Below, piece after piece: positions 1-38,759 of a stretch of 38,759 bases of DNA. The notes beneath the pieces were generated by a model, which searched no databases, had not been told where the DNA came from, and saw only the letters and a list, made by a program, of their open reading frames with translations. The DNA lies in NCBI RefSeq assembly GCF_005047635.1, contig NZ_SUKC01000007.1, positions 1 to 38,759 on the forward strand. The letters run 5' to 3'. Made by a program: the position numbers and the translations under genes. Numbering within the stretch: position 1 is the stretch's first letter; every line of letters starts with the position of its first letter. The DNA comes from Arthrobacter sp. CAU 1506. Lineage in GTDB: Bacteria; Actinomycetota; Actinomycetes; Actinomycetales; Micrococcaceae.

Positions 1-72
1 CGCGCGCCGCTCCATATACAGGCGCACGGCACGGTCCTTGAATTCCTGTTCGTACTTGATTCCGCTGGTCAT
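1..72 (-). CDS. IS3-family transposase OrfA, N-terminal fragment
   Basis: The first 24 codons are visible, beginning MTSGIKYEQEF and continuing KDRAVRLYMERRA. This is the characteristic opening of the IS3/IS911 OrfA helix-turn-helix protein, which binds the element ends and helps form the transposase with OrfB. A GGAGAA ribosome-binding site precedes the ATG at 72. The gene runs off the left edge, so the frameshift into OrfB cannot be checked. OrfA start plus the adjacent TGAACCG terminal repeat make the assignment firm despite the short length. Confidence 0.7.
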   Translation of the reverse strand, partial: MTSGIKYEQEFKDRAVRLYMERRA

Positions 73-122
73 GATTCATTCTCCGGTGAGGAAAGAGTCT
101 CTACCAGACCCAGTACGGTTCA
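1..122 (-). mobile_element. End of an IS3-family insertion sequence
   Basis: Position 122 is the outer end of an insertion sequence that runs leftward out of the window. Read on the minus strand from 122 it begins TGAACCGTACTGGGTC, the TGAACCG-type end typical of IS3-family elements. About 50 bp further in is a transposase start codon, the usual spacing for the left end of such an element. The other end, the second reading frame and the target-site duplication lie outside the window, so completeness cannot be judged. The bases from 123 onward belong to the interrupted HNH gene. Confidence 0.75.
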
Positions 123-904
123 CCATCACCAGCGGCACCGCCACCGAAAGAACGGCAACCCAGGACACCGACCCCGGGGAAACGACGGCCGGGGACACGG
201 CCTCGGGCCACGCATCCGCCGACGATGCGGCCGCCGGAAACTGTTCCTCCGGAAGCGGTGCCTCCGGAAGCGGCGCCACCGGCAAGGGGTCCTGCACCTG
301 CGGCGGCGGGAACACCACCGCTTCCGTCGCCGTCACCGCGCCGCTGACCACCCTGCTCGGGCTGGCCGAAGACCCCGGCGAACTCACCGGCTACGGGCTC
401 ATCCCGCCCGAAATGACCCGCAACCTCACCGCACTGGCCAAATCCTGGCTGATCGTGCTCACCGACGACTACGGCCAAGCCATCGCCGCCGCCAAAGACC
501 TGCGCACCCCGCCCGAATGGCTCAAACGCCTCGTCCGGCTCCACGACCGGCACTGCCGCGACTTCGGCTGCACCGTTCCCGCCGACCAATGCGAAATCGA
601 CCACACCATCGCCTGGGAAGACGGCGGCAAAACAGTCCTCGAGAACCTCACCGCCCGATGCAAACCCGGCCACAAAACCAAACACCACGGCGGCGGCACC
701 GTCACCCAAGACCACGACGGCACCCTGCACTACACCACCCGCTCCGGACACACCCACACCACCACCCCCGACGAAGGCTGGGCCATCACCTCCCCCTCCG
801 CACAACGGTCAGGTGGCCGCGAAGTGGAGTCCGATGATGCCAACGGCCGTTTCCCGGCTGGAGAAGGTGGGGAACAACGGGACGACAATCCCCCGCCCTT
901 CTAA
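123..904 (+). pseudogene. HNH endonuclease (DUF222/13E12 type), 5' end removed by the IS
   Basis: The reading frame enters directly from the insertion sequence at 122/123 and stays open to the stop at 902-904, giving about 259 residues of an originally longer protein. A Thr/Gly/Ser/Ala-rich linker comes first. Then follow the end of the DUF222 region and an HNH nuclease domain with CEIDHTIAWEDGG, a downstream Asn-Leu, and Cys and His residues ending in HKTKHHGG. This architecture (13E12 repeat family) is present in many copies in Arthrobacter-like genomes. Its function is poorly known, though it is related to HNH homing and restriction nucleases. Initiation from the upstream ATG at 38 would start inside the IS and is probably not native. 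The tail after the HNH domain is acidic and unstructured. The gene is most likely inactive, although the nuclease domain is intact. Confidence 0.7.
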
Positions 905-920
905 CGAAGCAGACGGTACG

Positions 921-1238
921 TCACGCGGCGCTTTGGATGATGCTCTGGACGTGCCTGGTGCTCAAACGGACGGTGATAGGAAGTTCTGCCCAGTACTCTG
1001 CCTCGTTGGCCAGTTCGTCGAGCAGGCGCTGAATTTCCTCTGCGTTCATTCCCGCCTTGTGCCCGTCGATAATCACGCTACCAAGGCCCTGGGCGGCGTC
1101 GTCGAAAGTCATATAAGCGTCCCTGATGCCTTCCATTGCGCGCTCGCGCAGATATGCCTCAAGTCGTGGCCCTCCCTCCCGAAACAGCCGTTCAAGTTCT
1201 TCGCGCCGCTGCACGAACGCCTCTCTGCTGTCATTCAT
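921..1238 (-). CDS. Conserved-looking small protein of unknown function
   Basis: This is a 105-residue protein that I do not recognise. The ATG at 1238 is chosen because it has a strong GAGGAG site about eight bases upstream; a longer frame to 1409 would run through the operator region. The sequence is charged and largely helical in character (starting MNDSREAFVQRREELERLF), with a central segment around YMTFDDAAQGLGSVIIDGHKAGMNAEEIQ. It has no signal peptide or membrane segment. It is divergent from the Clp gene, and the intergenic region carries two HspR-type operators, so heat-shock co-regulation is possible but unproven. A role as an accessory or adaptor to the neighbouring unfoldase is only a guess from position. 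Confidence 0.6.
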   Translation of the reverse strand: MNDSREAFVQRREELERLFREGGPRLEAYLRERAMEGIRDAYMTFDDAAQGLGSVIIDGHKAGMNAEEIQRLLDELANEAEYWAELPITVRLSTRHVQSIIQSAA

Positions 1239-1331
1239 GATCCGCTCCTCGGCTCCTGATACTGGCACGAGCAAAGCTACGCTCCGCGTCGACCCGCTGC
1301 CGGCGTTATCCCCATGTGTAGGCATCCTCAA

Positions 1332-1352
1332 TATGAGTCGGCATGACTCAAC
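1332..1352 (+). promoter_or_regulatory. HAIR operator 1 (HspR binding site)
   Basis: TGAGT-N7-ACTCA at 1334-1350 matches the core of HAIR (CTTGAGT-N7-ACTCAAG), the inverted repeat bound by the MerR-type heat-shock repressor HspR in actinobacteria. The outer two bases of each arm are degenerate (TA and AC). It lies about 80 bp upstream of the Clp gene start. Confidence 0.75.
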
Positions 1353-1393
1353 TTTTTCACACTTCTGGAATAATCTTCGGCTTGAGGCGTTAA

Positions 1394-1414
1394 CATGAGT
1401 CGAAGGCACTCAAG
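1394..1414 (+). promoter_or_regulatory. HAIR operator 2 (HspR binding site)
   Basis: TGAGT-N7-ACTCAAG at 1396-1414 has a perfect right HAIR arm and a left arm perfect in its inner five bases. It ends only 18 bp before the Clp start codon, next to the AGGAGG ribosome-binding site, so bound HspR would block transcription. A TAATCT that could serve as a -10 element lies between the two operators at 1371-1376, and the operators would flank such a promoter. Confidence 0.8.
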
Positions 1415-1432
1415 TCCACAGGAGGATCATCA

Positions 1433-4042
1433 ATGCCACTGTTCTTCGGACCCGCATCCGGCAACGGATCTTTCGACGAGTTCCTGGTCCGCTACCTGCA
1501 GGGCCAGCGCGCGGCGCAGTCCCGCCGCACGGTCGATCTCACCCGACTGCTCAGCCGCCGCACCCACGAAGTGCTGGCACAGGCGGCCGCGTTCGCCGCT
1601 GGCCTCGGCCACACGGAAGTAGATGCGCTGCACATTCTGCGCGTCATGGCCGAGCAGGAACCGGCCGCCGGCCAGATCAAGCTCACCGGCGCCGATCCGC
1701 AGGCCATCGTCCGCACCGCCGAGCAAAGCCTGCCGGAAAAGGCGGACCCGATCAGCGAAGCGCCGTCCCTGACTCCGTCGGCGCAGCGCGCCCTGCTGGA
1801 TGCCCACCAAGTGGCCCGGGCATTCGGTTCCACCTACATCGACCCGGAGCACCTGTTCGCCGCGTTCGTCCTGAACCAGGAGACCGCAGCCGGCCAGATC
1901 CTGGCCGCCACCGGCGTCACCCCTCAGGCACTGCAGCAGGCCAACGCGGCCGAAGCAGCCCAAGCGCAAGCAGCCCAAGCCCAGGCGGGACCGGGCAGCA
2001 ACCCGGCAGCCCAGCAGGAACAAGCGGCTGGCTCGGCGACCCCGATGCTGGACCAGTTCGGCGTCGATCTGACCGCGCGGGCCCGGGAGAACCAACTGGA
2101 TCCGGTGATCGGCCGCGCCGACGAGATCGCGCAAACCATCGAGATTCTGGCCCGCCGCACCAAGAACAACCCGGTGCTGATCGGCGAGGCCGGCGTCGGC
2201 AAGACCGCCATCGTCGAAGGACTGGCCCAGGCCATCGTGGACGGCGACGTTCCCGAACAGCTGCGCGGCAAGCGCGTGGTGTCGCTTGACCTGCCCGGCA
2301 TGCTGGCGGGCACCCGCTACCGTGGCGACTTCGAGGAGCGGCTGACCAAGACCATGGACGAGATCAGTGCGGCCAGCGGCGACCTGATCGTCTTCATTGA
2401 CGAACTGCACACCGTGGTCGGTGCGGGCGGAGGCGGCGAGGGCGGCATGGATGCCGGCAATATCCTCAAGCCGCGGCTGGCCCGCGGCGAGCTGCACCTG
2501 GTCGGCGCCACCACGCTGGGCGAATACCGCAAGGTGGAAAAGGACCCGGCGCTGGAGCGCCGCTTCCAGCCGGTGATGGTGGGCGAGCCCTCGATCGAGG
2601 ACGCGGTGCAGATCTTGGCCGGGCTGAAGGACCGCTACGAGGAGCACCACCAGGTGACCTACACCGACGGAGCCATTCGCGCCGCCGTCGAGATGTCCTC
2701 GCGCTACATCACCGACCGTTTCCTGCCGGACAAGGCGATCGACCTGATCGACCAGGCCGGAGCCCGGCTGAGCCTGCGGCGCGGCCCGCGCGTTGACGTG
2801 GCGGCGCTGCGCGCACAGCTGTCGGAGCTGGAGTCGGCCAAGAACGCGGCCGTTGCCGAGGAACGCTACGAGGATGCCTCCTCGCTGCGCGATGAGATCG
2901 AGGCGCTGAGGGCCACGATCGATTCCGCCGCCCAGCCAGCCACCCACGCCACGGAAGACAACGACGGCGGAGCGCGCCCCGCCGTCGTGCCCTCCGATGT
3001 GGTGGGCGAGGCGGAGATTGCCGAAATCATTGCCCGCGCCACCGGCATTCCGGCCGCCCGGCTGACCCAGGGCGACCGGCAGCGGCTGGCCCGTCTGGAG
3101 GAGGACCTGCATGCCCGGGTGATCGGGCAGGACGATGCGGTGACCTCCATTGCCAAGTCCGTTCGGCGCAACCGCACCGGCATGGGCGACGAGGGCCGGC
3201 CGGTCGGCAGTTTCCTGTTCCTGGGCCCCACCGGGGTGGGCAAGACCGAGCTGGCCAAGGCTCTGGCGGAGTCGCTGTTCGGTGACGAGAACGCCATGGT
3301 CCGTTTCGACATGAGCGAGTACGGCGAGCGCCACACCGTCTCGCGGCTGGTCGGCGCCCCTCCGGGCTACGTCGGCTACGGCGAGGCAGGCCAGCTGACC
3401 GAGCGGGTCCGCCGGCATCCGTACTCGGTGGTGCTGCTGGACGAGGTGGAGAAGGCGCACCCGGACGTGTTTAACCTGTTGCTGCAGGTGCTCGACGACG
3501 GGCGTCTCACCGACGGACAGGGCCGCACCGTGGACTTCCGCAACACCGTGGTGATCATGACCTCCAACCTTGGGTCGGAGTTCCTGGCCAGCAAGGGCGG
3601 AGCTCTCGGCTTCACCTCGAATAACGGCGTGGACGGCTTCGCCTCCGAGCAGGACCTGCGCGCCCGGGTGATGGGCCGGCTGCGCGAGGCCATGCGGCCG
3701 GAGTTCTTGAACCGGATCGACGAGATCGTGCTCTTCCGCAAGCTGGAGAAGGAGCAGTTGCGCTCCATCGTGCGGCTGCAGCTGCGCCGGTCCGAGACCA
3801 GGCTGGCTGCCCAGGGCATCTCGCTGGCCGTGGACGAGGACGCGGTGGACTGGATCGCCGAGGCCGGCTACGAACCGGAATACGGCGCCCGCCCGCTGCG
3901 CCGCGTGATCCAGCGTGAACTGGACGACCGGATTGCGGACCTGCTGGTCGCGGAGTCGGTGGCCGAAGGTGGCCGGATCCGCGTGACCGCCGGGGACGAT
4001 GGCCTCCGCGTCACGGCGGAGAGCATGGCCGTCGCCGCGTAG
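1433..4042 (+). CDS. ClpC-type AAA+ unfoldase with UVR motif, HspR-controlled
   Basis: An 869-residue Hsp100 protein that unfolds proteins with ATP. It has an N-terminal Clp repeat domain (about 35-165), an Ala/Gln-rich linker (170-203), and AAA+ domain 1 with Walker A GEAGVGKT at 251-258 and Walker B at 318-324. A short middle region carries a UVR-like helix (about 463-497). AAA+ domain 2 follows, with Walker A GPTGVGKT at 598-605, Walker B near 666-671 and a C-terminal small domain. The short UVR middle region and the LGF tripeptide at 725-727, at the place of the ClpP-docking loop, point to a ClpC-like partner of ClpP rather than the disaggregase ClpB, which has a long coiled coil. The start has an AGGAGG site. 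Two HAIR boxes upstream indicate HspR control, which in actinobacteria is best known for clpB and dnaK. I leave the symbol blank because clpC, clpC2 and clpB are all used loosely for such proteins. Confidence 0.9.
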
Positions 4043-4079
4043 CCGCCGCCTAACCGGCGGGGCACCCGGTTACGCTTCC

Positions 4080-4135
4080 GCAGAGGGCGGGGCACCTGAT
4101 TCGACCAGTCGTCGATCGGGTGTCCCGCCCTCTGC
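4080..4135. terminator. Bidirectional terminator between Clp and TetR genes
   Basis: Arms 4080-4100 and 4115-4135 pair over 21 bp (GCAGAGGGCGGGGCACCTGAT with its complement, two non-Watson-Crick positions) around a 14-base loop. It sits between two converging genes and can serve both. Confidence 0.75.
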
Positions 4136-4197
4136 GTTGTGTGCAAGCTTCGAGGTCTCCTGCAACATCCCCGGAGGACGAGGCCAGGGCAAGCGCG

Positions 4198-4893
4198 CTA
4201 GGCCTCCGCTGCCTCGATGCCACCGACGGGATGCGGCAAATGGGCGGCGAGGCCGTCGAGGATCAGGTCCAGGCCGAAGTCGAACTCGTCGGCAAAATCG
4301 TAGCCGGGCTGCAGAACGTGCTGCAGCGCAAACTCACGCAGATGCGGATAGTCCCCCGCACTAAACATCTCCACCATCGGCCCGGCGACTTCCGCCAGGC
4401 TTTCCGGTCCGTCGAACGGCAGCGATGCCTCCTGCAGGGCTGAGCCATAAACATAGGCGTCCAGCAGAGCGTAGGTGTGTGCAGCCAGTGCAAGCGAAAA
4501 GCCAGCGGAGCGGAGGGTGCCGAGGACCGCGTCATGGTGGCGGAGGTTCGCCATCCCCGGCGTCGTCCGGGATTCCATCAGGGCTATCGCCCACGGATGG
4601 CGGCGCAGCACTTTGCGGGCGGAGGTTGCGCGCCGCTTTAGCTCGGCCTTCCACTCGCCGCCCGGGACCGGCAATTCGATCTCGTTGAAGATGGCGTCCA
4701 CGATGCCATCCAGGATCTCGTCCTTGTTGCGCACGTAGTGGTACAGGGACATCGGTTTGGTTTCCAGGGACTTGGCCAGCGAGCGGATGGTCAGTCCGGC
4801 AAGCCCGCCGTCATCGGCGATGGCCATTGCGGCCTGCACTACGCGTTCGCGGCTGAGCGGAGGGCGTTCTGGAGCAGCAGATTTTTCAGTCAT
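4198..4893 (-). CDS. TetR-family transcriptional repressor
   Basis: This 231-residue regulator has an N-terminal TetR DNA-binding helix-turn-helix (about residues 14-60, ending in the typical [15 protein letters not shown]) and a C-terminal helical ligand-binding domain of the tetracycline-repressor type (PF02909-like). The ATG at 4893 is chosen because the longer frame to 5061 would begin inside the neighbouring gene and read through the operator. The gene is divergent from the MDR oxidoreductase at 4995. The space between them holds a 35-bp double palindrome, so it very probably represses both itself and the oxidoreductase until a small, probably electrophilic or quinone-like, ligand binds. 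The ligand is inferred only from the target gene. Confidence 0.85.
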
Positions 4894-4915
4894 TGTTCCC
4901 GTGACTATAGCATTC

Positions 4916-4950
4916 TCGTACTTTGTACGATACCTTCGTACAAAGTACGA
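4916..4950. promoter_or_regulatory. Double palindromic operator of the TetR regulator
   Basis: TCGTACTTTGTACGA (4916-4930) and its exact reverse complement TCGTACAAAGTACGA (4936-4950) are separated by TACCT. Each half is itself a palindrome (TCGTAC-N3-GTACGA), so two repressor dimers could bind with centres 20 bp apart, on the same helix face. The sites lie in the divergent promoter region between the TetR gene and the oxidoreductase. Confidence 0.8.
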
Positions 4951-4994
4951 CCCATCAGCAGCTCCACCCTCAAATTCTCGAGAAGGAAGCCTCC

Positions 4995-6041
4995 ATGGAA
5001 CCGAAAGAATCGTCGACGCCGGCAGCCCCGACATCGCAGTCGGAAAGCAAGGCCGCCGCACCGGACCGAACCATGCGCGCCATGGTCCAGCGCAAGTACG
5101 GATTGGCCGATGCGCTGCAGTTGGACACCGTCGCAGTGCCGGACATCGCCGACAACCAGGTGCTCATCCGGGTCCGCGCGGCCGGGCTGGATCGCGGAAC
5201 GTGGCATATGGCCACAGGACTGCCCTACCCGGTCCGCGCAGTGTCGGGCTGGCGCACTCCCAAGAATCCGATCCTGGGGCTGGATGTTGCGGGAACGGTA
5301 GCCGCAGTGGGCTCTGCCGTCACACGGTTCGCGGTCGGAGACGAGATCTTCGGCTTCGGAAAGGGGTGCTTCGCCGAGTACGCGGTGGCCTCGGAGAAAA
5401 TGCTGGCAGCAAAGCCTGCCGCACTGACCTTTGAGCAGGCGGCCGCCGTTCCAGTGTCCGGCACAACGGCCCTGCAAGCCCTGCGCGACGCCGGCAGACT
5501 CCAAGCCGGTCAGAGCGTGCTGATCACCGGCGCCTCAGGTGGCGTGGGCACCTATGCAGTGCAGATCGCTGTCGCGATGGGCGCAACCGTCACCGGCGTC
5601 TGCAGCGCCGCCAAAGCGGACCTGGTGCGCAGCCTCGGCGCCGAAACCGTCATCGACTACGCCCGCCAGGACTTCGCCGCCGATGGCCGCCGCTACGACG
5701 TGATCATTGACGCAGCCGGCAACCCATCACTGAAGCGCCTGCGCCGGGCACTCACCCCTGGCGGCACGGCAGTCATCGTTGGCGGCGAGGGCGGCGACCG
5801 CTGGACGGGCGGCTTGTTCAGGCCGATTGGCGGCATGCTCCTGTCCCTCTTCAGCCGGCAGCGTTTTGTCATGTTCATGGCACGCGAGAACGCCACGGAG
5901 TTCGAGCGGCTGGGTGAACTGATCGTTTCGGGCAAGGTGGCGCCGAGCATCGACCGGACCTACCCGCTGGAGCAGGTACCGGTGGCCATCGGCCGCCTGG
6001 ACGCCGGAGAGGTTCGGGGCAAAGCCGTCATCACCGTCTAG
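4995..6041 (+). CDS. Zinc-free MDR oxidoreductase, quinone reductase-like
   Basis: A 348-residue member of the medium-chain dehydrogenase/reductase superfamily. It has a GroES-like N-terminal domain (about 27-145) and a Rossmann fold with the NADPH-binding [10 protein letters not shown] around 179-188. The catalytic and structural zinc Cys/His sets of alcohol dehydrogenases are absent, which points to the quinone oxidoreductase/enoyl reductase branch that reduces quinones or activated double bonds with NADPH. The first 26 residues are a Ser/Ala/Pro-rich extension. The ATG at 4995 is preferred because it has AGAAGGAAG upstream; the earlier ATG at 4923 lies in the operator. The gene is probably induced when the divergent TetR protein releases its operator. 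Confidence 0.85.
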
Positions 6042-6184
6042 CCCTCCGGTCGAACCGCCTCCTCGCCGCCGGACAAAAGCATCAACTGCTCCGACATACA
6101 ACGCCAAACAGTGGCGCTGACGGCGTCCGGGTTCCACACTGGGAGCGTTACCAGTTCCGGCTGCACCGCGAAGGAGCCACGGCT

Positions 6185-6955
6185 ATGCCCAACAATGCCC
6201 AACTGCGACTCAGACCCGTCCTCGAGATCCTGGCCGATGCGGCCGCCAACGGCACCCGCCCCGATGCCCGCGAGGTTATCAGCGAAGCGCTGCGCCGCGT
6301 GCCGCCGACCGCCCACGAACAGGAACTGCTGAGCGGCGGAGTGCCGCGCGGCTTCAAGAACCTGACGACGGCGACCGCCCGGTTGGTCAAGGCGGGCTGG
6401 ATGTCCAAGGGCCGCGGGGGTTGGGCCGTCACCGAAGACGGGCTGCGGGCCATCGTCGCCTTCTCCAGCCCGTCTGAACTGGCAGAGGCCCTCGACGCAG
6501 GCACCCCGCTGCCCGTCGCACCGGCCGCGACGGCTGAGGCAAAGCCGCTTGCCGCGCCGGGTGCGCCGGCCGCGGATGCAGAGCCTCTTCCTGCGCCGGA
6601 CGAGCCAGCCGCGGCTGCGGATTCCCGACGGCTCGCCGACCAGCCGGAAACCGTGGCCGTAGTCGGTGACTTCGGCGTCCTGCTCGGAGCCGACCGGGAC
6701 TGGGACCCTGCTGGCAACGCCGTGCAGATGCGCTTCGAGCCAGCCGAGGGCCTGTGGCGGCTGGACGGCGAACTGCCCGCCGGGCGTTACGCCTTCAAGT
6801 TCGCGCTGAACGGTTCGTGGGAGGAGAACTACGGCGCCTTCGGCCTTCTGGACGGCGCCAACCACGAGTTCCAGCACGACGGCGGTGCGGTCACCATTGT
6901 CTACGACCACGCCACCCATGACCTCGCGGCGGCTTCCCAACTGACCCCTGCCTGA
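6185..6955 (+). CDS. Winged-helix-like protein fused to an X25 glucan-binding module
   Basis: A 256-residue cytoplasmic protein with two recognisable parts. Residues 1-95 look like a small winged-helix domain: helices, then GFKNLTTATARLVKAGWMSKG and a turn reading WAVTEDGLRAI, similar to the Mrr N-terminal wing. After an Ala/Pro-rich linker (about 96-155), residues 156-245 resemble the X25 module of pullulanases, a starch- or glycogen-binding beta-sandwich (VGDFGVLLGADRDWDP, YAFKFALNGSWEENYG, HEFQHDGG). X25 is normally attached to secreted glycosidases; here there is no signal peptide and no catalytic domain. A maltodextrin- or glycogen-sensing regulator is the inference. A GAAGGAG site precedes the ATG, and a terminator follows directly, so the gene is monocistronic. 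Confidence 0.7.
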   Translation: MPNNAQLRLRPVLEILADAAANGTRPDAREVISEALRRVPPTAHEQELLSGGVPRGFKNLTTATARLVKAGWMSKGRGGWAVTEDGLRAIVAFSSPSELAEALDAGTPLPVAPAATAEAKPLAAPGAPAADAEPLPAPDEPAAAADSRRLADQPETVAVVGDFGVLLGADRDWDPAGNAVQMRFEPAEGLWRLDGELPAGRYAFKFALNGSWEENYGAFGLLDGANHEFQHDGGAVTIVYDHATHDLAAASQLTPA

Positions 6956-6970
6956 GGCTGATCCGCGCAG

Positions 6971-6995
6971 CAGCCGGGGCATCCCGCCCCGGCTG
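6971..6995 (+). terminator. Hairpin terminator after the X25-fusion gene
   Basis: CAGCCGGGGC (6971-6980) and GCCCCGGCTG (6986-6995) form a perfect 10-bp stem with a five-base loop, 15 bp past the stop codon. There is only a weak T-rich tail. Confidence 0.7.
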
Positions 6996-7145
6996 TCGCA
7001 TTCTGCCCTTGTGCAAAAATCACCCCGCGTGAAGGCCGTGCCGGAGAGGGCGGATGAGCTTCCCGGCCGGGTCCTCAGGCCCCTCTTCGAGAACCCTTGA
7101 CTGGTCCGTTGAGCAGCTGTCACGATGTCTCACATGGCGCAGAGC

Positions 7146-7160
7146 TGCGCATCATGCGCA
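7146..7160. promoter_or_regulatory. Short palindrome upstream of the DmdA-like gene
   Basis: TGCGCA-TCA-TGCGCA is both a direct and an inverted repeat, 49 bp before the start codon. A TTGACT that could be a -35 element lies at 7097-7102. It may be an operator for the downstream gene, but no regulator is adjacent on this side, and chance cannot be excluded in such GC-rich DNA. Confidence 0.3.
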
Positions 7161-7208
7161 ACTTCTTCAGGTCCGGCTGGCGCCAGAACCTCGAAGGAGG
7201 AAGCATCC

Positions 7209-8429
7209 ATGTCGGAGATTCTCGATTCGGGCTCCGCCCCGTTCAACGGCACCGATTCACGCGTCAATCCCCATCCGGCCGTCACGCTCTACACCCGGCT
7301 GCGCAAGTCACCGTATTTCTGGAAGTCGCGGGAGCACGGCGTCGCGGCCTACAGCGTCTACAACCACACGTACCATCCGCGCCACTATGGCGATCCGGTC
7401 AGCGAATACTGGTCCTTGCTGAACGACGTCACCCTGTGGGACGTCGGAGTGGAGCGGCAACTGCAGATCAGCGGCCCGCAGGCCTTCGATTTCACCAATA
7501 TGCTGACCCCGCGCGACCTGACCAAGTGCGCGGTGGGCCAGTGCAAATACGCCTTCATCACCGCGGCCGACGGCGGCATCATCAACGACCCGATCCTGCT
7601 GCGCGTGGAGGAGAACAAGTTCTGGCTATCCCTGGCGGACAGCGACGTGCACCTGTGGGCCATGGGCCTGGCCCACGCCGGCGGCTGGGACGTCACGGTG
7701 GAAGAAGTGGACGTGGCCCCGGTCCAAGTCCAGGGTCCCAAAGCCAAGGGGCTGATGTCCGACTTGTTCGGCCCGCAGATCCTGGACATGCCCTACTACT
7801 ACATGCAGCACCACACGCTGAACGGCCTGGACGTGGTGGTCAGCCGGACCGGGTACACCGGTGAAATCGGCTACGAGATCTACCTCTACAACGCCACCCA
7901 GAACGCAGGCCGCCTCTGGGACACCGTCTGGGAAGCCGGCCAACCGCACGACCTGCGTGTGATCGGCCCCTGCCACATCCGCCGCATCGAGGCCGGCATG
8001 CTCGCCTACGGCTGCGACATCACGCTCGACACCAACCCGCTGGAAGTCGGCTACGACTACAACTGGATGGTGGACCTGGATCAGGAGGCGGACTTCGTCG
8101 GCAAGGAAGCGCTGAGCCGGATCCGTGAGAAGGGCATCGACCGGCTGCTGGTCGGGGTGGACATCGACGGCGACCCGCTGGGCAGCTACAACGACGGCTC
8201 CATGATCGAGCCCTTCCCGGTGTCTGTCGGCGGCGGCGCGCAGATCGGCGAAGTCACCAGCGCCTGCAATTCCCCGCGGCTGGAACGCAACATCGGCCTG
8301 GCCATGGTGCCGTTCGACCTCAGCGAAGAGGGCACCGCGCTGTCCATCCACACACCGGAGGGAGTGCGCGAGGGCACAGTGGTGCAGAAGCCCTTCTACG
8401 ATCCCAGCAAGGAGACACCCAAGGACTGA
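7209..8429 (+). CDS. DmdA/GcvT-like folate-dependent demethylase or aminomethyltransferase
   Basis: This 406-residue enzyme belongs to the glycine-cleavage T-protein superfamily: a folate-binding GcvT domain (to about residue 290) and a C-terminal barrel. These proteins move a one-carbon group from a substrate to tetrahydrofolate. Several segments resemble dimethylsulfoniopropionate demethylase DmdA more than the true T-protein: YSVYNHTYHP near the N terminus, WDVGVERQLQISGP, GGIINDPILL (T-proteins usually have a DD pair here) and FWLSLADSDVHLWAMGLA. No gcvP, gcvH or lipoate genes are nearby, which also speaks against glycine cleavage. Substrates could be a sulfonium, betaine or methoxy compound; the sequence does not decide. 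The ATG at 7209 is preferred for its GAAGGAGGAAGC site. The gene stands alone and converges on an MHS transporter gene. Confidence 0.75.
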   Translation: MSEILDSGSAPFNGTDSRVNPHPAVTLYTRLRKSPYFWKSREHGVAAYSVYNHTYHPRHYGDPVSEYWSLLNDVTLWDVGVERQLQISGPQAFDFTNMLTPRDLTKCAVGQCKYAFITAADGGIINDPILLRVEENKFWLSLADSDVHLWAMGLAHAGGWDVTVEEVDVAPVQVQGPKAKGLMSDLFGPQILDMPYYYMQHHTLNGLDVVVSRTGYTGEIGYEIYLYNATQNAGRLWDTVWEAGQPHDLRVIGPCHIRRIEAGMLAYGCDITLDTNPLEVGYDYNWMVDLDQEADFVGKEALSRIREKGIDRLLVGVDIDGDPLGSYNDGSMIEPFPVSVGGGAQIGEVTSACNSPRLERNIGLAMVPFDLSEEGTALSIHTPEGVREGTVVQKPFYDPSKETPKD

Positions 8430-8459
8430 ACCCGGCCCCTTGCCCAGCCAACCACCAAC

Positions 8460-8498
8460 GACGGCGGAGCCCACCTTTCGCAGGTGGGCTCCGCCGTC
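8460..8498. terminator. Strong bidirectional terminator, copy 1 of a shared hairpin
   Basis: GACGGCGGAGCCCACCT (8460-8476) and AGGTGGGCTCCGCCGTC (8482-8498) form a perfect 17-bp stem with loop TTCGC. It separates the converging DmdA-like and MHS transporter genes. Almost the same hairpin recurs at 12083-12125. Confidence 0.85.
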
Positions 8499-8529
8499 GA
8501 CTGGGGTTGGCACGAGGCCCTTCGGGCCG

Positions 8530-9918
8530 TTATGCCCGGGCGGAAACCGTGTCCTGTTCGGCCACCGCGTCAGGGGCGGCAGCCGGGCCATCCAACTGTT
8601 CGATGTCATGGCCGGAACGGTCCTTGGCTGCCAACAGCGACGCCAGGCTCACGCCGGAGAACGCGATCCAGAGGCAAGCCACCAGCCAGAGCGATCCGCC
8701 ACCGGCCACCACCAAGGCGGTGGCAATCATCGGCGTGAACCCGGCCCCCAGCGTGGAGGCCAACTGGTAGCCGATCGAGGTGCCCGAGTATCGCACCGAC
8801 GTCGGGAACAATTCGCCAACAAAGGCGCCGTACGGGCCGGAGGTGAAGCCCTGCACCGTGGAGAGGCCCAGGAAGATCGCCAGCATGAACGCGACGGTCG
8901 AGCCCATGTCCAGCAGCGCCATCACCGGGAAGGCCAGCACCATGGCACCGATGTTGCCGGCGATGAGCACCTTGCGGCGGCCCAACCGGTCGGACAGCTT
9001 CGACGCGACAATAATCATCACGATGGTGGCCACTCCGCCCAGCGCCTTCAGGTTCAGCACCTCGGTCTGGGCAAGCACGGCCTGCTGCACGGCATAGGAG
9101 ATCGCCCACGCGCCCATCAGGCCTTGGGCCATCTGGCCGGACAGGCCAGAGGCGACGGCGATCAGCAGCGACTTGGGGTGCTCGCGGAACAGTTCGGCTG
9201 CGGGAACGCGCCGCTTCTTGGCATCGCTCTTGGCGGAGATCTCCTTGAACACGCGGGATTCCGAGACGCGCATCCGGATGAAGATCGCCAGCGCCATCAG
9301 GACTGCGGAGAGGACAAAAGGCACCCGCCAGCCCCACTCCAAGAACTGTCCGTCCGGAAGTGTGGTCATGGCTGAGAGCATCAGCGTGCCGACGATCGTA
9401 CCGGCCGGAGCCCCCATGTAGGCGAAGGAAGCAGCGAAACCCCGGGATTCCTTCCGTGAGTTCTCGAAAGCCAGCAGCATGGCGCCGCCCCACTCACCGC
9501 CGACAGCGATTCCTTGGAACAGACGGAGCGACACCAGCAGGATCGGCGCCCAGACGCCGATTTGTTCGGTGGTCGGCAGCAGCCCGATGAGCGTTGACGC
9601 GATGCCCATCATCAGCACCGTGCTGATCAGAATGGTCTTGCGGCCCACCAGGTCGCCGAGGTGCCCGAAGAGGAAACCGCCGAGCGGCCGGGCAATGTAA
9701 CCCACGGCCAGTGTGCCGAAGGAGACGATGATGGCCAGGCTGGGGTCCATCCCTGCGAAAAACACCTGGTTGAAGACAATGCCGGCCGCCGTGGCGTACA
9801 GGATGAAGTCGTAGTACTCGACCGCCGTTCCCAGAAAGCTGGAGAACAGGATCCGGCGCATGTCGCCCGGGCTGGCGTGATAGGCGCCTGACGGCGCGGT
9901 CTGGGGAGTTGTGCTCAT
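8530..9918 (-). CDS. MFS transporter, metabolite:H+ symporter (MHS) type
   Basis: A 462-residue inner-membrane protein with the twelve hydrophobic segments of the major facilitator superfamily. The first helix reads FLGTAVEYYDFILYATAA, the signature of the MHS branch (proline/betaine, shikimate and dicarboxylate symporters). The loop motifs GHLGDLVGRK, between helices 2 and 3, and LSDRLGRRK, in the second half, are present. These proteins import small organic solutes with protons. The gene starts 21 bp after the stop of the MBL hydrolase gene on the same strand, so the two form an operon divergent from the LysR gene. The substrate is probably what the hydrolase or the converging DmdA-like enzyme handles. 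The C-terminal tail is Ala/Asp-rich. Confidence 0.88.
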   Translation of the reverse strand: MSTTPQTAPSGAYHASPGDMRRILFSSFLGTAVEYYDFILYATAAGIVFNQVFFAGMDPSLAIIVSFGTLAVGYIARPLGGFLFGHLGDLVGRKTILISTVLMMGIASTLIGLLPTTEQIGVWAPILLVSLRLFQGIAVGGEWGGAMLLAFENSRKESRGFAASFAYMGAPAGTIVGTLMLSAMTTLPDGQFLEWGWRVPFVLSAVLMALAIFIRMRVSESRVFKEISAKSDAKKRRVPAAELFREHPKSLLIAVASGLSGQMAQGLMGAWAISYAVQQAVLAQTEVLNLKALGGVATIVMIIVASKLSDRLGRRKVLIAGNIGAMVLAFPVMALLDMGSTVAFMLAIFLGLSTVQGFTSGPYGAFVGELFPTSVRYSGTSIGYQLASTLGAGFTPMIATALVVAGGGSLWLVACLWIAFSGVSLASLLAAKDRSGHDIEQLDGPAAAPDAVAEQDTVSARA

Positions 9919-9939
9919 GGGAAGTGTCCTAGGGGTAGG

Positions 9940-10998
9940 TTATCCGGCTGCGTTGCCGGTGGCTGAAACGGACAAGGATTCTGGGGTGGACGTCCGGCTG
10001 AAACTGATCACGTCCAGGTCGTCGGGTATGCTCAGCGGTCCGTTGAAGGTGCTGCGGGCCTCCAGCCAGGCTTCGGGCGGCGAGTAGGTCGGGACCAGAT
10101 GATGGAGCGCCAGGTGGCGGGCACCGGCGTCGTCGGCAATCTTTCCTGCCTCTGCCGCGGTGGTATGGGCGCGGCGGTGGTGGTCCATGGTCGCCTGGAG
10201 CATCTGCGCGTCAGAGTACTGGCTGGCGAGGATGTCCAGGTTGATCGCCTCATGCAGCAGCAGGTCGGTGCCACTGGCCAAGCGCACCATGTTGGCGCAA
10301 GGGGCCGTGTCGCCCGAAATGGTGACCGATCCGGATTCCGTATCGAAGCGGAAGGCATACGCAGGCGCCGTCGGATGGTGTGAGACCAGGACCGCGCTGA
10401 CGGTGACGTTGGCATCCCGGAAGATCTCGAACGGCTCCATGTCCGGGGCAACATTGGTGTCCGGATCGAACCCGGTGCCGACAGGAAGCACGATTTCTCG
10501 CGGGTCGAATTGGTCCACCGGACTCTTGGCCAGCGAGTCGAAGATCCGGTCGTTGCAGTCGGTGGCGTACGCGGCCAGCAGGCCTTCCACCAGGCCTGCG
10601 ACTCCTGGCGTGGGCCGGTGCGGTGCTACCGGGACGGGCATCGATGTGGCCCGCGGCGAGAGCGGTGGAAGTTTGCCGCGGTCTCCGGGTCCCACCACTG
10701 GGATGGGCCCGCGGGGCGAATTCTTCAACTCGAAGGCCCCGAAGAGCAGCAGCGAGGGCAGGTCCACGGTGTGGTCCGAGTGCATATGTGTGATGAAGAT
10801 GCCGCCCAGATCGGTCATCTTGAGTCCGGCCGCGTGGGCTTGGCGCCCGGCTCCCTGGCCGCAGTCCACCAGGTACCACGTACCGTTCACCACTACGGCG
10901 GTGGAAATGCCGAATCGGGGCGTCCCCTGCTGGTCCACCCACCAGCGCGGTCCGCCTGCCGTTCCCAAGGTGATGACGTGAGGGCCTGAGCGTTGCAT
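9940..10998 (-). CDS. MBL-fold metallohydrolase, RNase Z-like
   Basis: A 352-residue metallo-beta-lactamase-fold protein. The metal site is visible as HMHSDH at residues 71-76 and an SGDTAP segment giving the bridging Asp, with a late His in LHHLVPTY. The order and spacing resemble the RNase Z/arylsulfatase-like branch that includes small-molecule hydrolases, and an insertion of roughly 90 residues after the HMHSDH motif is typical of that branch. A GAGAGGAG site precedes the ATG. It is co-transcribed with the downstream MHS transporter and divergent from a LysR regulator, which favours hydrolysis of an imported ester, lactone or sulfate over RNA processing. The substrate is unknown. Confidence 0.82.
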   Translation of the reverse strand: MQRSGPHVITLGTAGGPRWWVDQQGTPRFGISTAVVVNGTWYLVDCGQGAGRQAHAAGLKMTDLGGIFITHMHSDHTVDLPSLLLFGAFELKNSPRGPIPVVGPGDRGKLPPLSPRATSMPVPVAPHRPTPGVAGLVEGLLAAYATDCNDRIFDSLAKSPVDQFDPREIVLPVGTGFDPDTNVAPDMEPFEIFRDANVTVSAVLVSHHPTAPAYAFRFDTESGSVTISGDTAPCANMVRLASGTDLLLHEAINLDILASQYSDAQMLQATMDHHRRAHTTAAEAGKIADDAGARHLALHHLVPTYSPPEAWLEARSTFNGPLSIPDDLDVISFSRTSTPESLSVSATGNAAG

Positions 10999-11102
10999 GC
11001 GGCCGCTCCTCTCTGATGATTCTCAAGGTCTTCATCCGAGCATGGTGGCAGCCATCACATTTGTCTAACTACAATAATTGGGGAGACCAACAAGGAGAAC
11101 TT

Positions 11103-12044
11103 ATGAAGGAAGTAACGCTGCGGCAGCTGGAGTACTTTGCGGCCATCGCGGAAACGCGCTCCGTCACCGAGGCTGCTCAGCGCTGCCACGTCTCGCAGGC
11201 GGCGGTCAGCCTGGCGCTGGGACAACTGGAGGAAGCGCTGGGAGCCACCCTGGCCATCCGGCGTCGCGGCAAAGGAGTGGCGCTGACGGCGGAGGGACAG
11301 GCCGTGGCGGTGCGCGCACGGCAGGTCGCCGACCAGATCGATGGCATGGCGGCCGCCGTCAACCAAGTCCATGGTGACTTGTCCGGCCGGCTGGTCGTTG
11401 GGGTCTTCCGCACCCTGGCCCTGCACGTCATCCCGCCGCTGATCGACTGGTTCACCAGCCACCACCCGCAGGTGGAACTCGACTTCATCGAGGGGGCCGG
11501 CCCGGAGGTTCAGGAAGCGGTGCTGGAGGGTCGAGCGCAACTGGCAGCAGCCTACGAGGCCCAGTTGCTGCCGGACTGCGAAGCCGAGATCCTCCGTCCC
11601 ACCATGCGACAGGTGGCACTCAGCCCGGAGCATCCCCTGGCGGCACGAGACAAGATCAGGTTGGCCGAATTGGCGCCGTATCCCGCCATCCTGGTCAATG
11701 AGGAACCGGCGCTGCAGCGGACGCTGGCGGAGTTTGACCGTGCCGGTGTCACGCCAACCGTGCGGTGGCGTTCGGCCAGTGTGCAGGTGATCCAGAATGT
11801 GGTGGGCCGCAATCTCGCCTACTCGCTGTTAATGCAACCGGTACGGCACAGTCCTGAGGGCAGGCCGCTGGTGTTCCGGCCGGTGGACGGACGGATGCAC
11901 AGCAACTCTGTGGTGGCCGCGCTGCCGGCCGGTGTGGCCCGGAGTGCCTTGGTGAGAGAAGCCCTCGTGGCCCTGCGGCACCACTGGGCAGCGGAGAACG
12001 ACGAAGGCTCCCTCGTGGGTGGGCACGGCTTCACTCCGGGCTAG
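11103..12044 (+). CDS. LysR-family transcriptional regulator
   Basis: A 313-residue LysR-type regulator: winged helix-turn-helix at about residues 4-62 (VTLRQLEYFAAIAETRSVTE, then HVSQAAVSLALGQLE), a linker helix, and a periplasmic-binding-protein-like effector domain to the end. The ATG at 11103 has an AAGGAG site; a longer frame from 11016 overlaps the promoter region. It is divergent from the MBL hydrolase/MHS transporter operon, the standard arrangement for a LysR activator and its target. The intergenic region (10999-11102) contains A/T-rich ACAATAATTG at 11071-11080, a possible part of its binding site. The inducer is presumably the hydrolase substrate or product. Confidence 0.88.
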   Translation: MKEVTLRQLEYFAAIAETRSVTEAAQRCHVSQAAVSLALGQLEEALGATLAIRRRGKGVALTAEGQAVAVRARQVADQIDGMAAAVNQVHGDLSGRLVVGVFRTLALHVIPPLIDWFTSHHPQVELDFIEGAGPEVQEAVLEGRAQLAAAYEAQLLPDCEAEILRPTMRQVALSPEHPLAARDKIRLAELAPYPAILVNEEPALQRTLAEFDRAGVTPTVRWRSASVQVIQNVVGRNLAYSLLMQPVRHSPEGRPLVFRPVDGRMHSNSVVAALPAGVARSALVREALVALRHHWAAENDEGSLVGGHGFTPG

Positions 12045-12082
12045 GCGGCACGTACGGCCGGAAGGCCACCAACCAACCCCGT

Positions 12083-12125
12083 ACGACGGCGGAGCACACC
12101 TTTCGCAGGTGGGCTCCGCCGTCGT
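12083..12125 (+). terminator. Terminator after LysR gene, copy 2 of a shared hairpin
   Basis: Arms 12083-12101 and 12107-12125 pair over 19 bp with one mismatch around loop TTCGC. The sequence matches the hairpin at 8460-8498, including the loop and part of the flank (CCAACCA). It lies between the LysR and acetyltransferase genes, both on the plus strand. Confidence 0.8.
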
Positions 12126-12171
12126 TGTTCCCGCCTTTTCGAGGGCCGTCGGCGGCGATACGGTCAAGGAT

Positions 12172-12753
12172 ATGGACACTGACTACTTTGCCGGGGATAC
12201 CCGGACCAACCGCGAACGGATGCTGGCCGGCGACCTGTACATTGCGGACGACCCGGAGAGCGAACGCCGGGCCAAGCGTGCCCTGCGGCTGGCCGACGAG
12301 TACCACCGTGCGGTGGTCGCCGACGCGGACAATGCGAGGTCGATCCTGGCCGAGCTGCTCGGCGGCCTCGGCGAGGACGCCTACGTGAAGCCGCCCCTGT
12401 TCGTTGATTACGGGGAACACATCTTCATTGGTCCCCGAACCTTCATCAACTACAACTTCACCGCCCTGGATGTTGCCGCTATCACCATCGGCGCCGACTG
12501 CCAGATTGGACCCGGCGTCCAGCTCTTGACGCCGACGCACCCGATCGAAGCCCAGCCACGCAGGGACAAGCTGGAAGCGGCCCAGCCGATCACTCTCGGC
12601 GACAACGTGTGGCTTGGCGGCGGTGTGATTGTCTGCCCGGGCGTGACGATCGGCGAGAACAGCGTGATTGGTGCCGGCTCGGTGGTCACCGGCGATATTC
12701 CAGCCAATGTGGTCGCGGTGGGCAGTCCGGCCCGGGTCGTCCGGCAGATCTGA
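12172..12753 (+). CDS. Maltose/galactoside O-acetyltransferase-like enzyme
   Basis: A 193-residue acyltransferase of the left-handed beta-helix (hexapeptide repeat) superfamily. It has an N-terminal maltose-acetyltransferase helical cap (RERMLAGDLYIADDPE) and then the beta-helix with hexapeptide turns (ITIGADCQIGPGV, ITLGDNVWLGGGVIVCPGV, IGENSVIGAGSVV). The catalytic His is in LTPTHPI, and the family C-terminal signature GSPARVVRQI is present. Such enzymes transfer acetyl from acetyl-CoA to a sugar hydroxyl. The family is close to Maa and LacA, but substrate specificity cannot be read here. The ATG at 12172 follows a modest CAAGGAT site; the longer frame to 12019 overlaps the LysR gene and its terminator. 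It appears to be a single-gene unit. Confidence 0.85.
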   Translation: MDTDYFAGDTRTNRERMLAGDLYIADDPESERRAKRALRLADEYHRAVVADADNARSILAELLGGLGEDAYVKPPLFVDYGEHIFIGPRTFINYNFTALDVAAITIGADCQIGPGVQLLTPTHPIEAQPRRDKLEAAQPITLGDNVWLGGGVIVCPGVTIGENSVIGAGSVVTGDIPANVVAVGSPARVVRQI

Positions 12754-12864
12754 ACCCGCCTTCGGGAACTCTCAACGCGCGGGCTCAGCAGCGAGGGCGG
12801 CATACCGTGCGGTCCGACGCCGCCGCCATCAGCGAGGGCCGACACCGCCGCAATCAGCTCGGTC

Positions 12865-12903
12865 TGACACTGCGGGATGACAGTGCGGGATGACAGTGCG
12901 GTC
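12865..12903. repeat. 13-bp tandem repeat, three copies
   Basis: TGACACTGCGGGA, TGACAGTGCGGGA and TGACAGTGCGGTC follow one another without spacing, and a related GCGGGATGACA occurs shortly after (about 12911-12921). The array lies in the 192-bp non-coding gap between the acetyltransferase and histidine kinase genes. The unit is too short and the copies too few for a CRISPR. Confidence 0.6.
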
Positions 12904-12945
12904 CGGTACCGCGGGATGACAACGCGCCCCGATACTTCCGCGTGC

Positions 12946-14676
12946 CTACGCCCCAGGCTGCGCGCCGGCCGAGAGCCTCCTGCCGCTGGAGCTGCCGTGG
13001 TCGGCAGTGTCCGTGTCCGGCGGGCCGTCGGCAGGCAGGGTGAAGGTGAAGATGCTGCCGGCGCCGGGCTCGCTGACGCAGCTGATGGTCCCGCCGTGGC
13101 GTTCCACGATGTCCTTGGAGAGCGCCAGCCCGAGGCCCAGCCCGGGAATGGATCCGCGGCGGGCCGCCGGGCTGCGGAAAAACCGTGTGAACACGTTGCT
13201 GCACTCTTCGGCGCCCATGCCCATTCCCGTGTCCGCCACCCGGCATTCCACCATGCCGTCGCCCTCGGTGCAGCTGACCGTGACGTCTCCTCCCTGCGGG
13301 GAGTACTTGATGGCGTTGGACACCAGATTGTCCAACACCTGCCGGACGCGGGCCGGGTCGCAGACCACTTCCAGGTCCCCTAGCGAGTGCGTGCTGAGCG
13401 TGACCCCGCCGGCGGCGGCCTTCGGTTCGGCCGCGGCCACGGCCTGCGCGGCGATTTCCGCCAGATCCGCTTGGACCGGCTGCAGCTCCGAGAAGCCTGC
13501 CGCAGTGCCGAGCAAATCGTTGACCAGTTTGAGCAGCTGGTCCGAATTCCTGGTGATGGTGTCCAGCCCTGAAACCATGTTCGGCGATAAGTCCGGGGCC
13601 ATGGACAGCAACTCGGCGTACCCCTGGATGGAGGTCAGTGGGGTGCGCAGTTCGTGGGACACGCTGGAGAGGAACTCGTTTTTCGCATCCACCGCGGCCA
13701 CCAGTTCGGTGACGTCGTTGAAGGCCAGCACCGTACCTTCCCGCCGGCCGCTGTCGTCAAGCATCGCCTGGGCTGAGGCGGAAAGGACCCGTTGCTGCGG
13801 TTTCCGGCCCATCCAAATCAGGTGCTCGGAAAACGACTCGCCCCGGATGGCACGGCGAATGGGCCGGTCCTGGGCCGGGATCACGGTACTGCCGCCGTCG
13901 GCATAGAGTTCCAGCCGGGACTCAGGCGCGTCCTCCTCCCCCGGCGGGAGCGCCAGACGGCGCAGTTCTTCCTGCCGGCGGTTCCGCAGGATCGTGTTGC
14001 CGGCTTCGTCGACGGCGAGGACGCCCACATCCACCGCGCTGACGACGGCCGACAAGAGCCGTTCGCGCCTGCCGCTGGCTTCCAGCAGGCTGCGCAGCTC
14101 CGCATCCTTGGCTTCAACCACTCGCTGCTGTTCCATCATGCTCGCCGTCATTACCCGTACGGTGATGCCGATGGCCAGCATCATGAACGGGACCAGCAGC
14201 GGGTGGGTCAACGCCATGAGCGTGACGGCGGCGTCCCCGAAGAACACCGGGATCCAGACCATCGCCAGCGAGGCCAGCGCGCCGGCGATCACGGACAGCT
14301 TGGGCAGTTGTCCCGAGGCCGCCAGCCAGATCACCGGGAATGCGGCCAGCAGCCCCACCCCGGTCAGGACGGACCCGGTACCTTCGCGCAGCAGGGCGAT
14401 CGGAACAAAGTCCAACAGCGGGATGAGCAGGAATGACGGGTACGGCAGCTTGTCCCAGGGCACCAGGAAACAGGCCGCCAGCAGCGCCGCGTTGAGCAGC
14501 ATACTGAGGCGGAACTGCGGGTCCGACAGGAGCGGCGGATAGAAAATCCACGTTCCCGCCAGCAGGAACAGCATGGTGATCGATAGCGGCAGTTGGCTCA
14601 TCACAACCCGCCCGCGCAGGGAGAGCGTATGGAACTTAACCCGGTTCAAGATCAGTAGATCGAGGACTTTATCCAC
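12946..14676 (-). CDS. Membrane-bound PAS sensor histidine kinase
   Basis: Integral-membrane sensor of about 576 residues. From the GTG at 14676 the order is a short cytoplasmic basic start (RVKFHTLSLRGRVV), about five to six membrane segments with short loops (MASE-like input, about 30-175), a linker helix, and a PAS-like domain (about 205-325). Then come HisKA with the phosphoacceptor in VSHELRTPLTSI (His 341) and HATPase_c with DNLVSNAIKYSPQGG, DTGMGMG and GLGLGLALSKDIVERHGG. An ATG at 14601 (551 residues) is possible, but the GTG has GGAG upstream and keeps the basic segment before the first helix. It is divergent from the REC-PP2C gene 85 bp away and is its probable phosphodonor. No C-terminal receiver is attached. 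Confidence 0.85.
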   Translation of the reverse strand: MDKVLDLLILNRVKFHTLSLRGRVVMSQLPLSITMLFLLAGTWIFYPPLLSDPQFRLSMLLNAALLAACFLVPWDKLPYPSFLLIPLLDFVPIALLREGTGSVLTGVGLLAAFPVIWLAASGQLPKLSVIAGALASLAMVWIPVFFGDAAVTLMALTHPLLVPFMMLAIGITVRVMTASMMEQQRVVEAKDAELRSLLEASGRRERLLSAVVSAVDVGVLAVDEAGNTILRNRRQEELRRLALPPGEEDAPESRLELYADGGSTVIPAQDRPIRRAIRGESFSEHLIWMGRKPQQRVLSASAQAMLDDSGRREGTVLAFNDVTELVAAVDAKNEFLSSVSHELRTPLTSIQGYAELLSMAPDLSPNMVSGLDTITRNSDQLLKLVNDLLGTAAGFSELQPVQADLAEIAAQAVAAAEPKAAAGGVTLSTHSLGDLEVVCDPARVRQVLDNLVSNAIKYSPQGGDVTVSCTEGDGMVECRVADTGMGMGAEECSNVFTRFFRSPAARRGSIPGLGLGLALSKDIVERHGGTISCVSEPGAGSIFTFTLPADGPPDTDTADHGSSSGRRLSAGAQPGA

Positions 14677-14725
14677 GGCGGCGACTCCAATATCGTCGTC
14701 ACGGGCGGTTTCTGCAGTGACGGAT

Positions 14726-14760
14726 GTGACAAACGGGAAGATAACCGCCTTAATAAAAAC
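14726..14760 (+). promoter_or_regulatory. Possible promoter for a leaderless REC-PP2C operon
   Basis: TAATAA at 14751-14756 could be a -10 element whose start point would fall at or just after the ATG at 14761. GTGACA at 14726-14731 resembles a -35 element, but the spacing of 19 bp is long. No Shine-Dalgarno sequence is near the ATG, which fits a leaderless transcript. Confidence 0.35.
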
Positions 14761-15876
14761 ATGCCAGCCGTCCCCAACAATCGCCGTGCCGTCATAGTCG
14801 AGGACAACGCCGACATTCGCAGGTTGCTGGTCCAGATTGTTTCCGAGCAGGGCTTCACCGTGGCGGAGGCGGAAACCGGCAGGGACGGGCTGGAACTGAT
14901 CCGTGCCGGCGGCGCGGACCTCATTACCTTGGACCTGAACCTGCCCGATCTGGACGGCATCGAAGTCTGCCGCCAGGTGCGGGCGTTCTCGGACGCCTAC
15001 ATTCTGATGATCACCGCGCGGGTGGAGGAAGTGGACCGGCTCAGCGGCCTGGAGACCGGGGCCGATGATTACATCAGCAAGCCGTTCAGCCCCCGGGAAC
15101 TGCAGGCACGGATCGGCGCGCTGTTCCGGCGTCCGCGCTCCCAGCCCGTCGATGCGGTCCCCGGCGCCGATCAGGAACGCGCGGCCGAGGTCCAGCGCAG
15201 TCTGCTGCCCGGCGAACCGCTGAGGGTTCAGGACTACGACATGGCGGGCCGGTGCCGGCCCACCCGGAACGTGGGCGGCGACTTCTTCGATTGGTGCGCC
15301 ACGGACAAGGGCCTGCAGCTTACCGTCGCCGATGCGATGGGCAAGGGCATGGGCGCGGCGCTGATTGCCGCCACAGTCCGCGCGGTGCTGCGTTCTTCCA
15401 ACCGGCATGCGGACCTCAACCAGGCCTTCGCAGCCGCCAGCCAAGCGCTGGAGTGGGACCTGGCGCAGTCCTCCTCCTTTGTCACGATCTTCCATGCGCG
15501 GCTGGACGCCGGCAGCGGAACCGTGGACTACGTGGATGCCGGGCACGGCCTGGGGCTGCACCTGTACGACGGCGGCCTGCGCCGCCTGCCGTCGGGCGGT
15601 CCGCCCGTGGGCGCCGTGCCGGGCAGCATCTGGGCTGCCGGCAGCCTGCTGCTGGCACCCGGCGATTCCCTTCTGGTTCTCAGCGACGGACTCCTCGATG
15701 CCTTCGATTCGGTGGATGCGGCGATGGACGCGGTGGCGGGTGTCGCCACCGTGCGCGAGTCTCCGGAGGAGGTATGCGACGCCGTGCTGGAGCTGGCCGG
15801 CACCGCCGTGGCCGACGACGTCACCGCGGTGATGTTGCGCCGCTGCCCGCCTGAACACACCGAGGGTGCCCAGTGA
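14761..15876 (+). CDS. Response regulator with PP2C (RsbU/SpoIIE-type) phosphatase output
   Basis: A 371-residue two-domain protein. Residues 9-125 form a receiver domain with acidic pair E14/D15, phosphoacceptor D58 (in TLDLNLPDLDG), T85 and K107. Residues about 137-371 form a PPM/PP2C serine phosphatase of the RsbU/SpoIIE type, with metal-ligand motifs GGDFFD (172-177) and DAMGKG (191-196), LSDGLLDAFD, and a terminal DDVTAV. In such proteins phosphorylation of the receiver switches the phosphatase on, and it then dephosphorylates a STAS antagonist. Both likely partners are close: the kinase is divergent upstream and the STAS gene lies two genes downstream. It overlaps the glycosyltransferase start by four bases (GTGA), indicating translational coupling. 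Confidence 0.9.
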   Translation: MPAVPNNRRAVIVEDNADIRRLLVQIVSEQGFTVAEAETGRDGLELIRAGGADLITLDLNLPDLDGIEVCRQVRAFSDAYILMITARVEEVDRLSGLETGADDYISKPFSPRELQARIGALFRRPRSQPVDAVPGADQERAAEVQRSLLPGEPLRVQDYDMAGRCRPTRNVGGDFFDWCATDKGLQLTVADAMGKGMGAALIAATVRAVLRSSNRHADLNQAFAAASQALEWDLAQSSSFVTIFHARLDAGSGTVDYVDAGHGLGLHLYDGGLRRLPSGGPPVGAVPGSIWAAGSLLLAPGDSLLVLSDGLLDAFDSVDAAMDAVAGVATVRESPEEVCDAVLELAGTAVADDVTAVMLRRCPPEHTEGAQ

Positions 15877-17825
15877 AACCTTTCGCCACACGGCTGCTCA
15901 TCGTCCTGACGGTTATCCTGGGCGTCAACTACCTGGCCTGGCGCTGGCTGGACTCGCTCAACTGGTCCGCCTGGTGGATTGCCGTCCCCCTGGTACTGGC
16001 CGAGACCTACAGCTTGATCGACGTCGGTCTCTTCGGCCTGGCCATGTGGCGGATCCGCGAACGCAAAGCGCCGCCGCCGCCGGCGGACGCCACTGTGGAC
16101 GTGTTCATCACCACCTACGACGAACCGCTGGACCTGGTCATGACCACTGCGCTGGCGGCGAAGGACATCCGCTATCCGCACAGCACCTGGATTTTGGACG
16201 ACGGCGCCAGACCGGAACTGGCCGACCTTGCCGCACGCCACGGGCTGGGCTACCTGACCCGCAGCGGCGATTGGGCGGACAAGCCGCGGCACGCCAAGGC
16301 CGGCAACCTCAATAACGCGCTGATGGTGACCCAGGGGGAATTCCTCCTGATCCTGGATGCCGACCAGATCCCGCAGCCCGACATCCTCGACAATACGCTG
16401 GGGTACTTCAACCAGCGCCGGGTCGCACTGGTCCAGACCCCGCAGTACTTCAGCAACGTCCCGGCCGACGATCCGCTGGGCAGCCAGGCACCGCTCTTCT
16501 ACGGGCCCATCCAGCAGGGCAAGGACGGGTGGAACGCTGCGTTCTTCTGCGGCTCCAATGCACTCCTCAGGCGCGAGGCCCTGATGCAGCTTGGCCTTGC
16601 AGGCTACGTGACGGAAGTGGAGCGCGGCGTCCACCGCGCCTTGGCCGGAGCCCGGAGCGCCATTCGGAAGGCCCGCCGGTCCCCGGAAGCAGCCGACCCG
16701 CTGGTGGCTGGGCTGCTTGACGAGGTGGAAGCGGCCACGGACGCGGCCCGCGAGAAACTCAAGGCTGGCGGCTCGCTGAGTGAAATCACCTACGACCTCC
16801 GGACCAAGGTGGAGGGCGCAGTGCGGACACTCGTCGCGGGGAACTTCGCTGCTTTGGAAGCAGACTTGGCCGAGATCGCCGCCATGGAGCTGGGCAGCGA
16901 GCTCGGTACGCCTGAACCGGACCAACTGGACGGGGCGGTGGAACGGATGTCGCAGCGGGACTGGTCCCCGCTGGGGGCATTGGGCTCGGTGCAGGCGGTG
17001 CTGGACGCCGTCTCTGTGGAACGTCCGGACGAGGCCCAGCCGGTGATGCCGCTGGCCACTATCTCGGTGACCGAGGACATGGCCACCTCGATGCGGCTGC
17101 ATTCGATGGGCTGGGAAAGCGTTTATCACCACGAGGTCCTCGCGTACGGTTTGGCTCCCGAGGATCTGAAGACCATGCTCACCCAGCGGCTGCGCTGGGC
17201 CCAGGGCACCATCCAGGTGATGCTGCGCGAAAACCCGCTGGCGCAGCGCGGGCTGAAACTCGGCCAGCGGCTGATGTACTTTTCCACCATGTGGAGCTAC
17301 CTCAGCGGGTTTGCCGCCGTGGTCTACTTCGCCGCCCCGGTCATCTACCTCACCTTGGGCATCCTGCCGGTCAGCAGCCTGAGCACTGACTTCTTCATCC
17401 GGTTCATCCCGTTCATGGTGGTCAACCAACTGCTGTTCGCGGTAGTGGGCAAGGGGGTCAGCACTTGGCGGGGACAGCAGTACAGCCTCGCCCTCTTCCC
17501 CACCTGGATTAAGGCCTGCACGACGGCGGCCCGTAACGTCTGGCTCGGGCGCCCGCTCGGCTTTGCCGTCACCCCCAAGGCCCGCCAGGCCGAAGGGAAC
17601 AGCTGGCATCTGATCCTCCCCCAGCTGGTCGCCATCGCTCTGCTGCTTGTTGCCCTGGTGGTGGGAGCGGTCCGGCTTGCCACTGGCCTGAACGAGCCGG
17701 TGGGCACGCTGGTCAACGTGGCCTGGGTCATCTTCGATTTGCTGATCCTGAGCGTGCTGGTCAAAGCTGTCAGGTACAAAGGGTTCACACCCGACGAAAG
17801 GAACGTCGATGCAGTTCACCGTTGA
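15873..17825 (+). CDS. CesA-like GT2 membrane glycosyltransferase with an insertion domain
   Basis: A 650-residue processive polysaccharide synthase of the cellulose/curdlan synthase type. Two membrane helices (about 7-25 and 35-60) precede a cytosolic GT-A domain and about five C-terminal helices. All catalytic motifs are present: TYDEP (81-85), DAD (162-164), TED (400-402) and QRLRW (438-442). The acceptor-loop motif FCGSNALLRREAL lies at 225-236. In ordinary family members this loop is followed within a few residues by TED. Here about 150 residues (roughly 245-395) intervene, charged and helix-rich. The GTG start overlaps the phosphatase gene, and the 3' end overlaps the STAS gene by 17 bases, so it sits inside a partner-switching operon. 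The product is an unknown beta-glucan-like or other polysaccharide; no PilZ domain is visible. Confidence 0.88.
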   Translation: MKPFATRLLIVLTVILGVNYLAWRWLDSLNWSAWWIAVPLVLAETYSLIDVGLFGLAMWRIRERKAPPPPADATVDVFITTYDEPLDLVMTTALAAKDIRYPHSTWILDDGARPELADLAARHGLGYLTRSGDWADKPRHAKAGNLNNALMVTQGEFLLILDADQIPQPDILDNTLGYFNQRRVALVQTPQYFSNVPADDPLGSQAPLFYGPIQQGKDGWNAAFFCGSNALLRREALMQLGLAGYVTEVERGVHRALAGARSAIRKARRSPEAADPLVAGLLDEVEAATDAAREKLKAGGSLSEITYDLRTKVEGAVRTLVAGNFAALEADLAEIAAMELGSELGTPEPDQLDGAVERMSQRDWSPLGALGSVQAVLDAVSVERPDEAQPVMPLATISVTEDMATSMRLHSMGWESVYHHEVLAYGLAPEDLKTMLTQRLRWAQGTIQVMLRENPLAQRGLKLGQRLMYFSTMWSYLSGFAAVVYFAAPVIYLTLGILPVSSLSTDFFIRFIPFMVVNQLLFAVVGKGVSTWRGQQYSLALFPTWIKACTTAARNVWLGRPLGFAVTPKARQAEGNSWHLILPQLVAIALLLVALVVGAVRLATGLNEPVGTLVNVAWVIFDLLILSVLVKAVRYKGFTPDERNVDAVHR

Positions 17826-18141
17826 GACCACGCCTGCCTATGCCGAAGTCAATGGCAGCGGCAGGTTGAACATGGTCGCCGCTCCCCTGCTCCGCGAGGT
17901 GGTTGCTGCGGTGGTGGCCGAGGGAAACCATCATGTGGTGGTGAACATGGAGGGCACCGAGTTCATGGACTCCTCCGGCCTCGGAGCCCTGATCGGATGC
18001 CTGAAAATTGCCCGACAGGCCGGCGGCGACCTCCGCATCGCGAATGTGCAACCGCAGGTCAAGATGGTCCTGGAACTGACCAGCATGCACCGCGTGTTGA
18101 ACCCGTACGAAAGCGTCGATGCGGCCTTTCCCCATGCCTGA
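17809..18141 (+). CDS. STAS anti-sigma factor antagonist (RsbV/SpoIIAA-like)
   Basis: A 110-residue single STAS domain. The conserved phosphorylation loop MDSSGLGAL is at residues 53-61, with the target serine in the SS pair at 55-56. In partner switching the unphosphorylated form binds the HATPase kinase/anti-sigma protein; the kinase phosphorylates this serine and the PP2C phosphatase removes it. Both enzymes are encoded in the same operon. It starts 17 bases inside the glycosyltransferase gene (GAAAGGAACG upstream of the ATG) and its end overlaps the HATPase gene, so stoichiometric production of the set is likely. No sigma factor gene is adjacent. Confidence 0.9.
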   Translation: MQFTVETTPAYAEVNGSGRLNMVAAPLLREVVAAVVAEGNHHVVVNMEGTEFMDSSGLGALIGCLKIARQAGGDLRIANVQPQVKMVLELTSMHRVLNPYESVDAAFPHA

Positions 18142-18562
18142 GGTCCTGGCCCGGAGCACGCGCCAGGGCCTGGCGACCGGGGCAACCGTGGATGCCCTGC
18201 ACGAAGACTTCGAGACACTGTGGCGGAAAGCCGATTTCGTTCCGGACATGGACCGCATGGCTTTCTCAACCGCCGTCATCGAGGCCGCCAGCAATGTGGT
18301 CCAGCACGCCGTCCCAGCCTCCGATACCCCCCTGCAACTCGGCGTGGAGATCACCATCTGGTCCCGCCGGCTGGAGGCGCGCATTTCCGAAATCGGCGCA
18401 GCACCCTCCAGCCCCGGCCTGTCGAACCCGTCGGAGATCGATGATGAATCCGAGTCCGGCCGGGGGCTGAACCTGATTCATGCCCTGGTCAGCACGGTCA
18501 CCTTTGAGCGCCACGGCGAGGACAACGTCTGGGTTCTCTGCCGCGACTCTTCCGAGGCCTAG
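18119..18562 (+). CDS. RsbW-like HATPase serine kinase / anti-sigma-type regulator
   Basis: A 147-residue GHKL ATPase of the RsbW/SpoIIAB type. The N box is EAASNVVQHAV (55-65) and the second glycine box is SGRGLNLIHAL (113-123). The first glycine box reads EIGAAP (91-96), with Glu where most members have Asp (DxG), which may alter nucleotide binding. It should phosphorylate the STAS protein encoded just before it and bind some target. Usually the target is a sigma factor, but none is present here. It starts within the STAS gene (ATG 18119; ATG 18134 is an alternative) and ends the operon at a terminator. A direct effect on the operon's glycosyltransferase is possible but is inference. Confidence 0.85.
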   Translation: MRPFPMPEVLARSTRQGLATGATVDALHEDFETLWRKADFVPDMDRMAFSTAVIEAASNVVQHAVPASDTPLQLGVEITIWSRRLEARISEIGAAPSSPGLSNPSEIDDESESGRGLNLIHALVSTVTFERHGEDNVWVLCRDSSEA

Positions 18563-18597
18563 CCCAGCCCTCGCCGCCGTCGCGAAGGCTGGGTTTC
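18563..18597 (+). terminator. Intrinsic terminator of the partner-switching operon
   Basis: CCCAGCC (18563-18569) pairs with GGCTGGG (18587-18593), an inner CGC/GCG pair extends the stem, and TTTCT follows. It begins directly at the stop codon of the HATPase gene. Confidence 0.7.
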
Positions 18598-18611
18598 TAA
18601 CCTGACGCGCG

Positions 18612-19253
18612 CTAAAGCCACGCGACGGCCCGGACGGGGGCTCCGTCGGTCGCCGTCAGCTTGAGCGGAAAGAAGCCCACCGTGCACCGGGCGGGCAGCT
18701 TGGCGGCATGGCGGACGTTCTCCACAATCAAGCCGTCGGATCCCAGCACCAACTCATGCACCGGAAGGCTAAAGGACTCGGCAGGCTGCAGCGTCCGGTC
18801 GGGGTTCAACGTGTCCACGGCGAGCACCCGCATGCCCCTGGCCCAGAGCTCATCGGCCGCGGCATGGGAGAGCACCGGATGATCCAGATACCTATCGGTG
18901 CCGAAGTGGCGGTCCCAGCCGGTAGCCAGCAGCACGATCTTGGGCACGTTGCCCTGGACCTGGCTGGCCACGTGGTGCCAGCGGATTTCATCGCCGGCTT
19001 CCAGGTCCGGAACCTGCAGCACCAAGGCTTCGCCCACCAGTTCGTCCAGCGGCACGTCGGAGGTCGTGCGGCCGCCCTCGATGCTGTGGCAGGGAGCATC
19101 GAGATGGGTTCCGGTGTGGCTGCCCAGGTGCAGAGCAGATACTTCCACCCCGTTCTCCGCGATGGTCAGCGCGCCGCCGATCGCCACCTGCGGGTCGCCC
19201 GGGAAAACCTGCATCCCCGAGGACAGCGGGTGCGTGAGGTCCACGAGCTTCAC
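18612..19253 (-). CDS. Cyclase-family metal hydrolase (kynurenine formamidase/isatin hydrolase fold)
   Basis: A 213-residue member of PF04199. The metal-binding signature SHTGTHLDAPCH lies at 45-56 (HxGTHxDxPxH type), after the usual opening KLVDLTHPLSSGM. Members hydrolyse cyclic or N-formyl amides (isatin, N-formylkynurenine) with Mn or Zn. The start is uncertain. The GTG at 19253 fits the family N terminus and uses the GGAG that overlaps the permease stop codon; an ATG at 19295 would add 14 residues and overlap the permease by 35 bases. It ends an operon with the SnoaL-like protein and NCS1 permease, so the imported ring compound is the likely substrate. Confidence 0.8.
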   Translation of the reverse strand: MKLVDLTHPLSSGMQVFPGDPQVAIGGALTIAENGVEVSALHLGSHTGTHLDAPCHSIEGGRTTSDVPLDELVGEALVLQVPDLEAGDEIRWHHVASQVQGNVPKIVLLATGWDRHFGTDRYLDHPVLSHAAADELWARGMRVLAVDTLNPDRTLQPAESFSLPVHELVLGSDGLIVENVRHAAKLPARCTVGFFPLKLTATDGAPVRAVAWL

Positions 19254-19260
19254 GTCGAGC

Positions 19261-20673
19261 TCATTCTCCGGTGCCCAGGGCAGAAGAGTCGGCATCCGCC
19301 ACTGCCGCAGGCTGCTCCGCGAGGTGGCCGGCCGGATCCCCGGCGAAGCGTGCCCGGCTCTTGACCGAGAGGCCCAGATACAGCACGAAGCTCAGCGCGA
19401 ACGCTGGAATGGTGGCCCCGACCGGGCTGGGCCAGACGTAGGTCAGCGCGTAGGAGGCTCCGGCGCCCACCAGCCACACCGCAATCGCGGCCCAATTCAC
19501 CCCGCCGGTGTACCAGTACTTTCCGCCGCTTTCCCGCAGGATGTCCCGGCCGTAGCTGCGCCGCTTGATGATGTAGTAGTCCACGATCATGATGGCGAAC
19601 ACCGGCACGAAGAAGGCGCCGATCATGACGAGGAAGTCGGTGAACTGGTTCAGCAGTGCCATCCAGGTGGAACCGGCGATGGAAACGACGCCGACTACCA
19701 ACGCCGTCGGAAGGAACCGGAGCTTCCGGCGTGCTTGTGCGTTCACGATCGAGGTGACCATGCCGTAGACCACCATGGTGTTGGTGGCCATGACGGACAT
19801 GAAGATCACGATGGCCAGTGGTGTACCGAATGCCGCAACGATCACGGTCGGATCGAATTCCGCCGGCTGCCCTCCGGAGAGGATCACGTAGCCGATGGCG
19901 GTGGCGCCCAGCGTCATGGCCAGGACGGTGGACAGCGTGTAGCCGATGCCGGATCCGACAATTCCGGCGCGGCTGGTCTTGGCCAGGCGGTTGAAATCGG
20001 CGGACAGCACCGTCCAGGAAATGGCCGTGGCGATCACAATATCCAGCACCACAAAATGCGTGTATCCGAGCGACTCGTCGACGCCAATCTGGTTGAACTC
20101 GGCCGGGCTGAAGGTGGTGAAGGCGGTGATGAAGACGTAAACCATGATCGCCAGGATGACGACGGCGAGCCACGGCTCGACCTTCGCAATGCCCTCATGG
20201 CCGAGGATGGCAAGGCATACCACGATGGCCTGGCACAGCACGGCGAACAGGATGGGGTTGGAGAATCCGGTCAGCTGCGCCACCACATAGTTGACGGTGA
20301 CACCGGCCAGCATGGCCTGCACCCAGCTCCAGCCCATCAGGATGATCACGTTGGCGGCCACCGGCAGCAGGCTGCCGCGGGTGCCGAAGGCTCCCCGGGT
20401 GATGGCCATGGTGGGCAGGCCGGTGCGGGTACCGATGTTGCCGATCAGCGTCAGCACGACTGCACCTGCCAGGGTGCCCATGACGATCAGCCAAATGGCC
20501 GAACCAAAGTTGATGCCGGGAATGAAAAGAGTGCCGGTGAGCAGTGTGGTGACCACAAAGTTGGCCGCCAGCCAGATCATGCCGATGCGGGGAGTGGACA
20601 GCGTGCCGCGGATGGGGCCGAAGCCATCCGCGTTCCGTTGAAGATGGTTGTCCAGACGCTGGTAGAGATTCAT
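19261..20673 (-). CDS. NCS1-family permease (purine/pyrimidine/hydantoin/allantoin type)
   Basis: A 470-residue transporter with about twelve hydrophobic segments. Its opening (NADGFGPIRGTLSTPRIGMIWLA), GLPTMAITRGAFG at the first inverted unit and a polar substrate-site segment SWVQAML identify the nucleobase:cation symporter-1 family, which includes the hydantoin permease Mhp1, cytosine permease CodB and allantoin permeases. These are Na+ or H+ coupled importers of small ring ureides. The gene begins 37 bp after the SnoaL-like gene and is followed at once by the cyclase-family gene, whose ribosome site overlaps its stop. Context therefore ties transport to ring opening. The exact substrate cannot be read. 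Confidence 0.88.
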   Translation of the reverse strand: MNLYQRLDNHLQRNADGFGPIRGTLSTPRIGMIWLAANFVVTTLLTGTLFIPGINFGSAIWLIVMGTLAGAVVLTLIGNIGTRTGLPTMAITRGAFGTRGSLLPVAANVIILMGWSWVQAMLAGVTVNYVVAQLTGFSNPILFAVLCQAIVVCLAILGHEGIAKVEPWLAVVILAIMVYVFITAFTTFSPAEFNQIGVDESLGYTHFVVLDIVIATAISWTVLSADFNRLAKTSRAGIVGSGIGYTLSTVLAMTLGATAIGYVILSGGQPAEFDPTVIVAAFGTPLAIVIFMSVMATNTMVVYGMVTSIVNAQARRKLRFLPTALVVGVVSIAGSTWMALLNQFTDFLVMIGAFFVPVFAIMIVDYYIIKRRSYGRDILRESGGKYWYTGGVNWAAIAVWLVGAGASYALTYVWPSPVGATIPAFALSFVLYLGLSVKSRARFAGDPAGHLAEQPAAVADADSSALGTGE

Positions 20674-20710
20674 GAGGGTCCTAGGTGCGAGAAGGATCGG
20701 AAGAGGAAGC

Positions 20711-21133
20711 TCAGCTTGCTGCTGCCGTGGTCATCGGTGAGAGGTGTTCATGCACGGCAACCAGGCGGCCGTCTGCGTCGTGGCGGAAAACGATGGTTTC
20801 CCGCTCGCGGTAGGAGTCCTCGCCGTCGGGCAGGGCTACCGTGGTTGCCACGTCGTGCACGAACACGGCGCCGCCCGGGAACACGGTCACATGCTGGTTG
20901 CTGGATTGGCAGTCGACCACGCGCCACCCGTCGTTGAGCCATTCGGCCCAGAGCGACTCGTAGGCAGCGCGGCCCTCCAGCCGATCCTGCTCCGTGTGAA
21001 ACACAAAGCTGGCCTCCGGGGCGAAGCCGGCAAAGTAGCGGTCCGTGTCCGTAGCGGCGAAGGCACTGACGATGTTGGCCGCTGCGTCTTTGACCTGCTC
21101 GATGGAAGGAGCACGGCTTTCCACCGTTCCCAT
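20711..21133 (-). CDS. SnoaL/NTF2-like protein (DUF4440 type)
   Basis: A 140-residue protein of the cone-shaped alpha+beta NTF2-like fold: an N-terminal helix (VKDAAANIVSAFAATDTDRYFAGF), then FHTEQDRLEGRAAYESLWAEW and alternating strands ending in REREVIVF-like and HEHLSP segments. Family members act as small isomerases, hydrolases or ligand-binding subunits; which applies here is unknown. The ATG at 21133 is preferred because of TAGGAG upstream; the longer frame lacks such a site. It is the first gene of the operon with the NCS1 permease and cyclase-family hydrolase, suggesting it handles the same substrate or an unstable intermediate. Confidence 0.75.
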   Translation of the reverse strand: MGTVESRAPSIEQVKDAAANIVSAFAATDTDRYFAGFAPEASFVFHTEQDRLEGRAAYESLWAEWLNDGWRVVDCQSSNQHVTVFPGGAVFVHDVATTVALPDGEDSYRERETIVFRHDADGRLVAVHEHLSPMTTAAAS

Positions 21134-21186
21134 GTGATGTCTCCTAGCTGCAGCCGAACGGCGGCCGCACAGAAAGTTTCTAAGAC

Positions 21187-21200
21187 GCAACAAGTGTTGC
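21187..21200. promoter_or_regulatory. 14-bp palindrome upstream of the SnoaL-permease operon
   Basis: GCAACA-AG-TGTTGC lies 54 bp before the SnoaL-like start codon, at a plausible promoter position, and may be an operator. The PucR protein encoded at 24410-25594 is the nearest candidate to bind it, which is only inference. Confidence 0.35.
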
Positions 21201-21250
21201 CTGTCAGTGATCTAACTGCAAGTGCCGGTCGTCACATCAGGAATTAAACG

Positions 21251-21292
21251 ACGACGGCGGGGCGCACCGTGAGTGGTGTACCCCGCCGTCGT
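21251..21292 (-). terminator. Terminator after the M20 carbamoylase-type gene
   Basis: Arms 21251-21268 and 21275-21292 pair over 18 bp with two mismatches (core ACGACGGCGGGG). On the minus strand the hairpin is followed by CGTTTAATT, a T-rich tail. It separates the hydrolase pair from the SnoaL-permease-cyclase operon. Confidence 0.8.
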
Positions 21293-21302
21293 GCGCCAGC
21301 AG

Positions 21303-22556
21303 CTATTCCGCCGCGAGCTCCCCGCGGACCAGCCGCCGGGTGACCTCGGTCAGCAGGTCCACGCCGCGCAGGGCGTCGTCGTCGCGGGTGAACTCTGCTT
21401 CGTTGTGCGAGATGCCGTCGACGCTGGGCACGAAGAGCATCACCGTCGGGACCACGTCCTTCATGTTGGTGGAGTCGTGCCCGGCTACCGTCATGATTTC
21501 GGTGTGGCTGAAGCCCAACTGTTCCGCGCTGGCGGCCCCGAGCGCCACTCCCGCGGGCTGGTAGGACACCAGCCCCCACCGGTGGGTCTGCACCAGCGAG
21601 ATGTCCGTCTTGGAGAGAGCCTCGGCGTCGGCGACGCGCTTGTCCAGCAGCTCCACGGCGCGGGCCAGGACCTCTTCGTCCGGCGAACGCAGGTCCAGGT
21701 TCATCACCACCTGCCGCGCAATCGTCACCGGCGAGTTGGGCAGCACGTACATCTCCGACACCGAGGTGTGCAGCTGTCCGGGCGCGAACTCGGCAGCGAG
21801 ATCACGGGCGGCAGAGATGACCAGCGCCGCCCCGTACAGGGCGTCCCGGCGGTCCTCCATCCGGGTGGAACCGGTGTGGGACTGCGCGCCGTCGACCGTG
21901 ACGCGGTACTTGCTGGCCGCCCAGGTACGGTCCACGATTCCCACCTGGGTGCCGGTTTCCTCGAGGTTCTTGCCCTGCTCGATGTGGATTTCGGCGTACC
22001 GGGCCACTTCCGCCAGCACCGGGGCGCCGGTTTCGGTGCCGCGGTCGCCCGCCGCCAGGGCTTCGGCAACTGTTGTGCCGGCCGGGTCCGTGGTGGCCAG
22101 CGCCTGCTCCAAGGGGAGCTTCCCGGTGAACACCGAGCTGCCCATCATGCTGGGCGTGAACCGGCTGCCTTCTTCGTTGAACCAGTTGACCACGGCAATG
22201 TTGTAGACCGGGTCCAGCTCGCCGGCCGCCGCCTCGGCTGCGATGCGGGCCGCTGCGTGGGCGCCGGCCAGCACGCCGTAGGCGCCGTCGTAGCGGCCAG
22301 CCAGCGGCTGCGAGTCCAGGTGTGATCCGAGCAGTACATAGGGGGCGCCGGGGACAACGTCGATGGTGCCGAACTGATTTCCGGCCGCATCGACTTTCTC
22401 CGCGAAACCATGCTGGGCCAGCCACTCGCCGAACCAACGGCGGGTGGCGTGGTCCGCTGTCGTGCCGGCCTGCCGGTCCACGCCGCCGCCGGCGGTGGCG
22501 CCGAAGCCGGACATGGTGGCGAAGTCAGCCAGAAATTCCTGGTTGGTGGTGCTCAT
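21303..22556 (-). CDS. M20-family Zn amidohydrolase (N-carbamoylase/allantoate amidohydrolase type)
   Basis: A 417-residue enzyme of the hydantoinase/carbamoylase branch of peptidase family M20. Ligands for a two-metal centre are visible: H79 in LLGSHLDSQP, D90 in GRYDGAYGV, E128/E129 in NEEGSRF, the His in AEIHIEQG, and the late His in ISHNEAEF. SHTGSTRM, in the lid domain, is the dimer-interface substrate motif. Members cleave N-carbamoyl groups (N-carbamoyl amino acids, beta-ureidopropionate, allantoate) to CO2, NH3 and an amine. The start overlaps the stop of the upstream amidohydrolase gene by four bases (ATGA), so the two are coupled. Together with the NCS1 permease it supports a cyclic-ureide pathway. 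Confidence 0.87.
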   Translation of the reverse strand: MSTTNQEFLADFATMSGFGATAGGGVDRQAGTTADHATRRWFGEWLAQHGFAEKVDAAGNQFGTIDVVPGAPYVLLGSHLDSQPLAGRYDGAYGVLAGAHAAARIAAEAAAGELDPVYNIAVVNWFNEEGSRFTPSMMGSSVFTGKLPLEQALATTDPAGTTVAEALAAGDRGTETGAPVLAEVARYAEIHIEQGKNLEETGTQVGIVDRTWAASKYRVTVDGAQSHTGSTRMEDRRDALYGAALVISAARDLAAEFAPGQLHTSVSEMYVLPNSPVTIARQVVMNLDLRSPDEEVLARAVELLDKRVADAEALSKTDISLVQTHRWGLVSYQPAGVALGAASAEQLGFSHTEIMTVAGHDSTNMKDVVPTVMLFVPSVDGISHNEAEFTRDDDALRGVDLLTEVTRRLVRGELAAE

Positions 22557-24247
22557 CGGGTTTCCTCCCCGCTAGTTGCCATTTCCGGATCCAGGTCTTC
22601 CTGCGCCGGGAACTTTTCTGCGCCAAAGCGGAGCTCGCCGCCCACCATGGTGGCCAGCACCTGGGTGGCGCCGATCTGCGATGGGTCGACGGCGGTGGGG
22701 TCCTGATCCAGGAAGACCAGGTCGGCCAGCATTCCCGGCACCAAACGCCCCTTGGACCCGTCCGTTCCCGTGGCGGCGGCGGAGCCTGCAGTGTAGGCGT
22801 TCAGCGCCTCGGCCGCGGTGATTCTCTCATCCGGACCGTACACCTCGCCGGACGGGGTCAGCCGCTCGACGAAGGACTGCATCACGGCCAGCGGCCGGCC
22901 GTTGGACACAGGGCGGTCCGAGCTGCCCGGGAGGGTGGCGCCGCGCTTCAGCAGGCCGTTGGCCGGGTAGGACGTCGCCGTCCGTTCCGGTCCCAGCAGC
23001 TTCGCCATGCCGTCGCCGAACTCCGTGATGAAGTGCGGCTGCGGGACCAGGACGATGCCTGCCTCGGCGATGCGGTCCAGCTGCTCGGGGCGGATCACGC
23101 CGCCGTGTTCGATCCTGTTGGGCAGCGGCTTGCGGCCATACGTTTCCTGCGCTTCCGTGATGATGTCGATCGCGTGGTCCACGGCATGGTCGCCGATCGC
23201 ATGCATGGCGATGGACCAACCGGCCCGGTACGCCTGGAGCGCGGATGAGCGCAGTTCCTGGGCGTCCATCTGCAGGTAGCCGTGGTTGTGCGGGCAGCCC
23301 ACGTACTCTTCGGTCACATACGCGGTGCTGCCCAGCAGGGATCCGTCGCTGAAAATTTTCACCGGTCCCAGCCGCAGCCAATCGTCGCCCAGACCGGTGC
23401 GGATGCCGGCATCCAAGCCCCGGGAGTCCGGGTCTGCCTCGTGCCCCGTCACCTGGTGCAATGCGTCCAGAACCATCATCGGCTGCATCCGGACACTCAG
23501 CAGCCCCTTGTCGCGCGCGCTCTGGTACGCGCCGAACTCGCGCGGCGAGTAGCCGATCCAGCCGCCCGCGATGCCGGCATCGGTGACGCTGGTGATGCCC
23601 TCGGTCAGGTAGTGGGACGTGGCCAGGTCCAGCGCGCGCTCAATGGTGGCCAGCGGGTAGGGCAGCATGATGTCCTGCACCAACCGCATGGCGTTCTCCT
23701 CCAGCAGCCCGGTGGGCCGCCCCTCGGCATCCCGGGCAACAATGCCGCCGTCGATCGGCGCGGCGAGGTCCGCACCGCGTGCCACGATCAGGTCAAGGGC
23801 GACGCCGTTAACATTGCAGGCATGGCCGGACGAGTGCTTGATCCAGACCGGGCGGCCGCCGGAGGCAGCGTCGAGCCGATCGCGGTCCGGCTGGGCCCCG
23901 TTGTGCAGCAGCGGGCTGTACCCCGAGGCCACCACCCATTCGTCCTCCGCGAGCGAAGCAGCGGCGTCGGCTATCACCGCATACGCCTCGTCCAGGCTCG
24001 CGACGGACCCAAGATTCGCTTCCATCAGGCCGAGCCCGAACCACACACTGTGGGCGTGCACATCGTTGAAGCCGGGGACAATGACGGCGCCTGCGGCGTC
24101 GACCACTCGTCGGGCGCGGGGAACACTCTGCTGGTCGACGTCGAGTGCCAGCACCTTCCCATCGTGGATCAGCAGGCTTTCAGCCACCGGCTGTTGGGGA
24201 TCCTGGGTCAGAATGCGGGCGTTGCGGATCAGGAGATCGACGAGCAT
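22553..24247 (-). CDS. YtcJ-type metal-dependent amidohydrolase
   Basis: A 564-residue member of the amidohydrolase_3/YtcJ group: a beta-sandwich domain split around a TIM barrel. The first metal motif is HAH at 64-66 in GFNDVHAHS. The barrel segments PVKIFSDGSLLG, SIAMHAIGDHAVD, NRIEHG and LPGSSDRPVSN follow in the usual order. YtcJ-like enzymes hydrolyse N-acyl or N-formyl bonds of varied substrates; most are uncharacterised. A true hydantoinase would have a carboxylated Lys in a different sequence setting, so I do not call it one. The ATG at 24247 has AAGAGGACTC before it. It begins the two-gene operon with the M20 hydrolase and is divergent from the PucR regulator. Confidence 0.82.
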   Translation of the reverse strand: MLVDLLIRNARILTQDPQQPVAESLLIHDGKVLALDVDQQSVPRARRVVDAAGAVIVPGFNDVHAHSVWFGLGLMEANLGSVASLDEAYAVIADAAASLAEDEWVVASGYSPLLHNGAQPDRDRLDAASGGRPVWIKHSSGHACNVNGVALDLIVARGADLAAPIDGGIVARDAEGRPTGLLEENAMRLVQDIMLPYPLATIERALDLATSHYLTEGITSVTDAGIAGGWIGYSPREFGAYQSARDKGLLSVRMQPMMVLDALHQVTGHEADPDSRGLDAGIRTGLGDDWLRLGPVKIFSDGSLLGSTAYVTEEYVGCPHNHGYLQMDAQELRSSALQAYRAGWSIAMHAIGDHAVDHAIDIITEAQETYGRKPLPNRIEHGGVIRPEQLDRIAEAGIVLVPQPHFITEFGDGMAKLLGPERTATSYPANGLLKRGATLPGSSDRPVSNGRPLAVMQSFVERLTPSGEVYGPDERITAAEALNAYTAGSAAATGTDGSKGRLVPGMLADLVFLDQDPTAVDPSQIGATQVLATMVGGELRFGAEKFPAQEDLDPEMATSGEETR

Positions 24248-24265
24248 GAGTCCTCTTCGTGCTTT

Positions 24266-24320
24266 CGCTGCGGCGTGCCCGCAGCGATCGGTGGCGTCAG
24301 GGCCATGCCGGGCCGCCACC
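24266..24320 (-). promoter_or_regulatory. Two stem-loops in the leader of the YtcJ-type gene
   Basis: CGCTGCGG/CCGCAGCG (24266-24273, 24279-24286) forms an 8-bp stem ending 19 bases before the start codon, and GGTGGCG/CGCCACC (24290-24296, 24314-24320) forms a second stem. On the minus-strand transcript they would be neighbouring hairpins before the ribosome site. They match no riboswitch class I know, and the transcription start is unknown. Confidence 0.3.
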
Positions 24321-24409
24321 TTCATTTGAACACTGGAGTAATGTCGCACTCAATGGCTAAATGACGCCATAACTTCGGGATAGATTAGGCGATTGCATAA
24401 GATGGACCC

Positions 24410-25594
24410 ATGAGCGAGTCGCTAGCAGAGGTCCTTGCGCACGGCGCCAGCCTGCCCAGGGAGTTCAATCCCGACACGTCAGCCGAGCCTGCGTGGATGG
24501 AACTGATCCAACGCTTGTGGCAGGAGCGCGATTCGCTGGTCAGCGATTTCCTGGAACGCTTTGCCACCATCTCTTACGAGGGGGCACTGGTGCCGGACGA
24601 GGATGTCCACCGGACGGCAGCAGACACCATGGAGATGTTCCTGTTCCTGCTGGCCGGGCTGGATCTGCCCGCAGACCTGCAGTCCCTGCCGCGGGACGTC
24701 GCCGCGCGCCGGGCCCGCCAGGGGGTCCCGATGGAGGCCTTCCTCAGCGCGGTCCGCAACGACTTCAGGGTGCTCTGGAAAGGGCTTGAACGGGTAGCGC
24801 GCGGACACGGCACCGAGATCCTCGTGGCCAACATGGACCGCGTTCTGGACACCGTGGAGAACTACGTCAGCAGCATCCAGCAAGCCTTTTCCGAAGAAGA
24901 AGCCTTGCTCGTCCGCGATAAACAGCTGCACCGGCAGCGGCTGCTTTCGAGGCTCTTTAATACGGATACCCGAAACGCCGGCGAGATGTCCGACATCGCC
25001 GACGGGCTGGAGGTACAGAGCTCGGACGTGTTCGAGCTGATGGCAGTCACACGGGAGACGGCGGCGAAGTTGCCGCGCCAGCCCGGTGCGGATCGCCAGA
25101 CGTTCAGCTACGAACGCGCCGGGGCGCTGTACCTTTTCCGCGTGGTCCGCGCCGGACGGACATGGCAGGACGACCCGCCCGAATTTCCTGCCGGCTACGT
25201 CCCCGGCGTTGAAGGCCTGGCGGCGATTCCCCAAGCAGCGGCATCCGCCTTGGTACTGGCCACCAAACACGGCGAGGAGGCGGGACTGGCCACCGTTCCG
25301 GGAACCTGGATGACCATTGCCCGGGACCTGCTGGAAAACGCCCTGCCCGGGTATTCGCACCCGATCACCACCGCCTTGGACCACTGCACACCGCACGAAC
25401 GCCAGCGGTTGCTGCAGGTAGCACGCAGCTACGGCCGCACCGGCTCAATCAAGGAAACGGCGGAGGAACTGTACTGTCACCGGAACACGGTGGTCAACCG
25501 GCTGCATTCCCTGGAAGAGGTCATCGGGCTGGACCTGACCGTCCCGGCACAGGCCGCCTTGGCACTGGTAGCCCTCGCGGACTACAAAAACTGA
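24410..25594 (+). CDS. PucR-family transcriptional regulator
   Basis: A 394-residue regulator with the PucR/CdaR C-terminal helix-turn-helix (SIKETAEELYCHRNTVVNRL, about 347-366, followed by LEEVIGLDL). The N-terminal two thirds contain a helical sensor-like domain and a GGDEF-like fold remnant typical of the group, without a GGDEF motif. PucR proteins activate purine, ureide or other nitrogen-compound catabolic genes in response to a metabolite. It is divergent from the YtcJ-M20 operon (162-bp gap) and precedes an MHS transporter gene, so it is the likely controller of the whole 18.6-28.5 kb island. No terminator is seen directly after it. Confidence 0.87.
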   Translation: MSESLAEVLAHGASLPREFNPDTSAEPAWMELIQRLWQERDSLVSDFLERFATISYEGALVPDEDVHRTAADTMEMFLFLLAGLDLPADLQSLPRDVAARRARQGVPMEAFLSAVRNDFRVLWKGLERVARGHGTEILVANMDRVLDTVENYVSSIQQAFSEEEALLVRDKQLHRQRLLSRLFNTDTRNAGEMSDIADGLEVQSSDVFELMAVTRETAAKLPRQPGADRQTFSYERAGALYLFRVVRAGRTWQDDPPEFPAGYVPGVEGLAAIPQAAASALVLATKHGEEAGLATVPGTWMTIARDLLENALPGYSHPITTALDHCTPHERQRLLQVARSYGRTGSIKETAEELYCHRNTVVNRLHSLEEVIGLDLTVPAQAALALVALADYKN

Positions 25595-25612
25595 CCCGGC
25601 TTGTGAATATGC

Positions 25613-25674
25613 ACAATACACCCTTGTCAAACCGGTGAGTATTGTCATTGTTTAGGGTATTGGCACTCCAATAC
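25613..25674. promoter_or_regulatory. Operator cluster of CAATAC/GTATTG half-sites
   Basis: Four copies of one hexamer lie in 62 bp: CAATAC at 25614-25619, GTATTG at 25639-25644, GTATTG at 25657-25662 and CAATAC at 25669-25674. The last two form a perfect 7-bp inverted repeat, GTATTGG-CACT-CCAATAC (25657-25674). ACAATAC (25613-25619) and GTATTGT (25639-25645) also pair. It lies 120 bp before the MHS transporter start and just after the PucR gene; PucR is an obvious candidate ligand, unproven. Confidence 0.55.
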
Positions 25675-25793
25675 AGTCGAGAGGTACTTCACAGCTCTAC
25701 CGCGGGATGTCCTCCGTTCAGGGCCATTGGAATTATCGGGCTGTCTCTGCTCCATCGACAACGACGGCCCCGCTCAGCTTGAAAGGCAACCAC

Positions 25794-27122
25794 GTGACGA
25801 CGCCGCAATCCCTCAAAACTCCCGGCGCACCGCCGACAGTTTCCGGCAAGGACGCGGGCAAGATCGCCCGCGCCGCCTTCGTCGGCACCGCCCTCGAGTG
25901 GTATGACTACTACCTCTTCGGCACCGCTGCTGCCCTTGTGTTTAACCGACTGTTCTTCACGGACCTGGATCCCACCGCAGCTCTGCTGGCCTCCTTCGCC
26001 ACCTTCGGCGTGGGCTTCGCCGCACGCCCCATCGGCGCCGTGCTCTTCGGCTACATCGGTGACCGCTACGGCCGCCGTCCGGCCCTGCTGACCACGATCG
26101 TCCTGATCGGCGTCGCCACCGCCCTGATCGGCCTGCTGCCGGACTTCGAGGCCATTGGCTTGGCCGCACCGATCCTGCTCGCCGTGCTGCGCCTGGTCCA
26201 GGGCCTGGCCGTGGGCGGCGAATGGGGCGGCGCGGTGACCATGGCCGTCGAGCACGCCCCGGCGGAAAAGCGCGGCCGCTACGCCGCCTTGGTCCAGATC
26301 GGTTCGCCGGTCGCCACCCTGATGGCCTCCGCCGCGTTCACGCTGGTGCTGCTGTTCCCGTCCGAGACCTTCGACGCGTGGGGCTGGCGCATCCCGTTCC
26401 TGCTGGCCATCCCGATGCTGCTCGTCGCGCTCTGGATCCGCTTGAAGGTGGAAGAATCCCCGATCTTCAAGGACCTGCTGGCCCAGGAAGATACCGCCAA
26501 GGTGCCGGCGCTTGAGGTCTTCCGCCACGCCGGCGGACGCCTGTTCGTCGCCGTGTTGGCCGCCTTGCTCGGCGTCGGCGGTTTCTACATGATCACCACC
26601 TTCGCGGTCAGCTACGGCGCCAACACCCTCGGCGTGGACCGGAACGTGATGGTCAACGCCACGCTGGTCGCCGCCGTCGCCCAGATCATCGTCACCATTC
26701 TGATGGGCCGTCTCGCCGAGAAGGTCGGACCGGGCAAGGTCACCATGTGGGGCGGCATCCTGACCGCCATCCTGGCTTTCCCGATCTTCGCGATGATCGA
26801 CACCAAGTCCCCGCTGCTGATCACCCTGGCCATCACGCTGGGCATCATGCTGATTGCCGTAGCCTACGCCGTCAACGGCGCGCTGCTGACCGAACTGTTC
26901 CCGGCCAGGCTGCGCTACTCCGGCGTGGCCCTGGGCTACAACATCGCCGGTGCCACCAGCGGCTTCATGCCGATGATCGCCACCGCCATGCTCGGCGTCT
27001 CCGGGAACGCTTCCTGGGGCGCGGCGATGATCCTGGCCATCATCGCGCTGCTCACCGCCGTCGGCGGATTCCTCGGCGAGCGGATGCGTGTCCAGGACAA
27101 GCAGATCGTGGCCGACGCCTAA
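25794..27122 (+). CDS. MFS transporter, MHS type (second in window)
   Basis: A 442-residue twelve-helix symporter of the metabolite:H+ symporter branch: FVGTALEWYDYYLFGTAAAL in helix 1, GYIGDRYGRRP between helices 2 and 3, and LVQGLAVGGEWGG in helix 4. It resembles the transporter at 8530-9918 in family but is clearly divergent. The GTG at 25794 is chosen because GAAAGG lies upstream and it fits the family N terminus; a longer frame to 25707 has no ribosome site. It is preceded by the CAATAC operator cluster and followed by an M20 deacylase gene. It probably imports an acylated or carbamoylated amino compound that the deacylase then cleaves; this is inference from position. Confidence 0.88.
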   Translation: MTTPQSLKTPGAPPTVSGKDAGKIARAAFVGTALEWYDYYLFGTAAALVFNRLFFTDLDPTAALLASFATFGVGFAARPIGAVLFGYIGDRYGRRPALLTTIVLIGVATALIGLLPDFEAIGLAAPILLAVLRLVQGLAVGGEWGGAVTMAVEHAPAEKRGRYAALVQIGSPVATLMASAAFTLVLLFPSETFDAWGWRIPFLLAIPMLLVALWIRLKVEESPIFKDLLAQEDTAKVPALEVFRHAGGRLFVAVLAALLGVGGFYMITTFAVSYGANTLGVDRNVMVNATLVAAVAQIIVTILMGRLAEKVGPGKVTMWGGILTAILAFPIFAMIDTKSPLLITLAITLGIMLIAVAYAVNGALLTELFPARLRYSGVALGYNIAGATSGFMPMIATAMLGVSGNASWGAAMILAIIALLTAVGGFLGERMRVQDKQIVADA

Positions 27123-27130
27123 TCCTGCTG

Positions 27131-27150
27131 CCCGCACCGACCGGTGCGGG
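27131..27150 (+). terminator. Small hairpin after the MHS transporter gene
   Basis: CCCGCACC and GGTGCGGG form a perfect 8-bp stem with a GACC loop, eight bases past the transporter stop. No T tract follows, so termination would be weak. Confidence 0.4.
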
Positions 27151-27200
27151 TCCCGACGGCCGGCACAGACCGCCGTCGAAAGCACCACTCTCTAACAACG

Positions 27201-27236
27201 CGTGGGGGAGCCGTCCAACCAGACGGCTCCCCCACG
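27201..27236 (+). promoter_or_regulatory. 15-bp hairpin just before the M20 deacylase ribosome site
   Basis: CGTGGGGGAGCCGTC (27201-27215) and GACGGCTCCCCCACG (27222-27236) pair perfectly around a six-base loop. The stem ends about eight bases before the AAGGAG site of the next gene and has no U tract. It could be an attenuator, an mRNA-stabilising element, or a terminator followed by an internal promoter. Confidence 0.55.
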
Positions 27237-27256
27237 TCATCACCAAGGAGCAATGG

Positions 27257-28531
27257 ATGATCACCGAAGAACAGTCCCGGCGTATCCTCGAGGCAGTCGA
27301 CGCCGCTTTCGACGAGCAACTCTCCTTCACCCAGGAACTGGTGAAGCATCCGTCGCTGCGCACCCAGGAAGGCAGCGCCCAGGACCTGCTGCATGCGGCC
27401 ATGGCGGAGCGCGGGCTGGACATGGACCGCTGGCAGCTTGATCCCGAAGAGCTCGCCACGCATGAAGGTTTCGGTCCGGTCACCGTCTCCTACGAGGACG
27501 TGACAAACGTCGTCGGAACCTATCTGCCCGCCGCCGAAGCCGGCCGCTCGCTCATCCTGAACGGTCACGTCGACGTGGTGCCGGAGGGCCCGGCAGAGCA
27601 CTGGTCCCGCTCCCCCTGGGACGCGCCCATCATCGATGGCTGGATGTACGGCCGCGGCGCCGGCGACATGAAGGCCGGACTGGCCGCCAATCTTTTCGCG
27701 TTCGACGCCGTCCGGGCCGCCGGACTGGAACCGGCCGGCCGCATCCACTTCCAGTCCGTCGTCGAAGAAGAATGCACCGGCAACGGCTCGCTGTCCGCAC
27801 TGATGCGCGGTTACCGGGCGGATGCTGTGATCATCCCGGAGCCCGAAGAGGACATGCTGGTCCGGGCCAACGTCGGAGTCCTCTGGTTCAAAGTACGTGT
27901 CAGCGGCAGCCCGACCCATCCGCGCGAAATGGGCACCGGTTTCAACGCCATCGACGCCGCCTACACCGTCATGACCGCACTGCGCGAGGTTGAGGAGAAG
28001 TGGAACGCTGACCGCGGCCAGCACCGCTTTTTCGAGGACCTGGAGCACCCGATCAACTTCAATTTCGGGCAAATCATTGGCGGGGACTGGCCCTCCAGTG
28101 TTCCGGCGTGGTGTGAATTCGACGTGCGGGCCGCCATCTACCCCGGCATCCCGGCCGAACAAGCCTGGAATGAAGTGCAGCAATGCCTCGCCCAGCTGCA
28201 GACCGGACCGGCACCGATCAACGCCGTCGCCACCAAAACCGGGTTCTTTTCCGAAGGATACGTACTGGAACCGGGCAGTGAAGCCGAGTCGCTGCTGGAG
28301 AGCACCCACCAGCAGGTCTTCGGCACCGAGCTTGGCAGCTTCACCACCCCCGGTTACCTCGACGGACGCGTTTTCACGCTCTACGCCGACACCCCCACGC
28401 TGGTGTACGGACCGGTCTCCGAAGCGATCCATGGTTTCGACGAACGGGTGTCCGTCGAGTCAGTCCGGCGGATCACCAAAAGCATCGCCCTGTTCATCGC
28501 CAACTGGTGCGGGGTGGACGAGCAGCGGTAG
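27257..28531 (+). CDS. M20-family deacylase (ArgE/DapE type)
   Basis: A 424-residue zinc peptidase-like amidohydrolase of the ArgE/DapE/ACY1 group. The metal and catalytic residues are visible: NGHVDVVPEG, GRGAGDMKAG and the EE pair in VVEEECTGNGS, with a lid domain containing SGSPTHPREMGTG and a late His near SEAIHGFDERV. Such enzymes remove acetyl, succinyl, formyl or other acyl groups from amino acids or related amines. The ATG has AAGGAG upstream. The open frame extends further 5' but has no better start. It follows the MHS transporter on the same strand, with a strong hairpin between, suggesting transporter and deacylase share a substrate. Confidence 0.87.
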   Translation: MITEEQSRRILEAVDAAFDEQLSFTQELVKHPSLRTQEGSAQDLLHAAMAERGLDMDRWQLDPEELATHEGFGPVTVSYEDVTNVVGTYLPAAEAGRSLILNGHVDVVPEGPAEHWSRSPWDAPIIDGWMYGRGAGDMKAGLAANLFAFDAVRAAGLEPAGRIHFQSVVEEECTGNGSLSALMRGYRADAVIIPEPEEDMLVRANVGVLWFKVRVSGSPTHPREMGTGFNAIDAAYTVMTALREVEEKWNADRGQHRFFEDLEHPINFNFGQIIGGDWPSSVPAWCEFDVRAAIYPGIPAEQAWNEVQQCLAQLQTGPAPINAVATKTGFFSEGYVLEPGSEAESLLESTHQQVFGTELGSFTTPGYLDGRVFTLYADTPTLVYGPVSEAIHGFDERVSVESVRRITKSIALFIANWCGVDEQR

Positions 28532-28539
28532 GCCCGTTG

Positions 28540-28571
28540 CCGCCACCACCGGTTCCGGCCGGTGATGGCGG
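28540..28571. terminator. Bidirectional terminator between converging genes
   Basis: CCGCCACCACCGG (28540-28552) pairs with CCGGTGATGGCGG (28559-28571), with a small internal mismatch. It lies between the M20 deacylase and DedA genes, which converge, and abuts the DedA stop codon. Confidence 0.65.
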
Positions 28572-29201
28572 TTATGGCCCATTGACCCGGTTTCGGACAA
28601 ATTCCGGCAGCTGACGCGCTTCCCACCAGGACACCGCGTGGTTAATGACCGTTCCCAGCACCAAGGAGACGGCGATGGCCAGCAGCACGGCGAACTCCGT
28701 GGTCAGCTGGGGCCAGGCGCCGGAGAGTGCGCCGATGCCCACCGAGTACACGGACCACAGCACACCGGCGATGACGGAGTGTGCCAAGAACCGGCGGCCG
28801 GGCTGGGGAATCATCCCGGCCGCCACATTGAGCGTCAGCCGCCCCAAGGGCACAAACCGGGACGTCATCACCAGCGGCAGGCCCTTGCGCCCCAGCCTGG
28901 TGCGGGCGGCGCGGAAGCCGGACTGCCAGTGGTCACCGGAGAATAGCTTGCGCTCCGAGAGGTTGAAGTGGCGCACCAGGACGAACGTGGCAGCGTCTCC
29001 CGCCACCGCCCCGGCCAGCATTGCTGCGGCCAGCAGGTAGGGGTTGAGCTGGTCCGTATGCACCGACAACGATCCCAACGCAACAAACAGTGTGGTGCTC
29101 GGCACTGGGGGAACCATGGCGGAAACGGTTACGAATAACGCCCCGGCAAGATAGATCCACCAATAATCCAGACTGCGCAGCAGTTCGCCGAGTTCCTCCA
29201 T
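28572..29201 (-). CDS. DedA-family (VTT domain) membrane protein
   Basis: A 209-residue integral-membrane protein of the DedA/VTT superfamily. It shows hydrophobic segments at about 15-50, 55-75, 130-155 and 165-190, the re-entrant PPVPST region, the family motif region GDAATFVLVRHF, and SRFVPLGRLTLNVAAGM carrying the conserved Arg. DedA proteins take part in lipid carrier (undecaprenyl phosphate) or phospholipid flipping and membrane homeostasis; the specific role here is unknown. It is a single gene converging on the M20 deacylase and divergent from the pirin gene. Confidence 0.85.
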   Translation of the reverse strand: MEELGELLRSLDYWWIYLAGALFVTVSAMVPPVPSTTLFVALGSLSVHTDQLNPYLLAAAMLAGAVAGDAATFVLVRHFNLSERKLFSGDHWQSGFRAARTRLGRKGLPLVMTSRFVPLGRLTLNVAAGMIPQPGRRFLAHSVIAGVLWSVYSVGIGALSGAWPQLTTEFAVLLAIAVSLVLGTVINHAVSWWEARQLPEFVRNRVNGP

Positions 29202-29276
29202 CCCTCTATCCTCCCCGAAGCACAGGATGGAAGCCTGAAGGACGCTTCACCGGGGTGCTTCGGCGGTCCAGGTGCC

Positions 29277-29288
29277 TAGACTTAGCCC
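29277..29288 (+). promoter_or_regulatory. Probable -10 element of a leaderless pirin mRNA
   Basis: TAGACT at 29277-29282 is a good actinobacterial -10 sequence, and its expected start point coincides with the A of the pirin ATG (29289). No Shine-Dalgarno sequence is present. The -35 region is not recognisable. Confidence 0.5.
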
Positions 29289-30302
29289 ATGAGCAACATG
29301 GAGACTGCACCGCGGGAAGTCGTCTGCACGTTGGAAGCCGACACCGCCGACGTGGAAGTCCTGACTCCGCGGGATGTCCCACTGGGCGGGGTCCGCGCCA
29401 TGAACGTCCGCCGGACCTTGCCGCAAAAACGCCGCAGCCTGATCGGAGCCTGGTGCTTCCTCGATCATTACGGGCCGGATCTGGTCTCGCAGAGTGGCGG
29501 CATGCAGGTTCCGCGCCACCCGCACACCGGCCTGGCCACGGTCAGCTGGCTGTTCTCGGGAAAGATCTCGCACCGGGATTCCGCCGGGTTTGAGGCGATC
29601 GTGCGCCCCGGCGAGGTGAACCTGATGATTGCCGGCCGCGGCATTTCGCATCAGGAATTCTCAACCCCGGACACCACCTTCCTGCACGGCGCGCAGCTGT
29701 GGTTCGCGCTTCCGGATTCGACCCGGAACATGCCGCCGACGTTCGAGCATTACACGCCGGACCCGGTCATCGGCGACGGCACCGAACTGCGGGTCTTCAT
29801 CGGATCCTTGGCCGGTTCTACCTCGCCGATCAACACGCGCACCCCGCCGCTGCTGGGCGCCGAAGCCGTCCTTCGGGCCGGATCGCGGCTGGAACTCGAT
29901 CTGGACCCTGCGTTTGAACACGGCATCCTGCTGGATACCGGCGACCTGCGGCTGGACGGGGACGAGGTTCCGGTAGACCACCTCGTCTACCTCTCCCCCG
30001 GCCGCGGCCGGGTGGTACTGGAGGCGGGAGACGCCCCGGCACGGGTGCTCCTGATCGGCGGCGAGCCGTTGGGCGAGCAGATCATCATGTGGTGGAACTT
30101 TGTGGGGCGGAGCCACGACGAGATCGTCGCCTACCGCGCCGCCTGGCAGGCCGAGATCGACGCCGAACCCGCGCCGCAACCGGCCGGAGGCACCTACCCG
30201 GACGGCACCCCCTTTCCGCGGTTCGGCCCGTACCCGGAAGGGATGCCGGCCCCGCTCCCGGCGCCAACACTGCCGACCGTCCAGTTGCGCCCCCGAGGCT
30301 GA
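29289..30302 (+). CDS. Pirin-family cupin protein
   Basis: A 337-residue bicupin of the pirin family. The metal-binding set of the first cupin is complete: H77 and H79 in PRHPHTGLATVSW, and H121 and E123 in GRGISHQEF, matching the iron ligands of pirins. Some members are quercetin dioxygenases; others act as redox-sensing regulatory partners. The second cupin (about 190-280) carries no obvious metal set. The C-terminal 60 residues are Pro-rich. Translation probably starts at the ATG at 29289 on a leaderless transcript; a second ATG, four codons on, is possible. It is followed by a GNAT gene 39 bp downstream, likely co-transcribed. Confidence 0.88.
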   Translation: MSNMETAPREVVCTLEADTADVEVLTPRDVPLGGVRAMNVRRTLPQKRRSLIGAWCFLDHYGPDLVSQSGGMQVPRHPHTGLATVSWLFSGKISHRDSAGFEAIVRPGEVNLMIAGRGISHQEFSTPDTTFLHGAQLWFALPDSTRNMPPTFEHYTPDPVIGDGTELRVFIGSLAGSTSPINTRTPPLLGAEAVLRAGSRLELDLDPAFEHGILLDTGDLRLDGDEVPVDHLVYLSPGRGRVVLEAGDAPARVLLIGGEPLGEQIIMWWNFVGRSHDEIVAYRAAWQAEIDAEPAPQPAGGTYPDGTPFPRFGPYPEGMPAPLPAPTLPTVQLRPRG

Positions 30303-30341
30303 TCCGCAGAACATCCCCGGCCCACACCTACAGGAGACAGC

Positions 30342-30692
30342 ATGGAACCCGAATCGCCGATCACCGTCCGCCTTCATGCCGAACGCCACCGTTACGAACT
30401 GGTGGATGGAGACAAGGTGATCGGCAAGGCCCACTGGCTGCCGTTCGAGGGCAGCACCGGGCCGGAACGGATCTTCTTCCACACCACGGTCAAGGAGGAA
30501 TACTCCGGCCAGGGGCTCGCCGGCCGCCTAGCCCGGTTCTCGCTTGACGACACCATTGCCTCGGGCCTGGCAGTGGTCACCGTGTGCCCCTATTTCAAGG
30601 CCTACGTGGAGAAGCACCCGGAATACCAGCCCAAGACCGTGCCCGTCCGGCCGCAGCACCTGCAGGCGGTCGCCGAACTCACCAGCGAGTAA
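30342..30692 (+). CDS. YidJ/YjdJ-type GNAT N-acetyltransferase
   Basis: A 116-residue minimal GNAT domain of the PF14542 type, shorter than typical GNATs. The acetyl-CoA pyrophosphate loop is YSGQGLAGRL (54-63), and the C-terminal VTVCPYFKAYVEKHPEY carries the conserved Cys-Pro-Tyr and His-Pro-Glu-Tyr motifs of this small family. Its acceptor is unknown; homologous proteins are thought to act on small molecules or protein lysines. An ACAGGAGACAGC site precedes the ATG. It probably forms a two-gene unit with the pirin gene. Confidence 0.85.
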   Translation: MEPESPITVRLHAERHRYELVDGDKVIGKAHWLPFEGSTGPERIFFHTTVKEEYSGQGLAGRLARFSLDDTIASGLAVVTVCPYFKAYVEKHPEYQPKTVPVRPQHLQAVAELTSE

Positions 30693-30841
30693 TCCGCCCC
30701 GCGCACGGGGACCCCGCTGGACCTGCGCCGATCGTTCCATCATGCGGACGGGTCGGAACTCCCGCCGCTGGCCGCCAGTTGTTAAGGCGAGAGATGGTCA
30801 CCACGCACGGGCTGTGAACCCGGGCAGGCAAGGAGCAGGGC

Positions 30842-31693
30842 ATGGGAATGTTCGACAAGCTGGTCCGCAAGGGCAAAACCATGGCGATCCAGTATGCCAA
30901 AGAGCAGCTGGCCCAGCGCACCGGTCAGCAGCGCCAGGATCGTCCGCAGGCCGGGGCCGGCTACAACCAGGGTCCCGGGTACGGCCAGCAACCGGGCTAC
31001 AACCAAGGCACCGGCTACGGGCGGGACCGCGGGTACAACGACGGCGGTTACAACCGCCGCGGCGGGGACGACGCCGGACAGTATCCGCCTTCACGGCAAC
31101 CCCATGGCGGCCAGCCCGGCTCCGGTGCGGGACGTGACGCCGACCAGGCCGCCATTGCCAAGTACAAGTACATGCTTCACACGGCGCCGCCGCAGGATAT
31201 GGAGCGGGCCCACGCCGAAGCCTTCGCGCGCCTGACGCCGCAGCAGCGCGCCATGCTCCGGGAGGACCTCAACAGCCAGCTTCCTGCCTCGGAGCGGGCC
31301 GCCTCCGACCAGCCGGAAACCCTGGCCAGAACCGCGACCCGCGCCGAGGTCGCCCAGCCGGGGTTCATGGAACGGATCCTCGGCCGGAGCGGGACAGGAC
31401 GCGGCGGAGGCCGCTTGGCGGCGGGTGCGGCCGGTGCCGCCGGCGGCTTGGGCGCCGGGTTGCTCGCCGGAGTGGCCGCAGGTTTCGTCGGCTCGGCCAT
31501 CGCCGGTCCCCTCTTGGACGGATTCTCCGGAATCGGCGACGGAATTGCCGGAGCGGCCGAAGGAATCGGCGACAGCGTTGCGTCCGCCGGGGAGGGCTTT
31601 GCGGACAACGCCGGTTTCGGCGGCATCTTCGGCGACGGGGCGGGCGGCATCTTTGGCGACGCCACTGAGGGCCTCGGCGACTGGGAAATTTGA
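30842..31693 (+). CDS. Gly/Tyr/Gln-rich low-complexity protein with a conserved helical core
   Basis: A 283-residue protein in four parts. A short amphipathic start (1-28) is followed by a repetitive region rich in Gly, Tyr, Asn and Gln (about 39-75, with GYNQG, GYGQQ, GYNQG, GYGRD, GYNDG, GYNRR units). Next comes a conserved-looking helical segment (about 102-152: YKYMLHTAPPQDMERAHAEA, then FARLTPQQRAMLREDL), and finally a Gly/Ala-rich hydrophobic C terminus containing possible membrane helices (about 195-225) and Gly-Ile-Phe-Gly-Asp repeats. Similar actinobacterial proteins are often mis-annotated as cation-transporting ATPases; there is no P-type ATPase motif here. The Tyr/Gln/Gly region is like prion-like or phase-separating sequences. 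Function unknown. The start has GGCAAGGAGCAGGGC upstream. Confidence 0.75.
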   Translation: MGMFDKLVRKGKTMAIQYAKEQLAQRTGQQRQDRPQAGAGYNQGPGYGQQPGYNQGTGYGRDRGYNDGGYNRRGGDDAGQYPPSRQPHGGQPGSGAGRDADQAAIAKYKYMLHTAPPQDMERAHAEAFARLTPQQRAMLREDLNSQLPASERAASDQPETLARTATRAEVAQPGFMERILGRSGTGRGGGRLAAGAAGAAGGLGAGLLAGVAAGFVGSAIAGPLLDGFSGIGDGIAGAAEGIGDSVASAGEGFADNAGFGGIFGDGAGGIFGDATEGLGDWEI

Positions 31694-31847
31694 TCAGGTC
31701 GTCGACCGGCCGTTGAGGGCGGGCAGGGTTACCGGGCATTGCGGTTCGCAGTAGCCTTGCGGGTGTCGGGCGGCCTCCTCCGGCGCCCGCGCCCAATGGA
31801 TCATCCGCAACGGCCGGCTGCGCCGGCCACCGGGAAGGAACCATCCC

Positions 31848-32444
31848 ATGCCCACCTACAAGATCGGCTATTTTGTCGGCAGCTTGTCCAGCACCTCCAT
31901 CAACCGAACGCTGGCGAAGGCTCTGATCAAGCTGGCTCCGGCCAGCCTGGAGTTCAATGAGATCGCCATCAGGGACCTGCCGCTCTACAGCCAGGACTAT
32001 GACGACAACTTCCCGCCCGAGGCCCGGACGCTGAAGGAAGCCATCGAAGCCTCCGACGGCATCCTCTTTGTCAGCCCCGAGTACAACCGCTCCATCCCCG
32101 GCGCCTTGAAGAACGCCATTGACTGGGGTTCCCGCCCGTGGGGCACCAACTCCTTTGCCCGCAAGCCCACCGGCATCGTCGGCGCCTCCCCAGGCGGTAT
32201 CGGCACCGCCGTCATGCAGTCCTCCATGCGCGGTGTGCTGAGCTTCCTCGATGCACCGCAGTTGAACGCCCCGGAGGTCTACATTGCCTTCAAGCCGGAG
32301 GCCTACGGGGAGGACGGCGAGGTCAAGGACGAATCGACCAGGGGTTTCCTGAGCCACTACATGGCGGAGTACGGGGCGTTCGTCGAACGGGTCCTGGCCG
32401 TCAACGCCCCCGGCCACATCGGCGACCCCGACAGCGAGAAATAG
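31848..32444 (+). CDS. NADPH-dependent FMN reductase
   Basis: A 198-residue flavodoxin-like reductase. The FMN phosphate loop GSLSSTSINR lies at 11-20, and the family signature SPEYNRSIPGALKNAIDW lies at 76-93. These dimeric cytosolic enzymes (ArsH/Azr/ChrR-like) reduce quinones, azo dyes, chromate or free flavin with NADPH. A GGAAGGAA site precedes the ATG. The gene is followed by a strong terminator and converges on the GH13 gene. There is no arsenic or chromate cluster nearby, so a general redox role is most likely. Confidence 0.88.
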   Translation: MPTYKIGYFVGSLSSTSINRTLAKALIKLAPASLEFNEIAIRDLPLYSQDYDDNFPPEARTLKEAIEASDGILFVSPEYNRSIPGALKNAIDWGSRPWGTNSFARKPTGIVGASPGGIGTAVMQSSMRGVLSFLDAPQLNAPEVYIAFKPEAYGEDGEVKDESTRGFLSHYMAEYGAFVERVLAVNAPGHIGDPDSEK

Positions 32445-32486
32445 CCGCAGGGTGTCGGCTGGGTGAGTAAGCCCCCCATCGACTGA

Positions 32487-32516
32487 TGGCCCCTGGACCT
32501 CCGGGTCCAGGGGCCA
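32487..32516. terminator. Bidirectional terminator between FMN reductase and GH13 genes
   Basis: TGGCCCCTGGACC (32487-32499) and GGTCCAGGGGCCA (32504-32516) form a perfect 13-bp stem with a four-base loop, between converging genes. Confidence 0.8.
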
Positions 32517-32535
32517 CCACCATCGTCAGCGCCGG

Positions 32536-34953
32536 TCAGTCGTAGGCTTCCGGCCCCTGCTCATCGGCCACGTCGAGGTCTTCGGAGGCAGCGCCGTCGT
32601 CGTTGTCCTCTTCAGCAGGCGGCGGGGTGACGAGCAGCGCCGTCCCTTCATAGGGACCCAGCTGCAGGTAGAAACTGTGCAGGTCATCCACCGTGCCGAT
32701 GGCCTCACCGCTGAACGCGTCGGTCACTTCCGAGCCCAGCTGCAGCGCCTCGGAGCGGACGGTGCCGGCCATCTCCTGGCCGGAGAAGTTCAGCACCGTG
32801 ACCTCCTGTCCGCCGTCCACCAGCTGGTGCACCATCACCAGCATGCCGCGCTGGGAGACATCGGGGACATCGATCAGCGCGCTCTTGGCGATGCCGTGCT
32901 GGTCGCGGACTTCCAGGATCCGGGTCAGCTGCCGCGCGAAGGAGGAGTCATCGCCGAGCTGCTCGGGCAGCGTGCCGTACAGCGCCCGCGCCATCGGCAT
33001 GCCGGACGTTGACGCCTGCGCCGACGGATCGAAGCCCATCAGGTCGTGCGCGCCGCGGTTGATCCAGCGGGTGTCCCCGCGCGACATCAGCCGGGACACC
33101 TTGCTGCGGTCCAGCGGAAGCATCCCGCACAGGTCCCAGCCGGAGAGCGCGAAGACACCGGGCTGCAGCGCGTTGTACATGGCCAGCAGCAGGTGGACCC
33201 GGCGGACCTCTGCCGCCTGTTCCTCGGTGATCGAGTCCAGTTCGGTGATGCCGAGCACCGCGGTGATCACGCTGGCCGTGGTGCAGGCGATGCCGTTGGC
33301 GGTGAAGACCAGGTTGTAGGGCGCGGCCTCGCCGGTGATCCCGTCCCGCAGCGTCTGCTGCACCTTGTGTGCCAGTTCGGCTCCGGTGAGCTCCTCGCCG
33401 TCGAGCTCGTAGAGGTCGTCCTTGTGCTTGGTGGTGAAGTGCACCAGCTCGTAGGTCAGCTCGTCGTGGTTCTGCAGCGCATGCACCAGGGACGCCTGGT
33501 CGACGCCGATCTCCATGGCCAGCCGCAGCGTCAGCCGGAGGAACTCGGTATCCGCGGTGACCAGGGCGTGGTGGTAGGCCGGACGGGTGACGAAGTCGTA
33601 GGACAGATCCGGGCCGGTTTCGGAGGTGGCCTTGATGTCGTCGATGCTGAGGTTTAGTTCCTGGAAGGTGAAGGCCCCGACCTTGCGGACCATGCTGCCG
33701 ATGATCTGGTTGGCTGCCGCGGAGAGCGGATGCCCTTCCGACCAGGCCGGGGTTTCCTCGGCGCTTTTCTCCACGCCCAGGAAGCCGTTGGCGTCCAGCC
33801 GCAGCGCCCCCGTGCCCAGGTCCACCAGCGAATGCAGCGCGTCGCCCATCACCAGCCGCATGCCGGAAAAGGTGGGGTCCAGCCAGTTGATGGACGGCTG
33901 GCCTGCCTTGAAGTAGTGCAAGTACACCCAGCGGTGGGCCTTGCCTTGTGTGTCCAGCACCGGCGGCGTGGCGCTCCAGTTGGTTTCCTTCACACCCGGC
34001 TCGTAGAAAATGACCCGCTGGAGCTCGCCGATAATATAGCCGGCCTGCTGCAGCGCGCGTTCGGTGGCCACGTCGATGTTGACCGAGTCCTCCCCTTCCG
34101 GCACGTCGGGCAGCAGGTCCCAGTCCGATTCGGGAATGTCGATCATGTGGTAAATGCCCGGGTAGTCGCGGAAGTTCATCTCCGCCAGCCGAAAGTCCGC
34201 GCCCTTGCCGGTGTGGCCCGGCACGATGTCGTCCACAATGGTGCCGCCGTGCTCGGTGGCGACTTCGCACATGGCCCGGAACTCGTCCTCGGTGCCGAAC
34301 AGCGGGTCGATGGCCATGCTGATCCGGTCGAAATGCCCGTCCACGCTGGGGGTATGCTCCCAGCCGCTCAGCCCGCCCGCCAGTTTCACCGGGCCAATAT
34401 GGATAGCCTTGATGCCAATCTGCTGGAACGCCTCCCACAACTCCGAGTCGCCCAGGGCTGCGAGGAACGTCTGCCCGGGCCTGGTGATCAGGGACAGCGG
34501 ATAGGCAGTGAACCAGACCGAGGCCTTCTCCACCGCGGCCCGCGGGTCCGGGTAGGCGTAGGGGTTTTGCCACATGCTGGCCTGCCCGGAGAGCTGCCGC
34601 GCCAGCACCTTCGCGTCTCCCAACATGGACTGGTTGCGCAGCCACTCCACGTAGACGCTGTTGCGCGCATCCGGGTCGAACGGGGGGCGGCCGGGCATAA
34701 AGTGCCGGCGCCGGGCGGTCGGGCGGAGCGAGCGCGGCCGGGCCGGGTAGAACTGCTCGTCGAACGTGATTTCCGGAACCTGCGGTTCGGCCTCGGGCTC
34801 GACGGCGGTGCTGCCGCCGTCGTTGGCAGCAGCACCGCCGTCGCCAAGGGCACCGCCCTCATCGAGGGCGCCGACCGCAGCGGCGGGGACACCGCCGTCG
34901 TCGTGGTGAATGCTGTCAAGGGCGGACTCGGGACCAGGAACCGAATCGTTCAT
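32536..34953 (-). CDS. Atypical GH13 alpha-amylase-superfamily enzyme
   Basis: An 805-residue cytosolic enzyme (no signal peptide) with a GH13 catalytic barrel. Region I is degenerate, DDIVPGH at 241-247 instead of DxVxNH. Region [10 protein letters not shown] carries the nucleophile Asp 387, region III FQEL the acid Glu 432, and region IV NHDE the transition-state Asp 497, so catalysis should be intact. The order resembles trehalose synthase and sucrose phosphorylase-like enzymes more than amylases, but I cannot place the subfamily. Both ends are low-complexity and acidic: DDGG/DGG units at about 18-58 and an Asp/Glu-rich tail. The ATG at 34953 has AAAGGAG upstream. It is a lone gene. A role in maltose, trehalose or glucan interconversion is likely. 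Confidence 0.8.
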
Positions 34954-35036
34954 GGCGTCATCTCCTTTAGTGCTCGAGAAGCTGGAATCATCCAGACCGG
35001 CTTGCTCCCAACACTGCCAGACCCGCGGTGCCATCA

Positions 35037-35135
35037 CTACCCCTGCGCCACCGCAAGGACCGCCAAAGCGGCCTGAAGATCCAGCAGGAAGTGGATCACC
35101 ACCAGGTACGGCAACAGTGACGGCCGCCGCCGCAA
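35037..35135 (-). CDS. Possible small hydrophobic protein (32 aa)
   Basis: Immediately after the MarR stop codon the same frame stays open for 35 codons and reads as a plausible small membrane peptide: basic [11 protein letters not shown], then [21 protein letters not shown]. The TTG at 35135 is the only reasonable start after the stop and has just a weak AGGTAG upstream. It could be a real sORF co-transcribed with the MarR gene or a former C-terminal extension of it. The evidence is the basic-then-hydrophobic character only. Confidence 0.2.
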
Positions 35136-35144
35136 CGCCCAGCG

Positions 35145-35642
35145 CTACCTGCGGATGTCGGTGGCGGTTTGCTCCACTTTGGCCAACAGTTCCGCGAGCT
35201 GGGCGCGCTCTGGCTGGCTCAGGCCGGCCAGCAGGGTGTGCTCGGTGTCCACGTGGTCCGGCAACGCCCTGTTGACCAGATCCAGTCCGGCCGGGGTGAG
35301 CGTGACCTGCTTGCCTCGGCCGTCCTTCGCGTCCTTGGTGCGCGTGACCAACTGCTTCTCTTCCAGCCGGTTCAACCGCTGGGCGATGGCTGCCGAGGTC
35401 ACCATGGCGGTCTCGGTCAGTTCGCGGGGGCTGAGCGCATACGGCTCCCCGGACCGCCGCAGCGTGGCCAGCACATCAAAACTTGCCGCATCCAAGTCAT
35501 GCCGGGCAAAGGTGGCGGCCAGCACCGCGTCGATTTTCCGGGCCGCCCGGGAAATCCGGCCCACCACCGCCATCGGCGAGACGTCCAGGTCGGGCCGTTC
35601 CGCAGCCCACTGATTGAGAATCCGGGTTACCTGATCTTCCAT
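35145..35642 (-). CDS. MarR-family transcriptional regulator
   Basis: A 165-residue winged-helix regulator of the MarR family. The helix-turn-helix and wing are visible as [22 protein letters not shown], then [24 protein letters not shown]. The helical ends that form the dimer interface flank them. The ATG at 35642 is used; an ATG four codons upstream (35654) is equally in frame, and neither has a strong ribosome site. It is divergent from an EamA/DMT exporter gene, with two near-identical palindromes covering the shared promoter region, so it almost certainly represses the exporter and itself. The effector is probably a compound exported by the transporter. Confidence 0.87.
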
Positions 35643-35653
35643 GCCGCCCAGCA

Positions 35654-35701
35654 TAGACTATTCCTAAGCGCTTAGCTATATTGGCTAAGTGCTTAGGAAT
35701 A
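35654..35701. promoter_or_regulatory. MarR double operator overlapping the exporter promoter
   Basis: CTAAGCGCTTAG (35664-35675) and CTAAGTGCTTAG (35685-35696) are 12-bp palindromes, the second with one mismatch, 21 bp apart centre to centre; with flanks they make 17-bp inverted arms (35659-35675, 35685-35701). On the plus strand, TAGACT (35654-35659) and TATATT (35677-35682), 17 bp apart, look like -35 and -10 elements. One operator fills the spacer and the other covers the start point. Confidence 0.75.
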
Positions 35702-36594
35702 AATGGGTTCTTCTGACAATGACAGCCGTTGCCCCGCTGACCTGGGGCACCACCTATGCGGTCACCACCGAGCTACTGCCGCCGGACAAGCCGTTCTTGG
35801 CCGCAGCCGTGCGCGCGCTGCCGGCCGGGCTGCTGCTGCTCGCGGCCACCCGCCGGCTGCCGCAGGGTGCATGGTGGTGGAAAGCGGCCCTCCTCGGCGC
35901 GCTGAACATCGGCATGTTCTTCGCCCTGCTCTTCATTGCCGCCCACCGGCTCCCCGGCGGTGTGGCAGCGACCATCGGCGCCATCCAGCCTTTGCTTGTG
36001 GCAGTCCTGGCCTCGCGCTGGATCGGCGAGCGCCTGACGTCCGCCAAGATCGTTGCCGCGGCGGCGGGACTGGCGGGAGTGGCACTGCTGGTGCTGCAGT
36101 CCGAGGCCAGGCTGGATGCCGTGGGCGTGGCGGCGGCCCTGGGCGGGACGGCTTCGATGGCCGCCGGCCTGGTGCTGACTAAGAAGTGGGGCCAGCCGGC
36201 CACCTCGCTGGCGGTGACCTCCTGGCAACTGACCGCCGGCGGGCTGCTGCTGGTCCCGCTGGCGCTGTTCGCGGAGGGCCCGCTGCCCACCCAGCTTTCG
36301 GTGCTGAATCTGGCCGGCTATGCGTATCTTTCCCTGGTGGGCACGGCCCTGGCCTACGCACTGTGGTTCCGCGGACTGCAACTGTTGCCCGCGTTCAGTG
36401 CGTCGCTGCTGGGGCTGTTAAGTCCCGTGGTCGCCACCGCCATGGGCTGGCTGGTCCTCCACCAACAACTCTCCCCCGGTCAGGCCGCCGGCGCCCTGCT
36501 GATTCTGGGAACACTGGTGGCTGCGAACCTGCCGCGAAGGAGGACGGCGGAGCTCACGCCAAGCGCCGACCAGTCGATCCGGAAAATAGGGTAG
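35689..36594 (+). CDS. EamA/DMT-superfamily exporter
   Basis: A 301-residue drug/metabolite transporter with ten predicted membrane helices in two EamA repeats; the first begins APLTWGTTYAVTTELLPPDKPF. It probably exports amino acids, metabolites or toxic compounds. The GTG at 35689 is chosen because the -10 element TATATT ends seven bases upstream, so a transcript would begin at this codon (leaderless), and because it supplies the basic residues before the first helix. An ATG at 35719 is an alternative. No Shine-Dalgarno sequence is present for either. It is regulated by the divergent MarR protein through two overlapping operators. Confidence 0.87.
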   Translation: MLRNKWVLLTMTAVAPLTWGTTYAVTTELLPPDKPFLAAAVRALPAGLLLLAATRRLPQGAWWWKAALLGALNIGMFFALLFIAAHRLPGGVAATIGAIQPLLVAVLASRWIGERLTSAKIVAAAAGLAGVALLVLQSEARLDAVGVAAALGGTASMAAGLVLTKKWGQPATSLAVTSWQLTAGGLLLVPLALFAEGPLPTQLSVLNLAGYAYLSLVGTALAYALWFRGLQLLPAFSASLLGLLSPVVATAMGWLVLHQQLSPGQAAGALLILGTLVAANLPRRRTAELTPSADQSIRKIG

Positions 36595-36712
36595 GCCTAC
36601 CCTCTTGCCGCTTCCAGCGCATTTGCTCCAAAATGGCGCGTAGCCGCGTGCGCCCTACGAACTGGAAACCTCAGTTCCGGCCGCACGGTGTGTGGGGGAA
36701 GGACGGTGCGCC

Positions 36713-37450
36713 ATGCGTACCAGCCGAATTTTGATCATCTTGGCGACTGTCCTGGGGCTGACCACGGCGGGGTTCGTGCCTAGCGCCCAGGCGGCCGTTA
36801 GCTGGACGCAAAGCGAGGCACGGGGGCCCAACCACACCAGCCGTGTGGTGCTGAGCTATGACGATTGTCCGAAGACTTTGACTTCTTTCACGAAGGTCAT
36901 GAAGCACGCCAAAAAGAAAAACATCGGACTGGTCATCGCACCCACCGGCGGCTGTTTGCAGAAGTACAGGAAGAAATACGACGTCGATTTGGCGAAGCTG
37001 GCCCGTTCGTACGGCCAGTACGTCATTAACCACAGCGTCAACCACCGCAAGGATATGAAGACGCTCAGCTGCGCAGCTGTGGCCCGGGAACTGCGCGCTC
37101 CTGGCGTGGTGACCAATTACGGCCGCCCGCCGTACGGCCGGATCGATGATTCGGTTCGCTGCGGTTACCGGAAGGTCGGCATGAAGCCGTGGCTGTGGAC
37201 CAGAGGCACCTATGACACCACGGGCAAGACCAAAGCGCAGGTGGTCTCCAGCGTGGCCAAGATAGCCACCAAGGGCGGCACCATCTTGATGCATATGCAG
37301 TGGAACGGCTTCAATCCCGATGCCATCAGCAAGATGAAAGCCAAACTGGCCGATCGCGGCCTCAAAGTCTGCAGGGCCTACCGCGGCAAGGACAACAAGG
37401 GCTCCGTCATCACCAGTCCGGTGAAGCTGCCGTCGAAACTGCCCTGCTAG
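36713..37450 (+). CDS. Secreted NodB-type polysaccharide deacetylase-like protein
   Basis: A 245-residue exported protein. The signal peptide has a basic start MRTSR, a hydrophobic core and a cleavage site after SAQA (about residue 27). The NodB motifs are present but divergent: SYDD with D50/D51, HSVNH with metal ligands H107 and H111, RPPYG at 138-142, and a late His in ILMHMQW (H194). This fits carbohydrate esterase family 4, which removes acetyl groups from peptidoglycan or chitin-like sugars with a divalent metal. The mature protein is strongly basic. The ATG at 36713 is preferred over an upstream GTG (36692) because the signal peptide begins there and GGAAGGA lies upstream. Monocistronic. 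Confidence 0.8.
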   Translation: MRTSRILIILATVLGLTTAGFVPSAQAAVSWTQSEARGPNHTSRVVLSYDDCPKTLTSFTKVMKHAKKKNIGLVIAPTGGCLQKYRKKYDVDLAKLARSYGQYVINHSVNHRKDMKTLSCAAVARELRAPGVVTNYGRPPYGRIDDSVRCGYRKVGMKPWLWTRGTYDTTGKTKAQVVSSVAKIATKGGTILMHMQWNGFNPDAISKMKAKLADRGLKVCRAYRGKDNKGSVITSPVKLPSKLPC

Positions 37451-37503
37451 GCAAGTCTCCGCCTGAGAGCAGGCATACGGCTACCAACATCCGCCCGACG
37501 ACG

Positions 37504-38208
37504 TTAGCTGGCGCGGGCGTGGTAGTTCTCGTCGACGTATTCCGCGGTCACCAGGATCGGCAGGTGGTCCGACTGGCCGCGCGGCAGTGTCTCCACGCTC
37601 TGGATATCCAACCCCAGCGACGTGGCGAAATCGAAGTGCCCGCGGAAGAGCTTGTAGCGCGTGTAGGTCCTGCGGTTGCTCAGGGTCAGCGCGTAGCCGG
37701 ATTCTTTCAGGTGCTCCACCAGGTTCTTCGTGAAGAACGGGTAGTTAAAGTCGCCCACCATCAACGTCATCTGCAGGCCGTCGCCGCCCATGCCCAGCAG
37801 CGCCTCGTGGCCGGCCCTGATCTGGTGCCGGCGCAGGGAGTTGGTGGCCGTCAGAGGCGCGGCGTGGAAGTCGCCGATGACGACTTCGTGTTTGGTTTCG
37901 TTGTCCACCATTTTGACTCCGAGCAGCCGCTCATGAGCCGGCGCCAACACATAGTCGTGCAGCGATTTCTTCAGTTCGAAGGTGTTGGTGTCGACAGCTG
38001 AGAATCTTTTCTGGTCGTAATAGATGGCCAGTCCGAGCCTGTTCCCTTTGGTTGAATCGGCCAACTGCAGGTGGCCCAGCTTGTCCGGGAGCTTCTCTGT
38101 GTCTGCTTCCTGCAGGCACATGACGTCTACTTCGTAGCGATCGGTCAGGTCTTCGAGTTCCGCGCTCGCACTGTGCTTCCGGAGGTTGTAGCTAATAGCT
38201 TTCAACAA
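37504..38208 (-). CDS. Endonuclease/exonuclease/phosphatase (EEP) family protein
   Basis: A 234-residue EEP-fold hydrolase. It opens LKAISYNLRKHS, with the metal-binding Glu in DVMCLQEAD (E34). The catalytic segments GDFHAAP, VGDFNYP and the terminal SDHLPI follow in family order. Such enzymes cleave phosphodiesters in DNA, RNA, lipids or sugar phosphates; this one has no signal peptide. The start is inferred as TTG at 38208 because GGAAGGG lies upstream at good spacing and the family begins here; the ATG at 38280 would add 24 unrelated residues that overlap a hairpin. It converges on the NodB-type gene. Confidence 0.78.
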   Translation of the reverse strand: MLKAISYNLRKHSASAELEDLTDRYEVDVMCLQEADTEKLPDKLGHLQLADSTKGNRLGLAIYYDQKRFSAVDTNTFELKKSLHDYVLAPAHERLLGVKMVDNETKHEVVIGDFHAAPLTATNSLRRHQIRAGHEALLGMGGDGLQMTLMVGDFNYPFFTKNLVEHLKESGYALTLSNRRTYTRYKLFRGHFDFATSLGLDIQSVETLPRGQSDHLPILVTAEYVDENYHARAS

Positions 38209-38602
38209 GGGATCACCCTTCCAAGGCGGCGGTAGTTGTTGCCTGCGGCCCATCCTACCGAGCCAGTCTGGGTGTTCCACCCAGACTCAGTCAGCCAGCG
38301 TCATGAAAGAGGTGGATTGCCGGTGGCCCTGGGATGCGGACACCAGGGCGTGCTTTTTGGAATCCCGCCGCGGCCGGATGCGGCGTTTTCCAGCACCGGA
38401 GCGCCGTCCAGCCGTAGGAAAATGATCCTCGTCAACCCCTAGCACTCACTCCGGATATAGGTAAAGCTGTGGGGAGGGGAATCAGGGTCCTGCCCATCCG
38501 AACGTGTGCCGATCTTCTGGACGCGGTATGGGCAGCGACACGATTGATGCGCTCCTGCCTCCGGTATGGGACCGGATGACAAACACAGAGAGGTGTTGTG
38601 AG
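38209..38602. other. Non-coding gap with two hairpins
   Basis: No convincing gene is seen in this 394-bp gap. It contains a 10-bp hairpin (AGTCTGGGTG/CACCCAGACT at 38265-38274 and 38278-38287) in the leader of the EEP gene. It also has a terminator-like hairpin at 38326-38358. The right part must hold the promoter of the aldehyde dehydrogenase gene, but I cannot fix its -10 and -35 elements. Confidence 0.5.
38326..38358 (+). terminator. Orphan terminator-like hairpin
   Basis: GCCCTGG (38326-38332) and CCAGGGC (38343-38349) pair and are followed by GTGCTTTTT. No plus-strand gene ends just before it, so it may be a remnant or end an unseen transcript. Confidence 0.4.
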
Positions 38603-38759
38603 ATGACTGATTTGGCAAGCACACCGGGCCAAACCACCCAAGTCACTACGGGGCTCTACATTGGGGGTGAAGTCAGGGACACCGGCGAGACCTACGCCGT
38701 GGCGGACCCCGGCAAACCCGGCGCAGTGGTGGGATACGCCGCCGCGGCGTCCAAGCAGG
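38603..38759 (+). CDS. Aldehyde dehydrogenase-like protein, N-terminal part
   Basis: The first 52 codons are visible before the window ends. After a short polar leader, GLYIGGEVRDTGETYAVADP, then GKPGAVVGYAAAASKQ, match the N-terminal pattern of NAD(P)+-dependent aldehyde dehydrogenases (YIGGEW..., an ADP-binding start, then a helix). A GAGAGGTG sequence lies upstream of the ATG. Substrate and completeness cannot be judged; the catalytic Cys and Glu are outside the window. Confidence 0.65.
   Translation, partial: MTDLASTPGQTTQVTTGLYIGGEVRDTGETYAVADPGKPGAVVGYAAAASKQ

Follow-up and report, generated by a model that had tools for sequence, protein, structure and literature searches.

A conserved PP2C-STAS-HATPase module suggests on/off switching of a PilZ-less polysaccharide synthase in many actinobacteria

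Introduction

PP2C, STAS and HATPase proteins form switches whose usual output is a sigma factor. In Arthrobacter sp. CAU 1506 (Micrococcaceae), genes of these three families share an operon with a GT2 synthase gene, raising the question of what the switch controls there. Here, comparison of this locus with its relatives suggests that the module switches the synthase itself on and off in many actinobacteria.

Results

Locus layout

The window, that is, the whole stretch of DNA analysed, comprises 38,759 nt of contig NZ_SUKC01000007.1 (assembly GCF_005047635.1). Its relevant features are as follows.

12946..14601, minus strand: membrane histidine kinase (HK; PAS_4, HisKA and HATPase_c by Pfam), divergent from the operon; start presumed at the first ATG in frame
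14602..14760, no strand: intergenic region, the gap separating the divergent genes by coordinates; putative promoter region
14761..15876, plus strand: REC-PP2C (Response_reg and SpoIIE by Pfam), presumed STAS phosphatase
15873..17825, plus strand: GT2 synthase (Pfam Cellulose_synt / GT2), BcsA/cellulose synthase family, without PilZ
16596..17051, plus strand: helical insert by structure prediction, synthase residues about 242-393
17070..17078, plus strand: TED motif, a short distance 3' of the insert
17184..17198, plus strand: QxxRW motif of the synthase
17562..17579, plus strand: FxVTxK, which we take to be the gating-loop motif, kept despite the missing PilZ
17809..18141, plus strand: STAS-only protein (Pfam STAS); codon of the presumed phospho-acceptor Ser56 at 17974-17976
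18119..18562, plus strand: RsbW-like HATPase_c_2 protein (Pfam), presumed STAS kinase or sequestering partner

Coordinates and Pfam matches confirmed the arrangement described in a first-pass annotation, in which a histidine kinase gene diverges from REC-PP2C, GT2, STAS and HATPase genes, the synthase gene lies between those of the phosphatase and STAS, and successive genes overlap by 4 (REC-PP2C/GT2), 17 (GT2/STAS) and 23 (STAS/HATPase) bases. HK is the likely input to the REC domain. The helical insert, the missing PilZ and the optional nature of HK are features beyond that annotation. The hexapeptide acetyltransferase and cyclase that flank the module in the window had no relatives among the neighbour ORFs at other loci.

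The synthase and its helical insert

The synthase has a BcsA-type GT2 core in which the TED, QxxRW and gating-loop motifs are all present, with a TM-score of 0.65 (by query length) against E. coli BcsA and a TIGR03030 score of 356, under the cut-off of 699. Pfam gave no PilZ match in the synthase, and the protein stops shortly past its last long helix. The insert of ~150 residues lies ahead of the TED motif and is predicted to contain three confident and two weaker helices. Pfam has no family of its own for the insert, Foldseek returned 0 matches at E<=0.001 (305 at E<=10), and a profile search against PDB gave five matches at E<=1, the best at 0.086 and none convincing.

Conservation of the module

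We started from 170 locus rows and removed four duplicates (identical GT2), L119 (synthase in two ORFs) and L231 (a fragment), leaving 134 insert-bearing, 25 no-insert and 5 short-insert synthase loci. The named loci represent the best 80 out of 552 listed, which biases the sample towards close relatives, and same-species strains may count twice unless their GT2 is identical. Counting those with STAS and HATPase, 29 genus names occur among these best 80 of 552, including Arthrobacter, Kocuria, Nocardioides, Rhodococcus, Microbacterium and Kitasatospora.

STAS lies immediately 3' of the synthase in 125/134 non-redundant insert-bearing loci, STAS together with HATPase in 122/134, and PP2C occurs in addition in 116/134. 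Neither STAS nor HATPase was found near any of the 25 no-insert homologues within the fetched stretch; the association of synthase, STAS and HATPase (122/134 vs 0/25) thus exceeds chance. With script-predicted starts, the GT2 and STAS genes overlap by at least one base in 108/122 loci, and at three loci the two share one reading frame. An HK relative above 400 bits (phmmer and profile) was present in only 14/111 rows, or 13 after one duplicate pair was merged. Conserved adjacency without a regular sigma gene, proposed as a check for all five families, thus holds for PP2C-GT2-STAS-HATPase but not for HK: the conserved core is these four, and HK is optional.

Nine of the 134 insert-bearing synthases have no adjacent STAS. 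One is at a contig end (L089), one is broken by a deletion spanning QRLRW (L058), one has its STAS-HATPase pair 3 kb off on the opposite strand (L068), and one stands alone (L096); the other five (L048, L050, L110, L122, L140) have a common CGS-TED spacing of 184 residues. Both genomes scanned from this group of five, G116 (L048) and G130 (L050), carry an HK-PP2C-STAS-HATPase set elsewhere.

All five short-insert synthases keep STAS, whereas HATPase and PP2C are absent from the fetched stretch, and the HATPase profile gave no match at E<=0.001 in the short-insert genomes G362 and G400. STAS is therefore the part that remains where the switch is reduced. A plasmid search (query P0003) gave 10 records, of which the Nostoc plasmid was examined; it carries a sister synthase with STAS, SpoIIE and HATPase_c_2 genes nearby, and querying with the Nostoc synthase yielded five others, each under 60% identity. 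A single tree split (support 1.0) separated the insert-bearing, short-insert and Nostoc synthases from 19 no-insert synthases.

Among 149 genomes of the window's family, the HATPase was present in 25/25 with an insert-bearing synthase and in 4/124 without. In one genus, three genomes (G034, G102, G133) carry an ordered PP2C-STAS-HATPase set but gave no synthase match at E<=1e-5; hence, not every copy of the switch is dedicated to the synthase.

The switch proteins

The PP2C of the window matched SpoIIE (E 3e-31) together with REC; GAF replaces REC in 4/4 PP2Cs scanned from other families (Rhodococcus, Kitasatospora, Microbacterium, Nocardioides). The small protein of the operon matched STAS families only (Pfam), and STAS and HATPase are RsbV/RsbW-like. 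Position 56 of STAS, the Ser of DSSG, is S in 96/97 and T in 1/97 aligned sequences; we presume it to be the phosphorylation site, as assigned from SpoIIAA. In the HATPase alignment, N-box residues E55 and N59 are kept in 94/94, as are G114/G116, and the G1 Asp position (n=94) is D in 46, A in 31 and E in 15, the G1 box being degenerate in many members.

Which protein acts on the synthase

We consider it somewhat probable that the synthase works independently of c-di-GMP and that STAS, under phosphorylation control, docks on its insert as a subunit. This reading is favored because STAS adjoins insert-bearing but not no-insert synthases, because its gene so often overlaps that of the synthase, and because short-insert loci keep it without HATPase or PP2C. 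The co-occurrence in the family genomes and the sets found elsewhere in G116 and G130 argue for it as well, as do the grouping of the insert-bearing, short-insert and Nostoc synthases, the last with its own switch genes nearby, and the loss of PilZ while the gating-loop motif stays. The SiaC-SiaD precedent (PMC8457831) points the same way. Against it we count the nine synthases without adjacent STAS, the three genomes with the switch and no synthase, the degenerate G1 box, the enrichment of SigB/F-class sigmas given below and the correlation of the insert, which is slightly higher with HATPase than with STAS.

That correlation comes from a mirror-tree analysis of 115 loci, in which the partial correlations given the synthase core were all positive (0.29-0.50), the comparison containing no unlinked neutral control gene. 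Values were 0.50 for insert-HATPase, 0.41 for insert-STAS and 0.49 for STAS-HATPase, and they do not discriminate between docking by STAS and docking by HATPase. An alternative that we regard as unlikely is that the insert is bound by HATPase, which would inhibit the synthase in an anti-sigma-like manner until unphosphorylated STAS pulls it off. This would fit classical RsbW logic, the insert-HATPase value on a level with STAS-HATPase, and the presence of HATPase at 122/125 loci where STAS adjoins the synthase; of the three exceptions, L092 and L105 are truncated at contig ends. However, the short-insert synthases have STAS without a nearby HATPase, G362 and G400 lack matches to this HATPase family, and it is STAS, not HATPase, whose gene overlaps GT2.

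It is less likely still that the output of the switch is a diguanylate cyclase or some other enzyme, with the synthase adjoining the switch through a common surface programme. The three genomes with the switch and no synthase would agree with this; against it, no GGDEF domain was found in the five operon and HK proteins or in twelve further window proteins scanned, an ORF with GG[DE]EF occurred in only 5/134 loci by a crude motif screen, and STAS and HATPase do not accompany the no-insert synthases.

Sigma factors

We searched for sigma factors in the flanks of 111/170 locus rows, in the window's genome, in 59 genomes carrying the locus or a short-insert relative, and in the 149 family genomes. 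The window's genome has 12 Sigma70_r2 matches, all of them outside the window, consistent with the first-pass annotation, which had reported no sigma factor at the locus; a SigB/F-like sigma is encoded on another contig (G000:C44, 211 bits, under the family cut-off). Sigma-like ORFs occurred in the flanks of 11/111 rows, and their best match was never the FliA-like (L172) or SigB-like (L168) seed. In 23 genomes with synthase-adjacent STAS and HATPase there was no SigB/F-class sigma, the match being at primary-sigma level or none. A hidden sigma factor as regular companion was therefore rejected in these flanks and genomes, although SigB/F-class sigmas are mildly enriched (15/29 HATPase-bearing family genomes vs 25/120 others, p 0.002, kinship uncorrected). 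That the trio governs a sigma factor in trans, with the synthase as one co-expressed target of its regulon, is thus highly improbable in spite of this enrichment, the RsbV/RsbW-like partners and the sigma on the other contig, since the 23 genomes and the flanks speak against it and the switch is tracked by the insert itself, a pattern that transcriptional control would leave unexplained.

Discussion

The proposal that a kinase-led switch acts directly on polysaccharide synthesis survives in part. The finding that the first-pass annotation had named as contrary to it, a sigma factor as regular partner at homologous loci, did not emerge from the searches, despite the mild SigB/F enrichment. The adjacency without a regular sigma, the association with the insert, the co-occurrence in the family and the 23 genomes free of SigB/F support direct action; HK falls outside the core, and the three genomes with no synthase speak against a switch always directed at it.

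In the STAS-subunit model, post-translational partner switching would replace c-di-GMP and PilZ in control of the synthase. STAS would dock on the helical insert just ahead of the TED motif as a regulatory subunit, and its free, unphosphorylated form would most likely permit synthesis. The RsbW-like HATPase may phosphorylate or capture STAS, withdrawing it and turning the synthase off; a signal, from HK to REC here and presumably through GAF elsewhere, would activate PP2C, which would dephosphorylate STAS and turn synthesis on. The product may be beta-glucan-like. More tentatively, the synthases may form a PilZ-less BcsA-family class in Actinomycetota, with a sister in Cyanobacteria, in which c-di-GMP control gave way to a STAS subunit docking on helical inserts that the catalytic domain acquired; STAS would be constant, and the inputs (kinase, phosphatase, sensor) could be swapped. 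If true, phosphorylating a serine on a small subunit would switch a membrane polysaccharide synthase without c-di-GMP.

Comparison with known systems

We found no published description of the PP2C-GT2-STAS-HATPase module in the titles and abstract openings of the papers listed, from mostly open-access literature. Its three switch families are those of RsbU-RsbV-RsbW and SpoIIE-SpoIIAA-SpoIIAB, whose output is a sigma factor, which is not regular here. In fold and in the TED, QxxRW and FxVTxK motifs, the synthase resembles BcsA cellulose synthase, but it lacks PilZ, carries the extra insert of ~150 residues and scores below the TIGR03030 cut-off.

The nearest precedents, SiaABCD of Pseudomonas aeruginosa and Bgr of Sinorhizobium meliloti, both work through c-di-GMP. 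SiaA is a PP2C phosphatase. SiaABCD is also treated in PMC7647112. SiaC, a DUF1987 protein phosphorylated on Thr, binds and activates the diguanylate cyclase SiaD at its helical stalk and cannot do so when phosphorylated (PMC8457831). There, a phosphatase, a kinase and a small phosphoprotein act on an enzyme rather than a sigma factor, as proposed here, but the target is a cyclase and the set includes no synthase, whereas STAS and GT2 occur in our module.

The Bgr partner switch was reportedly linked by Baena et al. in 2019 to the beta-glucan synthase BgsA, via c-di-GMP activation. That switch targets the cyclase BgrR, and its operon is separate from the synthase operon. Both systems thus pair a partner switch with a PilZ-less, BcsA-like synthase, but the Arthrobacter synthase has the insert and is encoded within the switch operon, and the diguanylate cyclase that the Bgr switch operon reportedly contains has no counterpart among the five window genes. 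The absence of PilZ from BgsA, like the gating loop, is described in PMC10374906.

In Anabaena, all4160 likewise joins STAS to a glycosyltransferase, but it is one fused protein, with STAS at the N-terminus, in another setting (PMC8256260). The same source describes SypA of Vibrio fischeri as a STAS protein that promotes biofilm when unphosphorylated and is linked to a polysaccharide locus, its target being unknown (PMC8256260). SypE differs from the present module in uniting kinase and phosphatase, and an insert-bearing synthase is not a known SypA target; a synthase insert domain would now be a testable candidate target for such non-sigma STAS proteins.

Gene content of the module

The five genes and their overlaps of 4, 17 and 23 bases, as read in the first-pass annotation, are borne out by the window coordinates, and Pfam assigned them as follows:

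12946-14601, minus strand: histidine kinase (HK), divergent from the operon (HisKA, HATPase_c and PAS_4)
14761-15876, plus strand: REC-PP2C protein (Response_reg and SpoIIE)
15873-17825, plus strand: cellulose synthase/GT2
17809-18141, plus strand: STAS protein
18119-18562, plus strand: HATPase (HATPase_c_2)

The STAS protein matched SpoIIAA (E = 1.6e-11) and a structurally characterized anti-sigma-B factor antagonist (E = 3.2e-10). The HATPase was only distantly related to RsbW (E = 0.012). STAS position 56, presumably the phosphorylation site, was Ser in 96 of 97 sequences and Thr in one. In the HATPase, 94/94 sequences conserve E55 and N59 of what we take to be the N box, as well as the presumed G2-box residues G114 and G116. 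The G1 position, which is E91 in the window, was Asp in 46, Ala in 31 and Glu in 15 of 94. Because the N and G2 boxes are invariant but G1 varies, the sequences suggest that kinase activity is likely in many members and doubtful in some. The G1 box is degenerate in 18119-18562 and relatives, with Ala replacing Asp in 31 of the 94 while the STAS Ser persists.

Hexapeptide acetyltransferase and cyclase genes (Pfam) flank the module, and no relatives of them were found among the neighbor ORFs of other loci. The downstream region (18612-25594) looks like a purine/allantoin catabolism stretch, in which a PucR-type regulator accompanies genes for a cyclase, a cytosine/purine permease, an M20 peptidase-like protein and an amidohydrolase.

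Association of the switch genes with an insert-bearing synthase

The comparison covered 170 locus rows: the window itself, 30 loci in genomes of its family, 80 named loci and a further 59 found by searching the order and the class. The CGS-TED spacing of the synthase fell into groups of 169-189 residues (134 non-redundant loci, insert-bearing), 24 residues (25 homologues, no insert) and 133-140 residues (five loci, short insert). Among the 134 insert-bearing loci, STAS lay directly downstream of the synthase in 125, STAS and HATPase were both present in 122, PP2C lay within 4 kb in 120, and all three were found in 116. Where STAS and HATPase were present, the nearest PP2C was upstream on the same strand in 101/122 loci, and the GT2 and STAS genes overlapped in 108/122. 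Neither STAS nor HATPase was detected near the 25 no-insert synthases (within the 7-13 kb fetched, which at some loci stopped at a contig end), one of which had a 23-bit PP2C-like match on the opposite strand. Fisher's test of insert against STAS gave p = 5e-22, uncorrected for kinship.

The synthase and HATPase searches of 149 family genomes gave the same genome handles and were taken as one set. A synthase match at 1e-30 was found in 26 genomes, one of which (G106) has a no-insert homologue. The HATPase profile matched 29, that is, all 25 with an insert-bearing synthase plus G034, G102, G121 and G133 (Fisher's p = 1.5e-24, uncorrected). G121 retains STAS, HATPase and a kinase fragment with no PP2C or synthase nearby, which suggests that its locus has decayed. 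G034, G102 and G133 (loci L275, L277 and L276, respectively) carry PP2C-STAS-HATPase in order, with no synthase match in the genome at E<=1e-5; these are the main evidence against a switch that is everywhere dedicated to the synthase. G084 (L280, L281) and G121 (L279), of one genus, have extra HATPases of the module's family with no PP2C or STAS nearby, and eight and six SigB/F-class sigma matches, respectively; G084 matches Sinomonas atrocyanea L093.

Sigma factors are not the regular partner

Sigma70_r2 gave 12 matches in the window's genome, 11 above the cut-off, and none of the 12 lies in the window, in agreement with the earlier reading that the module has no sigma factor. Sigma-like ORFs occurred in the fetched flanks of 11 of 111 rows scanned with 13 seed ORFs, one of which resembles an alkyltransferase instead. 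Across 59 genomes with the locus, including G362 and G400 with a short-insert relative, 26 had no TIGR02980 match above the presumed primary-sigma level (roughly 120-135 bits, most of the ORFs being longer than 400 residues), and one of them had no match at all; 23 of these 26 carry STAS and HATPase beside the synthase. SigB/F-class sigma matches at E<=1e-42 were found in 15/29 HATPase-bearing family genomes versus 25/120 others (p = 0.002, uncorrected), and the sigma family's own cut-off was reached in 0/149. Such sigma factors are enriched in HATPase-bearing genomes, yet this is no rule.

Reduced, rearranged and distant loci

All five short-insert loci (L059, L060, L246-L248) have STAS immediately downstream (65-86 bits; confirmed by Pfam in L059 and L247, the two scanned) and no HATPase or PP2C in the fetched stretch. 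Pfam scans of six ORFs lying downstream in L059, L246 and L247 showed no HATPase, and G362 and G400 had no match to the HATPase profile. By-eye alignment indicated that the short-insert STAS keeps the Ser before Gly (GASG or SPSG) and has lost the Asp. In G116 and G130, the insert-bearing synthase stands alone (L048, L050), and HK, PP2C, STAS and HATPase are grouped at unlinked loci (L272, L273). On plasmid pE5100 of Pseudarthrobacter sp. NamE5 (L119), STAS-HATPase-PP2C precedes a synthase split over two ORFs; a second locus of that strain (L067) has an unbroken synthase.

Plasmid pn1 of Nostoc sp. UHCC 0926 (L289, 7765-17613) encodes a BcsA relative (509 bits) with no PilZ match, in which, by eye, a long run of additional residues separates LDDG from HAKAGN. 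PIG-L, STAS, SpoIIE, REC, HATPase_c_2 and HK genes follow within 10 kb on both strands, an opposite-strand ORF separating REC and SpoIIE. In a synthase tree (45 sequences, 474 columns), Nostoc, four short-insert and 21 insert-bearing synthases were split from 19 no-insert synthases with support of 1.0, and the insert and short-insert synthases grouped with 0.97. The cyanobacterial evidence is a single locus, an anecdote rather than a survey.

GH26-like genes recur beside lone synthases (L096; L110, where the neighboring gene matches OpgC and, weakly, GH26), after STAS in L059 and L246, and before the Nostoc synthase (just under the cut-off, with DUF3131 genes). Proteins that combine GH16 with a ricin-type lectin part lie near short-insert synthases (L059, 7429-8769; L247, 3323-6181). 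Because some relatives have GH26 and GH16 neighbors, the product may be a beta-glucan or beta-mannan.

Structure of the insert and proposed mechanism

E. coli BcsA was matched by synthase residues 4-241 and 394-630 and lacks the ~150 residues between them, which lie between the FFCGS and TED motifs. BcsA was also the structure nearest to the whole-synthase model (101 sequences, mean pLDDT 79.8, pTM 0.76), with a TM-score of 0.65 by query length. The model places insert helices at 234-268, 276-297 and 302-340; the next long element is a helix at 399-411 that begins at TED (400-402), and the protein ends 16 residues past its last long helix. Modelled by itself, the insert again formed three helices (block-mean pLDDT 83-96 over insert residues 11-100, lower after). 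Neither Pfam nor, at E<=0.001, Foldseek gave a match to the insert itself, and a profile search of the PDB gave none that convinced. The gating-loop motif FxVTxK is retained despite the absence of a Pfam PilZ match. We take TED to be the start of the moving finger helix of BcsA, where the insert could gate chain movement.

By the partner-switching logic of SypA and SiaC/SiaD, HK probably signals to REC-PP2C, which would dephosphorylate STAS; dephosphorylated STAS would act on the synthase, and HATPase would reverse this. We favor STAS rather than HATPase as the partner docking on the insert, because STAS persists in the short-insert group and its gene overlaps GT2. Partial correlations (insert-HATPase 0.50, insert-STAS 0.41, insert-PP2C 0.35, STAS-HATPase 0.49) do not decide between the two.

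Comparison with known partner switches

A partner switch reportedly controls mixed-linkage beta-glucan synthesis via c-di-GMP (Baena et al.). In a rough screen for a c-di-GMP enzyme as target, no GGDEF match was found among the window proteins scanned, and a GG[DE]EF motif occurred in an ORF at 5/134 loci. Partner switches acting on enzymes are already known. SypA is active in the unphosphorylated state (PMC8256260), and SiaC, as long as it is not phosphorylated, binds SiaD and switches it on (PMC8457831). No description of a switch operon enclosing the synthase turned up in the literature searched. What appears new here is not the enzyme-directed partner switch itself but the position of the synthase inside the switch operon.
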